Assembly (NCBI GenBank): GCA_024278765.1
Contig: JAJRSM010000089.1
Span: 1-34,176, forward strand
Direction: 5' to 3'
Length of the DNA: 34,176 bases
Origin: Deltaproteobacteria bacterium
GTDB lineage: Bacteria > Desulfobacterota > GWC2-55-46 > DRQE01
This document shows, one piece after another, positions 1 to 34,176 of this stretch. The translations under genes were made by a program, and so were the position numbers. The first letter of the stretch is position 1, and every line of letters begins with the position of its first letter. The notes below the pieces were generated by a model. It was not told the DNA's origin. It worked only from the letters and a program-made list of their open reading frames with translations, and searched no databases.

Positions 1-2
1 AA

Positions 3-122
3 GGTAAAAAACCTATCTGCGCTTTAGTCGCCTGCATGAGAAAATTACTGCACATAGCTTATGGAGTGCTTAAACATAAAAAAGAGTTTGATGCTAACTG
101 GAATAACGCACTTTTAACTTGA
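3..122 (+). CDS. IS110-family transposase, C-terminal end (partial)
   Basis: The frame is open from the window edge and gives 39 residues ending in TGA. It contains CALVACMRKLLHIAYGVLKH followed by a FDANW motif. IS110/IS116/IS902 transposases typically end in this way, with a small helical segment (V-A-x-M-R-K-L-L-x-I-A-Y-G-V-L-K) and a final F-D-x-x-W. The start and catalytic domains lie outside the window, so whether the element is intact cannot be judged. IS110 elements usually lack clear terminal inverted repeats, and none is visible downstream. The family call rests on the motif alone. Confidence 0.75.
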   Translation, partial: GKKPICALVACMRKLLHIAYGVLKHKKEFDANWNNALLT

Positions 123-210
123 TTATCAAGACGGTATCTACGGATACAAATATACACCTCGCACCTGCACATGTAAACTATTTAACACATGACTCCCCAC
201 CTCCCCCTTA

Positions 211-240
211 TTGACAAAACCAAATAGACGGGAATATAAT
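211..240 (+). promoter_or_regulatory. Sigma70-type promoter
   Basis: A perfect -35 hexamer TTGACA (211-216) and a perfect -10 hexamer TATAAT (235-240) are separated by 18 bases. Transcription would start near 247. It reads into the short DUF2905-like frame and possibly on toward metH. Confidence 0.6.
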
Positions 241-246
241 ATAACC

Positions 247-399
247 TTGGGACCGACAGGGAAACTCATCTTTAAAGCAGGCCTGATAATAGCCGCCTTT
301 GGGCTCTTGCTTATCTACGCACCGCGCTTGCCTCTGCTCGGTGGTTTGCCGTCCGCATGGAGTCCACCTTTTCCAAAGGGGGCAGAAAACCTCTACTAA
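247..399 (+). pseudogene. Possible DUF2905-like membrane protein remnant
   Basis: The frame contains one hydrophobic segment, FKAGLIIAAFGLLLIYAP, followed by RLPLLGGLPSAW. DUF2905 proteins (about 65-70 residues) have the same order: G-K-L, a hydrophobic helix, then P-K-L-P-x-L-G-R-L-P-G-D and a second hydrophobic helix. Here the second half is missing; after 'GGLPSAW' the frame gives unrelated residues and stops. No ATG is present: only TTG at 211 (inside the -35 box) or TTG at 247 could start it. I read it as a decayed copy. A chance resemblance is possible. Confidence 0.3.
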
Positions 400-450
400 C
401 TCGCACAAATCCGTTATATAATTCCCAATCAATACAAAAATAGGTTATAC

Positions 451-479
451 TTGTTAATTAGGTATATGCAATCTACACT
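451..479 (+). promoter_or_regulatory. Candidate metH promoter
   Basis: TTGTTA (451-456) and TACACT (474-479) are 17 bases apart, leaving a leader of about 90 bases before metH. I see no cobalamin or SAM riboswitch core in this leader. Moderate match only. Confidence 0.4.
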
Positions 480-577
480 TAGACCATTATAAATCTTAGA
501 AAACTTCGCATGCGGCATACGATCACATATTAAGGACTTCACAACGAACGCAGGCGAAAAGGATACGAATTAATACT

Positions 578-3019
578 ATGGCAAAGAAGACATTTAGAGA
601 GGCTCTAAAGGACGGACCACTCGTCTTTGACGGTGCGATGGGCACGGCATTACAGAGGCTAGGGCTAGAGCCCGGCGGATGCCCGGACGAGCTGAACCTC
701 AAAAACCCTGAGTTGGTCAAGAAGGTATATAAAGAATTTAAAGAGGCTGGCTCGGATATCTTTACGACCAATACATTCGGCGCGACCAGGCCGAAGCTCA
801 AGGAATATGACCTTGAGGGTAAGCTTATTGAGATAAATATCGCCGCAGTAAAAAACATACGCGCCGCAATCGGCGAGGACGGTTTTGTCGCCGGAGATAT
901 CGGCCCGACAGGGCACTTCATTGAGCCGGTCGGCGACCTGGATTTTGACTCTGCCGTTGAAATATTTAAAGAACAGGCCGAGGCCCTGAAAGAGGGCGGA
1001 GCAGATCTACTCATCATCGAGACGATGATGGATATTAAAGAGATGCGCGCTGCCATTATCGGCGCAAAGACGACAGGACTGCCTGTGGTCGCAACAATGA
1101 CCTTTGACCAATCAATGCGCACTATCCTCGGCACAACCCCGGAGGTCTGGGCGATTGTCGCGACGGGGCTTGGCGTTGACGCACTCGGAGCGAACTGTTC
1201 GCTAGGGATAGAAGGCCTCTACGAGGCCTTATCGGCCATGAGTGCGGTTACGAATACGCCTCTGATAGCGCAGCCAAACGCAGGCATACCAGAGCTTAAG
1301 GGTAAGGAGACGGTCTTCCCGGCTTCCCCTGAAGAGATGACCGAGTTCGTCCCGAACCTTGTCGCCATAGGTGTGCGCATCCTCGGCGGTTGCTGCGGAA
1401 CGACGCCGGAGCATATCAGGCAGATGGGTGCGGACTTTCGGTCTTTACAGGTCGAGCCACGCCAGCCAAAGAACTTCACGGCCCTTGCAAGCCGTACTTC
1501 TGTTACCTGTTTTGGCGGAGAACTCGCGCCGATCACCATCGGCGAACGCATAAACCCGACAGGCCGTAAAAAACTAGCACAAGAGATAAAAGACCATAAA
1601 ACAACAACAATTTGTAGAGAGACAAAAGAGCAGACAGAGGCCGGTGCAAACGTGCTGGACGTAAATGTCGGCGTCCCTGATATAGACGAGCCAGCCGCGA
1701 TGAAACGTGCGGTCTTTGCGGTAAATGACAATACACATCTACCGATAGTCGTGGACTCGCCAAACCTGGAGGCTCTGGAAGAAGGCCTAAAAGCAGTGGA
1801 CGGAAGGGCACTTATAAATTCGGTTAGTGGCGAGGAAGAAAAACTCGATTTCGTCTTGCCGCTTGCCGTTAAGTATGGCGCAGCCGTGCTTGGCCTTACA
1901 ATCGACGACGAGGGCATTCCACCAACGGCAGAAGCTCGCTTTAAGATAGCTGAAAAAATAATGAACCGCGCGCTGGCAGCAGGTCTTAGAAAAGAAGACC
2001 TCGTAATAGATTGCCTTGCGATGACGGTTAGTGCCGATCCGCAGGGTGCTGTCACGACGCTCGCTGCTATACGTATGGTCAAGGAAAGACTCGGCCTCTC
2101 GACGACGCTCGGAGTCAGTAATATTTCATTCGGCCTTCCGTCGCGCGAATCCGTTAACTCGCACTTCTATTCAATGGCCCTACATACTGGCCTTGATAGT
2201 GCGATCATGAATGTAAAAAATCAATCAATGATGGACTCTTACCACGCGTCTTTAGTATTATTGGCGCACGACGCTAAGGCAGAGAAATATATCGGTCGCT
2301 TTAAAGATAGAGAGCCGGGTGCGGCTGCGGCAACCACTGAAGAAAAAGCAGAGCCCGTGACGATTCAGGATAAACTCATACGCGCCGTCGTTGACGGAGA
2401 TACCGAGCATATCCTAGACTTTGTCGAAGAAGCCCTAGCCGACGGTTGGGAGCCTCTTGTTGTAGGCAATGAAGGCCTGATCTTAGGCCTGAACGAAGTA
2501 GGCAGGCTCTTTGCCGCAAATATTTACTTTCTCCCTCAGGTAATCTCATCTGCCGATGCAGTTAAAAAAGCATTTGCTCGCCTAAAAGAAGAGATGAAGG
2601 AAGACGGCGGACCAAAGCTTGGCAAGGTAATAATGGCGACGGTAAAAGGAGATATCCACGATATAGGTAAGAACATCGTCTGTACGCTGCTGGAAAACCA
2701 CGGCTTTGAGGTCATCGACCTTGGTAAAAACGTCCCGACCGAAAAAATAGTCGAGATAGCCAAAGAACAGAAGGTCGATATCGTCGGACTCTCGGCCCTG
2801 ATGACGACGACTGTAATGGAGATGGATAACGTTGTGCAAGAACTTCAGAAGGCCGGCGTACCGGCGACCGTTATGATCGGTGGCGCAGTCGTAACCCAGG
2901 AATTCGCAGACCGCATAAAGGCCGTTTACGGCGGTGAGGCTACGGCAGCAGTAGATAAGATGAAGGAGATCGTTGGACAGCGATCCGTCTCAGACGGAGC
3001 TAAATCTGCTAAGACCTAA
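578..3019 (+). CDS. metH: Cobalamin-dependent methionine synthase, short form
   Basis: This enzyme transfers a methyl group from 5-methyltetrahydrofolate to homocysteine through a bound cobalamin, in the cytoplasm. Domains in order: homocysteine-binding barrel (about 1-290; zinc ligands Cys207 in GANCSLG and Cys272-Cys273 in GGCCGTTPEH), pterin-binding barrel (about 310-570; 'GERINPTGRKK'), B12 cap (about 590-680), and the Rossmann B12 domain with the base-off ligand His694 in GDIHDIGKNIV. The protein stops at 813 residues. The C-terminal AdoMet-dependent reactivation domain of the roughly 1200-residue E. coli enzyme is absent. Short MetH proteins are known in several anaerobic and deep-branching bacteria, where a separate reactivase serves them. 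The ATG follows an AAAAGGA about 14 bases upstream. A strong terminator follows, so it is probably a single-gene unit. Confidence 0.96.
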   Translation: MAKKTFREALKDGPLVFDGAMGTALQRLGLEPGGCPDELNLKNPELVKKVYKEFKEAGSDIFTTNTFGATRPKLKEYDLEGKLIEINIAAVKNIRAAIGEDGFVAGDIGPTGHFIEPVGDLDFDSAVEIFKEQAEALKEGGADLLIIETMMDIKEMRAAIIGAKTTGLPVVATMTFDQSMRTILGTTPEVWAIVATGLGVDALGANCSLGIEGLYEALSAMSAVTNTPLIAQPNAGIPELKGKETVFPASPEEMTEFVPNLVAIGVRILGGCCGTTPEHIRQMGADFRSLQVEPRQPKNFTALASRTSVTCFGGELAPITIGERINPTGRKKLAQEIKDHKTTTICRETKEQTEAGANVLDVNVGVPDIDEPAAMKRAVFAVNDNTHLPIVVDSPNLEALEEGLKAVDGRALINSVSGEEEKLDFVLPLAVKYGAAVLGLTIDDEGIPPTAEARFKIAEKIMNRALAAGLRKEDLVIDCLAMTVSADPQGAVTTLAAIRMVKERLGLSTTLGVSNISFGLPSRESVNSHFYSMALHTGLDSAIMNVKNQSMMDSYHASLVLLAHDAKAEKYIGRFKDREPGAAAATTEEKAEPVTIQDKLIRAVVDGDTEHILDFVEEALADGWEPLVVGNEGLILGLNEVGRLFAANIYFLPQVISSADAVKKAFARLKEEMKEDGGPKLGKVIMATVKGDIHDIGKNIVCTLLENHGFEVIDLGKNVPTEKIVEIAKEQKVDIVGLSALMTTTVMEMDNVVQELQKAGVPATVMIGGAVVTQEFADRIKAVYGGEATAAVDKMKEIVGQRSVSDGAKSAKT

Positions 3020-3045
3020 AAACTATATTAATGAATGTTAAAAAC

Positions 3046-3075
3046 CGGGCGGCCCGAAGGGCCGCCCGTATTTTT
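3046..3075 (+). terminator. Intrinsic terminator of metH
   Basis: A perfect 10-bp GC-rich stem (3046-3055 with 3059-3068) has a 3-base GAA loop and is followed by TATTTTT. It sits 26 bases after the metH stop. Confidence 0.9.
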
Positions 3076-3174
3076 AGATTGAGATTGCAAGACTTGCAAT
3101 CAAGGTAAATATAACAAACAACCTGACCTACGGCGACGACAGCATAAGCCGTTTTTTTTAATAGGGGATCATAA

Positions 3175-4479
3175 ATGAGTAATAAAAAAACAATAAAGAT
3201 AGATAATTTGACATACGGCGGTGACGGTATAGGAAGGCTAGACGGCAAGGCCGTCTTCGTCCCCTACGGCGCACCGGGCGACAGCGTAACCGTAAAGTTC
3301 ATCAAAGAGAAAAAATCCTTTGCCATCGCAGAGCTTATAGAGGTAACCGAGCCCTCAGAGTTGCGCACCGAGCCGGCATGCCCGGTCTTTGGCGAGTGCG
3401 GTGGCTGCCAATGGCAGCACATCACTTACGAGACCCAGCTAAAGGCCAAGGCCGAGCTCTTTACCGAGACCCTTAAGAGGCTCGCCGAGGTTGAGTTCCC
3501 TGAGCCACCAAAGCTTATCGCATCACCCAAAGTCTTGAACTATAGAAATAGGGTTAAAATACATAAAAAAGGCCCAAAATGGGGCTTTTTTAAGGCTAAA
3601 TCACATAAAATCGTAGATATTGATAATTGCCCTTTGCTCGATCCTGCGATCAACAAAGTCTTTGCAGCAATCAGGGCCTCGGAGTTTCCAGAGACCTTAC
3701 ACACCCTTGATATCGCCCTTGATGAGACTACCGGCGAATGTATAGCTGCCTTCTATCTAAAAAAGAACCGCGACTTTGACTGGGAAGGTCTTCTTACCAA
3801 GACCAAGGGCCTAAAGGGCATCGAGCTCTGGAAGAAAGACCCGAATACGACCAGAAAAAAACAACTCACAACATTTGGTGATACAGTACTTTCTTATAAG
3901 GTCGCAGGGGCTACGATCTTCTCCGGCGTAACTACATTTATGCAGGCCAACCCTGAGCAAAACAAGGCAATAGTCGACGAGGTCCTACGATTCGCAGGCC
4001 TTGGCGAGATCAAAGACGCAAAAAAACCAATAGTTATCGCTGATCTCTTCTGCGGGGCAGGCAATCTCACACTCCCTATGGGGCTGCGTGCTGATGAGGT
4101 CTTTGGCATAGATATAGAGAGCGAAGCCGTTAATTTTGCCAAAAAAGGCGCAAAGCTACTCAACCTTCCTTCAGTTAAATTTCGCTCTGATAGCGCAGAA
4201 AAGAGCAAGGTACTTGAAAATGTTTCACCCTCTGTGGTAGTATTAGACCCACCAAGGTCGGGTTGCCCAGAGGCCATAAAAAAGATGATCAAGGCTCTTC
4301 CAGAAAAGGTTATCTATATATCATGCGCCCCTCCAACCCTTGCACGCGATATAAAGCTTCTGATTAATGAGGGCTATATACCGACTAGGGCCACTGTGCT
4401 GGATCTTTTCCCGCAGACATACCATATTGAGTCCATTGTAGAGCTTCTTCTACCAAAGACACAAGATGACGACAAATAG
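3175..4479 (+). CDS. rlmD: TrmA/RlmD-family 23S rRNA (uracil-5-)-methyltransferase
   Basis: It methylates C5 of a uridine in rRNA using S-adenosylmethionine. An N-terminal TRAM domain (about 5-57, 'IDNLTYGGDGIGRLDG') is followed by the iron-sulfur cysteines Cys69, Cys75 and Cys78 (CPVFGECGGCQWQH) and Cys152 (DNCPLL). The SAM-binding fold has 'ADLFCGAGNLTLP' and 'VVLDPPRSG'. The catalytic cysteine is Cys384 in ISCAPPTLARD, and the family's C-terminal glutamate appears in YHIES. The four-cysteine cluster favours the RlmD/RlmCD group over tRNA-specific TrmA, but exact site specificity cannot be read. Length (434) is normal. The ATG follows AGGGGAT. greA follows after 50 bases, probably co-transcribed. 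Confidence 0.85.
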   Translation: MSNKKTIKIDNLTYGGDGIGRLDGKAVFVPYGAPGDSVTVKFIKEKKSFAIAELIEVTEPSELRTEPACPVFGECGGCQWQHITYETQLKAKAELFTETLKRLAEVEFPEPPKLIASPKVLNYRNRVKIHKKGPKWGFFKAKSHKIVDIDNCPLLDPAINKVFAAIRASEFPETLHTLDIALDETTGECIAAFYLKKNRDFDWEGLLTKTKGLKGIELWKKDPNTTRKKQLTTFGDTVLSYKVAGATIFSGVTTFMQANPEQNKAIVDEVLRFAGLGEIKDAKKPIVIADLFCGAGNLTLPMGLRADEVFGIDIESEAVNFAKKGAKLLNLPSVKFRSDSAEKSKVLENVSPSVVVLDPPRSGCPEAIKKMIKALPEKVIYISCAPPTLARDIKLLINEGYIPTRATVLDLFPQTYHIESIVELLLPKTQDDDK

Positions 4480-4529
4480 CTATTTATACTAACTAAAAAG
4501 ACAACTTACCGCAGTGGCGGGAGGATTTT

Positions 4530-5006
4530 ATGGAATTACCTATACTTACAAAACTAAGAGATGAACTTCAAGAGGTCGAACGGGAACTAAGAGTAGATGT
4601 ACCAAGGGAGCTACGTACGGCAGCGGCCCACGGCGACCTGCGTGAAAACTCCGAGTATGAGGCAGCAAAGCACAGGCAATCCTTTTTGCAGGCACGCGCA
4701 GGACAGCTTAGCAAAAGAATAAATTCACTGTCTTCTCTAAACCTCGATGATATCCCGAAAAATGTCATCGGCTTTGGCTCTAAGATCTATCTGGAGGATA
4801 TGAACAGCGGCAATGAGGTCATATATGAGCTCGTAACGCCTGAAGAGGTAGACCCAAAGATCGGTAAGATTTCCGTAAGCTCGCCGATTGGACGCGCCCT
4901 GCTTAACAAAGAAGAAGGCGATGATATAACCATAAACCTACCGTCAGGTACAAAAGAATATGGCGTAACACGTCTGCAAACTATCCACGAGCTCCTCTTA
5001 AAATAA
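4530..5006 (+). CDS. greA: Transcription elongation factor GreA
   Basis: GreA rescues backtracked RNA polymerase by inserting its coiled-coil tip into the secondary channel and stimulating transcript cleavage. The 158-residue length is typical. The N-terminal coiled coil (about 1-75) carries the tip motif AHGDLRENSEYEAAK, with the acidic residues Asp36 and Glu39 at the positions used to chelate catalytic magnesium. The C-terminal FKBP-like domain includes 'ISVSSPIGRALLNKEEGD', the usual GreA signature. A good GGGAGG ribosome site lies about 6 bases before ATG. It sits 50 bases behind the rRNA methyltransferase gene. Confidence 0.92.
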   Translation: MELPILTKLRDELQEVERELRVDVPRELRTAAAHGDLRENSEYEAAKHRQSFLQARAGQLSKRINSLSSLNLDDIPKNVIGFGSKIYLEDMNSGNEVIYELVTPEEVDPKIGKISVSSPIGRALLNKEEGDDITINLPSGTKEYGVTRLQTIHELLLK

Positions 5007-5084
5007 TAACTATAACGGTAACTACGCCTATAAGCCGTAAATATTTTTTATGGCTTAAGGCATCCCTCTCTTTAGCTGGCTTAA

Positions 5085-5115
5085 AAATTTATCTATGCTA
5101 TAGTATGATAAATTT
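5085..5115 (+). promoter_or_regulatory. Candidate promoter and operator-like inverted repeat before the carbonic anhydrase gene
   Basis: A 9-bp inverted repeat (AAATTTATC at 5085-5093, GATAAATTT at 5107-5115) flanks an extended -10 sequence TGCTATAGT (5097-5104... TATAGT at 5099-5104). No good -35 is visible, as is common with extended -10 promoters. The repeat around the -10 could bind a repressor or simply be AT-rich chance. The following 150-base leader contains a 22-codon frame (5154-5222) with a weak ribosome site. Confidence 0.35.
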
Positions 5116-5261
5116 ATCGGGGAAAACCTCTCAGCAAATCAAGAACAGAGAATATGAACAACCTTAAAAACAATATCATCCAGAGCCTTGGGTCAGGCTC
5201 AAATATTGGCCTAACGCGGTGATACCGTCAAATTAAAAAATAACGCAAAGGAGATAAAAGA

Positions 5262-6062
5262 ATGACTAAGAAAAAGAGTTTTGTTAGCTTCCTCGCCATC
5301 TTCGCACTGGCACTCCTGATAGGATTTACAACATATCAGAGTTCAGAGGCAGCCAGTAAAAAAAGTGCCGGAGACAGTGCACCAAAAAAAGCCTCACCGC
5401 AATGGAGCTATAGCGGCAAAGGCGGCCCGTCACACTGGGGATCGCTCAAGGCAGAGTACACGGCCTGCAGTAAGGGCACAAGACAATCACCAATAAATAT
5501 CAGCAAGGCATTGGGCACAGAGCTTGGCCCGCTTAAATTTAAATACAGAAAATCACTGAGCCTTACAATCCTCAACAACGGCCATGCCATCCAGATAAAC
5601 CAGAGAAAAGGCAGCGTCCTGCACCTGGACGGAACCGAATATGATCTACTGCAGATCCACTTTCACTCACCAAGCGAGCATACCATTGACAACAAATCCT
5701 ATCCAATGGAAGCACACTTTGTACACAGGGACAAAGACGGCAACCTAGCCGTTGTGGGTCTAATGATTGGGGTCGGTAGCCATAACACAGCCCTAGATAC
5801 TATCTGGCCTGTACTACCAAAGACAAAGAGCAAAGCAAAACTCAACATAAAATATGAAATCGCAAAACTTCTACCAGCTGGTAAATCCTATTACAGGTAC
5901 GCAGGCTCTCTTACCACACCGCCATGCACGGAAAGCGTAACATGGCTCGTCCTTAAAGACACAATCGAGATATCAAAGGACCAGTTAAAGAGTTACAGAA
6001 ATATTCTCAACAAAACAAACAGACCTATACAGAAACGTAATAACCGTCTGATACTCGACTAG
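5262..6062 (+). CDS. Periplasmic alpha-class carbonic anhydrase
   Basis: It interconverts CO2 and bicarbonate with a zinc ion held by three histidines. A signal peptide is visible (lysines at 3-5, hydrophobic 8-22, a likely cut near SSEA-A), so the enzyme is exported. Zinc ligands are His133 and His135 in QIHFHSPSEH and His152 in MEAHFVH, the order of alpha-class enzymes. 'SPINI' and 'TTPPCTESVTW' are the other class signatures. At 266 residues it has the usual length. The ATG follows AAGGAGA at good spacing. It is a single-gene unit: a 150-base leader precedes it and an intrinsic terminator follows. It could serve CO2 capture or pH control; the neighbours do not decide this. Confidence 0.93.
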   Translation: MTKKKSFVSFLAIFALALLIGFTTYQSSEAASKKSAGDSAPKKASPQWSYSGKGGPSHWGSLKAEYTACSKGTRQSPINISKALGTELGPLKFKYRKSLSLTILNNGHAIQINQRKGSVLHLDGTEYDLLQIHFHSPSEHTIDNKSYPMEAHFVHRDKDGNLAVVGLMIGVGSHNTALDTIWPVLPKTKSKAKLNIKYEIAKLLPAGKSYYRYAGSLTTPPCTESVTWLVLKDTIEISKDQLKSYRNILNKTNRPIQKRNNRLILD

Positions 6063-6098
6063 ATAAAAGGTCGGACTCAAAACAACCACTCAATCTGA

Positions 6099-6133
6099 AC
6101 CGCCGAAGCCCTCTTAACTTCGGCGGTTTTTTT
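6099..6133 (+). terminator. Intrinsic terminator of the carbonic anhydrase gene
   Basis: A perfect 10-bp stem (6099-6108 with 6118-6127), a 9-base loop, and a run of seven T (6127-6133). Confidence 0.9.
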
Positions 6134-6244
6134 ATGGCAACTTAACCATAACACTCCCAATACCTAACCGCCCTGCTGATTTGTGCTAATATATAATGAA
6201 TAGTCTTTAAGTCGTAATCCTGCTAGCTAAAGGAGCAACCAATA

Positions 6245-6667
6245 ATGAGTAAAGGCTTTTTATTCGCCCTTATAACAGCACTTGTCTGGGGACTAGCCCC
6301 TGTCTTTGAAAAAATGGGTATGCGCGGGCGCGTAGACCCGTATCTCGGCGTAGTTATAAGGACAATACCAATAGCCTTAGTCGGGGTAACCGGGCTCTTA
6401 TTTATGGGCAGGGTGCGCGAGCTCGCAACGGCAGATCTGCGTAGCATGATTATGATTATCATCGGTGGACTACTGGCTGGCTTTGTCGGTCAGATCGCCT
6501 TTTACTCGGCCCTCAAACACAGCGAGGCCTCGATAGTCGTACCGCTTACCGCAACATATCCGCTGGTTGCCCTGGTTATCTCTGTAATATTCCTCGGCGA
6601 GGCGATAACCATGCAAAAGATCGTCGGAATAGGCTTTATCGTCGGCGGCGTAGTGCTACTCAGATGA
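6245..6667 (+). CDS. EamA-family (DMT) membrane transporter, single-repeat form
   Basis: A 140-residue integral membrane protein with about five hydrophobic segments (near 5-20, 37-54, 68-85, 96-115, 121-139). 'ALVWGLAPVFEKMG' at the start and 'VVPLTATYPLVALVISVIFLGE' near the end (split here as VPLTATYP and FLGE) are typical of EamA domains. Most family members have two such repeats (about 10 helices, near 300 residues). This one has only one and would need to dimerise, as EmrE does. The substrate cannot be read. The ATG follows AAAGGAG. It stands between a terminator and ileS, which begins 174 bases later. Confidence 0.85.
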   Translation: MSKGFLFALITALVWGLAPVFEKMGMRGRVDPYLGVVIRTIPIALVGVTGLLFMGRVRELATADLRSMIMIIIGGLLAGFVGQIAFYSALKHSEASIVVPLTATYPLVALVISVIFLGEAITMQKIVGIGFIVGGVVLLR

Positions 6668-6841
6668 AAAAGTACCCCCTATAACCAGACACCTCAGAAC
6701 CGACAGATCAAAGGCCCTCTTTAGATCCAAAACCATAAATTCCTATTATTTTAAAGGCTCTTATGGTATTACTATTCAATTAAGATCAAGCTGTTCAGGC
6801 CATATTATTATCCGCCCTGAACCAGAGGAGCAGCAAGAGCA

Positions 6842-9517
6842 ATGGACTATAAAGATACCTTAAACCTCCCCCAGACCGATTTGCAGATGAAGGCCAACCT
6901 GCCTAGGCGAGAGCCGGAGATGATTAAACAGTGGGAAGAAACCGAACTATATACAAAGATAAAGGCCGCAGGGAAAGGAAGGACAACCTTTACGCTGCAC
7001 GACGGCCCGCCCTATGCCAACGGCAATATCCACATAGGCCATGCCCTCAATAAAGTACTAAAAGATATCGTCTTAAAGAGCCGCTTTATGTCAGGCTACG
7101 GCGTAGACTACGTACCTGGCTGGGATTGCCACGGCCTGCCAATAGAGTTGCAGGTCGAAAAAAACCTGGGCAAAAAGAAAGAAGGCCTCTCTAAGGTTGA
7201 TATACGCAAGGAATGCCGCGACTACGCCGCAAAGTTCGTGGATATCCAAAGGGATGACTTTAAACGTCTCGGAATCTTTGGCAGCTGGGACGAGCCCTAC
7301 CTTACGATGAACTTTGGCTATCAGGCAGCCATCCTAAAAGAACTCGCGCGCGTAAGCAGCGAGGGCCTTATCTATAAAGGCAAAAAACCCGTACACTGGT
7401 GTGCTTCCTGTCGCACGGCTCTGGCAGAGGCCGAGGTCGAGCATGCCGATAAGACATCACCCACAGTATTTGTAAAGTTCAGGGTCACAGAGGCCGCCGG
7501 CAACGAGAAGCTAAAAGATGCCTACTTTGTTATCTGGACGACGACTCCGTGGACGCTTCCTGCCAATATGGCGATAGCCGTACACCCTGATCTTGAGTAT
7601 AACCTGGTAAAGACCCCGGCGGGCAACCTTATACTTAATAAAGAACTCACAGCCGCGTGCATGGAAAGTTTCGGTTACGGCAAAGGCGACTACGAGATAA
7701 CCAATAATATATGGAAGGGCAGCGAGCTAAAAGGCATAGTCTGCGACCATCCATTTATAGACAGGACATCTACCGTCTTTAACGCCGAGTTCGTTACGAC
7801 CGAGGCCGGTACGGGCTGTGTCCATATTGCTCCGGGCCACGGCCAGGACGATTATGAACTAGGGCTTGCTAACGGGCTTGATGTCTATGCCCCCGTAGAT
7901 AACGGCGGTAAGTTTACAGCCGAGTTCCCCGAGTTTCAGGGCCAGTTTGTCTTTAAGGCCAACGCCGGAATAATAGAACTTCTAAAAGAAAAAGACGCCC
8001 TTATCAGTGAAGCAACTCTCTCACATTCATACCCGCATTGCTGGCGATGTAAAAGGCCGGTAATATTCCGCGCAACCGCCCAGTGGTTTATCTCGATGAA
8101 AGAGCTTCGAGGTAAAGCCCTCAACGCAATCGGTGATGTTAAGTGGATACCGACGTGGGGCGAGCAACGCATCCGAGCTATGGTAGAGAGCCGCCCGGAC
8201 TGGTGCTTATCGCGCCAACGTGCATGGGGAGTACCCATACCCGCGCTCTCTTGCAAAGCCTGCTCTACGAGCTTTCTCGATCAAGAGCTCATGGAAAAAC
8301 TCGCCAAAGACTTTGAAAAAGAAGGCGCGGATATATGGTTTGCAAAAGAACTTTCAGAGCTACTGCCAGACGGCACGAAGTGTCCTGATTGCGACGGCAC
8401 GGACTTTGAGAAAGAGGACGATATCCTCGATGTCTGGTTTGATTCGGGCGTTAGCTTCGCAGCCGTTCTGGAGGCCAGAGCGAGCCTTTCATCACCGGCT
8501 GATCTTTACCTGGAAGGCAGCGACCAACACCGTGGCTGGTTTCAGTCCGCACTCCTGACCTCTGTCGCAACGCGCAAAGCCCCGCCCTACAAAGCCGTCC
8601 TAACGCACGGTTTTGTCGTAGACGGCAAGGGCAAAAAAATGAGTAAATCAACCGGCAACGTCGTCGCTCCTCAGAAGATCATAGACAAATACGGCGTAGA
8701 GGTCTTGCGCCTTTGGGTCTCTAGCGAGGACTACCGCAATGACCTGCGCATCTCTGACGAGATAATAAAAAGACTCTCCGAGGCCTATAGAAGGATCCGC
8801 AATACCTTCAGGTTTATACTCGGCAATATCTCGGACTTTGACCCCGAGACGCAGAGCGTAGACTATAAAGACCTGAGTGAACTTGACAGGCTGACACTTC
8901 ACAGACTTACAAAGCTGACAGAACGAGTAAGAAAGGCATACGACGACTATGAGTTCCACGCTATTTTTCACTCGGTCCATAACTTCTGTAATCAAGAACT
9001 GAGTTCTTTCTACCTTGATATCCTGAAAGACCGGCTCTATACATCTGGTAAGGACTCTCCTCTTAGGCGTTCCGCTCAGACCGTTATCCACCAGGTCCTT
9101 GACCACCTCCTGCGGCTGATGGCACCGGTGCTCGTCTTTACAACCGACGAGGCATGGAAGCTCATGCCGGCAACAAAGGTCGAGAGCGTTCATCTCTCTG
9201 AGCTGCCAGAGCCAAACGCAGACTGGGTTGACGATGAGCTGGAAGAAAGATTCAAGATGCTCTTGGAGATCAAGGGCGAGGCCTCCAAAGCCCTTGAGGC
9301 GGCACGCAGAGACAAGACAATCGGTCACCCCTTGGATGCAAAGGTTATTATAGCGGCTACCGAGTTTACAGATGAAGACAGGCAAACTTTAAAAAATTCC
9401 GAGACACTATTTAAAAAAATGCTTATTGTTTCGGCCCTTGAGATTAAGGACTCTGTCGAAGGCGAAGACGTCTTTGTCTCAGAAGATATCAAAGGGCTAA
9501 AGGTGCTCGTAACATAG
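6842..9517 (+). CDS. ileS: Isoleucyl-tRNA synthetase, cut by an in-frame TAG before its C-terminal zinc domain
   Basis: It charges tRNA-Ile. The class I motifs are intact: HIGH at 64-67 (NGNIHIGHAL) and KMSKS at 599-603. The editing domain lies between them ('VIWTTTPWTLPAN') and the anticodon-binding helices follow. The frame stops at TAG 9515-9517 after 891 residues. Reading on in the same frame without a gap gives 34 more codons that encode the family's C-terminal zinc finger (KCERCW ... LCTRC), ending in TGA at 9620-9622, which overlaps the lspA start. The gene therefore carries a premature amber codon at a position where homologs commonly have lysine. The zinc domain is needed for charging in E. 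coli IleRS. Sequencing error, suppression or genuine loss are all open. Confidence 0.95.
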   Translation: MDYKDTLNLPQTDLQMKANLPRREPEMIKQWEETELYTKIKAAGKGRTTFTLHDGPPYANGNIHIGHALNKVLKDIVLKSRFMSGYGVDYVPGWDCHGLPIELQVEKNLGKKKEGLSKVDIRKECRDYAAKFVDIQRDDFKRLGIFGSWDEPYLTMNFGYQAAILKELARVSSEGLIYKGKKPVHWCASCRTALAEAEVEHADKTSPTVFVKFRVTEAAGNEKLKDAYFVIWTTTPWTLPANMAIAVHPDLEYNLVKTPAGNLILNKELTAACMESFGYGKGDYEITNNIWKGSELKGIVCDHPFIDRTSTVFNAEFVTTEAGTGCVHIAPGHGQDDYELGLANGLDVYAPVDNGGKFTAEFPEFQGQFVFKANAGIIELLKEKDALISEATLSHSYPHCWRCKRPVIFRATAQWFISMKELRGKALNAIGDVKWIPTWGEQRIRAMVESRPDWCLSRQRAWGVPIPALSCKACSTSFLDQELMEKLAKDFEKEGADIWFAKELSELLPDGTKCPDCDGTDFEKEDDILDVWFDSGVSFAAVLEARASLSSPADLYLEGSDQHRGWFQSALLTSVATRKAPPYKAVLTHGFVVDGKGKKMSKSTGNVVAPQKIIDKYGVEVLRLWVSSEDYRNDLRISDEIIKRLSEAYRRIRNTFRFILGNISDFDPETQSVDYKDLSELDRLTLHRLTKLTERVRKAYDDYEFHAIFHSVHNFCNQELSSFYLDILKDRLYTSGKDSPLRRSAQTVIHQVLDHLLRLMAPVLVFTTDEAWKLMPATKVESVHLSELPEPNADWVDDELEERFKMLLEIKGEASKALEAARRDKTIGHPLDAKVIIAATEFTDEDRQTLKNSETLFKKMLIVSALEIKDSVEGEDVFVSEDIKGLKVLVT

Positions 9518-9622
9518 GCCGGCGGCAGCAAATGCGAAAGATGCTGGCATATCAGCCCGAGCGTCGGCGAGGACGAGACGCATCCTGCACTTTGCACTAG
9601 ATGCGTTGAGGTGCTTCTATGA
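9518..9622 (+). pseudogene. ileS: ileS C-terminal zinc-binding segment, downstream of the TAG
   Basis: It is in the same frame as ileS. The translation starts [15 protein letters not shown], continues [18 protein letters not shown] and stops at TGA. The two CxxC pairs and the T-H-P-x-L-C spacing are the canonical IleRS C-terminal zinc finger. It has no start codon or ribosome site of its own. The stop overlaps the lspA ATG by 4 bases (ATGA), the normal sign of a coupled ileS-lspA pair. Confidence 0.9.
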
Positions 9623-10104
9623 AAGGGCTGAGTCTTATATGGATAACCGCGGCACTTGTCGTAGTTAGCGACCAGATCACAAAGGCCATGGTCTCGGCCT
9701 GGGTTTCTCCGTACGAGATGATAGCCGTCATACCGGGAGTATTTAATCTCGTCAACTGGCTTAACACAGGTGCTGCCTTTGGGATTTTTTCATCGAGCGC
9801 GGCAACAGGGCGGGTTCTCCTTATAGCAGTCACTATAGTATCTCTGGTTGTAATTGGTTTTCTTATTAAAACGGCAAGGACTGAAAACGACAAGATAACG
9901 ACCTTTGCGCTATCTCTTATAGGAGGCGGAGCTGTTGGTAATCTGATCGACAGAGTACGGCTTGGCTCGGTAATAGACTTTCTGGATTTTTATGTAGGCT
10001 CTTACCACTGGCCGGCCTTTAATATTGCAGACTCGGCCATTACAATAGGAGTAGTCTTGACGCTTGCGGGGTTTTTCCTAAAAAAACCATCTAAGAAAGG
10101 TTAG
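9619..10104 (+). CDS. lspA: Lipoprotein signal peptidase (signal peptidase II)
   Basis: This inner-membrane aspartyl protease removes the signal peptide of prolipoproteins after lipid attachment. It is 161 residues with four hydrophobic segments. Family motifs present: VSDQITK near the start, [28 protein letters not shown], and [11 protein letters not shown]; the last two carry the catalytic aspartates. The start codon overlaps the stop of the full-length ileS frame, and ileS-lspA is a widespread gene pair. The CpoB-like lipoprotein in this window would be one of its substrates. Confidence 0.95.
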
Positions 10105-10134
10105 AAAATAAAACAGATCTTGAGGCGCGCCTTA

Positions 10135-10872
10135 CTAAGAACCTTTTCTTTTTTTAGACTTTACAAACCCCTTGATCAGCCCCTTATCACCCTCTGAAAT
10201 TTTTCTAAAGATAATCCCGTTGCCTTGAAAAAGCCCGGAGGTCCCGGCAGCACCCGCGCCCCACTGCGCAACTCCAAGGGCCTCTATTAAATTCATAACA
10301 CCCGGCAGAGAAAACCTCATCTTTAAGATCGAGTCCTGCACTAACTCGATCCTTGAATGCAGAAAAAGTCCTCCTGCCGCTATATTAAGTATGAAACCTG
10401 TCTGCATATTGTCCTCGTTGCCCTGTACGAAGTCAACCGGGATAGAGACGGGCAGTCTTTCTTCATTGCGAATATCAACCTTACTCTCAAAAAGTATCTT
10501 ATTAACCCGGCAGACGACCTGCTCAGGGGTAAAGGCCTTGGTCATAACTTCGGTAATAGAGAAGGGCTCTACTGCTTTTAATACCTCTTTATTATCATAA
10601 GCTCCGGTTACGATAAGGACCGGCACCTTGCCTATCAGATCATTAGTACGCATCCACTTGATAACACCAAAGCCGTCTATCTCGGGCATCTGCAGGTCCA
10701 GCACCAGAAGATCTGTCTCACTGGCCCTTGCCTTAAGCTCTTCTATCACCTCTGCGCCGTTTACTACAGAGCGCACCCTATGACCAACCTCGGTCAGGAT
10801 CGCACTTAATTTATTCCGAAAAAAAGCAGCGTCATCGGCGAGTAAAATATTTTTATGATCTTTTGTTATCAT
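10135..10872 (-). CDS. Response regulator with C-terminal PilZ domain
   Basis: The N-terminal receiver domain (about 1-120) shows the acidic pair in LLADDAAFFR, the phosphorylatable aspartate in LLVLDLQMPEIDGF, the threonine in VTGA and the lysine in MTKAF. The C-terminal domain (about 135-235) is PilZ-like: RNEERLPVSIPVDF supplies an arginine-rich start and NIAAGGLFL matches the [DN]xSxxG element, here with Ala replacing Ser. PilZ domains often bind cyclic di-GMP; the altered motif makes binding uncertain. I use the ATG at 10872, which puts the receiver at the usual distance; a GTG at 10896 would add 8 residues. Neither has a clear ribosome site. No kinase lies nearby. A motility or surface role is only inference. 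Confidence 0.85.
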   Translation of the reverse strand: MITKDHKNILLADDAAFFRNKLSAILTEVGHRVRSVVNGAEVIEELKARASETDLLVLDLQMPEIDGFGVIKWMRTNDLIGKVPVLIVTGAYDNKEVLKAVEPFSITEVMTKAFTPEQVVCRVNKILFESKVDIRNEERLPVSIPVDFVQGNEDNMQTGFILNIAAGGLFLHSRIELVQDSILKMRFSLPGVMNLIEALGVAQWGAGAAGTSGLFQGNGIIFRKISEGDKGLIKGFVKSKKRKGS

Positions 10873-10946
10873 TAAACTACATGCACAGACCGGCACAAAA
10901 AAACGGTCTATACATAACCTCCAAGCTTCAAAGTCATTGATTTAAG

Positions 10947-10963
10947 CAAAAGCCGCTACGGCT
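10947..10963 (-). terminator. Weak terminator after topA
   Basis: On the minus strand a 5-bp stem AGCCG/CGGCT with a 3-base loop is followed by TTTTGCTT. It is 19 bases past the topA stop. Short stem, so only tentative. Confidence 0.4.
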
Positions 10964-10981
10964 AGATAACTCTCTGATTAA

Positions 10982-13135
10982 CTATTCAGCAGCCTCTTTT
11001 TTCGGATCATCCCAAGATGCATATTTACATTTAGGATAGTTCGAACAACCAAAGAAAGTACGACCCCTCTTTGTACGGCGTTCGATTAATCCTCCTTTGC
11101 ACCCTTCCTCCGGACACTTAATCCCTATAGAAAAGGGCCTAGTACCCTTACAATCCGGATAAGTAGAACAGGCAAGAAAACGACCGAAACGGCCGCTCTT
11201 GACAAGCATCGCGGACTCACACTTCGGACACTTTTCATCGGTCGTCAACTCTTCACGCTCAGAGATCTGAATCTTCCCTTCATCATCGGTTATAAAGTCA
11301 GCCGTGCTCTTACACTCGGGATACCCGGTGCAGGCAAGGAACTTACCACGCCTGCCCCATTTAACAACCATCTGCAGATTGCATTTTTCACACTTGATAT
11401 CGGTCGGAGTCTCAGAGCCCTTGACGGTCTTCATCTCTTTCTTTGCCCTGGCGAGCCGCTCTTTAAATGGCCCGTAAAACTTCTTCATTACCTCGACCCA
11501 GTCGGCCTTGCCCTCTTCTATCCTATCGAGCTCTTCTTCCAGATTTGCCGTAAACTCGGCATCCAGAATATTAGGAAAGCTTATGACAAGAAGATCATTG
11601 ATCAGAAACCCAAGGTCAGTCGGGGCGAGCCGCCGCTGATCCTTGACAACATATTCTCTGTCCTGAATAGTAGAGATAATCGCTGCGTATGTCGACGGGC
11701 GGCCAATCCCTTTCTCTTCCATATCTTTGACAAGGGTCGCCTCGGTAAAGCGCGGAGGTGGCTGAGTGAAGTGCTGGTTCGGTGTAATGCCCTTTACCTC
11801 TAGATCCTTACCCTCATCAAGACGCGGCAGTACACCTTCTTTTTCTTTATCACTATCTTCATCCTTACCCTCTTCATAGACCGCGATAAAGCCCGGGAAC
11901 TTCACGACCGCACCGCTTGCGGTAAAGAGATATCTACCGGCCTTTATCTGTACGCCTGTCTGATCATAGACGGCAGGGGTCATCTGTGAAGCGATAAACC
12001 TCTTCCAGACCAGGTCATAGAGTCGCCATTGTTCTTTTGTAAGATGAGGCTTGACGATCTCTGGTGAATAGATCATCGTCGTTGGCCTGATGGCCTCATG
12101 CGCATCCTGCGAGCTTTTCTTTCCTTTATATGCATTAGGCTTGGCTGGTACGTATTCCTTACCATAGTTTTCTTCAATATATGCACGCACAGCGTCACGT
12201 GCCTCATCCGAAATCCTAGGCGAGTCCGTCCTCATATAAGTAATGAGACCGACCGGGCCCTCTGCGCCAAGCTCCACACCCTCGTATAGCTGTTGGGCGA
12301 ACATCATTGTCTTTTTAGCAGAGAATGATAATTTTCTCGATGCCTCTTGCTGCAGAGTACTCGTTATAAAAGGCGGCAAAGGATTACGTCTGCGTTCTTT
12401 ACGCTTTACCTCTGCGACCGTAAAGGTCTCTCCCTTGAGTTCACCCAGGATCTTGGTGGCTTCCTGCTCGTTTGTGATCTCTATTTTTTTCTTATCACAC
12501 TTTGCAAGCTTTGCTTCAAACTCAGGAAAGCCAGCAACTATACTCCAATATTCCTTCTTTACAAAGGCCTGTATCTCACGCTCACGCTCGCAGATTACAC
12601 GTACCGCTACCGATTGCACACGACCGGCACTGAGCCCTCGCCTTACCTTATCCCATAGAATAGGACTTACCTGATAGCCAACAAGGCGGTCTAGGATACG
12701 TCTGGTCTGTTGCGCCTCAACCTTATGGATATCTAGAGTCGTCGGATTGGCTATGGCTTTTTTTATCCCTTTGCTGGTTATCTCTGTAAAGAGCACACGG
12801 TGGATCTTCTTTTCACCTTTTTTTATACCGCCACGCCCGCTTATCACCTCGCTTATATGCCAGGCAATAGCCTCACCCTCTCTATCAGGGTCAGGGGCCA
12901 GATATATTTCATCAACAGCCTTGCTCGCAGCCTTAAGCTCTTTTATGATCTTTCCCTTACCCTTGATGGTATCGTACTGAGGCTTAAAGTTGTCATCAAC
13001 ATCGACTCCCAGCTTGCTCTTAGGCAGGTCTCTTATATGACCAACCGAGGCCATAACCTTAAAACCACGACCTAAATATTTATTTATAGTCCTTGCCTTG
13101 GCAGGGGACTCGACTATAACCAAAGATTTCTTCAT
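10982..13135 (-). CDS. topA: DNA topoisomerase I
   Basis: A type IA enzyme that relaxes negative supercoils through a 5'-phosphotyrosine. The N-terminal TOPRIM domain begins 'VIVESPAKARTINKYLG' and includes the acidic 'DPDREGEA' motif. The active-site tyrosine is Tyr300 in GLITYMRTDSPRIS. The C-terminus carries three four-cysteine zinc modules (about 575-710): CEKCNLQM...CTGYPEC, CPKCESAM...CSTYPDC, and CPEEGCKGG...CSNYPKC. At 717 residues it is in the usual range. dprA lies 45 bases upstream on the same strand, a common topA-dprA pairing. Confidence 0.97.
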   Translation of the reverse strand: MKKSLVIVESPAKARTINKYLGRGFKVMASVGHIRDLPKSKLGVDVDDNFKPQYDTIKGKGKIIKELKAASKAVDEIYLAPDPDREGEAIAWHISEVISGRGGIKKGEKKIHRVLFTEITSKGIKKAIANPTTLDIHKVEAQQTRRILDRLVGYQVSPILWDKVRRGLSAGRVQSVAVRVICEREREIQAFVKKEYWSIVAGFPEFEAKLAKCDKKKIEITNEQEATKILGELKGETFTVAEVKRKERRRNPLPPFITSTLQQEASRKLSFSAKKTMMFAQQLYEGVELGAEGPVGLITYMRTDSPRISDEARDAVRAYIEENYGKEYVPAKPNAYKGKKSSQDAHEAIRPTTMIYSPEIVKPHLTKEQWRLYDLVWKRFIASQMTPAVYDQTGVQIKAGRYLFTASGAVVKFPGFIAVYEEGKDEDSDKEKEGVLPRLDEGKDLEVKGITPNQHFTQPPPRFTEATLVKDMEEKGIGRPSTYAAIISTIQDREYVVKDQRRLAPTDLGFLINDLLVISFPNILDAEFTANLEEELDRIEEGKADWVEVMKKFYGPFKERLARAKKEMKTVKGSETPTDIKCEKCNLQMVVKWGRRGKFLACTGYPECKSTADFITDDEGKIQISEREELTTDEKCPKCESAMLVKSGRFGRFLACSTYPDCKGTRPFSIGIKCPEEGCKGGLIERRTKRGRTFFGCSNYPKCKYASWDDPKKEAAE

Positions 13136-13180
13136 AAACCCGTTTACCTCGTTAACTTTATTATATATGGTTACCCGCTA

Positions 13181-14443
13181 CTACGAAGAACCAACCTGTA
13201 TTTTCTTTATAAAAAGCTTACCTGGCTTCTGCGCCACAACACCTTTAAGTTCCATATCCAGCAACAGGCCGGATAATCTTTGTACGGCAATCCCGCTTTT
13301 TTCAACGATACTATCTATATGCAGAGGACCATCATCTAAAAACCCTATGATCAAGTCTTCTTCTGTACAAGCACTGGTTGGCCTCGCAACTGGTTGCACC
13401 GCCGCCTTCTGTGAACTTTGTTGGTCCTCCAACACCTGCTCAGAGAAGAGCCGGGGCTGTTCTGAATTATTGTTCAGATTTTGCCTTTTTTTTATCTGCC
13501 TCTGACTTACCCCGGCACCTACCTGATTCGAGCTCAAAACCTTAATTATATCCTCGGCACTCTCCACCAGGACCGCTCCGTCTTTTATAAGTTTATTTGT
13601 TCCGCTCCCTTTCTTGCTTCCTGCGTGACCGGGTAGCGCAAAGACCTCACGCCCCTCATCCAGTGCCATACGCGCCGTCATCATCGCGCCACTTCTAAGC
13701 GGGGCCTCGACCACAACAACCGCTAGGCTCAACCCGCTTATTATACGATTGCGAAGAGGGAAATTCATCGGCAGCGGAGCCGTGCCCATTGGAAACTCAC
13801 TTAAGACAAGACCGCTTTCTTTTATTTCCTCATATAGTCTTTTATTCTCCGCCGGATAGAACATATCCACACCAGTGCCAAGCACTGCCATGGTTAAGCC
13901 ACCAACGCTCAGCGCACCTCGGTGCGCCGCCGTATCACATCCCCTTGCCATACCGCTGGCAACTATAATACCACTTGCGGCCAACCCTCTACCAATGGCC
14001 TCGGCCATCTCCATACCGTAATGCGAAGCGCGTCTAGTACCAACCACGGCAACAGCTGGCAGCCTTTCATCAAAGATAGATACCCCGGCGGGGCTCTCCA
14101 GCCTACCCGCTACGTAGAGTACCAAAGGTGGCACAAAAATACTAGCCAGACGCGTTGGATATTCCTTATCGCATATTGTTATAAGGCTTACGCCGCTTTC
14201 TTCCAGAAGTGCTGCTTCCCGCTCTACCTCTGCATGCTGAGAAAAACCACGTAACTCAGGTGCTATTCGACCAAGAACCGCACTCTTCTGATGACGAGCT
14301 CTAGCAAGCCCTAGCAACCCGGTAGCACTGCCGGCCTCAGCTAGTCTCTCTTTCAGCTCAACAATAAGCTCAGGGGTCATCCCCTTGGTCCTCATAACTA
14401 CCCTGTTGAGAGTTAGCCACGCCGAAAGCTCTTCCAGTTTCAT
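13181..14443 (-). CDS. dprA: DNA processing protein DprA (Smf)
   Basis: DprA binds incoming single-stranded DNA during natural transformation and loads RecA. The N-terminal helical region (about 1-75) is followed by the Rossmann-like DprA core, with VVGTRRASHYG, SGMARGCDTAAHRGAL, and GREVFALPGHAGSKKGSGTN (the usual 'FAVPG...GxN' site). The C-terminal winged helix (about 355-415) includes IIGFLDDGPLHIDSI. Length is 420, slightly long because of a Gln/Asn-rich linker near 315-350. It probably shares a transcript with topA. Presence of dprA alone does not prove competence. Confidence 0.95.
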   Translation of the reverse strand: MKLEELSAWLTLNRVVMRTKGMTPELIVELKERLAEAGSATGLLGLARARHQKSAVLGRIAPELRGFSQHAEVEREAALLEESGVSLITICDKEYPTRLASIFVPPLVLYVAGRLESPAGVSIFDERLPAVAVVGTRRASHYGMEMAEAIGRGLAASGIIVASGMARGCDTAAHRGALSVGGLTMAVLGTGVDMFYPAENKRLYEEIKESGLVLSEFPMGTAPLPMNFPLRNRIISGLSLAVVVVEAPLRSGAMMTARMALDEGREVFALPGHAGSKKGSGTNKLIKDGAVLVESAEDIIKVLSSNQVGAGVSQRQIKKRQNLNNNSEQPRLFSEQVLEDQQSSQKAAVQPVARPTSACTEEDLIIGFLDDGPLHIDSIVEKSGIAVQRLSGLLLDMELKGVVAQKPGKLFIKKIQVGSS

Positions 14444-14504
14444 CGCTGCTTCAGACCATATCCTTAAGGTTTTTTTAATATCTTCTTTTCTCTATCAAAT
14501 AATA

Positions 14505-14529
14505 AAGGGATGGCTCGGTGCCATCCCTT
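14505..14529 (-). terminator. Terminator between the LysM gene and dprA
   Basis: A perfect 10-bp stem (14505-14514 with 14520-14529), 5-base loop, followed on the minus strand by TTTATTATTTG. It lies 24 bases past the stop of the LysM gene. Confidence 0.75.
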
Positions 14530-14552
14530 ATCTGATAAACTTACCCGCCTGC

Positions 14553-15659
14553 CTAATGCGCAGGCAGTGCACTCAAGACCTCGTCTCCAATCTTAATTGC
14601 CCTCAGACTCTCGCGAACCAGACACGCTGCCGAGTTTTCCTGCAGGCTTATAACAATCGCCTCGCCAAGCACTATAGAGGGAAGCTGTATCTCGGTCCTT
14701 TTTCTAAGCGGGTCCTTTACCGTACCCCGAGCCCTATAGATCCCTAACTTATTGCCGACCATAAGCCCGTCTTTGTTTCCTTTATCTATATAAATAACAT
14801 CATTTTCTGCTACCTGATGCACACCCTCTATCGTTGCGATAATAACGGCTTCCAGATCTGCCGTTGTCTCGGTGATTGTGACCTTTTTTAGCGGATCAAT
14901 ATAAGGAGTAAGCTTTGCACCCTTAAATATTTCTTTATAAGCAAGATCAACCCTGCCCTCTACAAGTGAACCCATGACCGAGGTAACCTTGAGAGTTCCG
15001 TGATTATCTACGACATAGCCAACTTTCTTGCGAGTTACAGGGTGCTTGACTTTATCTTCAACAGTAAAGATCACAAAGCGGTCTCCTATCTTAATATTCT
15101 CCCCGTCTTCAAAAGAAAGAATAACATCATCGCCACGGTAGATCATTACCTTCTTGTCCGTAGGACGAACAATAACGCCACTTGCCTTTAGCGCACCCTT
15201 TGAGATAAAGCCGGTATGTACGACCTTATCTGAGTTGATATTTTCAGGCCTAACCTCAGGGGCAGGCTCTGACGGTGCAGCCTCTTCCTGTTTTTCAAGC
15301 TTTACGACTGGTAGCTCCGGCACTGCGTCTTCTTGTGGGGCAAGCTTTTCATACGGCAGGCCGCGAAGTACAATCTCAATACCGTCGGAGGTGATCTTTA
15401 TCACATCGCCAGGGAAGATAAGGTGAGGATTTTTTATCTGAGCATTTTTCTTCCACAACTGCGGCCATTTAAAGGGGTCTTCAAAAAACTCTTCTGTTAT
15501 ATCCCAAAGAGTATCTCCCTTTACAACGGTATGGTACATGGCCTCCTGATCCAACTTTTCTTCACCAAGCGTCAGGTCCTGCGCAAAAAGGCCGGTCGGT
15601 GGCAATAAGATCGCCATCGCCACCACTAAACCGGCAATCCTCTTTTTTATCTTTATCAT
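14553..15659 (-). CDS. Exported LysM-domain protein
   Basis: 368 residues. A signal peptide covers about 1-26 (positive start MIKIKKR, hydrophobic core, cut near GLFA-Q). One LysM domain (about 41-90) reads YHTVVKGDTLWDITEEFFED and ends NPHLIFPGDVIKI, so the protein likely binds peptidoglycan in the periplasm. A proline/glutamate-rich linker (about 105-135) leads to a beta-rich C-terminal part that I cannot assign, containing DRFVIFTVEDKV and NDVIYIDKGNKDGLMVGN. That last stretch resembles the 'G..dGl..G..l.vyr' pattern seen in envelope proteins next to LysM. The CpoB-like gene is 52 bases upstream on the same strand, which suggests a cell-envelope operon. Confidence 0.85.
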   Translation of the reverse strand: MIKIKKRIAGLVVAMAILLPPTGLFAQDLTLGEEKLDQEAMYHTVVKGDTLWDITEEFFEDPFKWPQLWKKNAQIKNPHLIFPGDVIKITSDGIEIVLRGLPYEKLAPQEDAVPELPVVKLEKQEEAAPSEPAPEVRPENINSDKVVHTGFISKGALKASGVIVRPTDKKVMIYRGDDVILSFEDGENIKIGDRFVIFTVEDKVKHPVTRKKVGYVVDNHGTLKVTSVMGSLVEGRVDLAYKEIFKGAKLTPYIDPLKKVTITETTADLEAVIIATIEGVHQVAENDVIYIDKGNKDGLMVGNKLGIYRARGTVKDPLRKRTEIQLPSIVLGEAIVISLQENSAACLVRESLRAIKIGDEVLSALPAH

Positions 15660-15711
15660 TCGCTCTACCTTTTGCTGAAAGCAGACCTCTTGCGGCTATC
15701 TGCTTGATTAA

Positions 15712-16536
15712 TTACTTCTTCTTTCTAAACCTCTCATTGGCCTTGGCTGCCGCATCAGAGTCAGGGTACTTCTCCATCAAGGTATTAAGTGCCTTTATAG
15801 TGTTTTGCCTGTCTCTTAAACTAATATAAGAATACGCCGTCTTTAGCAACGAATCCGCTGCCTTATTGCCATCCGGATACTTATTTATAACGATCTCGAA
15901 GTACTCCAGCGCCGCGTCAAAGTTACGCTCTACATAATAGGTCTCACCTGTCCAGTACGCGGCATTATCTGCCAACGAATGATCAGGATAATTATCATAC
16001 AGTTTTTGATAATTTACCCTAGCCTCTGCGTAATCCTTATTGGTTAGATCCTTCATTGCTACTTCATAGAGCTCTTCTGCCGTAGCCACCGGCTCTACCT
16101 GATCTGACCCTAGCTCAACTGGGCTCTCGACCTCTGCTTCATCACTACCGGATAAGAAGGTATGGCTCTCTGCGACCTGCTCGTCAAAGACGCTCTCTAC
16201 ATCTAACTCATCGTCTTTTAACTCGGCAACCTTAAGCCCTTCGCCGTCTTCTTCGTCAAATTCTCCGGCACTGCCCTCTGGCTCGCCCTCTAGCGTATTG
16301 ATCCTATCATTAGAGGTATCCAGCTTTTCTTGCAGGAGAAAAAGTCTGTTATTCATCTCTTCACTCTTCATATAGAGCCCTGAGACTGCCTTTTTAAGCT
16401 CTATTATCTCCAGATTTTCCTCTTCTTCTATCGGCTGGACCTTCTTCTCTAAGGTCACACACCCTCCTGCCGCAAATAAAAGCAGTGCCGCCAGTATAAT
16501 AGTTTTAGTTCTCAGACAATTTGCCACCCCTTTCAT
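15712..16536 (-). CDS. cpoB: CpoB/YbgF-like cell division coordinator lipoprotein
   Basis: 274 residues. A lipobox ending at Cys26 (LFAAGGC) suggests an outer-membrane or periplasmic lipoprotein. A coiled-coil segment (about 38-80, 'LKKAVSGLYMKSEEMNNRL') precedes an acidic linker. The C-terminal TPR domain (about 150-270) has three repeats such as DYAEARVNYQKLYDNYPDHS and NFDAALEYFEIVINKYPDGN, the pattern of YbgF/CpoB, which links Tol-Pal constriction to peptidoglycan synthesis in E. coli. No tol or pal gene is in the window, so the role is inferred. Start: ATG at 16536 lies 8 bases after GGAAGGAG; the TTG at 16542 is too close to that site. A BamD-like or generic TPR lipoprotein remains possible. 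Confidence 0.75.
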   Translation of the reverse strand: MKGVANCLRTKTIILAALLLFAAGGCVTLEKKVQPIEEEENLEIIELKKAVSGLYMKSEEMNNRLFLLQEKLDTSNDRINTLEGEPEGSAGEFDEEDGEGLKVAELKDDELDVESVFDEQVAESHTFLSGSDEAEVESPVELGSDQVEPVATAEELYEVAMKDLTNKDYAEARVNYQKLYDNYPDHSLADNAAYWTGETYYVERNFDAALEYFEIVINKYPDGNKAADSLLKTAYSYISLRDRQNTIKALNTLMEKYPDSDAAAKANERFRKKK

Positions 16537-16736
16537 CTTCAATACTCCTTCCGCTATAGCGGGTAAGGTTTTACCTCAGAATGCGCCTGGCCCTATCCGG
16601 CTTATACCTGAGCTGCCAGAAACAACCCCATTATGACCTGAAAAAATCTACTAAATCTACCTACAACTCAAAAGTTAATCTACTTATCTTTCTTTGTTAA
16701 GTATAAATCAAAGATGACAGGGCTTCCACTAAAAAC

Positions 16737-17339
16737 TTACGTATCCAGGAGCTGCTCCATCACGCCGAGCAGCTCGGCCTTACCCTTTCCCGAAAGCGAG
16801 GAAAAAACAACGACCTCTCCCAGACAAAGCTTCTTCTTTATGGCCGCTCTGCGGCTTGTCATCTTATTATTGGATAATTTATCGCTCTTGGTAAAAACAG
16901 TCACGACCGGCAGCTCCAGCTCTCCGGCCCAGCGATAAATATTGCTCTCCGTCTCTGTCGGGTCACGCCGGGCGTCCAGCAAGACCGCCATCGCCGCGAG
17001 TCCCTGACTACTCTGAAAATAATTCTCAATAAATTCTCGCCAGGACCTTCTCTCAGACTTTGGTACTTTTGCGTAACCATAGCCCGGCAAATCGACCAGA
17101 TAAAAGCTTCTTACTCGACCATCCGAGACAATACAATCCAATTTATAAAAATTAATGGTTCTGGTCTTTCCCGGCGTAGAGCTCGTCTTTGCAAGCTTTC
17201 TTCTGGATACCAACGTATTGATAAGAGACGATTTGCCAACATTACTTCTGCCAACAAGGGCTATCTCCGGGAAACCTTCTGTAGGATAATGCTCTGGATT
17301 TACCGCGCTCTTTACAAATTCTACGGAGCATATCTTCAT
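16737..17339 (-). CDS. engB: Ribosome biogenesis GTP-binding protein EngB/YsxC
   Basis: An essential GTPase for 50S assembly in many bacteria. The GTP motifs are complete: G1 GRSNVGKSS (30-38), G2 region 'SSTPGKTRTINFY', G3 DLPGYGYAKVP, G4 TKSDKL and G5 'VFSSLSGKG'. Its 200 residues fit the family. It begins 2 bases after the hisS stop, so the two genes are surely co-transcribed. Confidence 0.95.
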   Translation of the reverse strand: MKICSVEFVKSAVNPEHYPTEGFPEIALVGRSNVGKSSLINTLVSRRKLAKTSSTPGKTRTINFYKLDCIVSDGRVRSFYLVDLPGYGYAKVPKSERRSWREFIENYFQSSQGLAAMAVLLDARRDPTETESNIYRWAGELELPVVTVFTKSDKLSNNKMTSRRAAIKKKLCLGEVVVFSSLSGKGKAELLGVMEQLLDT

Positions 17340-17341
17340 TG

Positions 17342-18634
17342 CTATCCTTCCGCCCGGGCCGTGCCTGTGGTCGCGCCACCGACATGCGCCGCGACTATGG
17401 CAGGACTTCTAAGGTCAATATTTACCTGACCGCCTTCTTTCATGTTTTTAACCGTCAAGGTCCCGGCCTCTATCTCGTTATCGCCTATAATAAGGGCAAA
17501 GTCCGCTGAGACTCTATCGGCACGCTTCATACAACCCTTAAGCGCACCACCACGGTAATCGACTACAACACTCAGCCCCAGATCCCGCAGAGCTCGCACA
17601 AGCGTTGCGCCCACTGCAGCGGCCTTCTCGCCCATTGGTATCAGATAAAGCAGCGGCTGGCTTTTAGCCAGCGTCTTATCTACCAGCATAGCAAGCCTTT
17701 CCATACCTATAGCAAAGCCAAAACAAGGGGTCGCCGGGCCGCCAAGCTCTTCTACCAAGCCGTCATAACGCCCACCCGCAGCCACTGCGTTCTGCGCACC
17801 AAGAGCACCACCGGCCCTTGCCGTTACCTCAAAAGTAGTCCTTGTATAATAATCAAGGCCTCTAACCATACGGGAATTAACCTGAAAAGGCACGCCCCGT
17901 TGCTCCAGAGCATCCTTTAGGCCTTTAAAATGCTCACTACAACTCTGGCAGAGCGAGTCCACGACAGAAGGTGCAGTATCTGTAGCCTCCCGACATCCCT
18001 CTGCCTTGCAGTCAAGGGCCCTTAAGGGGTTGGTCTCTATCCTTCTGGCGCAGTTTTCACATAGGCAATCGGCCTTTCCCCGTAAAAAACCCAGTAAAGT
18101 CTCTTTGTAAGCAGGCCTGCATTCAGCACAACCCAGAGAATTCACCTCTACCACCACACCCTCGACGCCCAGAGCGTTCATCAAGACCCAGAGCATCTCT
18201 ATCGTCTCTGCGTCAAGCACGGGTGAGTCCTCTCCCAGAACCTCTGCCCCTATCTGATAGAACTGGCGATACCTGCCCTTCTGAGGCCTCTCGTAGCGAA
18301 ACATCGGGCCGGTATAAAAGAGCCTTGCCACAGGCTCGGTATAGAGCTTACCTTCTATATAGGCACGCACGAGCGAGGCCGTACCCTCTGGCCTAAGCGT
18401 CAGGGAATCTCCGTGCAGGTCTGTAAAGGTGTACATCTGCTTCTCGATTATATCGGTCGTATCTCCGATGCTACGCAGGAAAAGATCTGTCTTCTCCAGC
18501 ACAGGCAGCCTTACCTCAGAGAAACCGTAAGTTTCAAAGACTCGTCGCGCATTGCCCTCGATATGAGACCATAGCCCGCTAGTGGCGGGCAGAATGTCAT
18601 TAAAACCCCTTATACTCGTTACCTTTACTGCCAT
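17342..18634 (-). CDS. hisS: Histidyl-tRNA synthetase
   Basis: A class II synthetase of 430 residues. Motif 2 is seen in FYTGPMFRYERPQKGRYRQF, the histidine-specific motifs in RGLDYYTRTTFEV and AAGGRYDGLVEELGG, and motif 3 in FGFAIGMERL. The C-terminal anticodon-binding domain follows (about 335-420). A cysteine-rich insertion (about 165-225) with several CxxC pairs (CAEC, CENC, CQSC) is present and may bind zinc; such insertions occur in a subset of bacterial HisRS. It is the first gene of a hisS-engB unit. Confidence 0.95.
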   Translation of the reverse strand: MAVKVTSIRGFNDILPATSGLWSHIEGNARRVFETYGFSEVRLPVLEKTDLFLRSIGDTTDIIEKQMYTFTDLHGDSLTLRPEGTASLVRAYIEGKLYTEPVARLFYTGPMFRYERPQKGRYRQFYQIGAEVLGEDSPVLDAETIEMLWVLMNALGVEGVVVEVNSLGCAECRPAYKETLLGFLRGKADCLCENCARRIETNPLRALDCKAEGCREATDTAPSVVDSLCQSCSEHFKGLKDALEQRGVPFQVNSRMVRGLDYYTRTTFEVTARAGGALGAQNAVAAGGRYDGLVEELGGPATPCFGFAIGMERLAMLVDKTLAKSQPLLYLIPMGEKAAAVGATLVRALRDLGLSVVVDYRGGALKGCMKRADRVSADFALIIGDNEIEAGTLTVKNMKEGGQVNIDLRSPAIVAAHVGGATTGTARAEG

Positions 18635-18840
18635 AAAATATAGATTCCTTTTACTAGGACTGAGTGAATACTATCGCAGGTGACTTTAAAAATAAAAACT
18701 TCCTTAACATATATATTTAACATATAACGCATGAAACCGCAAACCCCTAAATATAAAGGTCAAATATGGCTTAACAGGGCCTCTACGCAACAGCTACGTA
18801 GTAGAGTGACCGTATTGAATATTTAGGCACAACAGATGGT

Positions 18841-19263
18841 TTATTTAAGGGAAAGAAACTCTAAGACCTTATTTTCTAAGACTTTTTCTGAGACCTCAAG
18901 GGGCCTGCCACCCAGAGCCTTCTTTGTAGGCTCTGTGGGCTTGGAAGTCTCAGAGACTTTCTCAACAGACCGCGCAGAGATTGTTTTTTTATCGGCTGCT
19001 CCGGCCTGTTTATCTTTACTAAAGTCCCCGTGCTTTAGGGTGCGGATCATATCTTTATGAAGGCCCTGCATAAGCGCATTTACCTCTTTTTCTATATCTG
19101 CCAAACCTAACTTATCTTCGTAACTGGCCTTACTTGAGGAGATAACAAGCCCCCCCTTAAAGAGAACAGTAGAGATTACCGCTCGCTTTACGCCACTATC
19201 CTCGGTCTGGATATGAAAACGCTCGCCTTTAAAGATAATATTCTGATTAATCCCTATCTGCAC
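18841..19263 (-). CDS. Small conserved protein of unknown function (FHIQTEDSG type)
   Basis: 140 residues from a GTG at 19263, chosen because AAGGAG lies 7 bases upstream; a longer frame to 19350 lacks such a site. The N-terminal half (about 1-75) has a beta-rich motif, IFKGERFHIQTEDSG, then VLFKGGLVISSSKASYED and a short helix ending ALMQGLHKDMIRTLKHGDF. I recall similar small proteins in deltaproteobacterial genomes, but no function. The second half is rich in Lys, Ser, Glu and Pro and is probably disordered. No signal peptide or membrane helix is visible. It stands alone between hisS and the divergent acs. Confidence 0.6.
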   Translation of the reverse strand: MQIGINQNIIFKGERFHIQTEDSGVKRAVISTVLFKGGLVISSSKASYEDKLGLADIEKEVNALMQGLHKDMIRTLKHGDFSKDKQAGAADKKTISARSVEKVSETSKPTEPTKKALGGRPLEVSEKVLENKVLEFLSLK

Positions 19264-19391
19264 TACCAAACTCCTTGCCAACCGAAAGACAACACCGATC
19301 AGCTTGCTAAATATTATATAATTTTTACCACAAGAACTAGGCTTTGGCAACCGGATGCAGACCCGCTATTACCTACCCCTCCCGCCAAGTC

Positions 19392-19421
19392 TTGACAATC
19401 AAAGTGCTACTGTTGTATCTT
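19392..19421 (+). promoter_or_regulatory. Candidate acs promoter
   Basis: A perfect -35 TTGACA (19392-19397) and TATCTT (19416-19421) are 18 bases apart, giving a leader of about 60 bases to the acs ATG. Confidence 0.55.
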
Positions 19422-19487
19422 TAGATAAAGACCCCTTCCAGAGCATAACCAGAAAATCTACAAGGCCACCTTAAGCAAGAGGTCATT

Positions 19488-21476
19488 ATGACTGAAGATT
19501 CCAAGACTAAAACAAATAAAACAATCGACGTCCTCTCCGTAGAGGACCTTTGCTTCCCGCCCTCAGTAGAACTTACGCGCTCTGCCAATATCGCCGGGAT
19601 AGAAAAGTACAATAAACTATATAAAGAATCCATAGAAGACCCGGAAGGCTTCTGGCGCAAGGCCTCTGATATCCTTACCTGGCGCAAACCCTGGTTAAAG
19701 GTCTGGGAGTGGGACTTCAATAAACCCGATATCAAGTTCTACCTCGGTGGTAAACTCAATGCCTCTGAGAATTGTCTGGACCGACATCTCACGACCCCGA
19801 CCGCCGACAAGGTCGCAATCCTCTGGGAGGGCGACGACGGCACAGTAAAAAAATTCACCTATAAAGAATTGCACCGAGAGGTCTCACGCTTTGCAAATGT
19901 CTTAAAGAAGAAAGGCATTAAAAAAGGCGACCGCGTGACGATCTACCTGCCGATGATCCCGGAGCTTGCTATCTCAATGCTTGCCTGCGCCCGGATCGGT
20001 GCGGTCCACAGTATAGTCTTTGGCGGCTTCAGCGCGGCATCCCTTAAAGAACGTATCCATGATAGCGAGTCAACGCTTGTTGTAACATCCGACTTTGGCG
20101 TAAGGGGCAGTAAAAAAATACCTATCAAAGCTACGGTAGATGAGGCCCTTACCGATTGCCCGGATATAAAAAACGTAATCGTCGTAAGCCGGCTCGGCAA
20201 AGACATCCCAATGGTAGAGGGCAGGGACTGCTGGCTCGATACAGAACTGGCAGGTATCGCAGATACCTGCGAAGCAGAAGAGATGGACTCGAAAGACCCG
20301 CTCTTTATACTCTATACCAGCGGCTCTACCGGCAAACCAAAGGGCGTCTTGCATACAACAGCGGGATACCTCGTCTACTCGGCCCTGACATTTAAATGGG
20401 TCTTTGATTATAAAGACGAGGACATATATTTCTGCACCGCTGATATCGGCTGGATAACAGGCCACAGCTATATAGTCTACGGCCCGCTTGCCTGCGGAGC
20501 TACGAGCCTGCTCTTTGAAGGCATCCCTACCTACCCGAATCCCGGCAGGCTCTGGGATATAATCGAGAAACACAAGGTCACGACCCTCTATACCGCACCG
20601 ACCGCCATACGCGCCCTTATGCGCCATGGCGATGAATGGGTAACCGACCACGACTTATCGTCACTTAGAATCCTCGGCTCGGTCGGTGAACCGATAAACC
20701 CGGAGGCCTGGCTCTGGTATCATCGTCTGGTCGGTGGCGGCAGGTTACCCATAGTAGACACCTGGTGGCAGACAGAGACCGGCGGCATACTTATCTCACC
20801 GATCCCCGGAGTAACAACGTTAAAGCCCGGCTCCGCGACAAAACCCTTATTCGGAATAACACCGAAGATACTAACCGAAGACGGCCTGGAGGCCGGCGTA
20901 AACGAAGGCGGTTATCTCGTAATAGAAAAGCCCTGGCCCGGAATGCTACGAGGCACATACGGCGACCCGGAAAACAAACGCATGAAGGAGGTCTATTTCA
21001 CGCGCTTTCCCGGTTATTACATGGCAGGCGATAGCGCACGCAAAGACGCAGACGGCGACTACTGGATAATGGGGCGTATCGATGATGTATTAAATGTATC
21101 AGGGCACCGACTTGGCACAGCCGAGATAGAAAGTGCGCTTGTCTCGCACAAGGCCGTCTCCGAGGCCGCCGTCGTCGGCTTCCAGCACGAGATAAAAGGA
21201 GAGGGGATCTACGCCTTTGTGATCTACAAAGACGGGATAGAACCAAATGCTGCACTCGCGCAAGAACTAAAAGACCACCTATGCAAAGAGATAAGCCCGA
21301 TAGCACGGCCCGATAAGATCCAGTTCACCCCGGGGCTACCCAAAACAAGAAGCGGAAAGATCATGCGCCGGATCCTACGCAAGATCGCCCTTGGTCAGAC
21401 CGACCAACTCGGTGATATATCAACACTTGCAAATCCCGAGATCGTAGCAGAGCTGGTCGCAGCCTCAAAAAAATAA
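19488..21476 (+). CDS. acs: Acetyl-CoA synthetase (AMP-forming)
   Basis: It activates acetate to acetyl-CoA through acetyl-AMP. Length (662) is typical. The adenylate motif [13 protein letters not shown] lies near 274-286. The acyl-pocket region '[10 protein letters not shown]' and the hinge/CoA motif [20 protein letters not shown] are intact. The regulatory acetylation site is Lys624 in TRSGKIMRR. The ATG follows AGAGG. It stands as a single gene between a consensus-like promoter and an intrinsic terminator. Propionyl-CoA synthetase is less likely because of the intact acs-type signature '[20 protein letters not shown]' (20 residues). Confidence 0.96.
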
Positions 21477-21526
21477 CAAATCACTCTGGCCAAACCTTAC
21501 CTTATGGCGAGCCTTTAGAATAAAAA

Positions 21527-21556
21527 AAGGCCCTAACCTACTGGTTAGGGCCTTTT
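21527..21556. terminator. Bidirectional terminator between acs and rpsU
   Basis: A perfect 10-bp stem (21529-21538 with 21543-21552), 4-base loop, an A run on the left and TTTT on the right. It can stop acs (plus) and rpsU (minus). Confidence 0.9.
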
Positions 21557-21584
21557 ATAGTATGTAGTTTTAAACAATCAGGGG

Positions 21585-21794
21585 CTAGTCCCTTGCACGG
21601 AACCTGCTGGCCTTCTTCATGGCCTTTGCGCGACGCTTCTGCGCTTCCTGACGCTTTCTCTTCTTTTTAACACTTGGCTTTTCGTAGAACCTTCTCTTTT
21701 TTATTTCTTTAAAGGTTCCGTCCTGCGCCAACTTTCTCTTGAGTATCTTAAGAGCTCTTTCAAGCTGATCATCTAAAACTCTAACTTCTGACAA
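21585..21794 (-). CDS. rpsU: 30S ribosomal protein S21
   Basis: 69 residues, very rich in Lys and Arg. 'LERALKILKRKLAQDGTFKE' and RRFYEKPSVKKKRK are classic S21 sequence. The start is an unusual TTG (21792-21794), preceded at good distance by the strong purine run AGGGGGTG; no in-frame ATG gives the complete N-terminus. TTG starts usually lower translation. Downstream is the shared terminator; argS ends 133 bases upstream. Confidence 0.95.
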   Translation of the reverse strand: MSEVRVLDDQLERALKILKRKLAQDGTFKEIKKRRFYEKPSVKKKRKRQEAQKRRAKAMKKASRFRARD

Positions 21795-21927
21795 ACAAAC
21801 ACACCCCCTCTTGCCTTAAAAATAAAATCCCTCTGCCACAAAGACTGGTAGAGGAATGTAATAATTATACAGGGTTTTTAAATAATGTCAAATTATTCCG
21901 CAAGCACCCGGAATTAAGCAAGCCCCT

Positions 21928-23580
21928 CTACATTGACTCGGGTGCCGATACACCAAGGAGCGCAAGCCCTCGTCTGATGACCTGAGCAACAGCCCTACAA
22001 AGCAGAAGCCGCGCAATCGTCTGAGCCTTATCGTCGGTGACAACACGCTGGCGATTATAATAAGGGTGATAAAGCCCTGCAAGTTCTTGAATATAAAAAG
22101 TAACCTTATGCGGCTCCATCAGTTGGGCACTCTTCTCAATAACGTCCTCAAAGGCCGCCAGATGCTTAATAAGGGCCATCTCTTCGCCGAGCTCAAGGCC
22201 CACTAAGGTTGCGACGTCTATAGTATCCGGCAACTCGATTCCTTTTTCTTTTGCAAGCCTTGCTATGCTATGGATACGAGCATGTGCGTACTGCACGTAA
22301 AAGACAGGATTGTCAGAGGCCTGTTTCTTGGCAAGCTCCAGATCAAAGTCCAGCTGCGCATCCGGCTTTCTCATCAAAAAGAAAAAACGACAGGCATCGG
22401 TACCGACCTCGTCCATGACCTGCCTAAGCGTCACGAACTCGCCTGAACGCTTACCCATCGCCACCGGCTCGCCGTCGCGCAGCAGAGCAACCAGCTGAAT
22501 AAAGACTACCCGCAGCATTTCATCGTCATGACCAAAGGCCCTGAAGAGCGCGCGAATCCTCGGCTCGTAACCATGATGGTCAGCGCCCCAGACATTTATA
22601 ATTTTAGTAAACCCTCTCCTGATTTTACCCCTATGGTAAGCAATATCAGATGCAAAATATGTCCGCTCGCCATCGGCCTTTATTAAGACCCTGTCCTTAT
22701 CATCACCAAAATCGGTCGTACGCATCCACTTTGCGCCGTCTTTGTCAAAGGCAAGGCCCTTCTCTGTTAGCTCCGCAATCGTCGCGCCTACCTGGTCCTT
22801 ATCACCATCGCAGAGGCTTCTCTCACTAAACCACTGGTCAAAGACTATCCCGAAATCAACGAGATCCTTTTCAATACGACCGAGCATCGCCTTGATAGCA
22901 AAGTTTTTATAGTCCTCTGTCGTTGCCTCGTCCGTACCGCAGACGGCGATATATTCCTTTGCTATATCGATTATATAATCACCTTTATAATGATTATCAC
23001 CGAACTCAACCTCTTCGCCGGCAAGCTCCTTTATACGAAGCCCTATGGATTCGCCAAGGTTCTGGACCTGGCGGCCAGCATCATTTATATAATATTCCTT
23101 TGTAACATCAAAGCCCGCAGCCTTTAAAATATTGGCCAGAGCATCACCAACGGCAGCACCTCTGCCGTGCCCGATATGCAGCGGGCCGGTAGGGTTGGCA
23201 CTTACGAACTCTACTTGAACAGGTTTATTTCCACCAGCGGTAATATTACCATAGCCCTCGCCCTTCTTTAAGATCTCGGCAAGGGTAGACAGCCAATAAC
23301 TTCTCTTCAAGAAAATATTAATAAAGCCAGGTCCCGCGACCTCGCATCTTTCAACAAGGTCAGAGGCTGTTATACCTTTAATAAGATCCTCTGCGATCAT
23401 GCGCGGAGCACGCCCTTCGCTCTTTGTCAGCAACATCGCGAGGTTCGTTGAAAAATCCCCGAACTTATCACGCTTTGGCCTTTCAAGTATTACAGAGAGA
23501 TCGACTGTGGACTTTAAAAGACCTTCGGCGATGGCATCATTAAGCGCACCTGTTATTATATCCTTTAATATAGCTCTCAC
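21928..23580 (-). CDS. argS: Arginyl-tRNA synthetase
   Basis: A class I synthetase of 550 residues. The N-terminal Add-1 domain (about 1-110) is followed by the HIGH motif in VSANPTGPLHIGHGRGAAV. The second nucleotide motif is degenerate ('VAMGKRSGEFVTLRQ'), as is common for ArgRS of this type. The C-terminal DALR anticodon-binding domain ends near YHPYYNRQRVV. The start is GTG at 23580, overlapping the TGA of the upstream amidase gene (GTGA), so the two are translationally coupled. Confidence 0.96.
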   Translation of the reverse strand: MRAILKDIITGALNDAIAEGLLKSTVDLSVILERPKRDKFGDFSTNLAMLLTKSEGRAPRMIAEDLIKGITASDLVERCEVAGPGFINIFLKRSYWLSTLAEILKKGEGYGNITAGGNKPVQVEFVSANPTGPLHIGHGRGAAVGDALANILKAAGFDVTKEYYINDAGRQVQNLGESIGLRIKELAGEEVEFGDNHYKGDYIIDIAKEYIAVCGTDEATTEDYKNFAIKAMLGRIEKDLVDFGIVFDQWFSERSLCDGDKDQVGATIAELTEKGLAFDKDGAKWMRTTDFGDDKDRVLIKADGERTYFASDIAYHRGKIRRGFTKIINVWGADHHGYEPRIRALFRAFGHDDEMLRVVFIQLVALLRDGEPVAMGKRSGEFVTLRQVMDEVGTDACRFFFLMRKPDAQLDFDLELAKKQASDNPVFYVQYAHARIHSIARLAKEKGIELPDTIDVATLVGLELGEEMALIKHLAAFEDVIEKSAQLMEPHKVTFYIQELAGLYHPYYNRQRVVTDDKAQTIARLLLCRAVAQVIRRGLALLGVSAPESM

Positions 23581-24434
23581 TCTTTTATAAGTCCCCCATA
23601 TGTATCGGGTCTTCTAGTCTTTAGAAACTCCCAGATATTTCTTACAGATTCGATCTCGCTCAAATCTATCTCAGCCAGAACAATCCCCTCGGAAGAGCCC
23701 GCAGGCTTTGCAAGGAACTCGCCGTCGGGACGCGTACAGAAACTACCGCCATAAAAATCCTGCTTTTCTTCTACGCCAACACGGTTGACCCTGAAGATAA
23801 ATACCCCGTTAGAGTGGGCCGAGGCCGATACGGCACGCTCCCACTTCAGGCATGAATGCTCAAAGGCCGAGGCCGTTGGCGCAAAAACGATAGACGCCCC
23901 GTGCAGAGCCATTATCCTCGTACACTCAGGGAAGAATACATCCCAGCAGAGCATTACACCGATCTTTCCAAACGGCGTATCAAAGACCGGAAACCCCAGG
24001 TCGCCGGGCGCGAAATAACTACGCTCCTCCCAGAGCGGCAGCTGCGGAATATGCACCTTCCGGTACTTACCTATCACCTCGCCCTCAGTGCCGATCACAA
24101 AAGCCGTACTAAAAAACTCATCATCGCTACCGTCATCTCCTGCCACTGCCCGCTCAAAAATCGGAGCGATAATCACAATCCCGTGCTCTTTCGCAATCCG
24201 CTGCATCGTAGTTATCGTCTGACCATCTTCGGTCTCGGCCAGATCGAAATTCTTATCATCTTTATCCTTTGGAATATCCGCCGGAAACCAAGGGAGATTA
24301 AATAACTGAGGCAAGCAGACTATCTTCACTCCGTTATCAACCGCCATGCCGATAAGATCTTCGGTACGCCTGAGCGTATCATCTAAATCCGGTAACGGAG
24401 CTATCTGGATGCCCGCTGTCTTGATTTTTGTCAT
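23577..24434 (-). CDS. Nitrilase-superfamily carbon-nitrogen hydrolase with Glu-to-Gln at the catalytic glutamate position
   Basis: 285 residues, resembling N-carbamoylputrescine amidase or beta-ureidopropionase. The expected catalytic lysine is Lys126 (YRKVHIP) and the nucleophile is Cys163 (GVMLCWDVFFPE). The third catalytic residue, Glu in the 'LPELF' motif, is Gln43 here (VCLPQLFNLPWF, codon CAG). A Gln there would be expected to weaken general-base catalysis, unless another acid serves. The rest of the fold, including the GKIGV strand and the tail 'RRPDTYGGL', looks intact. It overlaps argS by 4 bases. No polyamine genes are nearby, so the substrate is not assigned. Confidence 0.85.
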   Translation of the reverse strand: MTKIKTAGIQIAPLPDLDDTLRRTEDLIGMAVDNGVKIVCLPQLFNLPWFPADIPKDKDDKNFDLAETEDGQTITTMQRIAKEHGIVIIAPIFERAVAGDDGSDDEFFSTAFVIGTEGEVIGKYRKVHIPQLPLWEERSYFAPGDLGFPVFDTPFGKIGVMLCWDVFFPECTRIMALHGASIVFAPTASAFEHSCLKWERAVSASAHSNGVFIFRVNRVGVEEKQDFYGGSFCTRPDGEFLAKPAGSSEGIVLAEIDLSEIESVRNIWEFLKTRRPDTYGGLIKE

Positions 24435-24594
24435 TGATTCGCCTTTTGTACAGGAATTTTAAACGGATACTGCTCTAAGAATATCCAGGTTTTATTAAAA
24501 ACATAACCTGCAAAATCGTAGTAAAAAACCCTTCATATATAGTGCCGACCTTCAGGGCAAGACCTTATTACCTGCCTTGACCAGCTTTGTCCAA

Positions 24595-24882
24595 CTACTT
24601 TTCGATCTTGTATAAGATTTCGTTGCTGCCAATCATACCCAACTCGCGCCGAGCGACCTTGGCATTATAACGCTTATCAATCTTTATAAGCTCTATCTCA
24701 CGGCTAAGCCTACGGTTATCCTGCTGCAACCTAGCAGTACGTGCGGAAATCTCATTCCTCTCTTTTTTAAGCCTTAAGACATCCAAAAAACCAGCATCAC
24801 CCAGAACGGCAAAGCCACTTATAACTACAATAACGGCCAAAAGTGCCGTTAAAAAAACCTTTTTGCCTTTTTTATGTCCCAT
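24595..24882 (-). CDS. ftsB: FtsB/DivIC-like septum formation protein
   Basis: 95 residues: a short positive N-terminus (HKKGKK), one membrane helix (about 9-29), then a coiled coil (about 35-70, 'LKKERNEISARTARLQQDN' with heptad hydrophobics), and the family end RRELGMIGSNEILYKI, which matches the 'ReelGmv.pgEivy' pattern of FtsB/DivIC. These proteins bridge FtsL and FtsQ in the divisome. Small coiled-coil proteins are easily confused, but the C-terminal motif supports this call. Confidence 0.8.
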   Translation of the reverse strand: MGHKKGKKVFLTALLAVIVVISGFAVLGDAGFLDVLRLKKERNEISARTARLQQDNRRLSREIELIKIDKRYNAKVARRELGMIGSNEILYKIEK

Positions 24883-24977
24883 AAACTAAACCCGCCCCTA
24901 TTGCTCATCACCGTTAATATTACCCAACTTTAATAGGGAAAGTCAATCAAAGCCACGCCCTTATACGAAAACACCTC

Positions 24978-25793
24978 TTACCAGTAACGCTCAAGATGCA
25001 GCTGGCCCGGGATATTCTTGGTCTGCTCGGTATAACCCTCTTCTGTTAAGTGGCGTACCATAAACTCTATCATCAACGGATTACCGCAGAGCAATACATG
25101 CGTATTCTCCGAGGTTGGCTTAAAGCCCCACTTCTCCTCCAAAATACCCTCAGTCCACAGCTCTTGCACAAAACCACTGTGCCCCTTCCATGCAGACGGC
25201 TCTTCCTCGGGCATACTAATCATCGGCAAATATGTAAAGTTCTTACTCATCCTCTGCATTGCGATAAGCTCGGCCTCGTAACCCAGGTCCCACGAGTGGT
25301 TCGCTCCGTGCAAGACAGCATACCGTCTATCTAACGAATGATCCAGATCACTCCTAATCATACTCATATACGGGGCAAGCCCCGTACCCGTAGCCAAAAA
25401 GACAATATTGGATTCCTTCGGAATATCATCTATCGTAAACATACCTGTAAACTTCTTACCCATCCAGAGCTTATCACCGACATCAAGGGCAAACAACCTC
25501 GGCGTAAGCGCACCTGAGCCAAGCAGCGTTATATAAAACTCGACATACTCCTTCTCCGAAGAGGCAGAAGAAGCTGAGTAAGCCCTCTTTATCAACTTAT
25601 CAGGATCAAGCTCAACGGCCTCTTCATCCGAATACTTACATCTGCGAGCAGAGCCCGGTAGAGCAAGGACATTAAACTGGCCGGGCTTAAACTCCGGCAT
25701 ATCCCAGCCATCCGGCGCGACACGCAGAATAATAAGTGACGGCGAGACCTCTATCTTCTGACGTACTATGGCATTTAATTCTTGAGCACCCAT
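24978..25793 (-). CDS. fpr: Ferredoxin/flavodoxin-NADP+ reductase
   Basis: 271 residues. The FAD-binding barrel carries KRAYSASSAS (R-x-Y-S). The NADP domain has LATGTGLAPYMSMIR and HGANHSWDLGY, followed by VLLCGNPLMI. The end HLERYW fits the bacterial FPR family, where the C-terminal aromatic stacks on FAD. It moves electrons between NADPH and ferredoxin or flavodoxin in the cytoplasm. The start ATG is about 10 bases after AAGGAGAG. It is the last gene of the minus-strand series before the hairpin-repeat region and no partner ferredoxin is in view. Confidence 0.93.
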   Translation of the reverse strand: MGAQELNAIVRQKIEVSPSLIILRVAPDGWDMPEFKPGQFNVLALPGSARRCKYSDEEAVELDPDKLIKRAYSASSASSEKEYVEFYITLLGSGALTPRLFALDVGDKLWMGKKFTGMFTIDDIPKESNIVFLATGTGLAPYMSMIRSDLDHSLDRRYAVLHGANHSWDLGYEAELIAMQRMSKNFTYLPMISMPEEEPSAWKGHSGFVQELWTEGILEEKWGFKPTSENTHVLLCGNPLMIEFMVRHLTEEGYTEQTKNIPGQLHLERYW

Positions 25794-25843
25794 AACTCTT
25801 AACTCTCCTTGTTAAAAGATTTTTTCTTTGATCAATCTCAGCA

Positions 25844-26394
25844 CTCACTGCGTGAGAGCAAAGCGACTTCGTCGCAAAGACTAAACATTACACCCACCTG
25901 CGGTGGGACACCGATTGCACCGGAAGCACAGCAACTTCGCCGCAAATGCTAAACCCTATTGATAAATCTGCCATGCGGCGAGCACCCACCAGCGGTGGGG
26001 CAAAATTCAGTAGATAGTTTCGTACTACGCGTGGCAAGAAACTAATTTACTAAATATGCTGTACGCAGTACCCACCTGCGCTCACTGCGTGAGAGCAAAG
26101 CGACTACGTCGCGGTGACCAATTAATTTTCTGCTTCTCGTCATAGACAGTTCGTAAACTATAATACCACACTACCCACAACACTAATCCCTTTAATATAT
26201 TTTACTCCACCGCAGTGAATGTCACACAACGAACACCGGTTGCACCGGAGGCATAGCGACTTCGTCGCAAAAGATAAACACTGTATTGGCCCTTACCACG
26301 AATAATACCAAATCTTATAAGGGCACAGTTCGTTGGATAGTTCTCTACTACGCGTAGCACTCAGTCTCATTAATAAATATGCTGTGCGCAGCAC
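25844..26394. repeat. Intergenic mosaic of short hairpin repeats
   Basis: No gene is visible in these roughly 550 bases. Instead there are many stem-loops with 5-6 bp stems and 3-4-base loops: CTCAC-TGC-GTGAG (25844-25856), GCGAC-TTC-GTCGC (25863-25875), CCCACC-TGC-GGTGGG (25893-25907), a TGC-to-AGC variant near 25984-25998, and TGCTGTGCGCAGCA near 26380-26393. A 32-base unit (25844-25875) recurs at 26081-26112 with one change (TTC to TAC). A unit beginning ACACCGRTTGCACCGGA near 25909 recurs near 26235. A unit with ACTACGCGT...AAATATGCTGT near 26023-26069 recurs near 26347-26393. The pattern suggests a degenerate duplication of about 165 bases plus shuffled hairpin cassettes. Confidence 0.75.
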
Positions 26395-27210
26395 TTATAG
26401 CCTGCTTCCGCAGAACTTACAGTAAAGTGCATCGGTATCATGGCCATAACTGGCGCAGTCCAGGCACGCCTTGGTCGTTATCTTCTTTTTGGTAAAGGCC
26501 CCTGCCTTACCAAGCTCTGCCGTTACTATCCCTGTCGGTACGGCAATAATGCTATAGCCCATTATCATTATCACCGAAGCAAGTGCCATGCCATAGGGCG
26601 TCTTCGGAGAGATATCACCGTAACCGACCGTCGTAAGCGTTACTATCGCCCAGTAGACAGATCTAGGAATAGATGTAAAACCATTCTCCGAGCCTTCAAT
26701 CAGGTACATAAAAGAACCGAGGATAACGACAAGGGTGGCGACCAGAATGAGAAAGACCGTTATCTTCTGCCGACTCGCCCGCAGAGCACTGGAGAGCTGC
26801 TGCGCCTCTCCGACGTACTGTACGATCTTAAGGACACGGAAGACCCTCATTACTCTAAGGACTCGTATGACAAGTAGGTACTGAGTGCCCGGAAGAAGAA
26901 CGCTTATAAAGGTCGGTATTATAGCCATTAGATCGATAACACCGAAAAAACTCTTAGCATACTTTGTCGGATGCCCGACGCAGACCAGACGCATCACATA
27001 TTCGATAGTAAATAGTATAGTAAAAAACCACTCGACCTTGTATAAAAAATCACCGTGGACGGCGTGAATACTCGCAACACTATCAAGCATCACTACAAAG
27101 ACGCTTGTGATAATCGAGGCCATCAAGACTATATCAAAGGCCTTGCCAGCAGTGGTATCGGCCTCAAAGATTATCTCATGTAATTTAAAACGCAGCCCCG
27201 CATGCCTCAT
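26395..27210 (-). CDS. Voltage-gated-type potassium channel with C-terminal zinc ribbon
   Basis: 271 residues, six membrane segments. S4 carries regularly spaced positive residues Arg116, Arg119, Arg122, Arg125 and Lys128 (IRVLRVMRVFRVLK). The pore loop has the K+ selectivity filter TVGYGD (194-199). After S6 ('IIAVPTGIVTAEL') a short cytoplasmic tail ends in a zinc ribbon with Cys249, Cys252, Cys264 and Cys267 (CLDC...CKFCG). The zinc ribbon could be a multimerisation or sensing module. It begins 9 bases after the AI-2E permease gene, so the two are co-transcribed. Potassium selectivity follows from the filter; gating is inferred. Confidence 0.9.
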   Translation of the reverse strand: MRHAGLRFKLHEIIFEADTTAGKAFDIVLMASIITSVFVVMLDSVASIHAVHGDFLYKVEWFFTILFTIEYVMRLVCVGHPTKYAKSFFGVIDLMAIIPTFISVLLPGTQYLLVIRVLRVMRVFRVLKIVQYVGEAQQLSSALRASRQKITVFLILVATLVVILGSFMYLIEGSENGFTSIPRSVYWAIVTLTTVGYGDISPKTPYGMALASVIMIMGYSIIAVPTGIVTAELGKAGAFTKKKITTKACLDCASYGHDTDALYCKFCGSRL

Positions 27211-27219
27211 AACGGCCCT

Positions 27220-28266
27220 CTAACCCCTCTCGGCCTCGTCATCAGAGCCCATAAGGACCGCTATCCAGCGCGTCTCCTCATTACTATCCAGAGCGATCTT
27301 AGCTGTCATCGTAAGAGGTACTGACAATAACATACCGATAGGGCCAAAGACCCATCCCCAAAAAACCAAAGAAAGGAAGACCACAAGGGTTGAGATCCCA
27401 AGCCCTCGCCCCATAATGCGTGGCTCTAGTATTGAGCCAACAACAATATTAACGACCAGATAACCAAGAGCCACCAACCCGACCCGCCATAGATCAAACT
27501 GAATGGTAGCCAGCAAGACCGGCGGCACCGCTGCGATAATAGAGCCTATATTAGGAATATAATTTAAGAGAAAAGCCAGTAGCCCCCAAAGCACAGGATA
27601 ATCCACACCAAGGATATAGAGCCAGATCCCAACGGTGAGCCCGGTAAAAAGACTAATTACGGTCTTTATCGCCATGTACCTCTGCAGGTTTTCCATGAAC
27701 TTATCAAAATAAAAGAGAGTACGCTCTGAATCGTCTGCGATTGCCTTTATTTTTTTAGGGAAACCAGAGGCCTCAAGCAGGATAAAGATAACGGTAAGAA
27801 TAATAAAAAAGCTTTTGGTAAGGATGCTCTTTACACCCGTCAGTATTCCTCCTGCCATCTGCATGACCGCACCGAGATCCAGGGCCTCATGCGCCTCTGG
27901 CGAGGTAAGCTCAATGCCTGTAAACTCAAACCATTTAATGAAGAGCTGCGTCTTTGCATGCAGACGCTCCTGATAAAACGGCAGGCTCGATGAAAAATCA
28001 GTAAGAGAATTCCCAATCGTCAGGACTATAATAAAACCAATACCAAGTATGCCTGCAACAACAATCAAAACAGCAAACGGGGTAGGGACTCCTTTACGCT
28101 TTAACCAATAGAGCGGCGGCGCACACAGGACCGCAACAAAGACCGAGAGAAAAAACGGAATAAGTATAGAGGTAGCCGCACGCATTCCCGCGACCGTGAT
28201 GATAAAGGCCGCCGCCAGATATAAAATACCCAGCCCGCCCCTAGCCTGTTTTAATTTTTCTTGCAT
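27220..28266 (-). CDS. AI-2E family (PerM/YdiK type) permease
   Basis: 348 residues with about seven or eight hydrophobic segments: two near the N-terminus (about 14-48), one near 62-84, one after a soluble segment (about 150-165), and a cluster at 205-330. The family motifs appear in NYIPNIGSIIAAVPPVLLA, GSILEPRIMGRGLG, and the ending FGPIGMLLSVPLT. Members export or take up varied solutes (AI-2, Na+/H+); the substrate is not readable. It is the first gene of a two-gene unit with the K+ channel; an ion-homeostasis link is only inference. Confidence 0.9.
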   Translation of the reverse strand: MQEKLKQARGGLGILYLAAAFIITVAGMRAATSILIPFFLSVFVAVLCAPPLYWLKRKGVPTPFAVLIVVAGILGIGFIIVLTIGNSLTDFSSSLPFYQERLHAKTQLFIKWFEFTGIELTSPEAHEALDLGAVMQMAGGILTGVKSILTKSFFIILTVIFILLEASGFPKKIKAIADDSERTLFYFDKFMENLQRYMAIKTVISLFTGLTVGIWLYILGVDYPVLWGLLAFLLNYIPNIGSIIAAVPPVLLATIQFDLWRVGLVALGYLVVNIVVGSILEPRIMGRGLGISTLVVFLSLVFWGWVFGPIGMLLSVPLTMTAKIALDSNEETRWIAVLMGSDDEAERG

Positions 28267-28780
28267 CTTTTTACGTCTATACCTCTAACCCGATAATAAA
28301 TATAAAAACTCTCCTTACCTATTTAAGCAGAGAAGAGAGAAAAACACCATATATAATTTATAATTTTAACCGCCATTAATGGCCCTGTCGTCACAAGTGA
28401 TAGCTCTTTTGAATCACCTCTGATAACCCAACAGCCGCCTGTGATGCCCTGGCTTTCTATTAATATTCTATCGGCTGGGAAAGAGGAAAGCTGAAAGAGA
28501 AAAAAAGATAAATATAAAAAGGAATAGAAGCATTGTAGTGCTCCTATCCCTTTTAAATTTTATGCCTCTTTTGATATTTTTTAGCACAATGGAAGGTTGC
28601 GGTTTAAATTTACTTACCTGGCGCCTCATAACGAGTCATAGTAGTTCTATCGATTAACGATATTCCTTATTAACCAATTATACAGTCACTAAACTCCGGC
28701 GCGAGATACCGTAAACCAACAGATTCAAGGTTTTAATCTTGTGTTTAGCTCGTGGCTTTAGTATCATTTACCTTCGCACC
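28267..28780. other. Intergenic region, AT-rich, no gene recognised
   Basis: About 510 bases between the permease and the tracrRNA gene. No frame with a convincing protein and no tRNA or known RNA fold is visible. It contains a terminator-like hairpin for leftward transcription near 28517-28554 (listed separately). The permease promoter should lie near 28280-28370, where AT-rich -10-like sequences are too many to choose between. Confidence 0.5.
28517..28554 (-). terminator. Intrinsic-terminator-like hairpin for leftward transcription
   Basis: On the minus strand a 16-bp stem (28539-28554 with 28517-28532) pairs fully if three G-U pairs are allowed. The loop is 6 bases, and TTTTTATATTTATC and a T7 run follow. 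On the plus strand the same three pairs are A-C mismatches, so the minus direction is favoured. It may be a backup terminator for tracrRNA read-through or end an unidentified small RNA. Confidence 0.55.
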
Positions 28781-28815
28781 AAAAAAACAGCCCCTGCCGA
28801 AAAAACGACAGAGGC
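28781..28815 (-). terminator. Intrinsic terminator of the tracrRNA
   Basis: On minus, the 10-bp stem GCCUCUGUCG/CGGCAGGGGC (28815-28806 with 28799-28790, two G-U pairs) has a U6 loop and is followed by TGTTTTTTT (28789-28781). Confidence 0.88.
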
Positions 28816-28907
28816 CAAAGGTTTACCCTCATTAAAGGGATATATCCTGCGAAGTTTTTCAAACTCCATTATTATGGAAAGCAAGGCAGGCATTTGTTTA
28901 GTATAGT
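28781..28907 (-). ncRNA. tracrRNA of the type II-C CRISPR-Cas system
   Basis: Transcribed leftward, away from cas9. The 5' part (28907 down to about 28871) is an anti-repeat. Its first 21 bases pair with the last 21 bases of the repeat with one G-U pair. A bulged middle follows, where UUGC can pair GCGG. Then CCAUAAU pairs all seven first bases of the repeat (GUUGUGG) using two G-U pairs. This lower stem, bulge and upper stem is the standard crRNA:tracrRNA duplex. Downstream come a short hairpin AGUUU-GAA-AAACU, a GGAUAUAUCC palindrome, a CCCUU/GAGGG stem, and a terminal 10-bp terminator hairpin. Predicted length is about 120-127 bases. It directly fits the array and cas9 of this locus. Confidence 0.9.
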
Positions 28908-28913
28908 GCCGTC

Positions 28914-28942
28914 ATATTAACCACCAATGACATCTTTGTCAA
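28914..28942 (-). promoter_or_regulatory. Sigma70-type promoter of the tracrRNA
   Basis: On minus, a perfect -35 TTGACA (28942-28937) is followed after 17 bases by TAATAT (28919-28914). The expected start is about 28907, exactly the first base of the anti-repeat. The -35 box touches the AAGGAG ribosome site of cas9 on the other strand. Confidence 0.8.
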
Positions 28943-28953
28943 GGAGAAAATCA

Positions 28954-31900
28954 ATGCCTGATAAAAATGGTAAAAAAGAAGTAATACTCGGACTGGATCT
29001 CGGCACGGCCTCGATTGGCTGGGTAAAATTAGAAAAAGACAAGTACAAAAGACCTAAAAGAATTATTGATATTGGCACAAGAATTTTCAAAGAGATGTTA
29101 GAAACAGGTACATCTGAAGCAAAACGCGAAACAAAAAACAAAAACCGCAGAGAAAAACGAGGCGCACGCAAGCTTAACCGCCGCTTCAAAGCACGCCGCA
29201 ATGACCTTGTAAATATATTGCTTGAATACGGACTGCTCCCTGAATCAATAAAGGACAAGACAGATCGAGAAAAAATCATAAATGAAATCGGCGAACCATT
29301 TGATCTGCGATACAAAGGACTTGACGAACCACTAACCCCACATCAATTTGGACGAATACTACTTCAAATAATGAAGCGTAGAGGATACAGAAGCAATCGT
29401 GGAGCAAAATACATTGATTTAATGGAACTGCCAGAAGTTATAAAACTAAAACAAGCAGAAGCCAATACCCAAGATGATATTAAAAATACCGTAAAGGGTA
29501 CAGATGAATATAAAAAACTCAAAAAAGTACTTGGCAAAATACAACTACTAGAACGTGAATTAAAAAACATAAATAAGGATAAAAAAGAAACTGACAAGGG
29601 ATACACAACCCTTGGATCTTTTATCTATAAAACTTCCAAAGAAAACGGACACAAACCACGCAGAATAACCAATCTAAAGTCTGGCGAAGATGAACTCTTT
29701 GCTACCAGACAGATGTATGAAGACGAGTTCAAACTGCTCTGGGAAGAACAAAAAAAACACCTTCCTCTCAATAGTGAGATGAAAGAAAAAATACATAGGA
29801 CGATATTCCGCCAGCTTCCTCTAAAACTACAGAAAAACCTAGTGGGAAAATGTTCTTTTGAATTTGCAAAAAAACGCGCACACAAGGCACGTTTAGAGGC
29901 CCAGGAATTCAGAATACTGCAAGAACTTAATGACCTTAGAATTGAAAAGCATGGAACACACGAGGCTACGCCTCTAACAATAGATCAACGACAATTACTG
30001 CTGGATGCCCTTGACGACCCTAACATGTTAAATCAGAGCAATACGCTTTCATGGACAAAGGTCAAAGATATACTTAATCTCAACAATAAAGATAAATTTA
30101 ATATGCAAAGAACATCTAAAAATGACCTTCATGGCAACAAGACCCATCTAGCTTTGCTTAAGACCATACCGAAAAGATGGGCTGAGTTTAAATTACCTGA
30201 GAAAATCGCACTGGTAGAAGACCTGCTAACAATACATGACAAAAAAGACCTTTTTTTGCGCCTTTTCAACAAAGACAAACCATGGAGGTTCGACACAAAA
30301 GAAGCCTACAGCCTCGCCACACTGGAACTGGAATCGGGGTATATGAAACATTGCCTACAAGTAATACGCAGACTATTGGATCATATGCAACTTGATGAAA
30401 ACAAAAAAGGGTTAGACTACCATGACGCCTGCCAAAAGGCAGGCTACATGAGAAAAGACCAAAAAATCATATCTAAAAAAACTCAACTGGACGCGCCGCC
30501 TTATGTAGCAAACCCGCGCGTACAGAAAGCATTGTTTGAAGTACACAAGCTGGTCAACAAACTTATGCTCGACAAAAAAGACCCTATAACGGCTATTCAC
30601 ATAGAACTTGCACGCGACATGAAGACCTCCAAAGCCCATCGCATAAAGACACAAGCGCAGCAATATGAAAATCGAAAACGCAACAATGAGGGCACCAAAG
30701 AATTGACCAGAATGGCCGAAGAACATCCTGATTTACATATAAGGCCAGACCATCACGATGACATCTTGAAGTACAAGCTTTGGCAAGAATTAGGCACACC
30801 AGCCACCTGTCCTTACAGCCTTAAAACACTTGCGCCACACCAGCTTTTCAACGGTGATGTTCAAATCGATCACATATACCCCCGAAGCCGTTCATGCGAC
30901 AATAGCTACGGAAATAAAATCCTTTGCTTTACTTTAAAAAATAAAGAAAAAGGCAACAAAACACCCTTCGAACAATGGGGAGGCACAGAAAAGTTTCAAG
31001 AAATTTTGCGTCACCTTGAAGGACAGGTCAAGCTTAAGGTTTTTCCGCAAAACAAGCTGGATAAAATAAAAAATCCTGACTTCAATGCAAAGGACTTTGT
31101 TGAACGACAACTCAATGAAACACGCTATATTTGTATAATAGTCAAAAACTACCTCGAACAACTTGGCATACCCGTGCAGGTTACAACAGGTCAGGCTACC
31201 GCAGAGATACGGCACCTGCTTGGACTAAATAACATACTACCCAAACCACCTGTAGAAGACGAAATAGATAATACAAAAAAGAAAAAACGCGTTGACCACC
31301 GCCACCACGCGATTGATGCGCTGGTAACGGCCCTTACCGACAGGAAATTATTCAAAGACCTTCAAGAGCGTTATCGACATCGGGAGCAAAACCACCAGTG
31401 GCCTGAAAAAAGACTTAAGAGCATATGGAGTTGGAAGACCCTGCGCGAAGACACGCAAAAAGCCCTTATGAACTCAGTAGTATCTCACAATGTCAATAGA
31501 AAAATACACGGCGCATTGCACAAAGATATGCCTTTTGGCAGATCATATTACCTTGAAGATATTAAAGTTGAAAAAGTTACAAAAGAAATAAAAGACTTAA
31601 TAAAGTCTAACCCTGAAAAACCAGACAGCCAGAGCTGGATAGTAAACAGCCACACAAGAAAATTCCTGCAATCATGGTTAAAAGAACAAGAAGCATCAAA
31701 AAAGAAAATTTCTTTTGAACTACCTGTAAAGGCCGATGGCACACCAATAAAGACCATAAAGATTGCGCACCGTTGTTACGTAAAAAGAAAGCCGGTAAAA
31801 GATGTTTTACAATACGTAAACAATCCGGTCGGGGGGAAAACATGGATAGTAGATGAAGGTATCCGGCATATCTTAAGCGACTGGATGAGACTGCACAAAA

Positions 31901-32049
31901 ACAATGACAATGAATTAAAAGAAAGTCCGCCTTTAATGCCTAATAATAAATCGTCAAAACAAAATCCTATTAAAACCGTTAGAGTCGCCAGTAAATTCGG
32001 AGCGTCATCCATAAAAAGCTTTAAGAACAGTCCTTATCCAATACTATGA
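28954..32049 (+). CDS. cas9: CRISPR-associated endonuclease Cas9 (type II-C), frame broken before its PAM-interacting domain
   Basis: The start at 28954 is preceded by AAGGAG at 28941; an in-frame ATG at 28927 lacks a site. Nuclease residues are intact: RuvC Asp15 (ILGLDLGTASIGW), Glu551 (HIELARDM), His785 and Asp788 (RHHAIDAL); HNH His640 and Asn663 (QIDHIYPRSRSCDNSYGNK). An arginine-rich bridge helix lies near 62-85 (KNRREKRGARKLNRRFKARR). This part is 1031 residues and ends in the C-terminal domain just after PIKTVRVASKFG (1005-1016). The Cas9 sequence then continues in the +1 frame (next entry), giving about 1167 residues when joined, normal for II-C. Base composition is clearly AT-richer than cas1 and cas2. 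As it stands the product would lack PAM recognition and be inactive on DNA. Confidence 0.95.
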   Translation: MPDKNGKKEVILGLDLGTASIGWVKLEKDKYKRPKRIIDIGTRIFKEMLETGTSEAKRETKNKNRREKRGARKLNRRFKARRNDLVNILLEYGLLPESIKDKTDREKIINEIGEPFDLRYKGLDEPLTPHQFGRILLQIMKRRGYRSNRGAKYIDLMELPEVIKLKQAEANTQDDIKNTVKGTDEYKKLKKVLGKIQLLERELKNINKDKKETDKGYTTLGSFIYKTSKENGHKPRRITNLKSGEDELFATRQMYEDEFKLLWEEQKKHLPLNSEMKEKIHRTIFRQLPLKLQKNLVGKCSFEFAKKRAHKARLEAQEFRILQELNDLRIEKHGTHEATPLTIDQRQLLLDALDDPNMLNQSNTLSWTKVKDILNLNNKDKFNMQRTSKNDLHGNKTHLALLKTIPKRWAEFKLPEKIALVEDLLTIHDKKDLFLRLFNKDKPWRFDTKEAYSLATLELESGYMKHCLQVIRRLLDHMQLDENKKGLDYHDACQKAGYMRKDQKIISKKTQLDAPPYVANPRVQKALFEVHKLVNKLMLDKKDPITAIHIELARDMKTSKAHRIKTQAQQYENRKRNNEGTKELTRMAEEHPDLHIRPDHHDDILKYKLWQELGTPATCPYSLKTLAPHQLFNGDVQIDHIYPRSRSCDNSYGNKILCFTLKNKEKGNKTPFEQWGGTEKFQEILRHLEGQVKLKVFPQNKLDKIKNPDFNAKDFVERQLNETRYICIIVKNYLEQLGIPVQVTTGQATAEIRHLLGLNNILPKPPVEDEIDNTKKKKRVDHRHHAIDALVTALTDRKLFKDLQERYRHREQNHQWPEKRLKSIWSWKTLREDTQKALMNSVVSHNVNRKIHGALHKDMPFGRSYYLEDIKVEKVTKEIKDLIKSNPEKPDSQSWIVNSHTRKFLQSWLKEQEASKKKISFELPVKADGTPIKTIKIAHRCYVKRKPVKDVLQYVNNPVGGKTWIVDEGIRHILSDWMRLHKNNDNELKESPPLMPNNKSSKQNPIKTVRVASKFGASSIKSFKNSPYPIL

Positions 32050-32122
32050 CCTGCAAAGCAACCATCATGTATCAATATTTAAGCACAAAATAAATAATAA
32101 AAGAAAAGGGCTAGTCACCACT

Positions 32123-32458
32123 ATGGTAAACGCAGCTTCAAGTAAAAAAATAGGGATCATCAAGAGAACTCATCCCCATCTTGACCCGACTCAATGGGAT
32201 TTTGAAATGTTCTTATGCGTGGACGACATGGTTCTATGGGATAGCGAAGACCCACGGTTTATCAAAGAAGGGCACTGCCTCTTAGGCGAGCCTATCTACA
32301 GGGTACAAAAAATATCCAAGTCAATCACATTTAGACATCATTCTGTTTCACCAGCCGACAAGACCGACAAGCGTGGCATGCTTGAATGTTCACCAAGCAC
32401 TTTAAAATGCAAAAAAATAATAATGAACGTAATGGGTGGCTATACGGTGGAATCATGA
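32123..32458 (+). CDS. cas9: Cas9 C-terminal PAM-interacting domain, separated by a frameshift
   Basis: This frame looks like a small gene between cas9 and cas1 (111 residues from ATG 32123) but is better read as the end of Cas9. The same frame is open upstream to 32015 and there encodes YYDLQSNHHVSIFKHK, which matches the (G/S)NHH-hydrophobic-IY/F motif of II-C Cas9 C-terminal domains. Further on, FEMFLCVDDMVLW matches the 'F.fsL..gDlV' element, and IYRVQKISKSITFRHH is the typical Cas9 'yRVqkis...frhh' strand pair. The ending IIMNVMGGYTV fits 'V.VdplGr'. Its TGA overlaps the cas1 ATG (ATGA). The ATG at 32123 has only a distant AAAAGGG, so separate translation is doubtful but not excluded. 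Confidence 0.82.
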   Translation: MVNAASSKKIGIIKRTHPHLDPTQWDFEMFLCVDDMVLWDSEDPRFIKEGHCLLGEPIYRVQKISKSITFRHHSVSPADKTDKRGMLECSPSTLKCKKIIMNVMGGYTVES

Positions 32459-33348
32459 TTAAGCGCATTGTAGAGATAAGCAGCGAGGCGCATATATGTC
32501 ACAAGAATCGCCAGCTCGTTGTACGTCAGATCGACAGAGAGGACGCTCAGGTCCCTATCGAGGATCTGGGTGTGTTAGTCCTTAACGACCCGTCTATCAC
32601 GATGAGCCAGCGCATAATGGCAGAGCTTGCTAGTGCCAATGTCGCTGTTATTCTATGCGACAAAAAAAGACTGCCTGTTGCGACCCTTACGCCAATTGAG
32701 GGAAATACGCTACACACAAAGACGCTGGCCATGCAGGTGCAGATAAAAGAGACAACAAAAAAACGCCTATGGAAATCGATCATTCAGGCAAAGGTCAGGG
32801 CACAGGCCGGGGCACTAGATGCCGCCCATATCAACAGCGGCCCGCTCCGTGCCTTCGCGGAAAAAGTAAAGACAGGAGACACGACCAATATAGAGGCGCA
32901 GGCAGCACGCGTCTACTGGCAGCGGCTCTTTGGCAAAGACTTTCGGCGTGATCGCTACGGCCAGGGGCCGAACGCCCTGCTTAATTACGGGTATACCCTT
33001 ATGCGTTCTACCGTTGCAAGGGCAGTGCTCGGCGCAGGGTTTCATCCGGCACTCGGCCTGCACCACCGCAACCAGTACAACAGCTTCTGCCTCGCTGACG
33101 ACCTGATAGAGCCGCTTCGCCCGGCAGTAGATCTGCACATCTATAGACTCACCAACAAAGGCAAAAACATCCCCGATATCTCGCCAGAGTCAAAGCGCGC
33201 GCTCCTTGAGGTCCTTACCTTTAACTTTAAAATCAACGGACAGGGTTTGCCGCTTACAGCGGCCCTTGAACGGTATATGGCAACGGTACGTCGCGTTATG
33301 AGCGAAGAACAAAGGAATATAAAAAAAGCGGAGTTTCCGATAAGATGA
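32455..33348 (+). CDS. cas1: CRISPR adaptation integrase Cas1 (type II)
   Basis: 297 residues from ATG 32455, which overlaps the stop of the Cas9 tail; MIKRIVEIS is the usual Cas1 start, and a longer frame from 32386 is not needed. It integrates spacers together with Cas2. Metal-binding residues are visible: Glu147 (NIEAQAARVYW), His203 or His204 (GLHHRNQYNSF) and Glu219 (ADDLIEPLRPAVD), matching the Glu/His/Glu set of type II Cas1. GPNALLNYGYTLMRS is a family motif. Ribosome site GGTGG is 5 bases upstream. Base composition is GC-rich like the chromosomal genes, in contrast to cas9. Confidence 0.97.
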   Translation: MIKRIVEISSEAHICHKNRQLVVRQIDREDAQVPIEDLGVLVLNDPSITMSQRIMAELASANVAVILCDKKRLPVATLTPIEGNTLHTKTLAMQVQIKETTKKRLWKSIIQAKVRAQAGALDAAHINSGPLRAFAEKVKTGDTTNIEAQAARVYWQRLFGKDFRRDRYGQGPNALLNYGYTLMRSTVARAVLGAGFHPALGLHHRNQYNSFCLADDLIEPLRPAVDLHIYRLTNKGKNIPDISPESKRALLEVLTFNFKINGQGLPLTAALERYMATVRRVMSEEQRNIKKAEFPIR

Positions 33349-33674
33349 GCTTTGGAGGGTTCAGGAGCATGTGGGTACTGACTATGTTCGACCTGCCGAC
33401 AGATACAAAGCAGGCAAGAAGGGACTACCACGACTTCCGGCAAGGGCTGCTCAGGGACGGCTTTAAGATGATGCAGTATTCGGTCTACGCGCGCCACGCC
33501 CCGAGTCAAGAGCGGGCCGTAATACACGAGAAACGCGTACAGGCCAACCTGCCGCCAGACGGCGAGGTACGGATAATAAGGATCACCGATAAGCAATTCG
33601 AGAATATGAAGATATTTTACGGAAAGATGCGCAAGGCAGAGAAAAAAGCGCCCGAACAGATCACTTTATTCTGA
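33345..33674 (+). CDS. cas2: CRISPR adaptation protein Cas2
   Basis: 109 residues with the ferredoxin-like start WVLTMFDLPTDTKQARRDY, then DGFKMMQYSVYAR and GEVRIIRITDKQFENM, all typical of type II Cas2. Cas2 forms the central dimer of the Cas1-Cas2 integrase. The ATG overlaps the cas1 stop (ATGA). The last codons form the left arm of a terminator hairpin. Confidence 0.96.
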   Translation: MSFGGFRSMWVLTMFDLPTDTKQARRDYHDFRQGLLRDGFKMMQYSVYARHAPSQERAVIHEKRVQANLPPDGEVRIIRITDKQFENMKIFYGKMRKAEKKAPEQITLF

Positions 33675-33691
33675 CCTGTTCGGGCCGTTTT
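33647..33691. terminator. Bidirectional terminator between the cas operon and the array
   Basis: A perfect 9-bp stem CCCGAACAG (33651-33659) / CTGTTCGGG (33676-33684) spans the cas2 stop with a 16-base loop. On plus it is followed by CCGTTTT. On minus it is followed by CGCTTTTTTC, so array transcripts coming from the right would end here. Confidence 0.7.
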
Positions 33692-33722
33692 GTCTGGTAA
33701 AGCAAAGTCTTAGCGGATAGGT

Positions 33723-33925
33723 ACTATACCAAACAAATGCCTGTCCGCAAACCACAACTGGCGAGCGTTACGCCATCCGAACCAGTAAACTATACCAAAC
33801 AAATGCCTGTCCGCAAACCACAACCACCGCTGCTGCGCCTGTTCCCGGACGCCGACTATACCAAACAAATGCCTGTCCGCAAACCACAACCGCCCTTTAT
33901 GTCATCAAGTAGAGACATACACTAT
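33723..33925 (-). CRISPR. Type II-C CRISPR array, three full repeats, fourth cut by an IS
   Basis: Three identical 36-base repeats lie at 33723-33758, 33789-33824 and 33855-33890. The 30-base spacers are 33759-33788, 33825-33854 and 33891-33920. A fourth repeat begins at 33921 (ACTAT) and is broken by an IS3-family end. Read on minus the repeat begins GTTGTGGTTTGCGG and ends GGTATAGT, the II-C form, and is complementary to the tracrRNA anti-repeat only in this orientation, so the crRNAs must be made leftward. Each repeat contains an extended -10 (TGGTATAGT) with TTGCGG 16 bases upstream, so every spacer can have its own promoter. I see no match of the spacers inside this window. More units may lie beyond the IS elements. 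Confidence 0.96.
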
Positions 33926-34035
33926 GGACTTCCCTCAGTTTAGTAGACAACTACCCTTTACCTGATGAAGCCATTTCAAAGTCATGCGGGCTCAGCTGAC
34001 CGAGGTAGCTGTGACGCCGGGTTTTGTTGTAAAAG
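33925..34035 (-). mobile_element. IS3-family element, right end, interrupted
   Basis: A terminal inverted repeat (33925-33950, starting TGGACTTCCC) is followed by the reverse-strand end of an orfB transposase. The element runs rightward and is cut at 34036 by a second IS3-family end. It sits inside the fourth CRISPR repeat. The rest of the element and any target duplication lie outside the window. Confidence 0.88.
33951..34034 (-). pseudogene. IS3-family orfB transposase, last 27 codons
   Basis: The minus-strand translation FYNKTRRHSYLGQLSPHDFE followed by MASSGKG and TAG is the standard C-terminal end of IS3-group DDE transposases (Y-N-x-x-R-x-H-x-x-L-G-x-x-x-P-x-x-F-E). The upstream part is separated by the second IS at 34036. 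Confidence 0.9.
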
Positions 34036-34176
34036 TGGACTTCCCCCGCTTTAGTAGACACATTTGATGGTACAATTGCAAACAAACGGAGGTGTGTCTA
34101 TGTCCAATCATAGGTATACAGAAGAGTTTAAGCAAGAGGCGGTAAAACAGGTGACAGAGCGCGGTCATTCTGTCAG
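34036..34176 (+). mobile_element. Second IS3-family element, left end (partial)
   Basis: A terminal inverted repeat (34036-34061) matches the one at 33925-33950 at 22 of 26 positions, with the same TGGACTTCCC start and TTTAGTAGACA core. The element is oriented with its transposase on plus and runs off the window. It appears inserted into the orfB of the first element, in opposite orientation. Confidence 0.88.
34100..34176 (+). CDS. IS3-family orfA (transposase helix-turn-helix subunit), partial
   Basis: It starts at ATG 34100, with GGAGGTG 5 bases upstream. The visible 25 residues, MSNHRYTEEFKQEAVKQVTE and then RGHSV, are the classic IS3-family OrfA start ('YTEEFK.EAVKqv.erG.sv'). It runs past the window end. 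OrfA normally provides DNA binding and is fused to OrfB by frameshifting. Confidence 0.93.
   Translation, partial: MSNHRYTEEFKQEAVKQVTERGHSV

Follow-up and report, generated by a model that had tools for sequence, protein, structure and literature searches.

In a deltaproteobacterial CRISPR locus, the open reading frame between cas9 and cas1 encodes the C-terminal domain of the same Cas9

The open reading frame that precedes cas1 in the window (the whole analysed stretch of 34,176 nucleotides) is the C-terminal (WED/PAM-interacting) domain of the Cas9 encoded just upstream, read in the +1 frame. Very probably, this is a single type II-C cas9 gene broken by a one-base frameshift, which is either a recent mutation or an error in the consensus sequence. 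In the proposed arrangement, the shift would lie at about 32034-32041, with some 420 bases of the gene still to follow, and the upstream frame would encode the nuclease lobes and the downstream +1 frame the C-terminal domain. As sequenced, translation would end after residue 1031, and the resulting Cas9 would be without its PAM-reading part and the end of the repeat:anti-repeat wedge. Judging from the role of this domain in type II-C Cas9 proteins of known structure, the truncated Cas9 should be dead for interference and probably also for Cas9-dependent spacer choice.

Reading frames of cas9 and composition of the locus

The first cas9 frame runs on the forward strand from the ATG at 28954, which is preceded by AAGGAG at 28941-28946, to the TGA at 32047-32049, as read from the list of open reading frames and its translation. 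Its product of 1031 residues scored 520 bits against the NCBIfam profile cas_Csn1 (positions 2-956 of 1070) and matched the Pfam families HNH_4, RuvC_III and Cas9_a. The domains are, in order, RuvC-I, REC, RuvC-II, HNH, RuvC-III and the first part of the WED region, after which the TGA is reached. The RuvC and HNH catalytic residues by which a Cas9 is recognized (D15, E551, H640, N654, H785 and D788) are intact, as had been claimed in the preliminary description, and match 90-91 of 91 homologs. The C-terminal WED/PAM-interacting domain, which belongs to the same polypeptide in a Cas9, is encoded here in the +1 frame past the stop.

Past PIKTVRVASKFG, which ends at 32001, frame 1 continues as ASSIKSFKNSPYPIL. 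In the next frame, a TAA occupies 32012-32014, and the open stretch that follows it (32015-32458, forward strand) contains YYDLQSNHHVSIFKHK, FEMFLCVDDMVLW and IYRVQKISKSITFRHH. The joined Cas9 has 1167 residues, and the TGA of the second frame (32456-32458) overlaps the cas1 ATG at 32455. Translation confirmed the frame ends and peptides given in the preliminary description, and its estimates of the joined length and of the overlap were accurate. The "111-residue accessory gene" (32123-32458, forward strand) is the C-terminal frame read from its earliest ATG, a start that lies inside the domain.

Downstream on the same strand are cas1 (32455-33348; PF01867, E = 9e-31), cas2 (33345-33674; PF09827, E = 4e-17, and TIGR01573) and a CRISPR array (33723-33890) with three identical 36-bp repeats, at 33723, 33789 and 33855, and two 30-bp spacers (33759-33788 and 33825-33854). 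A candidate tracrRNA was located upstream of cas9 on the reverse strand (28780-28910), with an anti-repeat at 28884-28907 that agrees in 21 of 24 bases (15 at the next best place) and with a hairpin and T-run terminator at about 28815-28779. The region 28954-33674 contains only cas9, cas1 and cas2, without csn2 or cas4, and is followed by the array; this gene set, the array of identical repeats and the putative anti-repeat near cas9 are those of type II-C. The array repeat has no copies elsewhere in the assembly, and variants of it follow the cas genes in three other genomes (G029, G032 and G058). Insertion sequence (IS) DNA and the contig end come after the array, whose remainder may have been lost or may be unassembled. 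No spacer targets were found in viral contigs or elsewhere in the genome.

Identity of the second frame and position of the shift

The +1-frame fragment could be aligned over its whole length with the C-termini of 40 Cas9 proteins that are each encoded by one ORF, an agreement well outside what chance would give; the homology extends from about 32036 up to the stop. The closest C-terminus (39% identity) was that of L040, a Cas9 from the betaproteobacterial MAG NC_groundwater_1600_Pr3_B (JACRAS010000197.1). L040 shares 40% identity with the joined protein over residues 3-1161 and is likewise followed by cas1 and cas2; it differs in that both Cas9 parts lie in one uninterrupted frame through the joint. 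Seven Cas9 proteins from the same order, class and phylum, each encoded by a single ORF (L018, L019, L020, L022, L024, L038 and L039), also read through the joint, and they share the terminal elements GNNHHVEI, FVMSLxxNDMV, YRVQK and KIxVDxLG. The intact frame, which the preliminary description proposed to look for in related strains, exists in these Cas9 relatives, and the second-frame peptides that it had assigned to the C-terminal domain of II-C Cas9 are those with which intact Cas9 proteins end.

An AlphaFold2 model of the fragment, made from an alignment of 41 sequences, had a mean pLDDT of 88. In the fold search with this model, PDB ranks 1-23 were all Cas9, with no credible match below. 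The type II-C proteins CjCas9 (5x2h), CbCas9 (8iyq), Nme2Cas9 (6jfu) and iGeoCas9 (8uzb) resemble the window Cas9 in domain order and C-terminal fold; they differ from it in having no frameshift and in the low identity of their C-terminal domains to it. The cas_Csn1 score rose from 520 bits for the split protein to 532 bits for the joined one. Because the intact relatives, L040 among them, the predicted fold and the higher joined score agree, we identify the fragment as the Cas9 C-terminal domain, as the preliminary description had claimed. That description had also named the absence of a Cas9 C-terminal profile match as evidence against its claim. On this point the results are divided: the 147-residue fragment alone gave no match in Pfam, NCBIfam or PDB sequences, which we attribute to its divergence, whereas the alignment with homologs, the fold and the joined profile all indicate Cas9.

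The preliminary description placed one base too many somewhere in 31995-32047 and offered the A5 run at 32013-32017 as a candidate. To locate the shift by alignment with related Cas9 proteins, every translation with one base skipped in 31981-32049 was scored in two ways, with a profile built from 22 homologous C-termini and by comparison with 21 local stretches. The top score fell at 32037-32039 (171.6 bits), followed by 32034-32036 and 32040-32041 (169-170 bits). The local alignment at the joint, ASSIKSFKNSPYQYYDLQSNHHVSIF against ASGLVRFGNRP-QIFAKGSNHHIAIF of L040, agrees with the profile placement. The most likely position of the extra base is 32034-32041 of the forward strand. This lies within the proposed interval; the A5 run, with 165.3 bits, scored about 6 bits below the best placement and was rejected. 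The likely site is a CC or TT pair, whereas indel errors usually arise in long homopolymers. Codon-usage scoring of the shift point gave no information on the site.

Within about 90 homologous Cas9 loci, none was split at this position, and none had a free-standing C-terminal gene beside a full-length Cas9, an arrangement that the preliminary description had named as counting against its claim. The rare interruptions in these homologs lie elsewhere: near residue 651 in L045, near residue 678 in L083 and in mid-protein in L023 (genome G019). All three genes come from MAGs and carry either an in-frame stop or a frameshift.

As for the source of the locus, eight other genomes of the same family were examined and contained no recognisable relative of the window Cas9, so that the CRISPR locus was probably acquired horizontally. 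Neither plasmids (best identity 29%) nor viral contigs (30% or less) contained a close Cas9 relative, and a scan of genome contigs with the single Cas9 protein as query gave no match.

Origin of the extra base

Compared block by block with L040, the C-terminal domain was 40-42% identical; most of the protein gave 37-48%, and a single block reached 62%. Since the C-terminal identity matches that of the other blocks, there is no sign of relaxed constraint. The undiminished identity past the shift also indicates that the break, if real, is recent, and the preliminary description had judged it so. On the other side, cas1, cas2, the repeats and the candidate tracrRNA look intact; the locus has no second sign of decay, which counts against decay.

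To judge the state of the genome, 823 kb of the window's genome (G000; 2.2 Mb in 123 contigs) was compared with 977 kb of G006, a genome of the same family. Among 186 matched genes, three of G000 had one-base shifts and three had in-frame stops in conserved stretches. The shifts are in the RNase Y, protoporphyrinogen-oxidase-like and Hsp70-like genes and are, by alignment, shortened A or G runs; the stops (TAG or TGA) are in alr, a zwf-like gene and one more gene. These gene names are our reading of the sequences. The interruptions lie in L239 near 9864, in L240 near 2485 and 922, in L242 at 5842-5911, in L257 near 3600 and in L224 near 3770. Two apparent frameshifts against G006 were antisense shadow frames and were discarded.

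On the window's own contig, ileS (6842-9517) has an in-frame TAG at 9515-9517 directly ahead of its C-terminal zinc finger (KCERCW...CTRC); past the TAG, the finger is encoded without a change of frame, over 34 codons. With in-frame TAGs in ileS, alr and the zwf-like gene, the use of TAG as a sense codon was considered and rejected: TAG terminates 67 of 199 conserved genes, the genome encodes release factor 1, and no pyrrolysyl-tRNA synthetase was found above the cut-off.

The 252 bases at the right end of the window (33925-34176) match 40 places in the genome, most of them at contig ends. This segment consists of two adjoining IS ends, with the start of an IS3-like transposase at the contig end. 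The matches point to an IS burst that fragments the assembly. Taken together, the stop codons, indels and IS burst look more like a genome that is shedding genes than like homopolymer errors. Because nonsense codons accompany indels in conserved genes and the draft genome is filled with one IS, we favour, with some confidence, a recent real mutation as the cause of the shift.

Alternatively, cas9 is uninterrupted in the living organism and the extra base arose in sequencing or assembly; this is a serious possibility, although we consider it the unlikelier of the two. An error would fit the intactness of every other part, the undiminished identity past the shift and the one-base shifts that three further conserved genes of the draft have in short runs. 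Moreover, singleton frameshifts having BLAST support are expected to be mostly sequencing errors (PMC3711429). However, nonsense codons are about as frequent as shifts in this genome and would require a high substitution error rate. In addition, the contigs end in one insertion sequence, like those of a short-read assembly, where such indel errors are rare, and no long run is present at the likely site.

That a short and a full-length Cas9 are produced from one mRNA by programmed +1 frameshifting is very improbable. A +1 slip near the TGA would restore the frame, and the stop context CTA TGA C is superficially like the CTT TGA C of prfB. Yet CTA is not slippery into TAT, and a shift at the stop scores below one at 32037-32039. 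Programmed frameshifting is marked by a conserved site, a slippery codon and a stimulator; here the shift is found in no relative, and no Shine-Dalgarno-like stimulator is visible upstream.

Slighter still is the chance of a natural two-chain Cas9, whose C-terminal domain would be made separately and then re-associate. Designed split Cas9 chains can re-associate, and the ATG at 32123 has a purine stretch upstream, at 32100-32110. However, this earliest ATG is residue 37 of the fragment and, in the model, falls after the first two strands (E16-24 and E30-36) and the NHH motif; a 111-residue protein initiated there would therefore be an incomplete domain. Between the shift and 32123, the sequence is conserved within a single chain. 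A natural split Cas9 would have a separately started C-terminal protein in more than one genome, but the ATG lies inside the domain and the arrangement is absent from the approximately 90 homologs. Literature searches returned no report of a naturally split Cas9. Thus, the ranking of a two-chain Cas9 below recent breakage in the preliminary description holds. We give an equally faint chance to a naturally two-product cas9 in a lineage with a tandem-duplicated WED segment, the two products arising through frameshifting of low efficiency or through internal initiation; if true, the shorter product, which has no PAM-interacting domain, would serve a function of its own.

Finally, that 32015-32458 is a CRISPR-operon accessory gene unrelated to Cas9 has a probability close to nil: the empty library searches speak for it, but the alignment with intact Cas9 C-termini, the Cas9-only fold match and the joined profile score speak against it, and the intact relatives already refute it.

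Tandem duplication in the WED region and meaning of the frameshifted gene

The WED region of the window Cas9 contains a tandem duplication at 31528-31995 (forward strand), with unit 1 at 31528-31773 and unit 2 at 31774-31995. Comparison of the units identified the extra piece as a repeat of the WED segment next to it: the units scored 72 against each other (shuffled, 26 +/- 5), with a profile-profile E of 2e-6. The model has a repeated strand-helix-strand-helix-strand pattern in this segment, and a PDB fold search with it gave weak Cas9 matches, none of them significant. Among the approximately 90 homologs, the duplication of about 80 residues is common only to the window Cas9 and L040 (L040:5223-5786). 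The spacing from GALH to NHH is 183 residues in the joined protein, 184 in L040 and 62 to 143 in the other homologs, except for one distant viral-contig Cas9 with 185. We know of no duplicated WED segment in the structure-solved type II-C Cas9 proteins.

Broken cas9 genes are already well known. Frameshifted cas9 genes in loci whose other parts persist, as here, have been described from degraded type II systems of Mollicutes, among them that of Mycoplasma arthritidis (PMC6882279). The M. arthritidis gene differs in that its stop is at residue 394, against about 1031 here, and in that a spacer matches the host (PMC6882279), whereas neither spacer of the window matches the genome elsewhere. The window cas9 represents no new kind of Cas9, but an ordinary gene breakage of recent date or an error in the sequence. 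Its recognition keeps two mistakes out of annotation, a spurious "accessory gene" ahead of cas1 and a spuriously short Cas9. The duplicated WED segment is the one unusual thing nearby, and it might interest those who study how II-C Cas9 grips the repeat:anti-repeat duplex.
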